A stretch of 35,618 nucleotides of DNA, taken from the IMG/VR virus record IMGVR_UViG_3300032284_000735, positions 1 through 35,618 of that record; one strand, given 5' to 3'. The notes beneath the pieces are model-generated. The model saw nothing but the letters and a program-made list of their open reading frames with translations. It ran no database searches and was not told the origin of the DNA. Positions 1 through 35,618 of this stretch are shown piece by piece (the stretch's first letter is position 1; the number at the start of each line of letters is the position of its first letter). The DNA is from a virus. Both the position numbers and the translations under genes were made by a program.

Positions 1-2172
1 AACTTTGTATTCCCTAATCCAACTAGCAATACAAGCACAATATCTGTCAGCGATGGTTCCGATATTGTTATCAATCCAACTTACGGCGGTGCTAGCCCAG
101 CTTATATAAATGTTCCGGGCAGTATTAACGGTCCTACTAGTGAAGCACTTCAAATTTATAATGGTTATTTTGTAGGTAATGCTAGTGCAGCCGCAGTATC
201 TATTGGCTCAAGTGCATTAGATGGAATTACTATATATGGTGACGGCAGTGTTGTAGGTAGTGCTAATATCACAGCAAACTATTTCATAGGTGATGGCAGT
301 CAATTATCAAACTTACCAAGCAGTGGAAATGTAGGAAACTTTGCGTTTGATAGTCTTGACTTAGACGGCACTACATTTGATGAAGTTACATTGACAGGTA
401 TAAATAGCGGCAACATTATAGTAAATGCCCCTGGACTAGCCATGGTAATAGGCGGTTATGAATCAGGCGGCATGGTCAGTGACGGTAGTAACACATATTT
501 GTTTAATGGCGATCCTAATTTTATTAACGGTATACCACAACCAGGTGTAGGATATACATGGCAGTTTGACAATACTGGTAATACAATATTACCGGGCGCT
601 ATAGTTGGTAATGGCAATTTAAAATTACAACCAGATGTTAACACAGGTGGTGCATACTTAGATGTTTATTTAACTGGTGGTCCAGATATTCACATTGCAG
701 GTAACGGTGAAACTGTTATTCTTGGCAGTGATGCCGGTGCTAATGTCTCTGTTCAGGGTGCAGGTAATGTTGCTATTCAAGCTAATTCTGTATTTGGTGG
801 TACTCCACACACATGGATGTTTGATTATAACAGCAACTTAACATTACCGCAACTTACAACAATCAATGATGTAAGTGGTAACGGCACTACATTAACAGTA
901 GGTGTTCCACCTACAGTAATAGTTATCAGTGGTGCAGATTTTAGTGCAGTGAATACTACTTACACCAGAGACTTTGGTCAAGCAACACCAACTTGGTACC
1001 CAGCCGGTTATACGCCGGGTATTGATTCTTATATAATGTTTACAGGTGGTCAATATGGGATTTATAATCCAGGATTTGTCCCACCGATTTATGTCAACAC
1101 TGGTACATTGAATAGACCACTAACACAATGGAATCTAAATCCTCCATTAGGTAGCATTGCACCTACAGCAGTATATACATATGGTTTTACAGGTCCCGCT
1201 TGGAAGTTTGATCCAACCGGTAATCTAAAATTGCCAGGTGTGTTGATAGCACAAGCCAGTGATAACGGTAGTATCATATTCAGCAATAACGGCACAGATA
1301 ACAACGGTAGTTTAAAAGTTGATGGCGGTCTTAACATGACTGTTAGTGCTAATAGCAATTTCTACGTCAAACGTGCAGGTAGTGATAGACTTGCTATAAC
1401 TGATACTAATACCGATTTAATGGCATCTAGTAATGTTGTCATCCATGCTAACAAAGCAGGATCAGAACAAAATTGGACATTTGATACAACTGGTAATTTG
1501 AGAACTCCGGGCAATGTAGATATATACGGCGCCATAAATTTCCCGCAACAAGTTAGTAGTATTAATTGGTCTACATATAATATAGAACTAAGTCAGTATG
1601 GTAGAATCAATACCAATGTTGACTTCTTTGCTAACGCTAATGTTATCGGTGCACAATATCTTAAAGGTGATGGAAGTAACATAAGCAATATCAATGCTAG
1701 TAATATCACCAACGCATATAGCGATTCAAATGTAATTAGTTTATTGGGTGATTTAGGTGGTAATGGAATTAGTAATGTAGGTAATATAGATATATCAGGT
1801 AACATCAATTTTACTAACCCGGGTGGTGCAATTGTTTTTGCTGATAATTCAGTACAAACTACTGCATATACCGGTATAGCAGAAGCATCATTCAGTATAC
1901 AATCAAGTAATTTTTCAGCAAATGTAGGTGGACGTTATGGTGTAAATACATCAGCTGGTGCAGTAACAGCAACATTGCCAGCAACTCCAGCAACAGGTGT
2001 TGCTATATTCTTTGCTGATGCGGGTGGCACTTATTCATCAAATAACTTAACTATTTACCCTAATGGTCAAACTATTATGGGGGCAAGTGGCAATATGACA
2101 GTTAGCACAAATAATCAAAGCGTTGGTTTGTTCTATAATGGAACAACATGGCGCATATACAACGCAGGATAA
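1..2172 (+). CDS. Phage tail fiber protein, 5'-truncated by window edge
   Basis: Frame 1 is open from the first base, so the N-terminus lies outside the window; the first in-frame ATG at 391 is probably internal. The protein is rich in Gly, Asn, Ser and Thr and looks like the beta-repeat fibers of marine T4-like phages. A 'W-x-F-D-x-x-x-N-L-x-L-P-G' motif recurs at about nt 558, 811, 1198 and 1477. 'GDGSxxSN' modules occur at about 289 and 1669. From about 1885 to the end there is a conserved fiber C-terminal domain (phrases GGRYGVNTSAGAVTATLP and VGLFYNGTTWRIYNAG). It is expected to be a trimeric receptor-contacting fiber. The next fiber gene starts 12 bp downstream. It is richer in GC and in GGC codons than genes after 6.1 kb. 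Fiber identity is fairly sure; position on the virion is unknown. Confidence 0.8.
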   Translation, partial: NFVFPNPTSNTSTISVSDGSDIVINPTYGGASPAYINVPGSINGPTSEALQIYNGYFVGNASAAAVSIGSSALDGITIYGDGSVVGSANITANYFIGDGSQLSNLPSSGNVGNFAFDSLDLDGTTFDEVTLTGINSGNIIVNAPGLAMVIGGYESGGMVSDGSNTYLFNGDPNFINGIPQPGVGYTWQFDNTGNTILPGAIVGNGNLKLQPDVNTGGAYLDVYLTGGPDIHIAGNGETVILGSDAGANVSVQGAGNVAIQANSVFGGTPHTWMFDYNSNLTLPQLTTINDVSGNGTTLTVGVPPTVIVISGADFSAVNTTYTRDFGQATPTWYPAGYTPGIDSYIMFTGGQYGIYNPGFVPPIYVNTGTLNRPLTQWNLNPPLGSIAPTAVYTYGFTGPAWKFDPTGNLKLPGVLIAQASDNGSIIFSNNGTDNNGSLKVDGGLNMTVSANSNFYVKRAGSDRLAITDTNTDLMASSNVVIHANKAGSEQNWTFDTTGNLRTPGNVDIYGAINFPQQVSSINWSTYNIELSQYGRINTNVDFFANANVIGAQYLKGDGSNISNINASNITNAYSDSNVISLLGDLGGNGISNVGNIDISGNINFTNPGGAIVFADNSVQTTAYTGIAEASFSIQSSNFSANVGGRYGVNTSAGAVTATLPATPATGVAIFFADAGGTYSSNNLTIYPNGQTIMGASGNMTVSTNNQSVGLFYNGTTWRIYNAG

Positions 2173-2184
2173 TAGGAAATAAAA

Positions 2185-5100
2185 ATGGCAGATTTAAGTT
2201 CATACATAAACATATCAGCTAATACAATATCAGCTACGGGTAATATTGTTGCCAATACAGTTATTGCTAACACTGATTTATCCGGCGACGGTGGAAAACT
2301 AAGTAATATTTCAGGTGCTAATGTTGTAGGTAATATCCCAAATGCAAATATAGTAACAGCAAACTTTTACTATGGTGATGGTAGTAATATTTCAAACATT
2401 AGCATATCAAGTGGTACTAACCCAATTGCCACTAGCGGTAATGTCACTGCTGGTAACGTTACAAGTAATGGTAGTGTGACTGCTAATACTTTTGTTGGTA
2501 ATATTTCAGGATCAAATGTTACTGGTACTGTTGCTAATGCCAATTACTCAGTTTATTCAGGTACAGCAAGTGTAGCAAATAGCGTTGCAGCCGCAAATAT
2601 TTCAGGTACTATTAATTTAGCAAATTACGCAACAACTGCAAATAGTGTAGCTGGTGCAAATGTATCCGGTGCAGTAGCATATGCAACTACAGCAAACGCA
2701 GTAGCCGGCGCAAATGTAACAGGTACAGTTAACTTAGCAAATTATGCAACAACTGCCAACTCAGTAGCACTGGCAAATGTAAGCGGCATAGGTAATATTG
2801 CTAATATCAATTTAAATGGTAATGGGGCACAAGTATTAGCAGGTAATGGTTCTTGGGTAGTAGCAGGTGGTACATATAGTAATAGTAATGTAGCAAATTA
2901 TTTACCAACATACACGGGCAATTTGGGTAATGTTAATAATATTACTGCTAATACTCTTGTTGTAACAGGTAATGCAAACGTTCAAGGTACATTAACATAT
3001 AACAATCTATCTAGTTTAACTACAAGCAACCTAGTGTTAGGTTTGGGAAATAATCAAACCGGTATCAATGTAACCGGAGGTGGTATTGTTGTAGGTAATA
3101 CTGCGGAAGCATCGTTCCTTTATAACTATTCAACACAAGTTTGGCAAAGTAATATTGGATTAGGTGCAATTGGTGATATTACTACATCCGCAAATGTAAA
3201 TGCTACTAATGCAAATTTGGGTAATGTAGCAACTGCTAATTATTTCTTAGGTGCTGGTAATAATCTAAGCAATATACAAGGTTCAAATATCAATGGTGCA
3301 GTTGGTCTTGCTACATATGCAGGTACTGCAAATAGTGTAGCCGGTGCTAATGTAAGCGGTGCAGTTGGTCTTGCTACATATGCAGGTACTGCAAATAGTG
3401 TAGCAGGTGCTAATGTAAGCGGTCAAGTTAACTATGCGGCAACTGCAAATAGTGTAGCAGGTGCTAATGTCAGTGGTACTGTTGCAAATGCAACTTATGC
3501 TGTAACTGCAGGTACTGCTAACAGCGTAGCAGCCGCGAATGTAACAGGTACAGTTAACTTAGCAAATTATGCAACAACTGCCAACTCAGTAGCTGGTGCC
3601 AATGTAACTGGTACTGTTGCTAACGCAACATATGCGACAACAGCAGGTACTGTAACAACAGCGGCACAACCAAATATCACAAGTACAGGTACATTGAGTT
3701 CATTAGCTGTAACAGGTAACGTTAATTCAGGTGGGTTAAGTGTTAACGGATCAGGTGTTGTTACTGGTAATCTACAAATTCAAGGTACACTAACATACAA
3801 TAATCTTACTAACTTAACCACTAGTAATCTAGTGTTAGGATTAGGCAACAACCAAACTGGTGTGAGTGTTAATGGTGCAGGTATTGTTGCAGGTAATACT
3901 GCTGAAGCAAGTTTCTTATATAACTATTCAGCACAGACATGGAATAGCAATATTGGATTAAGCGCAGTAGGTAACATTACTGGTGCTAATATTAATACTG
4001 CAGGTAAAGTTGTAGCAAGTACAATAACAAGTAATGTGGCAACCGGAACAGCACCGTTGGTAGTAACAAGTACTACACAAGTTGCTAACTTAAATGTAGC
4101 TACTTCAGGTCTTGCTACATATGCGACCACTGCAAATAGTGTAGCTGGTGCCAATGTGTCAGGTGCAGTAGCATATGCAACAACTGCCAATGCGGTAGCA
4201 GGTGCTAATGTATCAGGTCAAGTTAGTAATGCACTCGTTGCCGGTACTGTTTATACAAATGCTCAACCTAACATTACAAGTACAGGTACATTAACAAGTT
4301 TAGCAGTAACAGGTAATATAACAAATGGCAATGTCACTGGTGGTAATTTAGTAAGTGCTAATTACTTTACCGGCACATTAACAACAGCGGCACAACCAAA
4401 CATCACAAGCACAGGTACATTAACAAGTTTAACTGTAACTGGTAATGTCACTGGTGGAAACATTGTTAGTGGCGGTGTAGCAAACATTACAGGTAACATC
4501 ACCGGTGCTAACTTGATTGCTGGTGCTAGTGGTACAGGCAATGTCTACGCTGGCAATGTGATCGTCAACGGTCAGCCAACAACTTATGGTGTGGCTAGTC
4601 CAGAATACATCAGCATGACAACATCTGCATCAGTGAATGTGGCCACAAGTGGAACGGACCTTACTTGGGATGTGAACAATGGTAGTTCAGGTATCACATA
4701 TAGTTCTGGTAAGTTTTCTCTTAAAGCAGGCAAAACATATCAGATTATGGGTGAGCCGGCATTTCAAAATTATAGCGGTAACGGCTATTTACTAGTGGAA
4801 CTTGTTGACGGTACTACAAACGCACGACTCGGTTCTCAGACATTGAGTTTACCTTATAATACAGGATACAATGAAGTAAACAACTTTGTATATGATTTAG
4901 TATACACACCTGTGGCAAATCAAGATGTTAAATTTAGAGTTACTGGTGGAACAAGCGGATTAACTGCTCAACTAAGAGGTAGTGGATTTGCTAGAATGAG
5001 TATTGTTCAAATAAATCCCACCATAGCAGTTCAAGCCACTGTTACTGGCACGGTTAACAATCAATACAGTGGCGTGACCTTGACATCGAATCAGGTCATT

Positions 5101-6105
5101 GGCAGTCCAGGAACACCGACTAATATTGTATTTCAAAGTGCTACAGGTACTGTGCCGTACAATACTTCAACTGGCGTATGGACTTTAACTTCTGGTGTTA
5201 CTTATAATCTAACTGCGGTATTGGCTGTCACCGGTGCTTCAAATTATTTAGGATACCAGTGGGTTGACTCTGTTTCAGGAACTGCGTTATCCACAGCACT
5301 GGGATTTGCTACTTTGGCCACCACTCAAGTTAGTTCAGTGCCATTATCAATAGTATATACACCAAATACCAATCAAACTATTGCGTTACGAAATGTCAAT
5401 GGTCAATACGCAAGTGTGATAGCCAACTACAGTTGGGCTACAGTTACACAGATTAACCAAGCCTTTGCCCTCAACACTATTAACACAATGCAAATTAGTA
5501 GTAGTTTAGCAGTAACGGGTTCAACAACATTATTAGGTGCAGTAAATGTTGGAACAGGTAGTGGATTTGAAGGTGGTGAAATAGATTTAGCATATGCACA
5601 AGGTGGAAGCACTACACTAACAGGTAGTGCAGTTGTATTTGATGTCTATGCAGATAAAATGCGATTATTTGAAAATGGTGGAACAAATAGAGGTGTATAT
5701 GTTGATTTAAGTAAAGCACCTGGTGGAGTTGGTGGTGAATTAATGTATAAGGCAAGTGGAATGGTAAATGCAGGAACGGATGTAACATTAGGAAATTTGA
5801 AAGTAAGATTATCAACATCAGGAAATAGAAGTTTACAAGTATCAACGGTAACAGGAACATATTCAGTTTATGGTAGTAGTGTATATAATACGGCCGGCCC
5901 AGGAGGTTCATCAATAACAGATAATGCACCACTAACAATTACAACAACACCTACATACCTTAATTCTTCATATACTTTTAGTCTAGGAGGATATACTGAT
6001 ACTTGGTTACTTATGTCTACGGCAAATACAATTGCTTGGAGAATAAATCTAATAGTAGGTTCAGGTTACAATAATAATATGATTTCAATAGAAAGATTAG
6101 TTTAA
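2185..6105 (+). CDS. Giant modular tail fiber with tandem C1q-like domains
   Basis: A protein of 1306 aa built from several layers. Residues 1-800 hold beta-repeats of 18-24 residues with the phrase SVAGANVSG, plus 'AQPNITSTGTL' units as in cyanophage fibers. A module containing LVLGLGNNQTG and NTAEASFLYNYS occurs twice (about nt 2965-3183 and 3770-3978). Residues about 804-950 and 952-1092 look like two tandem C1q/TNF-like jelly-roll domains, which in phages are often receptor-binding. Residues about 1100-1306 carry a common marine-fiber C-terminal domain (FEGGEIDL, then DKMRLFENGG and RGVYVDLSKAPGG). The start follows an AGGA sequence about 10 bp upstream. The last part, from about nt 5500, is visibly more AT-rich, with GGA replacing GGC codons, suggesting a recombinant tail end. 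Confidence 0.8.
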   Translation: MADLSSYINISANTISATGNIVANTVIANTDLSGDGGKLSNISGANVVGNIPNANIVTANFYYGDGSNISNISISSGTNPIATSGNVTAGNVTSNGSVTANTFVGNISGSNVTGTVANANYSVYSGTASVANSVAAANISGTINLANYATTANSVAGANVSGAVAYATTANAVAGANVTGTVNLANYATTANSVALANVSGIGNIANINLNGNGAQVLAGNGSWVVAGGTYSNSNVANYLPTYTGNLGNVNNITANTLVVTGNANVQGTLTYNNLSSLTTSNLVLGLGNNQTGINVTGGGIVVGNTAEASFLYNYSTQVWQSNIGLGAIGDITTSANVNATNANLGNVATANYFLGAGNNLSNIQGSNINGAVGLATYAGTANSVAGANVSGAVGLATYAGTANSVAGANVSGQVNYAATANSVAGANVSGTVANATYAVTAGTANSVAAANVTGTVNLANYATTANSVAGANVTGTVANATYATTAGTVTTAAQPNITSTGTLSSLAVTGNVNSGGLSVNGSGVVTGNLQIQGTLTYNNLTNLTTSNLVLGLGNNQTGVSVNGAGIVAGNTAEASFLYNYSAQTWNSNIGLSAVGNITGANINTAGKVVASTITSNVATGTAPLVVTSTTQVANLNVATSGLATYATTANSVAGANVSGAVAYATTANAVAGANVSGQVSNALVAGTVYTNAQPNITSTGTLTSLAVTGNITNGNVTGGNLVSANYFTGTLTTAAQPNITSTGTLTSLTVTGNVTGGNIVSGGVANITGNITGANLIAGASGTGNVYAGNVIVNGQPTTYGVASPEYISMTTSASVNVATSGTDLTWDVNNGSSGITYSSGKFSLKAGKTYQIMGEPAFQNYSGNGYLLVELVDGTTNARLGSQTLSLPYNTGYNEVNNFVYDLVYTPVANQDVKFRVTGGTSGLTAQLRGSGFARMSIVQINPTIAVQATVTGTVNNQYSGVTLTSNQVIGSPGTPTNIVFQSATGTVPYNTSTGVWTLTSGVTYNLTAVLAVTGASNYLGYQWVDSVSGTALSTALGFATLATTQVSSVPLSIVYTPNTNQTIALRNVNGQYASVIANYSWATVTQINQAFALNTINTMQISSSLAVTGSTTLLGAVNVGTGSGFEGGEIDLAYAQGGSTTLTGSAVVFDVYADKMRLFENGGTNRGVYVDLSKAPGGVGGELMYKASGMVNAGTDVTLGNLKVRLSTSGNRSLQVSTVTGTYSVYGSSVYNTAGPGGSSITDNAPLTITTTPTYLNSSYTFSLGGYTDTWLLMSTANTIAWRINLIVGSGYNNNMISIERLV
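3298..3423 (+). repeat. 63-bp tandem duplication in fiber gene
   Basis: Two adjacent 63-bp copies (3298-3360 and 3361-3423) differ at one base that I can see (GCC versus GCA). Each encodes 21 residues of the SVAGANVSGAV repeat, so copy number can change without breaking the frame. Confidence 0.9.
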
Positions 6106-6106
6106 A

Positions 6107-6116
6107 GATATTTATA
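6107..6116 (+). promoter_or_regulatory. ATATTTATA motif (candidate late promoter), copy 1
   Basis: GATATTTATA lies only 4 bp before the ATG at 6121. If it acts like a -10 element, the transcript would begin at or near the start codon, giving a leaderless message. The same motif recurs before many virion genes in this window. Function is inferred from recurrence only. Confidence 0.4.
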
Positions 6117-6120
6117 GATA

Positions 6121-6525
6121 ATGGCAAACTTAATAAGATTAAAACAAATAGAAAGTGGTTCTTCACTAAGTACCGCAGCAAATGTTGGTGCAAATTTGGA
6201 AACAACAATAAATAATATTGTCTCAAATTCATTAACTGGTTCATTATTAACATCATCTATTAATATAGCGGTATCACAATCTATAAATAGTTCACTATCA
6301 TCATCTATAACCGATATTGTTAGTTCATCTTTAAATGGTGCTTTATCTTTAATTGCAACCGATGTAGAAGTTGCAGCAGTAAGTGCATCAATTGCAGCAA
6401 CCGAAAGAGGATTTGTAACAACGGGTTCATTTAATTTATACACCGCATCATTGGGGGATATATACGCAACAGACTTAGAGGTTTATCAAACTGCATCTGC
6501 TATTATTGACCAGGGTGAGTTTTAA
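6121..6525 (+). CDS. Small fiber-associated virion protein
   Basis: 134 aa, starting MANLIRLKQ, similar in feel to the MAQ-I-x-x-K/R starts of the neighbouring fibers. The middle is Ser-rich with hydrophobic spacing compatible with a short coiled coil (INNIVSNSLTGS). The last 20 residues (YATDLEVYQTASAIIDQGEF) resemble the end of the protein at 8251-8640 (FATDMELYVTSSNLDAGEF). It sits between two long fiber genes and probably belongs to the same structure, perhaps as a connector or minor fiber. No Shine-Dalgarno is visible; an ATATTTATA motif abuts the start. The exact function is not recognised. Confidence 0.65.
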   Translation: MANLIRLKQIESGSSLSTAANVGANLETTINNIVSNSLTGSLLTSSINIAVSQSINSSLSSSITDIVSSSLNGALSLIATDVEVAAVSASIAATERGFVTTGSFNLYTASLGDIYATDLEVYQTASAIIDQGEF

Positions 6526-6536
6526 TAATAAAAACT

Positions 6537-6546
6537 CATATTTATA
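6537..6546 (+). promoter_or_regulatory. ATATTTATA motif, copy 2
   Basis: CATATTTATA, followed by AA, 21 bp before the start of the adhesin gene at 6568. It lies in a 42-bp intergenic gap. Candidate late-promoter element by recurrence. Confidence 0.4.
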
Positions 6547-6567
6547 AACAATATTACGACAAAATAG

Positions 6568-8235
6568 ATGGCTCAATTAATACAACATAAAAGAGGTAGG
6601 TTAGAAAGGTTATCGGCAATTACGGGTTCTTTGCAAAAAGGAGAAATATTAATTGTAACCGGTTCGTCAAATATAACTTCTTCAAATGGTTCAGCTATTC
6701 TATTTGCAGCAACTGAAAGTGGTTCAGTTCAAGCTACCAATAGATTTATAATAGGTAGTTCGGCACCAAATGTATTTCCAGCATCGACTTATGGTGGTTT
6801 AGTAAATGGAGTTCCCTATTACGATAGTGGTAGTGGTACTTTATATTTGTTAGGTAGTGATGGCAATACTGCAATCAACTTAACAGGTAACATTAGTGCA
6901 TTTAGTTCATCAGTTGCAACATCATTAAGTGCAAGTAATGCAAGTTTGGCATCAACTATTATTAATACGGTTAGTTCCTCACTTAGTAGTTCTCTATCTT
7001 TAATAGCAACAGATTTAGAAGTATCTATAATAAGTTCTTCAATTTCTTCATCACAAAATTTAATATCTTCTTCTATAAGTTCTTCAATAGCATCAACTTT
7101 AAGTGGAAGTGTGGCATCATTAACAGCATTGAGTTCATCGGTTTCTGCTTCATTAGCAACTTTGAGTGCAAGTAGTGGATTTATTAGTTATGTAACCAAT
7201 AGTGTTCAAAACCTTACAGGTATAGAAGTTGCAGATTATAGTGCAGATGTTGCAGTGACATTTGTAAATGGAACATTGAAATTTATTTTTGGAACACCAT
7301 TAGCACCAACATCGGTAGCAGCATCTTTGACCGGATTTGACACCGATAGATTTAATAATACAACTGACGCATATTCTATTAATGGAACTTGGAATAATCA
7401 AGGTTATACATTAGTAAGTGCATCATTATACGAAGGTGCAACTTTATTAACACAAGTTGGTAGTGGAACTACTTTAACATATAGCACGACAACATCGGGT
7501 TCTCACACATATAGATTAGAATATACCGCAAGTTCTCCATTAGATAATAGTTTGTATAAAACATCGACTACCACAACAGGAACAGTATCTAAATCCAATC
7601 CTGCTTCACCTACATTGAGTTCGACTCCATCGGTTCAATTAGGATATAGTTCAAATCAAATCGAGCAAGGTGCAACGGGTAGTATCACATTTACATCATC
7701 ATCTGCAAATCCATCTAATAATTGGAATTTGACAAGTGTAACAACAAATGTACCATCACCTTATTATGTAACAGGTTCAGCAACAGGTTCTACATCAATT
7801 AGTTTAACCGCAACTGCAAATTACGCATCACCTGCAGGTCAAAATATTCCTGATACAACAACAACATCAACTTCGACTACTACATATACAAAAATTAGAA
7901 GTTTAAGATATGGTGCAAGTACGGCAACATCATTTACTGCCGGAGAATTAGAAAATATTAGTGCATGGGATACTACATTAGGTGGAACAATAGGAACGAT
8001 TTTAAAAGGAACAACAACGGCAAGTGGACAAAGTGTAACAATAAGTTGGACTGGTGACAAATATCATTATATAGTATTCAATAGTTCTTTATCAAACTTA
8101 ACAAACATCACAACAGGTGGATTTGGTGTATTTAGTTCGTTTGCAGTAACAACGGTTGGACAATATAAAGTTTACAAATCGACTTATTTGCAAGCAGGTG
8201 GTGCAGGAAGTAGCATAACATATATATTAACATAA
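6568..8235 (+). CDS. Tail fiber/adhesin with conserved marine-phage C-terminal domain
   Basis: 555 aa. The first ~125 residues (MAQLIQHKRGRLERLSAITG, then FAATESGSVQATNRF and VPYYDSGSGTLYLLGSD) are a docking module shared nearly residue for residue with the protein at 8768. Residues about 110-215 are Ser-rich and coiled-coil-like (SSSISSSIASTLSGS). Then follow Ig-like beta regions (about 240-430). The C-terminal ~125 residues (KIRSLRYGA, ISAWDTTLGG, WTGDKYHYIVFNSS, GQYKVYKS) form a recurrent adhesin end of uncultured marine phages as I remember it. Likely role: host-surface recognition. The receptor cannot be told from sequence. Confidence 0.75.
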   Translation: MAQLIQHKRGRLERLSAITGSLQKGEILIVTGSSNITSSNGSAILFAATESGSVQATNRFIIGSSAPNVFPASTYGGLVNGVPYYDSGSGTLYLLGSDGNTAINLTGNISAFSSSVATSLSASNASLASTIINTVSSSLSSSLSLIATDLEVSIISSSISSSQNLISSSISSSIASTLSGSVASLTALSSSVSASLATLSASSGFISYVTNSVQNLTGIEVADYSADVAVTFVNGTLKFIFGTPLAPTSVAASLTGFDTDRFNNTTDAYSINGTWNNQGYTLVSASLYEGATLLTQVGSGTTLTYSTTTSGSHTYRLEYTASSPLDNSLYKTSTTTTGTVSKSNPASPTLSSTPSVQLGYSSNQIEQGATGSITFTSSSANPSNNWNLTSVTTNVPSPYYVTGSATGSTSISLTATANYASPAGQNIPDTTTTSTSTTTYTKIRSLRYGASTATSFTAGELENISAWDTTLGGTIGTILKGTTTASGQSVTISWTGDKYHYIVFNSSLSNLTNITTGGFGVFSSFAVTTVGQYKVYKSTYLQAGGAGSSITYILT

Positions 8236-8250
8236 ATAGAACAATAAGAA

Positions 8251-8640
8251 ATGCCAATTATATTACCTAGTGGTTTTAACATAACGAATAGTGAGCCGGT
8301 TGATGCAAGATTTGCATTAGCTAATCAAGCAGCTCGTTATGCTTTATCTGCTGCTAATATTTATAAAGGATTGGTTGTATTTCAACAAGACAATTCTACA
8401 ATGTTCGTATTAACTGATACTGCAAATGTATCAAATTCAAATGGTTGGACACAAATACAAATAGGAACTATTACATCAAATTTACCTGCAGGTGTAATAT
8501 CATCATCACAGCAAGTTATTGATATATTTAACGCAAACTTCACATCCGGGTCTACAATGGCTACAACCGTTGATACACAATTCGCAACCGATATGGAGTT
8601 GTATGTTACATCTTCAAATTTGGACGCAGGAGAGTTTTAA
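8251..8640 (+). CDS. Small conserved virion/fiber protein
   Basis: 129 aa, starting 15 bp after the adhesin at 6568-8235. The N-terminal ~70 residues (MPIILPSGFNITNSEPVDAR, then YKGLVVFQQDN and MFVLTDTANVSN, ending near W67) form a compact domain that I associate with small structural proteins of uncultured marine phages. A degenerate linker (AGVISSSQQVIDIF) resembles the VSGSSQ linker of neighbouring fibers. The end ATDMELYVTSSNLDAGEF matches the end of the protein at 6121-6525. It is likely a virion protein that docks with or caps neighbouring fibers; function unproven. One ATATTTATA copy lies inside this gene at 8357-8365. Confidence 0.65.
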   Translation: MPIILPSGFNITNSEPVDARFALANQAARYALSAANIYKGLVVFQQDNSTMFVLTDTANVSNSNGWTQIQIGTITSNLPAGVISSSQQVIDIFNANFTSGSTMATTVDTQFATDMELYVTSSNLDAGEF

Positions 8641-8714
8641 TAGTTACATACGACATTAAAAATAAAAAATATATAGAATTAAATCCAAATTCTCACATTG
8701 TTTGTAAGAAATTG

Positions 8715-8724
8715 AATATTTATA
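8715..8724 (+). promoter_or_regulatory. ATATTTATA motif, copy 3
   Basis: AATATTTATA lies in the 127-bp gap between 8640 and 8768, 43 bp before the long fiber gene. The rest of that gap is AT-rich, and I see no other gene or hairpin in it. Confidence 0.4.
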
Positions 8725-8767
8725 TCGGAATACTAACATAAAGTAAAGAGAATAACCCCAAAAAAAT

Positions 8768-11700
8768 ATGGCACAAATCATTAAAAACAGACGTGGTTCG
8801 TTAGAACGATTATCGGCAGCAACCTCATCATTCCAAAAAGGTGAATTAATAATAACCTCAGGTTCGTCAAATTTAACGACAACCAATGGTTCATCTATTG
8901 TGTTTGCAGCAACCGAAAGTGGTTCAGTTCAGGCAGTTAATAGATTCTTAATGGGTACCAACGCACCAAATATATTCAGTTCATCTGTATATAATGGTTT
9001 AGTTAAAGGTGTTCCTTACTACGCAAGTGGTAGTTCAACTTTATACTTACTTGGTTCTGACAAAAATGATATCCCAGATTTAACAGGTAACATTACTAAC
9101 TTTAGTTCATCAGTTTCAGCATCAATAAGTGCATTATCTGCATCAATTGGTGGTGGTTCAATTGGTAATTCGGTAACTTTATTAAACACATTTAGTTCTT
9201 CGGTATTAACAAGATTAACCGAAATCGGTGTTGTTAGTGGAAGTTTAATTGCTTCGGCATCAGCTGCTAAAGTTACAAATGACGCACAGGCAGTTTCTAT
9301 AACTAATATTAATACTACAACTGCAAGTTTAAACACTTCAGTAACTAACTTAAACTTATCATCTGCATCTCAACAAACAAGTATTGACGCATTAAATACG
9401 CTAAGTAGTTCAAATTTAATTAGATTAACTAATTTAGAATCAACTTCTGCAAGTGTAAATACTTCGGTAAGTAATTTAAACTTATCATCGGCATCTTTAA
9501 ATTCATATACATCTTCATTAAAAACCGCATTTACTGCAAGTGGTGTTAATGTAACATTTAATGGTGATACAACCGTTAAAGGTAATTTGTTTGTACAAGG
9601 TACGACTACTCAAGTTGATTCAACAACAATCAATTTAGCAGACAATGTTTTACAATTAAACGCAGCGGGAACATCCGATGGTGGTTTAATTGTAAGAGAT
9701 GCAACGGGAGTATCAACCACTTCAGGTTCTTTACTTTGGGATGTAACTAACGATTATTGGAAAGCTGGTAAGGCAGGAAGTGAAACTAAAGTATTATTGG
9801 CAGGTGGAGATTCGGTAGTAAGTGGTTCATCTCAAATTGACATAACAAATACTACAAACTTTAGTTCATTTAGTGGTTCAGTTTCAGGAGCTATTGCGGC
9901 ATTAAGTGCATCAGTAGGTAGTGGAGCTGGCGTTTCAATAACAAACTTAAACACATTTAGTTCTTCTACATTAGTTAGATTATCTAGTATTGAATCATTT
10001 AGTTCTTCAGTACAAGATAGATTTACTTCATTATCAACCATCACAGGAAGTTTAATTACTTCTGCATCATCTGCTAAAACAACAAATGATACACAAGATG
10101 TTAGATTAAGTAATTTAGAAACAACTTCTGCAAGTGTAAATACTTCAGTAACAAACTTAAACACATTTAGTGCATCAGTTCTTACGCAATTATCAGCAAT
10201 TGGTGTTGTTAGTGGTTCATTGATAAGTTCAGCATCAGCAGCAAAAGTTACAAATGATGCACAAGCGGTTTCTATAACAAATATTAATACTACAACTGCA
10301 AGTTTAAACACTTCAGTAACAAATATAAATTTAACAACTGCAAGTTTAAATACTTCAGTAGCAAACTTAAACTTATCATCGGCGTCTCAACAAACAAGTA
10401 TTGACGCATTAAATAGTTATACAAGTTCAAATACTTCAACAACTGCGTTAAACGCATTTACAGCATCAGCTAATACAAGATTTACTGAAATTGGAGTTGT
10501 TAGTGGAAGTTTAATAGCATCTGCATCAGCGGCTAAGACAACAAATGATTCACAACAAACAAGTATTGATGCATTAAATACTTTTAGTGGTTCTGAAAAT
10601 ACTAAATTCTCTACATTAAGTACCTATACCGCAAGTATTGATACAAGATTAACTGAAATTTCAAATGTAACATCTTCGTTAATTAGTTCAGCATCAGCAG
10701 CAAAAGTTACAAACGACGCACAAGCAGTTTCTATAACAAATATAAACACATTTAGTGCATCAGTTCTTACGCAATTATCAGCAATTGGTACTGAAACTGC
10801 TTCAATTGAAACTAGATTAGGAACAATTAGTACATTAACTGCATCATACAATTCGCAGTTATTGGCAATTGGTACTGAAACTGCATCTTTAGAAACTAGA
10901 GCAACAACTTTAGCAACTTTAACTGGTTCTTATAATACACAATTATCCGCTATTGGAACTGAAACGGCTAGTTTAGAAACAAGATTATCTACAATTTCTA
11001 CACTAACTGCATCTTACAATTCACAATTATCGGCAATTGGTACCGAAACTGCAAGTTTAGAGACGAGAGCAAGTACATTAGCAACTTTAACTGGTTCTTA
11101 TAACACAAGATTTACAAATTTAGAAAGTACATCTGCTAGTGTTAATATTTCTATTGCAAACTTAAATAGTTTCACATCATCTAATAACTCTACAACGTTA
11201 TTAAACGCATTTACCGCATCTGCACAATCACAATTTGCAGCAATCGGTACTGAAACTGCATCTTTAGAAACAAGAGCAAGTACATTAGCAACTTTAACCG
11301 CTTCATATAATTCACAATTATCTGCAATCGGTACTGAAACTGCATCTTTAGAGACAAGAGCAACTTCATTAGCAACTATTACTGGTTCATTGATATCAAC
11401 TGCATCTGCAAATGTTGTATCAATTACTAATATTAATACCAATACTGCAAGTGTTAATACATCGGTAAGTAATATTAATTTATTTACTTCATCTGTTTTA
11501 ACACAATTAACGGCGGTAGCAACTATAACCGGTTCATTAATTAGTACTGCATCTGCAAATACAATAGCAGTTTCTAATATTAATACAAATACGGCAAGTG
11601 TAAATATTTCAATAAGTAATTTGAACTTGACAACTGCAAGTTTAAATATTAATGTAAGTAATTTAAATACTACTACTGCAAGTTTAAATACTGCAGTAAG

Positions 11701-13483
11701 TAACATAAATACATTTAGTGCATCAGTTCTTTCTCAATTAACAGCAATTGGTACTGAAACAGCTTCTTTAGAAACAAGAGCAGTAACTTTATCAACACTT
11801 ACTGCTTCTATTAATAACTCGATTGCAACATTAAATACTTATTCTGCATCATTAAAATCTGCATTTGATTTTACTGGTTCAAATGTTGTAGTTAAAGGTA
11901 ACTTAACAGTACAAGGTGTAACTACACAAGTTGATTCAACAACAATCAATTTAGCAGACAATGTTTTACAATTAAACGCAGCAGGAACATCTGATGGTGG
12001 TTTGGTTGTAAGAGATGCAACCGGTGGTTCAACTACATCTGGTTCTTTATTATGGGATGTAACTAACGATTATTGGAAAGCTGGTAAATTAGGAAGTGAA
12101 TCTCCAATTTTATTAGCAGGTGGAAGTGGTGTAGTGAGTGGTTCATCTCAAATTACATTACAAAGTACAACAGGATATTCTACATTACAAACTTGGAGTG
12201 GAAGTGTTGATGTACAACTTTCAAATATAAATCAAACTACTGCAAGTTTAAACATAAATGTAAGTAATTTAAACCAAACTACTGCAAGTTTAAATACTTC
12301 AGTAAGTAATTTAAATACAAATACGGCTAGTATAAACAACTCCGTATCTACATTAAATACATTTAGTTCTTCAGTACTATCACAACTTTCTACATTATCA
12401 ACTTTAACTGGTTCTTATAACACAAGATTAATAGAAGTTGGAAATGTGACAGGTTCATTAATTGGTAGTGCATCTGCGGATAGAGTTTCTATTACAAACA
12501 TTAATACATTCTCTTCTTCAGTACTTACTCAATTATCTGCATTAGGAACTGAAACTGCAAGTTTAGAAACAAGAGCTACTACTTTATCAACTTACACATC
12601 TTCTTTAGAAACTAGATTAGGAGCAATTGCAACTGAAACTGCAAGTTTAGAGACAAGAGCAAGTACATTATCTACTTTAACTGCTTCTTATAATTCACAA
12701 TTATCAGCAATTGGAACTGAAACTGCAAGTTTAGAAACTAGATTATCTACAATTTCTACTCTAACAGCATCATACAATTCGCAATTATCGGCAATTGGAA
12801 CTGAAACTGCAAGTTTAGAAACTAGAGCAACTTCATTAGCAACTATTACAGGTTCTTTAATTAGTACGGCATCTGCAAATTCAATTTCGGTAGCAAACTT
12901 AAACGCAGCAAGTTCATCGTTTGTTCAAAACTCTCAAACATCTTCAATGAGTGTGAGTTTTGCACAAAATGCATCAAACGTAGCAGTAGTAACAACTGCA
13001 ACCATTAATGATTCAACTTTATATCCTGTATTTACAAATAATTCAGCTTCTAATACATATAGTACACTAAAAAATCACCCATCTGGTACATTCTACTATG
13101 ATGGTGTTACTAGAAAAGTATATGGTGAATCTTTTGTAGGTGCGATTGAAGCAACAAATGGTGTAGTAAGTGGTTCATCACAAGTAGACATTACAGGAAC
13201 AACTAACTATTCATCATTTAGTAGTTCAATTGCAACATCAATAAGTGCATCATCTGCAGCAGCTGCCGCATCAGCAACTTGGAATACTTTAATTGGTAAA
13301 CCTGCAGGAATTGTAAGTGGTTCATCTCAAATAACATTAACAGCAGCTAACAATAGTGGATTTAGTACAACTTATGTTACTGAAGGAAGTGGACTATACT
13401 ATACCGATACTAGAGTACAAGCGGTAGTAACGGATACTTACATTAGAAATACATTAACATTAGTAGACGGAGGAACATATTAA
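8768..13483 (+). CDS. Long coiled-coil tail fiber (1571 aa)
   Basis: The longest protein in the window. Residues 1-125 repeat the docking module of the protein at 6568. Two copies of a beta module (VKGNLxVQG, TTQVDSTTINLADNVLQLN, GSLLWDVTNDYWKAG) lie at about residues 270-360 and 1040-1130. The remainder is mostly alpha-helical repeat in multiples of seven: 14-residue units (INTTTASLNTSVTN) and 28-residue units ([GA]TETASLETR, 11 copies). This fits a long trimeric coiled-coil shaft with Ser/Thr/Asn-rich surfaces. The C-terminus has a beta region (NHPSGTFYYDGVTRKVYGES) and phrases GLYYTDTRV and LVDGGTY. VSGSSQ linkers occur four times. It is probably a long tail fiber. Long antisense frames here are artefacts of the repeats. 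Confidence 0.8.
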   Translation: MAQIIKNRRGSLERLSAATSSFQKGELIITSGSSNLTTTNGSSIVFAATESGSVQAVNRFLMGTNAPNIFSSSVYNGLVKGVPYYASGSSTLYLLGSDKNDIPDLTGNITNFSSSVSASISALSASIGGGSIGNSVTLLNTFSSSVLTRLTEIGVVSGSLIASASAAKVTNDAQAVSITNINTTTASLNTSVTNLNLSSASQQTSIDALNTLSSSNLIRLTNLESTSASVNTSVSNLNLSSASLNSYTSSLKTAFTASGVNVTFNGDTTVKGNLFVQGTTTQVDSTTINLADNVLQLNAAGTSDGGLIVRDATGVSTTSGSLLWDVTNDYWKAGKAGSETKVLLAGGDSVVSGSSQIDITNTTNFSSFSGSVSGAIAALSASVGSGAGVSITNLNTFSSSTLVRLSSIESFSSSVQDRFTSLSTITGSLITSASSAKTTNDTQDVRLSNLETTSASVNTSVTNLNTFSASVLTQLSAIGVVSGSLISSASAAKVTNDAQAVSITNINTTTASLNTSVTNINLTTASLNTSVANLNLSSASQQTSIDALNSYTSSNTSTTALNAFTASANTRFTEIGVVSGSLIASASAAKTTNDSQQTSIDALNTFSGSENTKFSTLSTYTASIDTRLTEISNVTSSLISSASAAKVTNDAQAVSITNINTFSASVLTQLSAIGTETASIETRLGTISTLTASYNSQLLAIGTETASLETRATTLATLTGSYNTQLSAIGTETASLETRLSTISTLTASYNSQLSAIGTETASLETRASTLATLTGSYNTRFTNLESTSASVNISIANLNSFTSSNNSTTLLNAFTASAQSQFAAIGTETASLETRASTLATLTASYNSQLSAIGTETASLETRATSLATITGSLISTASANVVSITNINTNTASVNTSVSNINLFTSSVLTQLTAVATITGSLISTASANTIAVSNINTNTASVNISISNLNLTTASLNINVSNLNTTTASLNTAVSNINTFSASVLSQLTAIGTETASLETRAVTLSTLTASINNSIATLNTYSASLKSAFDFTGSNVVVKGNLTVQGVTTQVDSTTINLADNVLQLNAAGTSDGGLVVRDATGGSTTSGSLLWDVTNDYWKAGKLGSESPILLAGGSGVVSGSSQITLQSTTGYSTLQTWSGSVDVQLSNINQTTASLNINVSNLNQTTASLNTSVSNLNTNTASINNSVSTLNTFSSSVLSQLSTLSTLTGSYNTRLIEVGNVTGSLIGSASADRVSITNINTFSSSVLTQLSALGTETASLETRATTLSTYTSSLETRLGAIATETASLETRASTLSTLTASYNSQLSAIGTETASLETRLSTISTLTASYNSQLSAIGTETASLETRATSLATITGSLISTASANSISVANLNAASSSFVQNSQTSSMSVSFAQNASNVAVVTTATINDSTLYPVFTNNSASNTYSTLKNHPSGTFYYDGVTRKVYGESFVGAIEATNGVVSGSSQVDITGTTNYSSFSSSIATSISASSAAAAASATWNTLIGKPAGIVSGSSQITLTAANNSGFSTTYVTEGSGLYYTDTRVQAVVTDTYIRNTLTLVDGGTY
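9611..9666 (+). repeat. 56-bp direct repeat, copy A (copy B 11927-11982)
   Basis: 56 bp identical to 11927-11982, each coding QVDSTTINLADNVLQLNAA. Flanking sequence is also closely related (9738-9771 versus 12054-12087). Synonymous positions are conserved, so duplication or recent gene conversion is likely. Confidence 0.85.
10779..11374 (+). repeat. 28-residue coiled-coil repeat array in fiber shaft
   Basis: Successive ~84-bp units encode IGTETASLETR plus a variable (L/A)(S/T)TxxTLT(A/G)SYN(S/T)Q. A second, shorter array of the same unit lies at about 12529-12835. Four heptads per unit suits a coiled coil. Copies differ by synonymous changes. Confidence 0.75.
11927..11982 (+). repeat. 56-bp direct repeat, copy B (copy A 9611-9666)
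   Basis: Identical to 9611-9666 across 56 bp, within the second beta module of the same fiber gene. Confidence 0.85.
12869..12918 (+). repeat. 50-bp repeat shared with another fiber gene (17994-18043)
   Basis: 50 identical bases coding ASANSISVANLNAASSS-like sequence occur here and at 17994-18043, in two different fiber genes about 5 kb apart. This suggests recent exchange between paralogues. Confidence 0.85.
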
Positions 13484-13511
13484 TAAAAAATATATAAAGA
13501 AAAAATAAAAC

Positions 13512-14042
13512 ATGGCACAAAAAATACTTTTAAAACGTTCCGGGGTATCGGGTTCAATACCTACAACCGCATCGATTGATTTAGGCGAATTAGCACTGAA
13601 TACCTATGACGGTAAAGCCTTTATGCACAAATCGGGTTCTACCGAATCAGTTGTAGAATTTGTAGTAGCAGGTTCAACCACATCGGGTTCAATTAATTTG
13701 ACAGGAGCAGTAACCGCATCGGCATTTAAAGGTTATGGTGGAGCATTGACCGGTGTAACCGCATCAATGAGACCTGATGATTATGATTTTAACTCTGACC
13801 CATTTGCGGGAAGTATTGGATATATTCAAGGTAGTGGTTCTCTTTATAAAGTAGCAACTACAACAAGTTCAATCGATTTTAGATATAACGATGTAACAAT
13901 CGCAACAATTACAGCAGCACAAGGATTTAGTGGTTCTCTTTATGGAATCGGTGATGTATTAGCATTTAGTGGTTCAGTAGCAAATAGATTATACAATTTA
14001 GAAATATCAGCATCATTTGGACCAGATGGTGGAGAAATCTAA
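13512..14042 (+). CDS. Short fiber protein with Mtd-N-like docking module
   Basis: 176 aa. The first ~50 residues (MAQKILLKRSGVSG, TTASIDLGELALNTYDGKAF, HKSGS) match the N-terminal docking module found on many phage fibers and resembling the major tropism determinant N-terminal domain. The same module begins the next gene. A short beta segment (TGAVTASAFKGYGGALTGV) and an unrecognised middle follow. It stops at SASFGPDGGEI, a phrase that in the fiber at 2185 (GFEGGEIDL) is followed by a further ~180-residue domain, so this may be a shortened fiber or a separate small connector. A terminator-like hairpin follows directly. No ATATTTATA motif is seen before it, only AATATATAAAG. Confidence 0.7.
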   Translation: MAQKILLKRSGVSGSIPTTASIDLGELALNTYDGKAFMHKSGSTESVVEFVVAGSTTSGSINLTGAVTASAFKGYGGALTGVTASMRPDDYDFNSDPFAGSIGYIQGSGSLYKVATTTSSIDFRYNDVTIATITAAQGFSGSLYGIGDVLAFSGSVANRLYNLEISASFGPDGGEI

Positions 14043-14064
14043 ATAATAAATAAAAATATAAGTT

Positions 14065-14094
14065 AAACCCCTCATAGTAGGGGTTTTTCTTTTT
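14065..14094 (+). terminator. Rho-independent terminator
   Basis: Stem AAACCCCT (14065-14072) pairs with AGGGGTTT (14079-14086) around a 6-base loop, followed by a T-run broken by one C up to 14094. It lies 22 bp after the stop of the short fiber gene. This is the clearest terminator in the window. Confidence 0.85.
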
Positions 14095-14098
14095 ATAT

Positions 14099-14108
14099 TA
14101 TATTTATG
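14099..14108 (+). promoter_or_regulatory. ATATTTATA-like motif (last base differs), copy 4
   Basis: TATATTTATG, just after the terminator and 50 bp before the next start. A near match to the recurrent element, in the expected place to restart transcription. Confidence 0.35.
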
Positions 14109-14111
14109 TCA

Positions 14112-14125
14112 GTAGTATATACTAC
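14112..14125. promoter_or_regulatory. 14-bp perfect palindrome (operator-like)
   Basis: GTAGTATATACTAC reads the same on both strands. It lies 4 bp after the promoter-like motif and 33 bp before the next gene. It could be a protein-binding site or simply the start of the transcript. No binding protein is identified. Confidence 0.35.
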
Positions 14126-14158
14126 ATTTTTGTTAGATAACTTTAAAGACTTAGCCAA

Positions 14159-14947
14159 ATGGCACAAATTGTTCAACTCAAACGCTCTGCGTTATCGGGT
14201 AAGGTACCTGGTACGGGTTCCCTTAATTTAGGAGAATTAGCATTAAATACTTACGATGGTAAGATATTTTTTAGACGCTCGGGTTCAACAGATACAGTCC
14301 AAGAAGTAATAACAACAAATGTAATAAACACAGGTTCCGTAACTATTACAGGAACATTGACAGCAGGGTCAATTATAGGTTCAATATCGGCATCTAATGG
14401 TGTAGTTAGTGGTTCATCTCAAATAATTGGAATACTATCGTCATTAAACTCTTATACTGCTTCATACGCAACAACAGGTTCAAATCAATTCACCGATTCT
14501 CAAAATATTACCGGTTCTTTAAGAGCAACTTTAACTGGTTCATTTGGTTCATTAAATGTAAACGATACACTTAATATTAATCATGGTATTGCTACAATAA
14601 GTGGTTCATTGGGTATTACATCCGATTTAACAGTATTAGGACAAATCAATGCAAGACAATTTAATATTGGTATAATTTCATCATCTATATTGTATCAATC
14701 TGGTTCAAACAAATTTGGTGATACTTCGGATGATATACACCAATTTACAGGTTCGGTTCAAGTAACAGGAAGTGTAACCGCAACATCATTTGTGGGAAAT
14801 GGCAGTGGATTGACAGGAATGGTAGTAGATTTATCAACTGCACAATTAAATGACATAGATGGTAATACAATACCGGCTCGGTCATTTGCGGAATTATATT
14901 TAGCATGTTCATTGTTAGATATAGTAGATTTGGATTTTAACAATTAA
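14159..14947 (+). CDS. Tail fiber with Mtd-N-like docking module
   Basis: 262 aa. Residues 1-50 (MAQIVQLKRSALSGKVPGTG, LNLGELALNTYDGKIFFRRS) are the same docking module as the preceding gene. One VSGSSQ linker follows at about residue 83. Later comes a beta module (LYQSGSNKFGDTSDDIHQFT) that also occurs, diverged, in the fiber at 17442. It ends in an unrecognised acidic/hydrophobic tail (AELYLACSLLDIVDLDFNN). The gene lies after a terminator, so it probably starts a transcription unit. Likely a short fiber or a fiber segment. The docking-module assignment is firmer than the role. Confidence 0.75.
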   Translation: MAQIVQLKRSALSGKVPGTGSLNLGELALNTYDGKIFFRRSGSTDTVQEVITTNVINTGSVTITGTLTAGSIIGSISASNGVVSGSSQIIGILSSLNSYTASYATTGSNQFTDSQNITGSLRATLTGSFGSLNVNDTLNINHGIATISGSLGITSDLTVLGQINARQFNIGIISSSILYQSGSNKFGDTSDDIHQFTGSVQVTGSVTATSFVGNGSGLTGMVVDLSTAQLNDIDGNTIPARSFAELYLACSLLDIVDLDFNN

Positions 14948-14948
14948 T

Positions 14949-14958
14949 GATATTTATA
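14949..14958 (+). promoter_or_regulatory. ATATTTATA motif, copy 5
   Basis: GATATTTATA followed by AG, 19 bp before the fiber at 14978 and 1 bp after the upstream stop codon. The 30-bp gap holds little else. Confidence 0.45.
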
Positions 14959-14977
14959 AGAAACATAAAAGAACTAA

Positions 14978-17383
14978 ATGGCAGCAATATTTCAAATTAG
15001 AAGGGGTACAACAAATGCTTCACTAACAGAAGGTGAGTTATATTTACATCAAGGAAGTGGTTCATTACAATTTGGTAGTGGTTCAAATTCATATAATACA
15101 TTAACCCTAAATGCTCCTGTTAGAGGGGATATTAATTTAATTGGTAATATATCTGCTTCAGGTGATGTTAGAATTGGTGGAAACATTTATTTAGGAGATA
15201 ATGCTGCAAGTGATAATATTTCTGCATTAGGTCTTTTTACAACAAATTTAGTTCCAGCTGGTTTAATTGATTTAGGTACAACTTCTGCAAAATGGAATAA
15301 TGTATATGCAAACAATATATCAGGTGCAATAGCAGCAACAAATGGCGTTGTATCAGGTTCGTCACAAATTATATCAATATTAACTTCTTTAAATACATTT
15401 AGTGGTTCTCAATTAACTCAAAATACCACATTAGCAACTATAAGTGGTTCATTGATTTCAACTGCATCTACAAATGCAATTTCTGTTACAAATTTAAATA
15501 CATTTAGTGGGTCTCAATTGACTCAAAATACTGCATTAGCAACTATTTCGGGTTCTTTGATTTCAACTGCATCTAACCACGAACAAAGATTAGGACAAAT
15601 AGAATCCAAATCAGGCTCATATGATACTAGATTTAATTCTTTAGCAACTATATCTGGTTCATTGATTTCAACTGCATCGGTAAATGTAGTATCAATAGCA
15701 GCATTAAATTTATATACATCATCTTTACAACAAGCAATTACTGCAAGTGGAGCAAATTTAACAATCAATGGTAATTTGACCGTAAAAGGAACTACTACTC
15801 AAATTGACTCAACTACTCTTGCAATTGGTGATAATATTATTGAATTAAATGGAACAGGTATTGCAAATGCAGGATTACAAATTAAAGACCCAACAGGAGG
15901 TTCAACTTTATCCGGCTCTTTATTGTGGGATTCTGCAAATGATTATTGGAAAGCAGGAACATTATCAAACGAAAGTAAGTTATTGAGAGCGGGTGGAGAT
16001 AGTATAATATCATCATCGGTACAATTGACAGAATTAAATAGTTTTACAGGTTCTCAATTAACACAAAACAATTCATTAGCAACTATAACTGGTTCATTGA
16101 TTTCAACTGCATCGGCAAATGTAATATCAATAACAAATTTAAACACATTTAGTTCTTCTGTACAAGATAGATTTACTTCAATTGTAACTATTACTGGAAG
16201 TTTAATTTTGACTGCATCGGCAAATACTATATCAATTACAAATATTAATACTATTACTGCAAGTTTAAACACTTCGATAACAAGTATAAATAATTTTACA
16301 AGTTCTCAATTAACACAAAATACTACATTAAGTAATTATACCGCAAGTGTTAATCAAACTATATCTTCATTAAATCTATATACCGCATCCGCAAATGCAT
16401 GGAGTGGTACAATTGATACAAGATTTACAACATTACAACAAGTAACATCTTCTTTAATATTAGCAACTGGTAGTTTATTTATATCGGCATCTAGAATGAC
16501 AGCATCAATTTATGACCATGAAAATAGAATTACATATGTTGAAGGACTTAATGGAATTAGTGGTGGAAACCCATTAATACCTTTGAATCTATTTTCTGCA
16601 TCTATAAATACATTTACTTCATCTGCTAATATTAGATTAAATAATATAGAAGCAGCAACTTCATCTTACGAAACAAAAGGTAGAGGTATATGGAGTGGTT
16701 CAGCACAACTACCGGCAGGAATAGTAAGTGGTTCTTCACAAACAATAGCAAACTTACCAAATGGTACAGTAAGCGGAAGTTCACAGGTATTAGGAGGAAC
16801 AGGAATTGTTTCAGGTTCAACACAAATCACACCATTATTACCAGTAGGTACAATAAGTGGTTCTTCACAAGTAGGAAGTGGTTCTGCACATGCATATGTA
16901 GCTGCAATTTACGGAACTGCGAATCAGGTATTAGTAGCAGGTAATAATCTTAATAGTGCAATTATAACACTTTCAACACCGCAAGATATTGCAACTACTT
17001 CAAATGTTCAACACGCTTCATTGGGTATTGGAATGGTAGCAAGCGGAACCGCAGGTAGAATTGATGCAAGTGGTGATATCGTAGCATACTCTACATCGGA
17101 TATAAACTTCAAAGAAAATATTGTTCCAATTAAAAACGCATTAGATAAAGTTGAAAATATTAGTGGTAATGAATATAGTTGGAAAAATGAATTTGAATAT
17201 ATACATGGATTTAAAGGAAATGATGTGGGAGTAATAGCACAAGAAATTCAAAAAGTATTACCAGAAGCAGTTCGTGAAAGAGAGAATGGGTACTTAGGAG
17301 TAAATTATGAAAAAATAATTCCACTTTTAATCCAATCTATAAAAGAATTATCAGCAAAAGTAAAGGAATTAGAAAAGAAATAG
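14978..17383 (+). CDS. Tail fiber with C-terminal S74 self-cleaving chaperone domain
   Basis: 801 aa. The N-terminus (MAAIFQIRRG, LTEGELYLHQGSGS) is a docking module. A T4-like fiber module (LIDLGTTSAKWNNVYA) follows, then coiled-coil Ser/Asn repeats. A beta module (VKGTTTQIDSTTLAIGDNII) is related to those in the fiber at 8768. Several VSGSSQ-type linkers cluster at about residues 575-630. The last ~95 residues are a peptidase S74 intramolecular chaperone. Ser707 and Lys712 in STSDINFKENI fit the Ser-Lys dyad (S-D-x-x-x-K) known from endosialidase tailspikes, and GVIAQEI, NYEKIIPLLI and a terminal helix are typical. The family folds the trimer and then cuts itself off just before the Ser. 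Stop is TAG, unlike nearly all neighbours. Confidence 0.85.
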   Translation: MAAIFQIRRGTTNASLTEGELYLHQGSGSLQFGSGSNSYNTLTLNAPVRGDINLIGNISASGDVRIGGNIYLGDNAASDNISALGLFTTNLVPAGLIDLGTTSAKWNNVYANNISGAIAATNGVVSGSSQIISILTSLNTFSGSQLTQNTTLATISGSLISTASTNAISVTNLNTFSGSQLTQNTALATISGSLISTASNHEQRLGQIESKSGSYDTRFNSLATISGSLISTASVNVVSIAALNLYTSSLQQAITASGANLTINGNLTVKGTTTQIDSTTLAIGDNIIELNGTGIANAGLQIKDPTGGSTLSGSLLWDSANDYWKAGTLSNESKLLRAGGDSIISSSVQLTELNSFTGSQLTQNNSLATITGSLISTASANVISITNLNTFSSSVQDRFTSIVTITGSLILTASANTISITNINTITASLNTSITSINNFTSSQLTQNTTLSNYTASVNQTISSLNLYTASANAWSGTIDTRFTTLQQVTSSLILATGSLFISASRMTASIYDHENRITYVEGLNGISGGNPLIPLNLFSASINTFTSSANIRLNNIEAATSSYETKGRGIWSGSAQLPAGIVSGSSQTIANLPNGTVSGSSQVLGGTGIVSGSTQITPLLPVGTISGSSQVGSGSAHAYVAAIYGTANQVLVAGNNLNSAIITLSTPQDIATTSNVQHASLGIGMVASGTAGRIDASGDIVAYSTSDINFKENIVPIKNALDKVENISGNEYSWKNEFEYIHGFKGNDVGVIAQEIQKVLPEAVRERENGYLGVNYEKIIPLLIQSIKELSAKVKELEKK

Positions 17384-17392
17384 ATATTTATA
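17383..17392 (+). promoter_or_regulatory. ATATTTATA motif, copy 6
   Basis: GATATTTATA overlaps the last base of the upstream stop codon and lies 49 bp before the fiber gene at 17442. Confidence 0.4.
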
Positions 17393-17441
17393 ATGGTATA
17401 AGAAATCCTTATACTTTAACTAAAAAAAAGAGTAAACTAAA

Positions 17442-19430
17442 ATGGGACTTAAATTTAGACGTGGTACGGCCGCACAAAAATCTGGTTCGTTAGCATTCGG
17501 AGAACCGTATGTAAATACTGACTTAAATACCCTTATGGTCGGTGGAGCAGGTGGAGATATTACATTAGCATCAGCAGGAACCGGAAGTACAGGAACATTT
17601 AATAATATAGTAGTAACCGATATTACCGCAAGTGGTAATGTTAGTGTTGCTGGTAATGTATCAGTAGCAGGTCAATTAACAATTGGTGACCAAACAAGTG
17701 ATACTGTAAATGTTGTTGCATCTTTGAGTTCATCATTGATACCACAAACAACTAACGCATTTGACTTAGGTTCTGCAACTAAAATTTGGAGAGATTTATA
17801 TATCTCAACAGGTTCAATTAAATTTGTAGATGGTACAACTGTTGTTGGTACACTTGATTTAAATTCATATAATTCATTAAAATCATCTACGGGTTCAGCA
17901 AATACATCTATTACAAATATTAACTCATTTACATCATCTCAATTAACACAAAATAGTGCATTAGCAACTATTTCTGGTTCATTGATTTCAACTGCATCTG
18001 CAAATTCAATTTCGGTAGCAAACTTAAACGCAGCAAGTTCATCATACGAAATAAAAGGTAGAGGAATTATAAGTTCTTCTGCACAATTAAGTGGAACTAC
18101 TATTACAAATTTAACTATTACAAATTTAACAACAGTTAACGAAACTGCAAGTGTTTTATTTAGTAGTGGTTCAAATACATTTGGTGACTTTGGTGATGAT
18201 ACACATTCATTTACAGGCTCAGTCAAAATTAGTGGTTCATTTACTTTAGTAGGTTCTTCAACTGCAACTTCATATAATGGTACAATAAACGCAACAAACG
18301 GTGTAGTTTCAGGTTCATCTCAAATAACTCCATTATTACCAGCAGGTACAGTAAGTGGTTCTTCACAAATAGTAGGTTCATCAATCACTACAAATACTGT
18401 AACGATTGGTTCAACATCAACTGCATTAGGTGGAACTTCTACAACATTAGCAGGTTTAACTTCAGTAACTTCAACAGGGTTTACCGGAGCTTTGACAGGT
18501 AACGCATCAACCGCAACTACTTTACAAACTGCAAGAACAATTAACGGAACTTCATTTGATGGTTCTTCTAATATTACTATTCCAAATTTAGTTTCTGGTT
18601 CTGCTCAAATTGCATTTAGTGGTGTAACGGGTACTGTTTCAAACGCACAATTAGCAAACTCTACTATTAGTGGTATTGCATTGGGTTCAAATTTAGGAAC
18701 TTTAACAATTAGTACGGGATTAAGTGGAACATCATATAATGGTTCAACGGGTGTAACAATTACAAATACAGGTGTAACATCAAATGTTGCAGGAACGGGT
18801 ATTTCAGTAAGTGGAGCAACTGGAGCAGTAACAATTACAAATACAGGTGTAACTTCAATCACTACAAACACAGGTTTAAGTACAAACGCAAGTGCAACCG
18901 GTGGTGTAACAATTACAAATACGGGTGTAACATCAGCAGTAGCTGGAACTGGTGTAAGTGTAAGTGGTGCAACTGGAGCAGTAACAATTTCTATTGGACA
19001 AGCAGTAGCAACTTCATCCGATGTTAGATTTAACTCATTAGGTATTGGTATGGCAGCAAGTGGAACTGCAGGTAGAATTGACGCAAGTGGTGATGTTGTA
19101 GCATACTCTACATCAGATAAAAACTTTAAAGAGAACATTACTCCAATCGAAAATCCAATCGAAAAAATCAGAATGATTAGTGGTAACACTTATGATTGGA
19201 AAGCGGATATGAAAGAGTTCCATGGTTTTGAAGGAAATGATGTCGGTGTTATTGCACAAGAAATTGAAGCAGTATTACCACAATTGGTAACAACAAGAGA
19301 AACAGGATATAAAGCAGTTAAATACGACAAATTAGTAGCATTATTAATTGAAGGTATTAAAGCTCAACAAAATCAAATAGATAATTTAACAATCGAAATC
19401 GAAAAGTTAAAAGAATCAAAAGGGTTATAA
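17442..19430 (+). CDS. Second tail fiber with S74 self-cleaving chaperone domain
   Basis: 662 aa. The N-terminus (MGLKFRRGTAAQKSGSLAFG, YVNTDLNTLMVGG) is a docking module. A T4-like segment (FDLGSATKIWRDLYIS) follows, then coiled-coil and beta modules (LFSSGSNTFGDFGDDTHSFT). A Gly/Thr-rich beta repeat region lies at about residues 410-530 (GVTITNTGVTS recurring). The C-terminal ~105 residues are an S74 chaperone with Ser558 and Lys563 in STSDKNFKENI, very similar to the upstream fiber's domain. It ends in a helical tail (NQIDNLTIEIEKLKES). The glycosyltransferase-like gene begins 3 bp after its stop. Likely a second receptor-binding fiber that matures by self-cleavage. Confidence 0.85.
   Translation: MGLKFRRGTAAQKSGSLAFGEPYVNTDLNTLMVGGAGGDITLASAGTGSTGTFNNIVVTDITASGNVSVAGNVSVAGQLTIGDQTSDTVNVVASLSSSLIPQTTNAFDLGSATKIWRDLYISTGSIKFVDGTTVVGTLDLNSYNSLKSSTGSANTSITNINSFTSSQLTQNSALATISGSLISTASANSISVANLNAASSSYEIKGRGIISSSAQLSGTTITNLTITNLTTVNETASVLFSSGSNTFGDFGDDTHSFTGSVKISGSFTLVGSSTATSYNGTINATNGVVSGSSQITPLLPAGTVSGSSQIVGSSITTNTVTIGSTSTALGGTSTTLAGLTSVTSTGFTGALTGNASTATTLQTARTINGTSFDGSSNITIPNLVSGSAQIAFSGVTGTVSNAQLANSTISGIALGSNLGTLTISTGLSGTSYNGSTGVTITNTGVTSNVAGTGISVSGATGAVTITNTGVTSITTNTGLSTNASATGGVTITNTGVTSAVAGTGVSVSGATGAVTISIGQAVATSSDVRFNSLGIGMAASGTAGRIDASGDVVAYSTSDKNFKENITPIENPIEKIRMISGNTYDWKADMKEFHGFEGNDVGVIAQEIEAVLPQLVTTRETGYKAVKYDKLVALLIEGIKAQQNQIDNLTIEIEKLKESKGL
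17994..18043 (+). repeat. 50-bp repeat shared with fiber at 8768 (12869-12918)
   Basis: Identical over 50 bp to 12869-12918. See that entry. Confidence 0.85.
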
Positions 19431-19433
19431 TTA

Positions 19434-20432
19434 ATGTATGATGTTTATTATACCACCGCAGGAGGACCCTGGTTCAATAGCGGTGCTGATATATGGGTAA
19501 CTAATTGGATAAAAGAAGTGGCACCTGATTTAGAAGTCAAGCCACTTCTTCTTTTCCACCGTAAGAAGCCCAATAATTATGAAGAATTTCCAATTGACAT
19601 TGACCATATTTGGGAAACCAATGAATTAAAAATTGATGAAATTCTTAAAGGTGCAAGAAAGATACACATATTACATGGTCATTACACTCCAACAACGGCA
19701 GTTCACAACAATTTAGAAAGGATTGATTCTATTGTATTTCATAATCTTACCAAAATTTCTTTAATAGGACAAATGGAAAAAGATGAATATTTACATTGGT
19801 ACGGAAATTGGGAATGGGAAACGGAATTAATAAAGAAAATTAAAAATAAAATTTGGGTAGGATTATATCATTTTCCATATCAAACGGAAAATTTACATCA
19901 TATACCAAATACTTACGAATTTACAAATAATAAACAACTTTCAGAATCTAACAAAATTGGTTATGCAGCTAGAGTTGAAGGTAGAAAAAATGTTGAATAT
20001 TTGGATGGGTTAGATAGTTTAATATCTACTAATACAGAAACATTTAGTAAGTATTATAAAAAAAAATATGGATTTAAATTTGAAAAATCAAAAATTTACA
20101 AATTTGATTATAAATATAAAGAAAGGTTTTATGGACTTGATTGGGGAATTTCTCATTCTTGTTTTCAATTTGAACCATTTGGATATGGAATATTTGAAGC
20201 AGTCGATTGGGGTAAATTACCAATATTATATGAAACATGGCATGTTCCACTTGACTATAAATACAAAGCAAATACTAAGGAAACATTTAAAAAAACCTAC
20301 GAAACAATTTGTCAGGATAATTACGAAACCCGAAAAATAGAATTTGAAAAACTTAAAAATTGGATGATTAAAAACTTTTCCAATAAAGATGAGTGGAAAG
20401 AAAAACTTTTAGATATTTATAACGGAGAATAA
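19434..20432 (+). CDS. Glycosyltransferase-like protein (GT-B, GT4-like)
   Basis: 332 aa. The N-terminus MYDVYYTTAGGPWFNSGAD looks like the glycine-rich first loop of a GT-B fold. GYAARVEGRKN (from residue 176) matches the region opening the second Rossmann domain of GT4-type enzymes. FEPFGYGIFEAVDWG contains the E-x7-E nucleotide-sugar motif (Glu247 and Glu255). No signal peptide or membrane segment is seen, so it should be cytoplasmic. It lies 3 bp after an S74 fiber and 11 bp before a lectin-type adhesin, hence probably co-expressed with virion genes. Donor and acceptor are unknown. Glycosylation of a fiber or of host surface sugar are both possible. It has much less Ser/Thr repeat than its neighbours. 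Confidence 0.7.
   Translation: MYDVYYTTAGGPWFNSGADIWVTNWIKEVAPDLEVKPLLLFHRKKPNNYEEFPIDIDHIWETNELKIDEILKGARKIHILHGHYTPTTAVHNNLERIDSIVFHNLTKISLIGQMEKDEYLHWYGNWEWETELIKKIKNKIWVGLYHFPYQTENLHHIPNTYEFTNNKQLSESNKIGYAARVEGRKNVEYLDGLDSLISTNTETFSKYYKKKYGFKFEKSKIYKFDYKYKERFYGLDWGISHSCFQFEPFGYGIFEAVDWGKLPILYETWHVPLDYKYKANTKETFKKTYETICQDNYETRKIEFEKLKNWMIKNFSNKDEWKEKLLDIYNGE
20412..20421 (+). promoter_or_regulatory. ATATTTATA motif, copy 7 (inside end of upstream gene)
   Basis: GATATTTATA lies in the last codons of the glycosyltransferase-like gene, 22 bp before the adhesin start at 20444. The spacing matches other copies, so it may serve the adhesin. A chance coding occurrence is possible. Confidence 0.35.
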
Positions 20433-20443
20433 CACTATATACT

Positions 20444-22168
20444 ATGGCAAGAACAAATTTATCATTAGGAAATTTATATAGAGCTGTAAGTGGCTCAGTA
20501 AGAGTTGCACAAGCAGTTTCAATTGGTGGTTTAAATGGTGGTGGAAGTAATGTTTCCTTATTGGGATTTGCAACTGACGCAATAACAGTAAATACTCCAA
20601 CTTACACATATATTGTAGAATCAACAACTGAGAACGCAAACTTTTCGTTCAATAATACAGGTTCTCAATTTTATAATAAAGTACAACAACAAACCGCAAA
20701 CTATACTTGTTCTTTTAGCAATGGTAATTTTACGGTTTCATCAGCAACTCACGGAACAGGACCTGCAGTATTTCCTTTGAATGCAGCTGCTGTAACACAA
20801 ACAACATATTCTGAAGCACAATCCGTTTTAACAATGGGATATGCCGATGGATACAATACAAATGCAACCAATTATGGAGTTGCAACAACAAAAACATTAT
20901 ACGCAGTAGATGTTTACAACACAATTAACCAACCTGATTTCTGTTTATTATTTGGAACAAAAATTACAAAAGGAGATGGTAGTGTTGTTAATATTGAAGA
21001 TTTGAATATTGGTGATAGTATTAAAGCATGGGTTCCAACTGGTATTCCAGATGAAAGCCAACCAGAAGATGACCCCAATGTAGATTGGAGAATTTGGAAT
21101 GTTGATTCTATATCAGGTAATGATATGAATGTAAACGTAAAAGATATTGTATTCAATTTTGCAAGTGGATATTATTCTATAAACAACGGATTAATAAAAT
21201 CAACAGGTACTCACCCATTGTTTGTTTATGATAATGAAATGGGAAGATATCATTTTAAAAATGTTGAAAACTTATTACCTGGTGACAAATTGATTGCAGA
21301 TTCGGGAGTAGAAACTGAAATTGTAGACATTCAAACAATAACTGAAAATGTAGAGATTGTAACAATTAATGTAGAAACGGCTGACGTATTTTTAGCAAAT
21401 GGTGTGGTATCTCATAACAAAGGAACATCTACACAACCTTATATACCTTCTGTTGGATTGAGAATGTATTTAGATGAATATAAAACATCATCTTATAACT
21501 CAGGTTCAGCAGCTGCCGATTGGTTAGACCTTTCAGGTTGGAATACGGGTGTAAGACCAGCAGGTGTAACAAATGCAGCAGGTATTACAGGTGGTAACCC
21601 AACATCTACAAACGGTGCATCTAAAAAAGCATCTTATGTAACATTTAACGGAACTAACCAATTCTTCTATAAAGATACTACAACAAACATCAATGGTAAC
21701 TATTCACAATTCAATGTTAATACAGGTACAATTCATCTATGGGTAAGACCAACAGCAGCATCAATAGGTGCAGCATCTAGATTTATATTCGATTATGCCG
21801 GATATTTTGGTTTAGCAATTGAATCATCTGATAGTTCTACATATAATAGAGTTAAATTCTATGGTAGTTCATTGGGTAATTCGGCACAATTAACAACATC
21901 ATTGACAGTTGGTACAAACTATTTGATTTCAGCAACATTCCAACCAAGTGGAACGGTGACCGTTTATGTAGATGGAACTTCAATAGGAACATTTACATCA
22001 TCTGCATTTGCAGCACCATCTTCAACCAATTTCTTAACCATTGGATGTAATAGTGCAAGAACATCTTTTTGGAATGGTGGTATAGGACAAGTATTGTTTT
22101 ATAATACATTACAAAGTTCAACAGATGTAGCAAACGTATATAATCATTTCTCTACAACATTGAAATAA
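20444..22168 (+). CDS. Adhesin with Hint (intein-like) domain and LamG-like lectin domain
   Basis: 574 aa in three parts. Residues 1-166 are an unrecognised beta-rich N-terminal part that is probably virion-bound. Residues 167-325 form a Hedgehog/intein (Hint) module: Cys167 in CLLFGTKITKGDG, NIEDLNIGD, Thr256-His257-Pro258 in the block-B position, LLPGDKL, and the end VFLANGVVSHN with His324-Asn325. Residue 326 is Lys, not the Cys/Ser/Thr needed for true protein splicing, so it resembles bacterial intein-like domains that cleave rather than splice. No homing endonuclease fits in 159 residues. Residues about 337-574 look like a LamG/concanavalin-type lectin (TIHLWVRPTA, VTVYVDGTSIG, IGQVLFYNTLQSSTDVANVY). 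Likely a sugar-binding adhesin that may self-process. Confidence 0.8.
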   Translation: MARTNLSLGNLYRAVSGSVRVAQAVSIGGLNGGGSNVSLLGFATDAITVNTPTYTYIVESTTENANFSFNNTGSQFYNKVQQQTANYTCSFSNGNFTVSSATHGTGPAVFPLNAAAVTQTTYSEAQSVLTMGYADGYNTNATNYGVATTKTLYAVDVYNTINQPDFCLLFGTKITKGDGSVVNIEDLNIGDSIKAWVPTGIPDESQPEDDPNVDWRIWNVDSISGNDMNVNVKDIVFNFASGYYSINNGLIKSTGTHPLFVYDNEMGRYHFKNVENLLPGDKLIADSGVETEIVDIQTITENVEIVTINVETADVFLANGVVSHNKGTSTQPYIPSVGLRMYLDEYKTSSYNSGSAAADWLDLSGWNTGVRPAGVTNAAGITGGNPTSTNGASKKASYVTFNGTNQFFYKDTTTNINGNYSQFNVNTGTIHLWVRPTAASIGAASRFIFDYAGYFGLAIESSDSSTYNRVKFYGSSLGNSAQLTTSLTVGTNYLISATFQPSGTVTVYVDGTSIGTFTSSAFAAPSSTNFLTIGCNSARTSFWNGGIGQVLFYNTLQSSTDVANVYNHFSTTLK

Positions 22169-22181
22169 CAAATGTTGTTTT
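22154..22181 (+). terminator. Weak hairpin terminator at adhesin/sheath boundary
   Basis: ACAACATT (22154-22161) pairs with AATGTTGT (22171-22178) around a 9-base loop that contains the adhesin's stop codon, followed by a short T-run. The stem is AT-rich, so termination may be partial. Confidence 0.4.
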
Positions 22182-22195
22182 AGAATAAAAAATAT

Positions 22196-22204
22196 ATATT
22201 TATA
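22196..22204 (+). promoter_or_regulatory. ATATTTATA motif, copy 8
   Basis: Exact ATATTTATA, preceded by TAT, 35 bp before the tail sheath start in a 71-bp gap, after a hairpin. It is well placed to begin the tail operon. Confidence 0.45.
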
Positions 22205-22239
22205 TTAAGAATTAATAAATTTAAATTAAAGCATATAAG

Positions 22240-24489
22240 ATGGCAGACAAAATAGTATCACCAGGTGTATTTACAAGAGAAAATGACCTATCTTTTTTAC
22301 AACAAGGTGTAGCAAATATCGGAGCAGCATTCATAGGCCCTTTTTTAGAAGGCCCATTGGTTCCAACAATCGTTAATTCACAAGCTGAATTTCAAACTTT
22401 ATTTGGAATGGCTGATGGAACATATTATACTCCGTTAGCAGTACAAAATTATTTAAGAGAAGCAGGAACTGCAACAATTTGTAGAGTAGCAGGTGTAGGT
22501 GGATATACCGAAACAGCACCTTTATTATTAACAGCAACTTCAGGTTCTGTTTCAGCAAGTTTAGGTATTTTATTTAATACATTAACAAATGCAAACGCAG
22601 GTTTTGCAGGAACAACAGTATCTGATAAAGATGGTTTTGGTGATTTCTTATTAACAGGTTCAACATTAACACTTACTGCATCGTTATACGCTTCAACAGG
22701 AAGTAATATAGAGGCAGTATTTGGAACATCTCCACTTGGTACTAAAAATGCATATTCTTATGGATTTTTTAAAAATGCTAATATCAATCTTAATGATTCT
22801 CATACATCTGCAAGTGTAACTGTATTAGGGCCTCAATTATTTACATTTGATGCACAAGAAGCAGCTACTCCATATATACAATCACAATTAATCGGAGGTA
22901 GTAGAACTAATCTATTTCAAATCGAAACAATTTCAGTAGGTAATCCAACAAATACTAAAGTAAAAATTGGAATTACAAATATTAAACCAGCAGGTAGTGT
23001 AAACGGAACCGATTATGGTACATTTACAGTAATTGTAAGAGATTTTAATGATACCGATAAAAAGAAGATAGTATTAGAAACATACGCAAATGTAAATTTA
23101 GACCCTAACTCTCCAAACTTTATTAGTAGAGTAATTGGTGATAGAACTTTATATATTGACAATAGTGGTAAAATAACTGAAAGTGGAGATTGGGTAAACA
23201 ATTCAAAATATATTAGAATCATAAATCTAAATACGGCATCACCTGTACAGGCAGTACCATTTGGACATGATAAATATACATTACCTGTTTCAGCATCAGC
23301 TGCAGTTGGTTCATTGATACCATCTGTAACTTTCTCAACAGGTTCAGTTGCACAATCTGGTTCAACATTATACGCAGGTATTGATTTAGATAACAACACC
23401 GATAATACAATTTATTTAAAACCAACTCCATTATACGCAGGTGTAGGTTCAAATTCTGTATTTGGTTTAGATACAACTTCTCAAAATTCATTAGCAGTAG
23501 GTGATACAAGAGCACAATTTACTATCGCTTTCCAAGGTGGATTTGATGGTATGAATCCAGCAACTGTAATTAAATCAGGCGCAGATATCATAGCAGGTAA
23601 CACACAAGGATTTAATTTAAGTAACGCTGCATCATCAGGTTCAGTAGCATATATGAAAATGATTAACGCTTTATCTAATACAGATGAGTGGGATATCAAT
23701 ATGATTGTAGCACCGGGTGTTATTCAAAGTCAACACTCTTACATTGCAAACGCATTAGTAGATTTAGCAGAACAAAGAAATGACGCGTTCTTATTATTAG
23801 ATAGTACAGTAGCAGGAGATACAATTGCAAACGCAGTAACTCAAGCTGGTAATTTAGATACTAACTACGCAGCATCTTACTATCCTTGGATTAAAACAAT
23901 TGATATAAACACAAACAAATTAATCACAGTTCCACCATCAGTATTACTTCCAGGTGTATTCGCAGCAAATGACGCAGTAGCGGCAGAGTGGTTCGCACCA
24001 GCAGGTTTGAATAGAGGTGGTTTAACAGGAGCAGTTAGTGTATTGAATAGATTAACTCAGTCTGAAAAAGATACTCTATATGAAGGAAAGGTAAACCCAA
24101 TCGTTCAGTTCCCAGGAACAGGTATCGTAGTATTCGGACAAAAAACTTTACAAGATAAACCATCTGCATTAGATAGAATCAATGTAAGAAGATTATTGTT
24201 AACAGTTAGAAAATACATTGCATCTACTTCAAGATACTTAGTATTTGAACAAAATACTGCAGAAACAAGAAACACATTCTTAAACATAGTTAACCCTTAT
24301 TTAGAGAATATCCAACAAAGACAAGGTTTGTATACTTTTAGAGTAGTAATGGATAACTCAAACAATACTCCAGATGTAATTGATAGAAACATCCTAAAAG
24401 GTGCTATCTACTTACAACCGACTAAGACGGCTGAATTCATTCAAATTGATTTCAACATCTTACCAACGGGAGCAACTTTTAACGGATAA
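22240..24489 (+). CDS. Tail sheath protein (T4 gp18-like)
   Basis: 749 aa, somewhat longer than the 659 aa of T4 gp18. The N-terminus is typical of contractile sheaths (VSPGVFTRENDLSF, GAAFIGPFLEGPLVPTIV, AEFQTLFG, YLREAGTATICRVAGVGGY). The C-terminal third also fits (RINVRRLLLTVRKYIASTSR, FEQNTAETRN, MDNSNNTPDVIDRNILKG, AEFIQIDFNILPTGATF). The extra length probably lies in the variable middle domain (about residues 90-400). It forms the contractile outer tail tube. The tube gene follows after 46 bp, the usual order. This is one of the surest calls in the window. Confidence 0.95.
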   Translation: MADKIVSPGVFTRENDLSFLQQGVANIGAAFIGPFLEGPLVPTIVNSQAEFQTLFGMADGTYYTPLAVQNYLREAGTATICRVAGVGGYTETAPLLLTATSGSVSASLGILFNTLTNANAGFAGTTVSDKDGFGDFLLTGSTLTLTASLYASTGSNIEAVFGTSPLGTKNAYSYGFFKNANINLNDSHTSASVTVLGPQLFTFDAQEAATPYIQSQLIGGSRTNLFQIETISVGNPTNTKVKIGITNIKPAGSVNGTDYGTFTVIVRDFNDTDKKKIVLETYANVNLDPNSPNFISRVIGDRTLYIDNSGKITESGDWVNNSKYIRIINLNTASPVQAVPFGHDKYTLPVSASAAVGSLIPSVTFSTGSVAQSGSTLYAGIDLDNNTDNTIYLKPTPLYAGVGSNSVFGLDTTSQNSLAVGDTRAQFTIAFQGGFDGMNPATVIKSGADIIAGNTQGFNLSNAASSGSVAYMKMINALSNTDEWDINMIVAPGVIQSQHSYIANALVDLAEQRNDAFLLLDSTVAGDTIANAVTQAGNLDTNYAASYYPWIKTIDINTNKLITVPPSVLLPGVFAANDAVAAEWFAPAGLNRGGLTGAVSVLNRLTQSEKDTLYEGKVNPIVQFPGTGIVVFGQKTLQDKPSALDRINVRRLLLTVRKYIASTSRYLVFEQNTAETRNTFLNIVNPYLENIQQRQGLYTFRVVMDNSNNTPDVIDRNILKGAIYLQPTKTAEFIQIDFNILPTGATFNG

Positions 24490-24500
24490 TTTAAGAAACA

Positions 24501-24510
24501 GATATTTATA
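24501..24510 (+). promoter_or_regulatory. ATATTTATA motif, copy 9
   Basis: GATATTTATA followed by AT, 25 bp before the tail tube gene in a 46-bp gap. Would allow extra transcription of the abundant tube protein. Confidence 0.45.
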
Positions 24511-24535
24511 ATAGAATAATAAAAATAAAAGAAAG

Positions 24536-25033
24536 ATGCCAGATATATTAGAATATGACAAGATGTTCACCAAGAATTGGGAACCAAAATTACAGAATAG
24601 ATTTATTATGGGTTTAGAGAACGCAGGTATCGAATCGTATATCTGTAAAACGGCTCAAAGACCAAAAATGACTTCTGAAGTTGTTGAATTAGACCACATC
24701 AACATCAAAAGAAAGATTAAAGGTAAAACTAACTGGGAAGATTTAGAAGTGACATTGTATGACCCCATTGTTCCATCAGGAGCACAACAGGTAATGGATT
24801 GGGTAAGATTATCACATGAGTCAATCACAGGTAGAGATGGATATTCGGCATTCTATAAAAAAGATGTAAACTTTTGGGCTTTAGGACCAGTAGGTGATAA
24901 AGTAGAAAAGTGGACTCTAAAAGGTGCATGGATTTCTTCGGCAGATTTTGGTGAAATGGATTGGTCTAACACAACTGACCCAGTTATGATTACATTAACT
25001 TTGACTTACGATTACGCTATTTTAGAATACTAA
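24536..25033 (+). CDS. Tail tube protein (T4 gp19-like)
   Basis: 165 aa, close to the 163 aa of T4 gp19. Typical features are MFTKNWEPKLQNRFIM near the start, INIKRKIKGKTNWEDLEVTL in the middle and ITLTLTYDYAIL at the end. It forms the inner tail tube through which DNA passes. It follows the sheath gene and ends before a terminator-like hairpin, which fits high expression of this short unit. Start context is AAAGAAAG-ATG, a weak Shine-Dalgarno. Confidence 0.92.
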   Translation: MPDILEYDKMFTKNWEPKLQNRFIMGLENAGIESYICKTAQRPKMTSEVVELDHINIKRKIKGKTNWEDLEVTLYDPIVPSGAQQVMDWVRLSHESITGRDGYSAFYKKDVNFWALGPVGDKVEKWTLKGAWISSADFGEMDWSNTTDPVMITLTLTYDYAILEY

Positions 25034-25055
25034 TCTAAATAAAATTATAAAAAAG

Positions 25056-25090
25056 AAGGGGATGCAGAAATGCTATCCCCTTTTTATTTT
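25056..25090 (+). terminator. Rho-independent terminator after tail tube gene
   Basis: AAGGGGATGC (25056-25065) pairs with GCTATCCCCTT (25072-25082) with one bulged T and a 6-base loop, followed by TTTTTATTTTTTT. It lies 23 bp after the tube stop codon. Confidence 0.8.
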
Positions 25091-25135
25091 TTTAAAAAGT
25101 GTATATATATTATTAAACACTAAGTTATATTATTT

Positions 25136-25948
25136 ATGGAACAAAACATTGAACAACAAGTTACAAGAGGAATTGGAACACAACAAGACCAATCATTGCG
25201 AAATTTCCCATTCCCTACGGAAATTATTTCATTACCATCAAAAGGATTAATATATCCAGAAGGTAATCCATTAGCAAAAGGAGAAATTACAATTAAATTA
25301 ATGACCGCAAAAGAAGAAGATATTTTAACTTCTCCAAACCTTATTAAAAAGGGAATTCAATTGGATAAGATGTTAGAATCAATTGTAGTAGAACCAGGAG
25401 TAAACATAAACGATTTATCAGTAGGTGACAAAAACGCAATTTTAGTTAGTACTAGATTATTAGCATTTGGTGCAGAATATACAATTAGTGTAATAGATAA
25501 AGTAACAGGAGAAGAAAGTGAAGTTACAATTAATTTAGCTGAAATTAAAGTTAAAGAAATAGACGAAACTTTATTAAATAGAAAAAATGAATATGATTAT
25601 ATTTTACCTATTACTAAAACTCCAATCAAATTTAAAATACTAACTCACGGTGATGAATTAGCAATTAATAAAGACATCGAAGCAAGTGAGAAATTTTCAA
25701 AACAAAGTAACGAAATTACAACAAGATATAGAAAAATTATTGTAGAAATCGATGGTAATAGAGATTTAGGATTTATTAGTAGTTTTGTTTCAAATAGATT
25801 ATTAGCAGGTGATAGTAAAGGTTTAAGAAAATATATTAAGAGTATAACTCCTGATTTAGATTTAACATACGAACATACACATTCAGACGGCGAAACGGAG
25901 GCGTTAAGAATCCCATTCGGGTTTAACTTTTTTTACCCTACCGACTAA
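25136..25948 (+). CDS. T4 gp26-like baseplate/tail-assembly chaperone-like protein
   Basis: 270 aa. LPSKGLIYPEGNPLAKGEI, KLMTAKEEDILTSPNLIKKG and LDKMLESIVV match the 'T4 bacteriophage base plate protein' family (PF12322 by memory; T4 gp26 is 208 aa). Position between tube and tape measure is where tail assembly chaperones sit in other long-tailed phages. The gene ends IPFGFNFFYPTD just after a run of seven T. A short ORF in the +1 frame overlaps its end, so a frameshifted longer form is possible. No strong Shine-Dalgarno is present. The start is taken at the first ATG, 54 bp after the terminator stem and 45 bp after its T-run. Confidence 0.8.
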   Translation: MEQNIEQQVTRGIGTQQDQSLRNFPFPTEIISLPSKGLIYPEGNPLAKGEITIKLMTAKEEDILTSPNLIKKGIQLDKMLESIVVEPGVNINDLSVGDKNAILVSTRLLAFGAEYTISVIDKVTGEESEVTINLAEIKVKEIDETLLNRKNEYDYILPITKTPIKFKILTHGDELAINKDIEASEKFSKQSNEITTRYRKIIVEIDGNRDLGFISSFVSNRLLAGDSKGLRKYIKSITPDLDLTYEHTHSDGETEALRIPFGFNFFYPTD

Positions 25949-25982
25949 TTACGGAGTAGTTTTACATCAGAAAATATTTCAA

Positions 25983-26150
25983 ATGGTTTACTTTGCCAAT
26001 GGTGGATTTAATTGGCATGATGTCTATTTTATGCCCGTTCGTTTAAGAGAATTTTATTATAGAGAGTTATTAAAAGCAAAAGAAGAAGAAACATCTCAAA
26101 TGCAGAAGGCTTCAAAATCCAATTCATCGTCTAAAACAAAAAGAAAGTAA
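25983..26150 (+). CDS. Small +1-frame companion of gp26-like gene; possible frameshift extension
   Basis: As a free-standing ORF it codes 55 aa (starts MVYFANGGFNWHDVYFMPVR, then LREFYYRELLKAKEEE and a Lys/Ser tail). The same frame is open upstream to 25908, overlapping the end of the gp26-like gene, and would add YGVVLHQKIFQ before the Met. Short proteins with 'MPVxLRxFYY' are familiar to me after gp26-like genes in marine myophages. Start choice is unsure: ATG 25983 has no clear Shine-Dalgarno, and translation by a +1 (or -2) shift at the T7 run 25928-25934 is an alternative. Role: probably tail assembly. Confidence 0.6.
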   Translation: MVYFANGGFNWHDVYFMPVRLREFYYRELLKAKEEETSQMQKASKSNSSSKTKRK

Positions 26151-26158
26151 TATTTATA
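26149..26158 (+). promoter_or_regulatory. ATATTTATA motif, copy 10
   Basis: AATATTTATA overlaps the stop codon of the small +1-frame ORF and lies 16 bp before the start at 26175. Confidence 0.4.
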
Positions 26159-26174
26159 TATAAATTGTAAACTC

Positions 26175-26423
26175 ATGCAAAAAAGAAGATTGGTTGAAGT
26201 AAATATGTTTGATAAATTATTTGATTTATTTATAAATGCAAAATCAAAAAAAAGGGAACATGAGTTTATTCAAAAAATGAAAAAAAATGACCCAGAATTG
26301 GGTAAATTATATTCAGATTGGAATGATAAAATGGATACTGCATTAAATTCAATGAAATCAATTTTACAAAGTAAAGGATTAGATTCATCTAAAATAGATA
26401 AAGTTCTTAATAAAAGATACTAA
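26175..26423 (+). CDS. Small basic helical protein before tape measure
   Basis: 82 aa, Lys-rich and predicted by eye to be all helical (FDKLFDLFINAKSKK, NDKMDTALNSMKSILQSKG). Its stop overlaps the start of the tape measure gene (TAATG), so the two are likely translationally coupled. An internal start at 26205 (MFDKLFDLF) is possible and would remove ten basic residues. Not recognised as a named family. Position suggests a tail assembly or tape-measure-associated role. Confidence 0.6.
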   Translation: MQKRRLVEVNMFDKLFDLFINAKSKKREHEFIQKMKKNDPELGKLYSDWNDKMDTALNSMKSILQSKGLDSSKIDKVLNKRY

Positions 26424-29068
26424 TGGCAAAATCAGATTTTGGTAATAAACAAGAATTGCAGGAATATCTTGCAGGCCTTAAACAAGTTGATGCACAATAT
26501 AAAATATTGAATGCAGAAGCTAAAAAATTTAGAGATATTCCTGGTGGTGCTAAAAATCAAGTTAAACAACAATTAAGAGATTTACAAAGCCAATACGATA
26601 CGCATAAAGAAATTCTTGCATCAATTAAACTTGCAACAAAGGAATTGGCCGATTTTGAAAAAACACAACAGAAATTAGTCAAAACTACATCAAAAGTAAC
26701 CGATGAGTTAAAAAAACAAACCGAATCAATAGGAGAACAAGAAAGACGCATTAACGATTTAGCAGGCGATTTTAATGAAATTGATGGTTTACAAAATAGT
26801 ATTACCTCAAATTATGGTAAACAATATGGTGAAGTAAAAGCAATTCAAAAGAAAATAGATGGTACAAAGGAATTGATATCAGGAATAAGTGAATTAATAA
26901 AACAAGATAGTAAGGTCTATGGTGACCAATTAGATAAAATATTAGATATAGCGGAACAATATAAAGGAATGCCTCAAACATTTGCAACATTATCAAAAGA
27001 AAGAAAATTAGGATTGATATCGGAAAAACAAATGAGTCAACAATTGAAACGACATCAAGATGAATTTGATGAAATGGTATCTAAATTACAACTAACAAAT
27101 GCAGAAACTGAAAAATTGGTTGAATTATTTAAACAGTTAAATGTAGAAAACGCAGCTTTTAATAAACCAATAGCTCAAAAAAGTGAATTAAAAAGTGGTG
27201 CAAATGCACTGATTACACAATCTCCATTGGGAAATGCACCAATAGTCGGTTCATCAATAGCAAAAACATCTGAAACTATTTTTTCGGAAGATAAAGTTAT
27301 GGCTGCAAGTTTGATTGGATTAGGATTTTTAGCAGCTAAAGCAACAGCGACATTGGCAGCAATTAGAACAACTTCACCTGGGGGTGATAAAGGTGATGTA
27401 ATGGAAACGTATGTTGGTGTAGAAAGGTCATATGATGCATTAATAAAAAATATAGATTTAGAAATTGAAGCGAGAGAAAAAATATTAGCATTACAAAGTG
27501 AATTTGTTCAAAGAGATGCGTTGTTTGATTTTAGTACACAACTTAAACAAATGGGTAATGAGTTTAATCAAATATCAAAAATTTCTTTATTTGGAGGTGA
27601 TTTGGGTAAAATGCCATATCTAACTGACCAAATGCAATTGGCCGGAGTTGGTGTTGAATCCGTAGTAAGTGCAATACATGATTTATCAAAAGATTCAAAT
27701 CTAGGAATTTTTCCTCAATTAGCAGCAAATGCCGCTGTATTTGCTAAAAAATTAGGAATTAGTACAAGTGAATTAAGTTCACAAATGGGATTATACAGAC
27801 GATTAAATAAAACGGGAGGACAACAAGCATATGGTGGTGTAACAAATACATTATCATCTACTGGAGGAATTAATCCTGTGGATGTATCAATGGAAATGGC
27901 AAATGCATCCAAAATGGCAATGACTTATAACATAAGAAGTTATGAAGCATTGGCAAAGCAAGTAATGGCAGCTAAACAATTGGGAGTTTCTTGGTCACAA
28001 ATTGCAGAAGATGGTCGAAATATGGTTTTAAATTATAAAGATACGATTAAGGGTGAAATGGAACTATCCGCAATGCTTGGTGAAAGAGTCGATTTATCGG
28101 AAGTAATGTCATTAATCAATTCAAACCAAGTAGTCGCTGCACAAAAAGCATTTAATGCAACAGGTTTGGCAGAAAAAGCTAGAGGACAGGGATTAATTGC
28201 ACAACAAAAATTACAAAGTATTGTTGGTGAGAATATATATGCAGGAGCTTTTGCCGCACCATTACAGACAGGACAATCTGCAAATATAAAATCAAATGCT
28301 GATTTTTTAGCTGCAACCCAAATGACAAATGCAAATTTAAAAATAACAGGAGCAACCATCGATGCATCACAATCTATTATTAAATTGCAAGCCGAAGATT
28401 TACAAAGAGGATTAAATACCTTAATTGGTGCAGACAAAATAGCTGCAGAATTACAATTAACAAAAACTGGTGAAGAATTAAATAAATTTATGGCAGTAAG
28501 TATGCATGAACTTACCGATGTAATAAAACATCCCTTAAATTCAATTGACGCAATATTGGGGTTTACTGGTGGTTTGGCGGGTAGTGATAGATATGCACAA
28601 ACAAATAGGGATTATATTGCAAACTCTAGAGCATATAGTAATGGAATTGGATTAGCAGCTGATGAATCGGGTACAAAATCTCAAAAAATATTTGATGCTA
28701 ATGGAAAATTAATAAATAGTTCAATAAATGTAAATAAAACACCATCTGTTGGACTATCTACCACTGGAAAAGGAATTGATTATTTGTCTAAAGTACCCAA
28801 TCAACAAGAACAAGTGATTGAAGCTTCTAAAATACAACAACAACAATTAGAAAATTTAAATAGTCATACAGAAACAAGTATTGAATTATTAAAAAGTTTA
28901 AGAGATTTGACAGCAATAATGTTAGACCCAGATAGAAAGAAAGATTTTAATGTTCAACTTAATATGGATGGTAAACAAATTAAAAATGTTCTTATCAGAA
29001 ATAACCAACGAGATTTAGGAACAACAAGAGATGGTTTAACATTCTCAACACAAGGTGCAAAATCATAA
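26423..29068 (+). CDS. Tail tape measure protein
   Basis: 881 aa. The N-terminal ~250 residues are charged coiled coil (LKQQLRDLQSQYD-type heptads). There is one hydrophobic stretch at about residues 292-315 (AASLIGLGFLAAKATATLAA). The C-terminal half contains a segment common in marine-phage tape measures (GEMELSAMLGERVDLSEVMS, AQKAFNATGLAEKARGQG) and ends in a helical, then basic tail. Such proteins set tail length and help DNA entry. It follows tube and chaperone-like genes and precedes baseplate genes, as expected. Its length would suggest a tail of roughly 130 nm by the common 1.5 angstrom per residue rule, an inference only. Confidence 0.8.
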   Translation: MAKSDFGNKQELQEYLAGLKQVDAQYKILNAEAKKFRDIPGGAKNQVKQQLRDLQSQYDTHKEILASIKLATKELADFEKTQQKLVKTTSKVTDELKKQTESIGEQERRINDLAGDFNEIDGLQNSITSNYGKQYGEVKAIQKKIDGTKELISGISELIKQDSKVYGDQLDKILDIAEQYKGMPQTFATLSKERKLGLISEKQMSQQLKRHQDEFDEMVSKLQLTNAETEKLVELFKQLNVENAAFNKPIAQKSELKSGANALITQSPLGNAPIVGSSIAKTSETIFSEDKVMAASLIGLGFLAAKATATLAAIRTTSPGGDKGDVMETYVGVERSYDALIKNIDLEIEAREKILALQSEFVQRDALFDFSTQLKQMGNEFNQISKISLFGGDLGKMPYLTDQMQLAGVGVESVVSAIHDLSKDSNLGIFPQLAANAAVFAKKLGISTSELSSQMGLYRRLNKTGGQQAYGGVTNTLSSTGGINPVDVSMEMANASKMAMTYNIRSYEALAKQVMAAKQLGVSWSQIAEDGRNMVLNYKDTIKGEMELSAMLGERVDLSEVMSLINSNQVVAAQKAFNATGLAEKARGQGLIAQQKLQSIVGENIYAGAFAAPLQTGQSANIKSNADFLAATQMTNANLKITGATIDASQSIIKLQAEDLQRGLNTLIGADKIAAELQLTKTGEELNKFMAVSMHELTDVIKHPLNSIDAILGFTGGLAGSDRYAQTNRDYIANSRAYSNGIGLAADESGTKSQKIFDANGKLINSSINVNKTPSVGLSTTGKGIDYLSKVPNQQEQVIEASKIQQQQLENLNSHTETSIELLKSLRDLTAIMLDPDRKKDFNVQLNMDGKQIKNVLIRNNQRDLGTTRDGLTFSTQGAKS

Positions 29069-29080
29069 ATTAGAATAACC

Positions 29081-29090
29081 AATATTTATA
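29081..29090 (+). promoter_or_regulatory. ATATTTATA motif, copy 11
   Basis: AATATTTATA followed by AT, 15 bp before the baseplate gene at 29106 in a 37-bp gap. Confidence 0.4.
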
Positions 29091-29105
29091 ATAAAGTAAT
29101 TATAA

Positions 29106-30578
29106 ATGCCCCAATTAACTCTTAAACAATTACTAGAAAGTAAGACAACGGATGCACCACAAGTAAACCCACCAAAAAATGATGGTGTATTTGGTATAAA
29201 GGGAACTCAATGGGTAAACGATGTAGTTTCTTCAGAAGCATCCCCAAAAGGCCCAAGAGTACAATTATACAAAAATTTACCATCAATATATAGTACAAGT
29301 TTACCTATAATAGAATCACAAGGAAGTATTGATATAGGAAGAACAAAAGCAGTAGCAGCTGCACATTATAATGGTGATAATGGTTCAGTACTGGGTATGG
29401 GTAAAATACTTTCATTAGGTAATTTATTAGGAGGTTCTGCAAATAGACCATCGGATACAATCTTTAGACATGAGGGTAGAGATAAGAATGCTCCCGTTTC
29501 CATAAATGGTCAACCTATAAATGGTGATTATAGTGGTTTAAAATATGCAGTAGAAGCCGGAGTAAATTATGATGTATCAACACAACCTGCAGGAACAAAT
29601 GGATTAACAGGATTATTAAAAGGAACTCCTGAAGATATTGCTAAAAAAGCAGTAGGTGCGGCAACTGATGCATTAAAAAATAAAGTTCGTAGTTTAGCAG
29701 TGGGAGCATTGACATCAAAAAGAAAGTCAGTAGTAGCTAGTTTAAAAGAGATAGCAGATGGTAAAGCAGGTACATCTAAAAAATTATACAATACTTACGA
29801 AAAACCGGGTACTGAATTTTATAAATCATCTGGAATAAATGATATGTTGGGTGTTCAATTAATGGAACGAGTTAAAGGTGATATTAATTCTGCATCTGAT
29901 ATAATTACAAAAATAAATACTATTGATACATTTGATAATAAAAAATTAGAAGAATTACTTACTCTTAATAAAAAAACAAAATTACAATTTATACAATTCA
30001 AAATAGTTGGCCAACCAAATTACATATTATTCCCCGCAGCAATTGGTGATATAACAGAGGATATTACATCCGATATTGCAGACTTTAAATATGTAGGTTC
30101 TCCATTTAAAGTTTATAGATATAATGGAGTTGAAAGAACTTTAAAATTTGATTTTCAAGTATATTGGTTAGATAATGGCCAACAAGAAATAATGGAAAGA
30201 AAATTAAATAGTTTAAGAGAATTTGTATTCCCATCTGCAAATTTAACAACAATTGATATTGGAAATAAAAAAAATAATCCATTAGTATTTTCACCAAATT
30301 TAATACAACTAACTATTGGAGATTTGTATAAAAATGTAAAAGGAATAGTTTCAAATTTAAGTATAGGTGTAGCACAAAAAACTACATGGGCAACTTCTTC
30401 GCCCGATTTTAACCAAACGCAAAATAGCTTTGTATATCCAAATGTAGTAGATATATCTTTTGAAATGAAAATAATTGAAAATCATAAAATTAGTACATCT
30501 GATACAATAATATATAGATTTACCAAAGCCGATGAAACGGACGCAATAGTGACTGACCCACAACAATCAACGGCTTAA
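29106..30578 (+). CDS. Baseplate tail-tube cap/junction protein (T4 gp48/gp54-like)
   Basis: 490 aa. The first ~290 residues are not recognised (start MPQLTLKQLLESK). The C-terminal ~180 residues resemble the gp48/gp54 type: DITEDITSDIADFKYVGSP, VYRYNGVERTLKFDFQVYW, MERKLNSLREFVFPS, NLIQLTIGDLYKN and VDISFEMKIIE. Such proteins sit at the base of the tail tube and start its polymerisation. Position just after the tape measure supports this. It could equally represent gp54; the two share a fold, and I cannot separate them. Confidence 0.7.
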   Translation: MPQLTLKQLLESKTTDAPQVNPPKNDGVFGIKGTQWVNDVVSSEASPKGPRVQLYKNLPSIYSTSLPIIESQGSIDIGRTKAVAAAHYNGDNGSVLGMGKILSLGNLLGGSANRPSDTIFRHEGRDKNAPVSINGQPINGDYSGLKYAVEAGVNYDVSTQPAGTNGLTGLLKGTPEDIAKKAVGAATDALKNKVRSLAVGALTSKRKSVVASLKEIADGKAGTSKKLYNTYEKPGTEFYKSSGINDMLGVQLMERVKGDINSASDIITKINTIDTFDNKKLEELLTLNKKTKLQFIQFKIVGQPNYILFPAAIGDITEDITSDIADFKYVGSPFKVYRYNGVERTLKFDFQVYWLDNGQQEIMERKLNSLREFVFPSANLTTIDIGNKKNNPLVFSPNLIQLTIGDLYKNVKGIVSNLSIGVAQKTTWATSSPDFNQTQNSFVYPNVVDISFEMKIIENHKISTSDTIIYRFTKADETDAIVTDPQQSTA

Positions 30579-30627
30579 TTAAATTCATTAAAAGGTAAAG
30601 GACCAGTTATGGCTTAAATTAAATTAA

Positions 30628-30930
30628 ATGGCAAATAGATATACATACACTAATATATTAAAAACAAGTGAAACCAAAAAAAATTATTTGGAATCAACAA
30701 TATATCCAAAAATAAAAGCAACGGATAATGATTTATATATTATATCAACACAGGGAGATAGATTGGACTTATTAGCAAATCAATATTATGGTGATAGAAA
30801 TTTGTGGTGGATAATAGCAGTTGCAAATAATTTAAACGATGCGTCATTATCAATTGAGCCAGGAAAACAATTAAGAATACCTGGAAATACAAGTAATATA
30901 TTGAATGATTTAGAAAAAATAAATAAGTAA
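30628..30930 (+). CDS. Baseplate wedge protein, gp53/LysM-like
   Basis: 100 aa. QGDRLDLLANQYYGDRNLWW followed by IIAVANNLND and PGKQLRIPG is the LysM-like core found in T4 gp53 (compare its LANAIYGNPQLYWVLL) and in small tail proteins of other contractile phages. It probably links wedge or hub in the baseplate. The 49-bp gap before it contains no ATATTTATA motif and holds a stray ATG-GCT-TAA at 30609. It ends 6 bp before the hub gene, so the two are likely co-translated. Confidence 0.75.
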   Translation: MANRYTYTNILKTSETKKNYLESTIYPKIKATDNDLYIISTQGDRLDLLANQYYGDRNLWWIIAVANNLNDASLSIEPGKQLRIPGNTSNILNDLEKINK

Positions 30931-30936
30931 GGTTAT

Positions 30937-33153
30937 ATGATTTATTTGGCACCAATGAAACGATGGGTAGTGGAGGAATTGGAAAGTAGAGAAAGCAATC
31001 CAATAAAATCTAATACAAAAATGCCATTTGTAATAATGACATCTGGAGCAAAAATTTTAAAAAACACAGGCCAAAAGACAAGAGCAGCTGTTTTAGAAAT
31101 GGTAGGACAGGCATTAACCGGCACCGGTTCTGTGGAGTATCAGGGATGTATTTTATCAAATCACATAGATTCAAATATAAATTATTCAAATAATTCGACA
31201 ATTATTGGATACGATTTTACTGGTAAACTCGTAACAGCAGTTGGAGAAACAGGTAGAAAAGTACCACCACCAATAATAGAATCCGTTGATATCGAAACAA
31301 GTGGAAATGCAAATGCATTAAAAGAAGTTAAAGTACATGTTAGATGTTTTTCTTTAAAACAATTTGAAATGTTTGAATTATTTTTTGCAAAACCCTCTAT
31401 GCATTTATTATTAGAATTTGGTGATAATTCTTATAGTCCTTTATTAAGTAATATAATGGTTTCAAAAAATAACTATCAAACATTCATCAGTAAATTTAAA
31501 GAATTTGTAGAACCAACCACCAATCAATTCGCAGAATATTTAGAAATATGTAGAAAATCATATGGTAGTTATGATAGAGTAGCTGGTAAACTTATTGATT
31601 ATTCATATTCAATAGACAAAGATTCAACATATAATGTACAATTAACAATAGCACACTCAAATGAATATAATTTAGCATTACCAAAAGCGTTTGAAGTTAA
31701 TTACTCAGCAGTTCAAACTCCCAATAATAAAAATTTAGATACATTTGATGAATGGAAAAATCAAATAGTACATGATTTACCTGGATTAGATAAAGAGTAT
31801 ATAGATACATTAACTTCAAACGATTGGAAAAACGATTTTTTTAATTGGGGTAAACGTGATGAAACGGATATTGAAAAAAACGCATCAAATGACCCATATA
31901 TTTCATTAAGATTTATATTAAATATTTTAATGAATAATATATCCAACCGTCAAAAAGAATCTAATTTTACTTTTGAATATGGTGGAAGATTTACAAATAC
32001 CGATAAAGAATTAATTATTCCAATAAATGTTCATAAAAACATTATTTCAACTTCTCCAAAAGTAATATTTCCAAATAAAAATTTATTAAAATTTAATTTT
32101 AATACAAAAAATAATTTAATAGAGATAGATTCAAACGAAAAAATAGATGGAACAATAAATGGTTATACTTTATACGATAATAAAATTTTATATTTTACAA
32201 CTCCAGAAAATATTCAAGAAGAGATTACTCAACCAACTGACCCAAATATTAAAATTGGAAATGCATTAAATATTTTTGTTAGATATAAAGAAATTGGAAT
32301 ATTTTGGGAAAAAAATTATACAAGAAAAGGTTTTTTAATTGATATATTAGAAATGATAAACGAATTATCATTTGGTTATTTTAAATTAATATATGGTAGT
32401 ATGATTGAGGGAGATAAAGCAACTGTAATAGATTCTAGATTATATTTAGAAAAATTAACAAAAGCGGTAAACGAAGAAACGTCTCTAAGAAAACCATACA
32501 GATTTAAACCAACTACGATTAATTCAAATGTGAGAGAATTTAATTTTAATTTTGAATTGGGAAATCAAGTAGCAGCTGCAACAATATTTAATATGAATAA
32601 ATTTTTAGTTTCACAAAAATATAATACAAAAGAAGGACCGGAATTGGGTTTATTAAATGAAGCATATCAAAGTATTGATTTTTCAACATTTGCAACTGCC
32701 GATGGATTATATTCAATAAATCAAATAGAATGGGACCAGTTAAAAACCGTTACTGATAAAAAAGATAAACCAACTCTAACTAAAGAAGAAATATCAGCTG
32801 AAGTAGAAACGCTTCAAAAAGCATATAATTTAAAACAAGTTAAATTCAAATTAAAAAAAGGTGATGTCAAATCATTTATATACATGGATTCTCCTTTTAT
32901 TTATAATCATATAAAAGGAAACTTTGATAAAGCCCTTCAAAAAAATACTTATGAATTGGTTACTCCAATAAATGTAACTTTAAAAATAGATGGTATAAGT
33001 GGAATTACTTGTGGAGAAACATTTAAAATAGATGGTATACCTGAACAATATAATAGATTAGGAGATTTTCAAATTACAAATACTAAACATAACATTGATA
33101 AAGAAAATGGTTGGACTACAACTTTGGAAGGAATGTTTATGTATGGGTCTTAA
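30937..33153 (+). CDS. Baseplate hub-like protein
   Basis: 738 aa. The N-terminal third (PPPIIESVDIETSGNANALK, VHVRCFSLKQFEMFELFFAK, MHLLLEFGDNSY) is a conserved hub-like region of uncultured marine myophages as I remember it. The last ~80 residues (VTLKIDGISGITCGETFKID, YNRLGDFQITNTKHNI, WTTTLEGMFMYG) resemble the C-terminal region of hub proteins of the gp27/XkdQ type. It probably forms the central hub beneath the tube. The chosen ATG follows AAGG by a few bases; an alternative Met lies 18 bp inside. Equivalence to a single T4 gene is uncertain. Confidence 0.7.
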   Translation: MIYLAPMKRWVVEELESRESNPIKSNTKMPFVIMTSGAKILKNTGQKTRAAVLEMVGQALTGTGSVEYQGCILSNHIDSNINYSNNSTIIGYDFTGKLVTAVGETGRKVPPPIIESVDIETSGNANALKEVKVHVRCFSLKQFEMFELFFAKPSMHLLLEFGDNSYSPLLSNIMVSKNNYQTFISKFKEFVEPTTNQFAEYLEICRKSYGSYDRVAGKLIDYSYSIDKDSTYNVQLTIAHSNEYNLALPKAFEVNYSAVQTPNNKNLDTFDEWKNQIVHDLPGLDKEYIDTLTSNDWKNDFFNWGKRDETDIEKNASNDPYISLRFILNILMNNISNRQKESNFTFEYGGRFTNTDKELIIPINVHKNIISTSPKVIFPNKNLLKFNFNTKNNLIEIDSNEKIDGTINGYTLYDNKILYFTTPENIQEEITQPTDPNIKIGNALNIFVRYKEIGIFWEKNYTRKGFLIDILEMINELSFGYFKLIYGSMIEGDKATVIDSRLYLEKLTKAVNEETSLRKPYRFKPTTINSNVREFNFNFELGNQVAAATIFNMNKFLVSQKYNTKEGPELGLLNEAYQSIDFSTFATADGLYSINQIEWDQLKTVTDKKDKPTLTKEEISAEVETLQKAYNLKQVKFKLKKGDVKSFIYMDSPFIYNHIKGNFDKALQKNTYELVTPINVTLKIDGISGITCGETFKIDGIPEQYNRLGDFQITNTKHNIDKENGWTTTLEGMFMYGS

Positions 33154-33163
33154 ATAATATTTT

Positions 33164-33538
33164 ATGTATAAAGATGTGGTTTCAAATATAGACGATTTTA
33201 ATTTTCAAATTCCAAAAACAATTGTTCCAATCCCCACCGATTCGGATTATAGTAATGGATTTATTAGAAGATATTTTATTCAAAAAACAAATGATTCAAA
33301 CGGACATATTTTTGAAATATCATCTGAAACTTATGATGATTTAAAATATGTTACATTTTGGAAAATAGCAGATTTAAAATGGAGAATTAGAGGGCCAATA
33401 GAAGTAGTATATAGTAATAATGGACATATAGATGATATGGGTGTTAGAGCATCTAATAACGCAGCAATTAATATAGCATCTTCTACTTTAAAAAATATAG
33501 GATTATACCTTCCTAATCTTTTACAATTTTATAAATAA
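33164..33538 (+). CDS. Unknown protein, probably baseplate-associated
   Basis: 124 aa, 10 bp after the hub gene. No signal peptide or membrane segment. Notable phrases are NGFIRRYFIQKTNDSNGHIF and LKWRIRGPIEVVY. The first resembles, from memory, small conserved proteins next to baseplate genes in marine myophages, but I cannot name a family. It is the last gene of the virion block. The following 73 bp carry a different type of promoter-like sequence, so transcription probably changes here. Confidence 0.6.
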   Translation: MYKDVVSNIDDFNFQIPKTIVPIPTDSDYSNGFIRRYFIQKTNDSNGHIFEISSETYDDLKYVTFWKIADLKWRIRGPIEVVYSNNGHIDDMGVRASNNAAINIASSTLKNIGLYLPNLLQFYK

Positions 33539-33539
33539 G

Positions 33540-33600
33540 TTGACAAAAATCATAAAAAAATTTGGTAATTAAAATAATTTTCATTATATTTAATTATATA
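33540..33600 (+). promoter_or_regulatory. Promoter-like region before PhyH-type gene
   Basis: TTGACA (33540-33545) overlaps the end of the upstream gene by one base before TCATAAAAAAAT. Further on come GGTAATTA and TATATTTA. The same element, somewhat changed, lies at 34391-34420 before the polymerase gene. No perfect -10 at 17 bp is visible, so host-type promoter identity is uncertain. Confidence 0.4.
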
Positions 33601-33611
33601 AACAATTAGTT

Positions 33612-34388
33612 ATGAAACAATACAAACACTTATCCGAAGAGGAAAGACAACAAATGACCTTTGATTGGAGATACAGAGGATTTACAGTTTTAGAATTATT
33701 AACTGAAGATGAAGTTAATGAATTAAACCAAGAATTAGATAGATTAAGATTAGAAAGAAATCAAAGCGAACCTGAAAAATGGCAAGAGTTTGAACCAATT
33801 ATGCACCCACATAAAGTTTCTGAAAAAATTGAAAAGATGTTTGCACATCCTAAAATGATTGAAGCATGTGAATTTTTAATGGAAGGTGATATAGTTGGAA
33901 TGCAAACTTGGGCATATTATAAACCAAAAGGTGAATTAGGAAGAGACCAACATCAAAACGGATTCTATACAGGATGTGGACATAATGAAATTGTAAACAC
34001 TGCATTAGCATTGGATAATCACGACCCTGAAAATGGAGCAGTTTGGAATTATGAAGGTTCTCATAGATTACCTACATTACCAATTGAAGATAATGAAGAA
34101 AGAAAAAAAACAAATACAGGTAATTGGAGAAGTGAGAGAGGTAAGAGTTGTGTGATGCCAGAAGGACATGATTTTCGTAAGATTGAAGGATATTTAAGAA
34201 AAGGACAAGTAGCATTATTACACTCACATGTAGTGCATGGTAGTGAACCAAATCGTGATACAACAAGAATGAGAAGAAACTTCTTATGTGGTTACTTAAA
34301 ACAAGGTGCACATTTTAACCCAGGAAACCAAATGAAAAGAGAACCAATTGATATTTATTCATTAAGACAAAAACATTGGTCGGAATAA
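33612..34388 (+). CDS. PhyH-like Fe(II)/2-oxoglutarate oxygenase family protein
   Basis: 258 aa, about the usual PhyH length. WAYYKPKGELGRDQHQNGFY carries the expected first metal site, but as His114-Gln115-Asn116, where most members have His-x-Asp. ENGAVWNYEGSH (140-151), LLHSHVVHGS with His209 as distal ligand, and Arg219/Arg222 for the 2-oxoglutarate carboxylate all fit the family. I recall a marine group with the same 'GRDxHQN' phrase. It is cytoplasmic by sequence. The substrate is unknown; such genes occur as auxiliary metabolic genes in marine phages. It stands apart from virion genes with its own promoter-like region and ends before a hairpin. Activity is uncertain because of the Asn. 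Confidence 0.75.
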   Translation: MKQYKHLSEEERQQMTFDWRYRGFTVLELLTEDEVNELNQELDRLRLERNQSEPEKWQEFEPIMHPHKVSEKIEKMFAHPKMIEACEFLMEGDIVGMQTWAYYKPKGELGRDQHQNGFYTGCGHNEIVNTALALDNHDPENGAVWNYEGSHRLPTLPIEDNEERKKTNTGNWRSERGKSCVMPEGHDFRKIEGYLRKGQVALLHSHVVHGSEPNRDTTRMRRNFLCGYLKQGAHFNPGNQMKREPIDIYSLRQKHWSE

Positions 34389-34390
34389 AT

Positions 34391-34420
34391 TTGGTAAAGT
34401 CATAAAAAAATCGTAAATTA
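34391..34420 (+). promoter_or_regulatory. Promoter-like element before DNA polymerase gene
   Basis: TTGGTA (34391-34396), then TCATAAAAAAAT and TAAATT (34414-34419) at 17-bp spacing. It resembles the element at 33540-33571 (shared core TCATAAAAAAAT and GTAA-TTA). Proposed early/middle-type promoter for non-virion genes; untested. Confidence 0.35.
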
Positions 34421-34467
34421 GAAGGATATGAAGATAATAGAAAATAATCATATCCTTCTTTCTTTTT
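34420..34467 (+). terminator. 12-bp hairpin with T-run, overlapping polymerase start
   Basis: AGAAGGATATGA (34420-34431) pairs perfectly with TCATATCCTTCT (34448-34459) around a 16-base loop, followed by TTCTTTTT. It would end the PhyH-type gene's transcript. It also contains the AAGGA and the ATG (34428) of the predicted polymerase start, so it may instead, or also, control polymerase expression. Confidence 0.55.
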
Positions 34468-35618
34468 GTCAAAACCATAAACCAATTCGGTTGATGGTTC
34501 CGGTATGGAGTTCACCCAGAGCACATCAATTTGATTGCAGTATATCGTTCTTATATTTGAGAACTGAGGATGATGAGTATATTATAAACTTCAATCACAT
34601 AGATGCACAACAATGTAAAACTATTAAGATTGATAGGTTGGCAAACCCAAATACATTAGTTTTAGGAAATCGTTATATAGGTAGCATAGGGATTGATTAT
34701 GAGTGGGCATACTTTGAAGAGAAAGGTATTCCATTTGTATTCAATGAGTTCGCAGAATCGGTTTATAGAGGGTATAGAAACGACTTTAAAGAATTGAATG
34801 ATTGTGTTCCTTTATTAAAGTGGTATGAATTACTCTCAAAAATAGAAATTATAGAATCGGATAAGAAATGGTATAGACAATATTCACAATCTATCAGTTT
34901 ATTAGGAAGGTTGGAAGGGGCTGGGGTAAAAGTCGATGGAGAAAATTTTATTGATAGTTTTGCATTCAATCCTCAATACATTCGTAACGGATTCATTTTC
35001 ACGCAATACAATCCATACACTATAACCGGCAGACCTTCTAATCGTCATTTAGGAATCAATTACTCTGCTTTAAATAAATCCGATGGTAGTAGGTCTAATT
35101 TTATTAGTAGGTTTGATAAGGGTACTCTAATTCAATTTGACTATGAGTCTTATCACATTCGTTTAATTGGTAAGTTAGTTGGATATGATTTTCCTTTGGG
35201 AGAGACTGCACACCAACATCTTGCAAAGTGGTATGGGATAGAGGATTATAATGAGTCTAAGGGACAAACTTTTAAATATCTTTATGGGGGATTAGATGAT
35301 GTAGCGCGTCAAATACCATTCTTTCAAAAGGTGGATGAGTATATTAAAGACCTCTGGAAAACTTTTATCATTTCGGGAAAACTAACGACACCCCTATTCA
35401 AAAGAGAAATCACACATAATAGAATTGAATCACCAAACGAACAAAAGGTATTTAACTATCTTTTACAAGCATTGGAGACTGAGGTGAATTATGGCAAGTT
35501 GAGAGAAATGATGAAATGGTTAGATGGAAGAAGGTCGAAATTGATACTCTATACCTATGATGCGTTCTTAATTGATACTCATCCGGTGGAGAAAAGTGAG
35601 ATTTTAAATTCTTTAACG
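34428..35618 (+). CDS. Family A DNA polymerase, 3'-truncated by window edge
   Basis: At least 397 residues, open to the last base. The frame is open upstream to a stop at 34419-34421. ATG 34428 is the first start (MKIIENNHILLSF) and ATG 34494 (MVPVWSSPRAHQFD) an alternative. Family A landmarks: TITGRPSN (Thr200-Gly201-Arg202), motif A FDYESYHIRL with Asp238, motif B KGQTFKYLYG whose Lys278, Phe282, Tyr286 and Gly287 have exact K-x3-F-x3-YG spacing, and motif C TYDAFLID with Asp378. Differences: His243 at the usual motif A Glu, Tyr274 where motif B usually has Arg, and YDA instead of HDE. The ~200-residue N-terminal part has no obvious complete exonuclease domain. It replicates phage DNA if active. 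It opens the replication region downstream. Confidence 0.75.
   Translation, partial: MKIIENNHILLSFCQNHKPIRLMVPVWSSPRAHQFDCSISFLYLRTEDDEYIINFNHIDAQQCKTIKIDRLANPNTLVLGNRYIGSIGIDYEWAYFEEKGIPFVFNEFAESVYRGYRNDFKELNDCVPLLKWYELLSKIEIIESDKKWYRQYSQSISLLGRLEGAGVKVDGENFIDSFAFNPQYIRNGFIFTQYNPYTITGRPSNRHLGINYSALNKSDGSRSNFISRFDKGTLIQFDYESYHIRLIGKLVGYDFPLGETAHQHLAKWYGIEDYNESKGQTFKYLYGGLDDVARQIPFFQKVDEYIKDLWKTFIISGKLTTPLFKREITHNRIESPNEQKVFNYLLQALETEVNYGKLREMMKWLDGRRSKLILYTYDAFLIDTHPVEKSEILNSLT

Follow-up and report, generated by a model that had tools for sequence, protein, structure and literature searches.

The window, by which we mean the whole 35,618-base stretch analysed here (IMG/VR virus record IMGVR_UViG_3300032284_000735), carries a contractile-tail module in which a gp26-like open reading frame (ORF) overlaps a small ORF in another frame. 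The question that this locus raises is whether the small ORF is a gene of its own or the C-terminal extension of the gp26-like protein, reached by a programmed frameshift in the slot of the tail assembly chaperone (TAC). The genes lie in the order of sheath, tube, gp26, tail (the small ORF in question), a further small ORF and a tape-measure-like gene (Table 1). The last assignment is by position only: a Pfam scan of the product gave no match above the cut-off, and the gene in this slot is annotated as tape measure in the phages immuto and LIS04. The order of tube, gp26, tail and tape measure is also found in immuto, SP-15 and LIS04. The layout is that of lambda G/GT, namely a short ORF with an extension in another frame, located between the tube gene and the tape-measure-like gene. 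A DNA search of a phage collection with positions 25000-27000 gave no match.

Table 1. Positions in the window of the genes and sequence elements at the gp26 locus
Feature	Position	Strand	Basis
Tail sheath protein	22240..24489	+	PF04984 1.5e-16; phrog_23 1.3e-68
Tail tube protein	24536..25033	+	phrog_4542 2.8e-28
gp26-like ORF, predicted short tail assembly chaperone (TAC-N), 270 aa, frame 0	25136..25948	+	PF12322, phrog_150, N-terminal model near HK97 TAC
GGG, conserved G-rich element 5' of the slip site, possible stimulator	25919..25921	+	Codon counts in cluster representatives
TTT TTT T, putative slip site (+1, UUU_U)	25928..25934	+	Register in the 25136-25948 frame, homologue junctions
Frame-0 stop TAA, end of the short form	25946..25948	+	ORF list
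+1-frame tail, 71 aa after the shift, predicted C-terminal extension of the long form (TAC-NC)	25935..26150	+	Homologue frames; cyanophage gp51 tail profile
Annotation-style ATG of the tail	25983	+	Tail codon 16, counted from 0
Inferred frameshift product, 337 aa	25136..26150	+	AlphaFold2 pLDDT 88.8, pTM 0.73
Small ORF between the tail and the tape-measure-like gene	26175..26423	+	ORF list, PHROGs scan
Tape-measure-like gene, 881 aa	26423..29068	+	Position only

The first-pass annotation had called the upstream ORF gp26-like, and this label is correct: the ORF scores 29.7 bits with PF12322 (6.4e-7), above the gathering score of 24.5, and also matches phrog_150, "baseplate hub", at 2.4e-9. The run of seven T (T7 below) that the annotation had pointed out is present and is read as TTT TTT T(AC) in the gp26 frame; the distance from this run to the stop is 11 nt and not 12 bp as claimed there. 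In the +1 frame, a TAA stop at 25905-25907 is followed by an open stretch that runs from 25908 to the next stop at 26148-26150 and encodes the segment MPVRLREFYY, both as the annotation had described.

Homologous loci were collected in two steps. A tblastn search in annotated phages gave eight records and two IMG/VR scans gave at least 80 loci each, partly shared; together with the window, this first set contained 164 records with 118 distinct junctions. The tail ORF was found in 157 of the 164 records, and it was in the +1 frame in all 157. The canonical -1 pattern (X XXY YYZ with a -1 extension) was therefore observed neither in the window nor in these records. Conservation of the T-run across homologous loci, which had been proposed as a check, was borne out by the presence of exactly T7, in the register TTT TTT T, in 114 of the 118 distinct junctions. 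The residues preceding Met 25983, proposed for the same purpose, are likewise conserved, as (T/G)LP.N(Y/H)S..LH..IF.M. The proposal of a programmed frameshift in the chaperone slot is thus strongly supported by the conserved T7, the conserved frame and the conserved tail residues.

Further scans and six named phages enlarged the set to 362 gp26 records, of which 358 reached the gp26 stop; the other four were left out of the census. Among the 277 distinct junctions of this wider set, the tail is in the +1 frame in 270 and in another frame in three, and gave no match at E 1e-3 in four. Exactly T7 together with a +1 tail is present in 216 of the 277. The T7/+1 arrangement is real and far above chance.

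The seven remaining junctions were inspected by eye or individually. Those with no tail match are L005, L359, L360 and L361. L005 (RM378) has T7 and an open +1 frame; in the other three the site is T TTT TTY and it is the -1 frame that is open. Those with the tail in another frame are L004, which is described below, and L346 and L351. These two are counter-examples: the downstream ORF has its own ATG after the stop, the -1 frame is closed before the FF motif and T7 is absent, with L351 still carrying CTT T. This pattern, which had been named as the one speaking against a frameshift, occurs in just two of the 277 junctions, both distant. It should be mentioned that in RM378, a Rhodothermus phage (L005:1998-2877), the +1 frame leads into an annotated downstream ORF, and the tube and sheath genes lie downstream of gp26 and not upstream.

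The slip site could be placed on the motif F[F/L][Y/W/F][P/F] in 266 of the 270 +1 junctions; the four not placed are L170, in which T7 lies farther from its stop, L356, L357 and L358. The placed sites are TTTTTTT (216), TTTCTTT (31), TTCTTTT (14) and TTTCTAT (5). One TTTTTTT site lies inside a run of eight T (L168), and the others are exactly seven. At all 266 sites, a single P-site tRNA could re-pair one base downstream, on UUU_Y or CUU_U. Since codon usage alone would permit such re-pairing at approximately 96% of sites, the stronger signal is in the second codon, which ends in T in 261 of the 266 sites (TTT 230, CTT 31) and is never TTC. At the FF sites, TTC as second codon is found in 0 of 230 against approximately 19% expected, and TTTTTT in 216 of 230 against approximately 65% expected, both without correction for shared descent. 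The codon statistics were drawn from T7 junctions only, all non-T7 junctions being left out; Phe is encoded by TTT in 827 of 1026 other gp26 codons (0.806; 108 cluster representatives). The site, its frame, its conservation and the homologies are features of the sequences themselves.

The individual sites differ in which codon could slip. With TTTCTAT the first codon alone would permit the slip, and with TTCTTTT the second alone; the slip codon may therefore differ between clades. The FF sites of three Firmicute phages, LIS04 (TTT TTT A), GXN1 (TTC TTT C) and SP-15 (TTT TTT C), offer UUU_Y at one of the two FF codons. According to a passage in a 2016 review (PMC5009743), UUU_Y is especially prone to +1 shifting, and RF2 sites use CUU_U or, more rarely, UUU_U (PMC5009743).

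The 50 placed sites without T7 decide between the +1 shift and two other ways of reaching the same frame. In the geometry given by the first-pass annotation as "+1/-2", a ribosome might instead move back by two bases with UUU in its P site, and this is geometrically possible at the 216 TTTTTTT sites. It is impossible at the 50 sites of the types TTTCTTT, TTCTTTT and TTTCTAT, and therefore only the +1 part of that geometry is retained. Alternatively, the polymerase might slip on T7 and give mRNA with one U less or two more; a homopolymer is present at 216 of the 266 placed sites and has exactly seven T in all but L168. The 50 sites contain no run above four T, and they keep the same frame and the same tail. 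The family is therefore explained neither by a -2 shift, which seems very unlikely, nor by slippage during transcription, to which we give a slightly smaller chance still. Homopolymers are error-prone in sequencing, and the two frames might in principle result from an error of sequencing or assembly in a gene that is truly in one frame. The same frame relation is seen in 270 distinct junctions, some of them at sites without a homopolymer, and in isolates, namely the Flavobacterium phage immuto (L001, TTTCTTT), the Microcystis phage Mel-JY01 (L002, T7) and RM378 (T7). An error of this kind has a practically negligible probability and was rejected.

Coding signal runs through the gp26 stop. In 152 clusters at 90% gp26 identity, made of T7 members only, the +1 frame is free of stops over the first 48 nt after T7 in 152 of 152; the third frame is closed in 91 clusters, and the stop of gp26 itself closes the gp26 frame in every cluster. 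From this stop to the Met codon, the +1 frame gave a dN/dS of 0.29 (91 sequences that share the spacing of the window), against 0.80 and 2.15 in the other two readings (47 and 35 stop-free sequences, respectively). Over all 16 codons of the same 91 sequences, the +1 value was 0.62, because the first five codons code in two frames. For all 152 clusters pN/pS was 0.59; synonymous sites are saturated there, and therefore no dN/dS is given. Within the dual-coding stretch, the third base of the CTN Leu codon, which is synonymous in the +1 frame only, is among the most variable columns (G 38, A 32, T 19 and C 2 of 91), whereas 89 of the 91 sequences have T at the position of the Pro codon that wobbles in frame 0.

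These data bear on the view that the small ORF is expressed as a gene of its own, through reinitiation or weak initiation at ATG 25983 after the gp26 stop, and that the T-run encodes Phe-Phe and nothing more. Start codons were counted up to eight codons before the conserved Pro. An ATG that would allow a separate small protein is present in 74 of the 152 clusters, and in 55 the sole ATG before the tail core sits at the place equivalent to 25983; moreover, the distant L346 and L351 do have a separate ORF. In 17 clusters there is only GTG or TTG before the core. In 61, however, there is no ATG, GTG or TTG at all between the slip site and the core. Purifying selection upstream of Met, the frame that is open back to the slip site in every cluster and the codon bias at the slip site also argue against a separate gene. 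The small ORF indeed has no clear ribosome binding site, as had been stated, yet this is uninformative: a Shine-Dalgarno-like word of even four bases was found at four of 21 inspected window starts, 25983 included, and therefore its lack at this ATG says little and does not exclude initiation there. Overall, expression as a separate gene seems quite unlikely.

Thus, programmed +1 frameshifting very probably yields both gp26 (270 aa) and the gp26-tail fusion (337 aa), as TAC-N and TAC-NC in the manner of lambda G/GT. What we infer here is the shift itself, how efficient it is and that the two products act as chaperones. Most ribosomes would read gp26 through to its stop and produce TAC-N. In a minority, tRNA-Phe in the P site would slip one base forward on UUU_U at UUU_UUU_U into the +1 frame, and these ribosomes would produce TAC-NC, which consists of gp26 and a helical tail (...NFF-TLPTNYGVVLHQ...). 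If the two products act as lambda gpG and gpGT do, gp26 alone might coat the tape measure, and the tail in the fusion might recruit tail-tube subunits.

Two elements near the site were considered as candidate stimulators of the +1 shift. Upstream, Gly is encoded at -9 to -7 in 82 representatives, 48 of which use GGG; at other positions GGG accounts for 76 of 1396 Gly codons (Fisher p 2.6e-34, shared descent uncorrected). A run of at least three G within 15 nt upstream is found in 59% of 108 representatives and in 4.4% of control windows. This G-rich element 5' of the slip site is a possible stimulator. The +1 site of RF2 also has a G-rich element upstream; the spacing of the G-run in the present family is mostly unlike that of RF2. 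Directly downstream, a 6-bp hairpin whose loop contains the stop region could form at least five of its six pairs in 15 of 108 representatives, and two of the pairs show GC/CG exchanges. For the 75 members in which GG follows T7, the count is 15, whereas 1000 shuffles of the arms gave 3.5 on average and never more than 9. RNAalifold predicted no pair for 28 diverse sequences, and the downstream fold of the window itself is weak (-3.0 kcal/mol); therefore the hairpin would at most be a feature of one clade.

Two points go beyond the first-pass annotation: the protein family connects this locus with T4 gp51, and some relatives probably use a -1 shift. T4 gp26 and gp51 both belong to PF12322 (8.8e-64 and 3.9e-52). 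In seven T4-type phages, gp51 consists of a gp26-like domain and a tail, and gp26 stops where the tail begins. T4 gp26 (208 aa) and gp51 (249 aa, with a tail of about 45 aa) therefore constitute a short and a long form, as predicted for the window; in T4 these are two separate genes with no frameshift, whereas the window has one gene and a predicted frameshift.

A third arrangement is seen in cyanophages. In S-PM2, gp26 is followed immediately by a "gp51" of 57 codons, and in S-PM2 and P-HM1 this tail-only ORF directly after gp26 is homologous to the window tail. The frame is different: the cyanophage tail follows T TTT TTC in the -1 frame, and the window tail is in the +1 frame. Among 80 cyanophage-type loci with 56 distinct junctions, T TTT TTC lies at FF and the tail is open in the -1 frame in 56 of 56, and because of this the annotated cyanophage gp51 (S-PM2, L370:472-1364; L371-L450) probably represents the C-terminal portion of a protein made by frameshifting. 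Cyanophage gp51 is described as lacking the first ~200 aa in a passage of PMC3037559. In a separate scan of cyanophage-type loci, ATG was absent from the first 10 tail codons in 20 of 57 distinct sites, and ATG, GTG and TTG were all absent in 13 of 57; in the other 37 an ATG is present, so that a separate start is possible in those. By eye, P-HM1, pf16, ACP17, VH7D, OLIVR6, PA5oct, RAS14 and Atu_ph07 have the -1 pattern of the cyanophages, and Atu_ph07 also has an ATG overlapping the gp26 stop. The huge uncultured phage LR756511 (L004:2745-3048) has T TTT TTC at FF with the -1 frame open through a long linker to the tail, and is probably a -1 member. In the cyanophage-like set, Vibrio phage D506 (L456) lacks a standard heptamer, and an ATG overlaps its gp26 stop. 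In Stenotrophomonas phage IME-SM1 (L454:1171-2013), the annotated gp26 is long and ends without the FF motif in its frame; a tail-like stretch lies in another frame, and either the gene model or a frameshift site is in question.

Profile comparison related the cyanophage tail to the T4 gp51 tail (E 8.5e-13) and the window tail to the cyanophage gp51 tail (E 2.5e-7). The direct comparison of the window tail with the T4 gp51 tail was weak (E 0.024; reversed controls, E 0.32 and 0.38). At the level of profiles, the link of the window tail to T4 gp51 runs through the cyanophages. A PHROGs scan of the tails of 26 members gave no convincing family: at most two matched any one family, with a best E of 0.0026.

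The structure models are consistent with a chaperone of the TAC type. AlphaFold2 predicted the fused window product with a helical tail, with the scores given in Table 1, and S-PM2 gp26 with a pLDDT of 86.9 and a pTM of 0.80. Among predicted viral structures, the fused model matched proteins of the gp26 type, for example the SP-15 baseplate hub subunit (E 7.1e-17) and a protein of ACP17 (E 2.1e-7). In VIA-align, the N-terminal model of the window protein had the HK97 TAC (2ob9) at the top of 995 chains, with a Z of 5.2, the next being 3.2 (78 aligned residues, rmsd 3.4). The S-PM2 gp26 model had the same chain at the top of 714, with a Z of 6.9 (84 aligned, rmsd 4.0), followed by 3fgx (6.4), 3klu (6.4) and 5ir0 (4.0) and then by 2.8; we take 3fgx and 3klu to be TAC-like prophage proteins. 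Both TAC Z-scores are below 8, which on the scale of this tool possibly reflects only a common arrangement. The N-terminal domain of gp26 nevertheless likely adopts the TAC fold, because of the gap in Z to unrelated chains and the agreement of two models of distant sequences. Foldseek against the PDB gave no hit below E 0.64 for the window model or below E 0.93 for the S-PM2 model. Sequence searches of the PDB gave a best E of 0.17 with the gp26 profile and no match up to E 1 with T4 gp51.

Frameshifted tail assembly chaperones are also known in P2 and Mu, and the shift in Mu is of the -2 type. As in the window, lambda gpG and gpGT are a short and a frameshift-extended protein encoded upstream of the tape measure. 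Chaperones of the lambda type shift by -1 (or -2), whereas the shift predicted for the window is +1, at UUU_UUU_U, in the protein family PF12322 of T4 gp26. A passage of the 2016 review describes the TAC frameshift as widely conserved "except T4" (PMC5009743), and another describes a +1 shift as very likely for the TAC of the haloarchaeal myovirus HSTV-2 (PMC5009743). The window and this archaeal virus would, by that description, share a +1 shift for a tail chaperone. RF2 (prfB) is described there as having the same kind of P-site slip, on CUU_U (PMC5009743), and CTT T is present at 31 of the 266 placed sites; the stop codon in the A site of RF2 has no counterpart at the window slip site.

According to more recent papers, some T4-like phages have a short gene and a longer fusion gene (PMC10885494, citing Vladimirov, Gautam and Davidson, Virology 2022), and T4-like TAC-N genes carry poly-T -1 signals (PMC12846349). 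As these papers report it, the T4-like chaperones, the link to T4 and the -1 type are already published and are not new here. Among the open-access papers listed, as judged from titles and the beginnings of abstracts, none reports a +1 shift in gp26-like genes. What seems new is the +1 version at UUU_UUU_U in the PF12322 family, which looks little described, together with a direction of shifting that differs from one homologous gene to another.

On balance, we favor the interpretation that phage lineages differ in the direction of the frameshift by which they express the T4 gp26/gp51 family, and that this direction is evolutionarily switchable at one site. The +1 shift at UUU_Y would belong to phages of the Flavobacterium type, the Microcystis, Rhodothermus and Bacillus SP-15-type phages, and the -1 shift at U_UUU_UUY to cyanophages, several proteobacterial phages and at least one huge uncultured phage (L004). 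If this is the case, the T4 "exception" of separate short and long genes would be the end point of losing the frameshift. With a frameshift at this locus, tail-only ORFs annotated as separate "hypothetical" or "gp51" genes would be the C-terminal parts of frameshift products. Hundreds of genomes would supply natural variants of the +1 slip site (in UUU_U, CUU_U and UUU_C contexts), and the two directions, +1 and -1, could be compared cleanly between homologous genes. In addition, the window is a case of +1 frameshifting, as predicted here, in a phage whose genes are mostly without Shine-Dalgarno motifs.

Some other features were noticed. At 20444-22168, the window encodes a protein of 574 aa that carries a Laminin_G_3 domain at its C-terminus (6.8e-14) and gives weak matches of the intein/Hint type that stay below the cut-off (0.0007). 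The adjoining ORFs at 13512-14042 and 14159-14947 both match the tail-fibre N-terminal family phrog_17885 and are possibly a duplication. Phage-like gp26 loci were also found in contigs binned as Woesearchaeota (L164), Halobacteriovorax (L172) and Methylococcaceae (L174), which are possibly mis-binned phage contigs.
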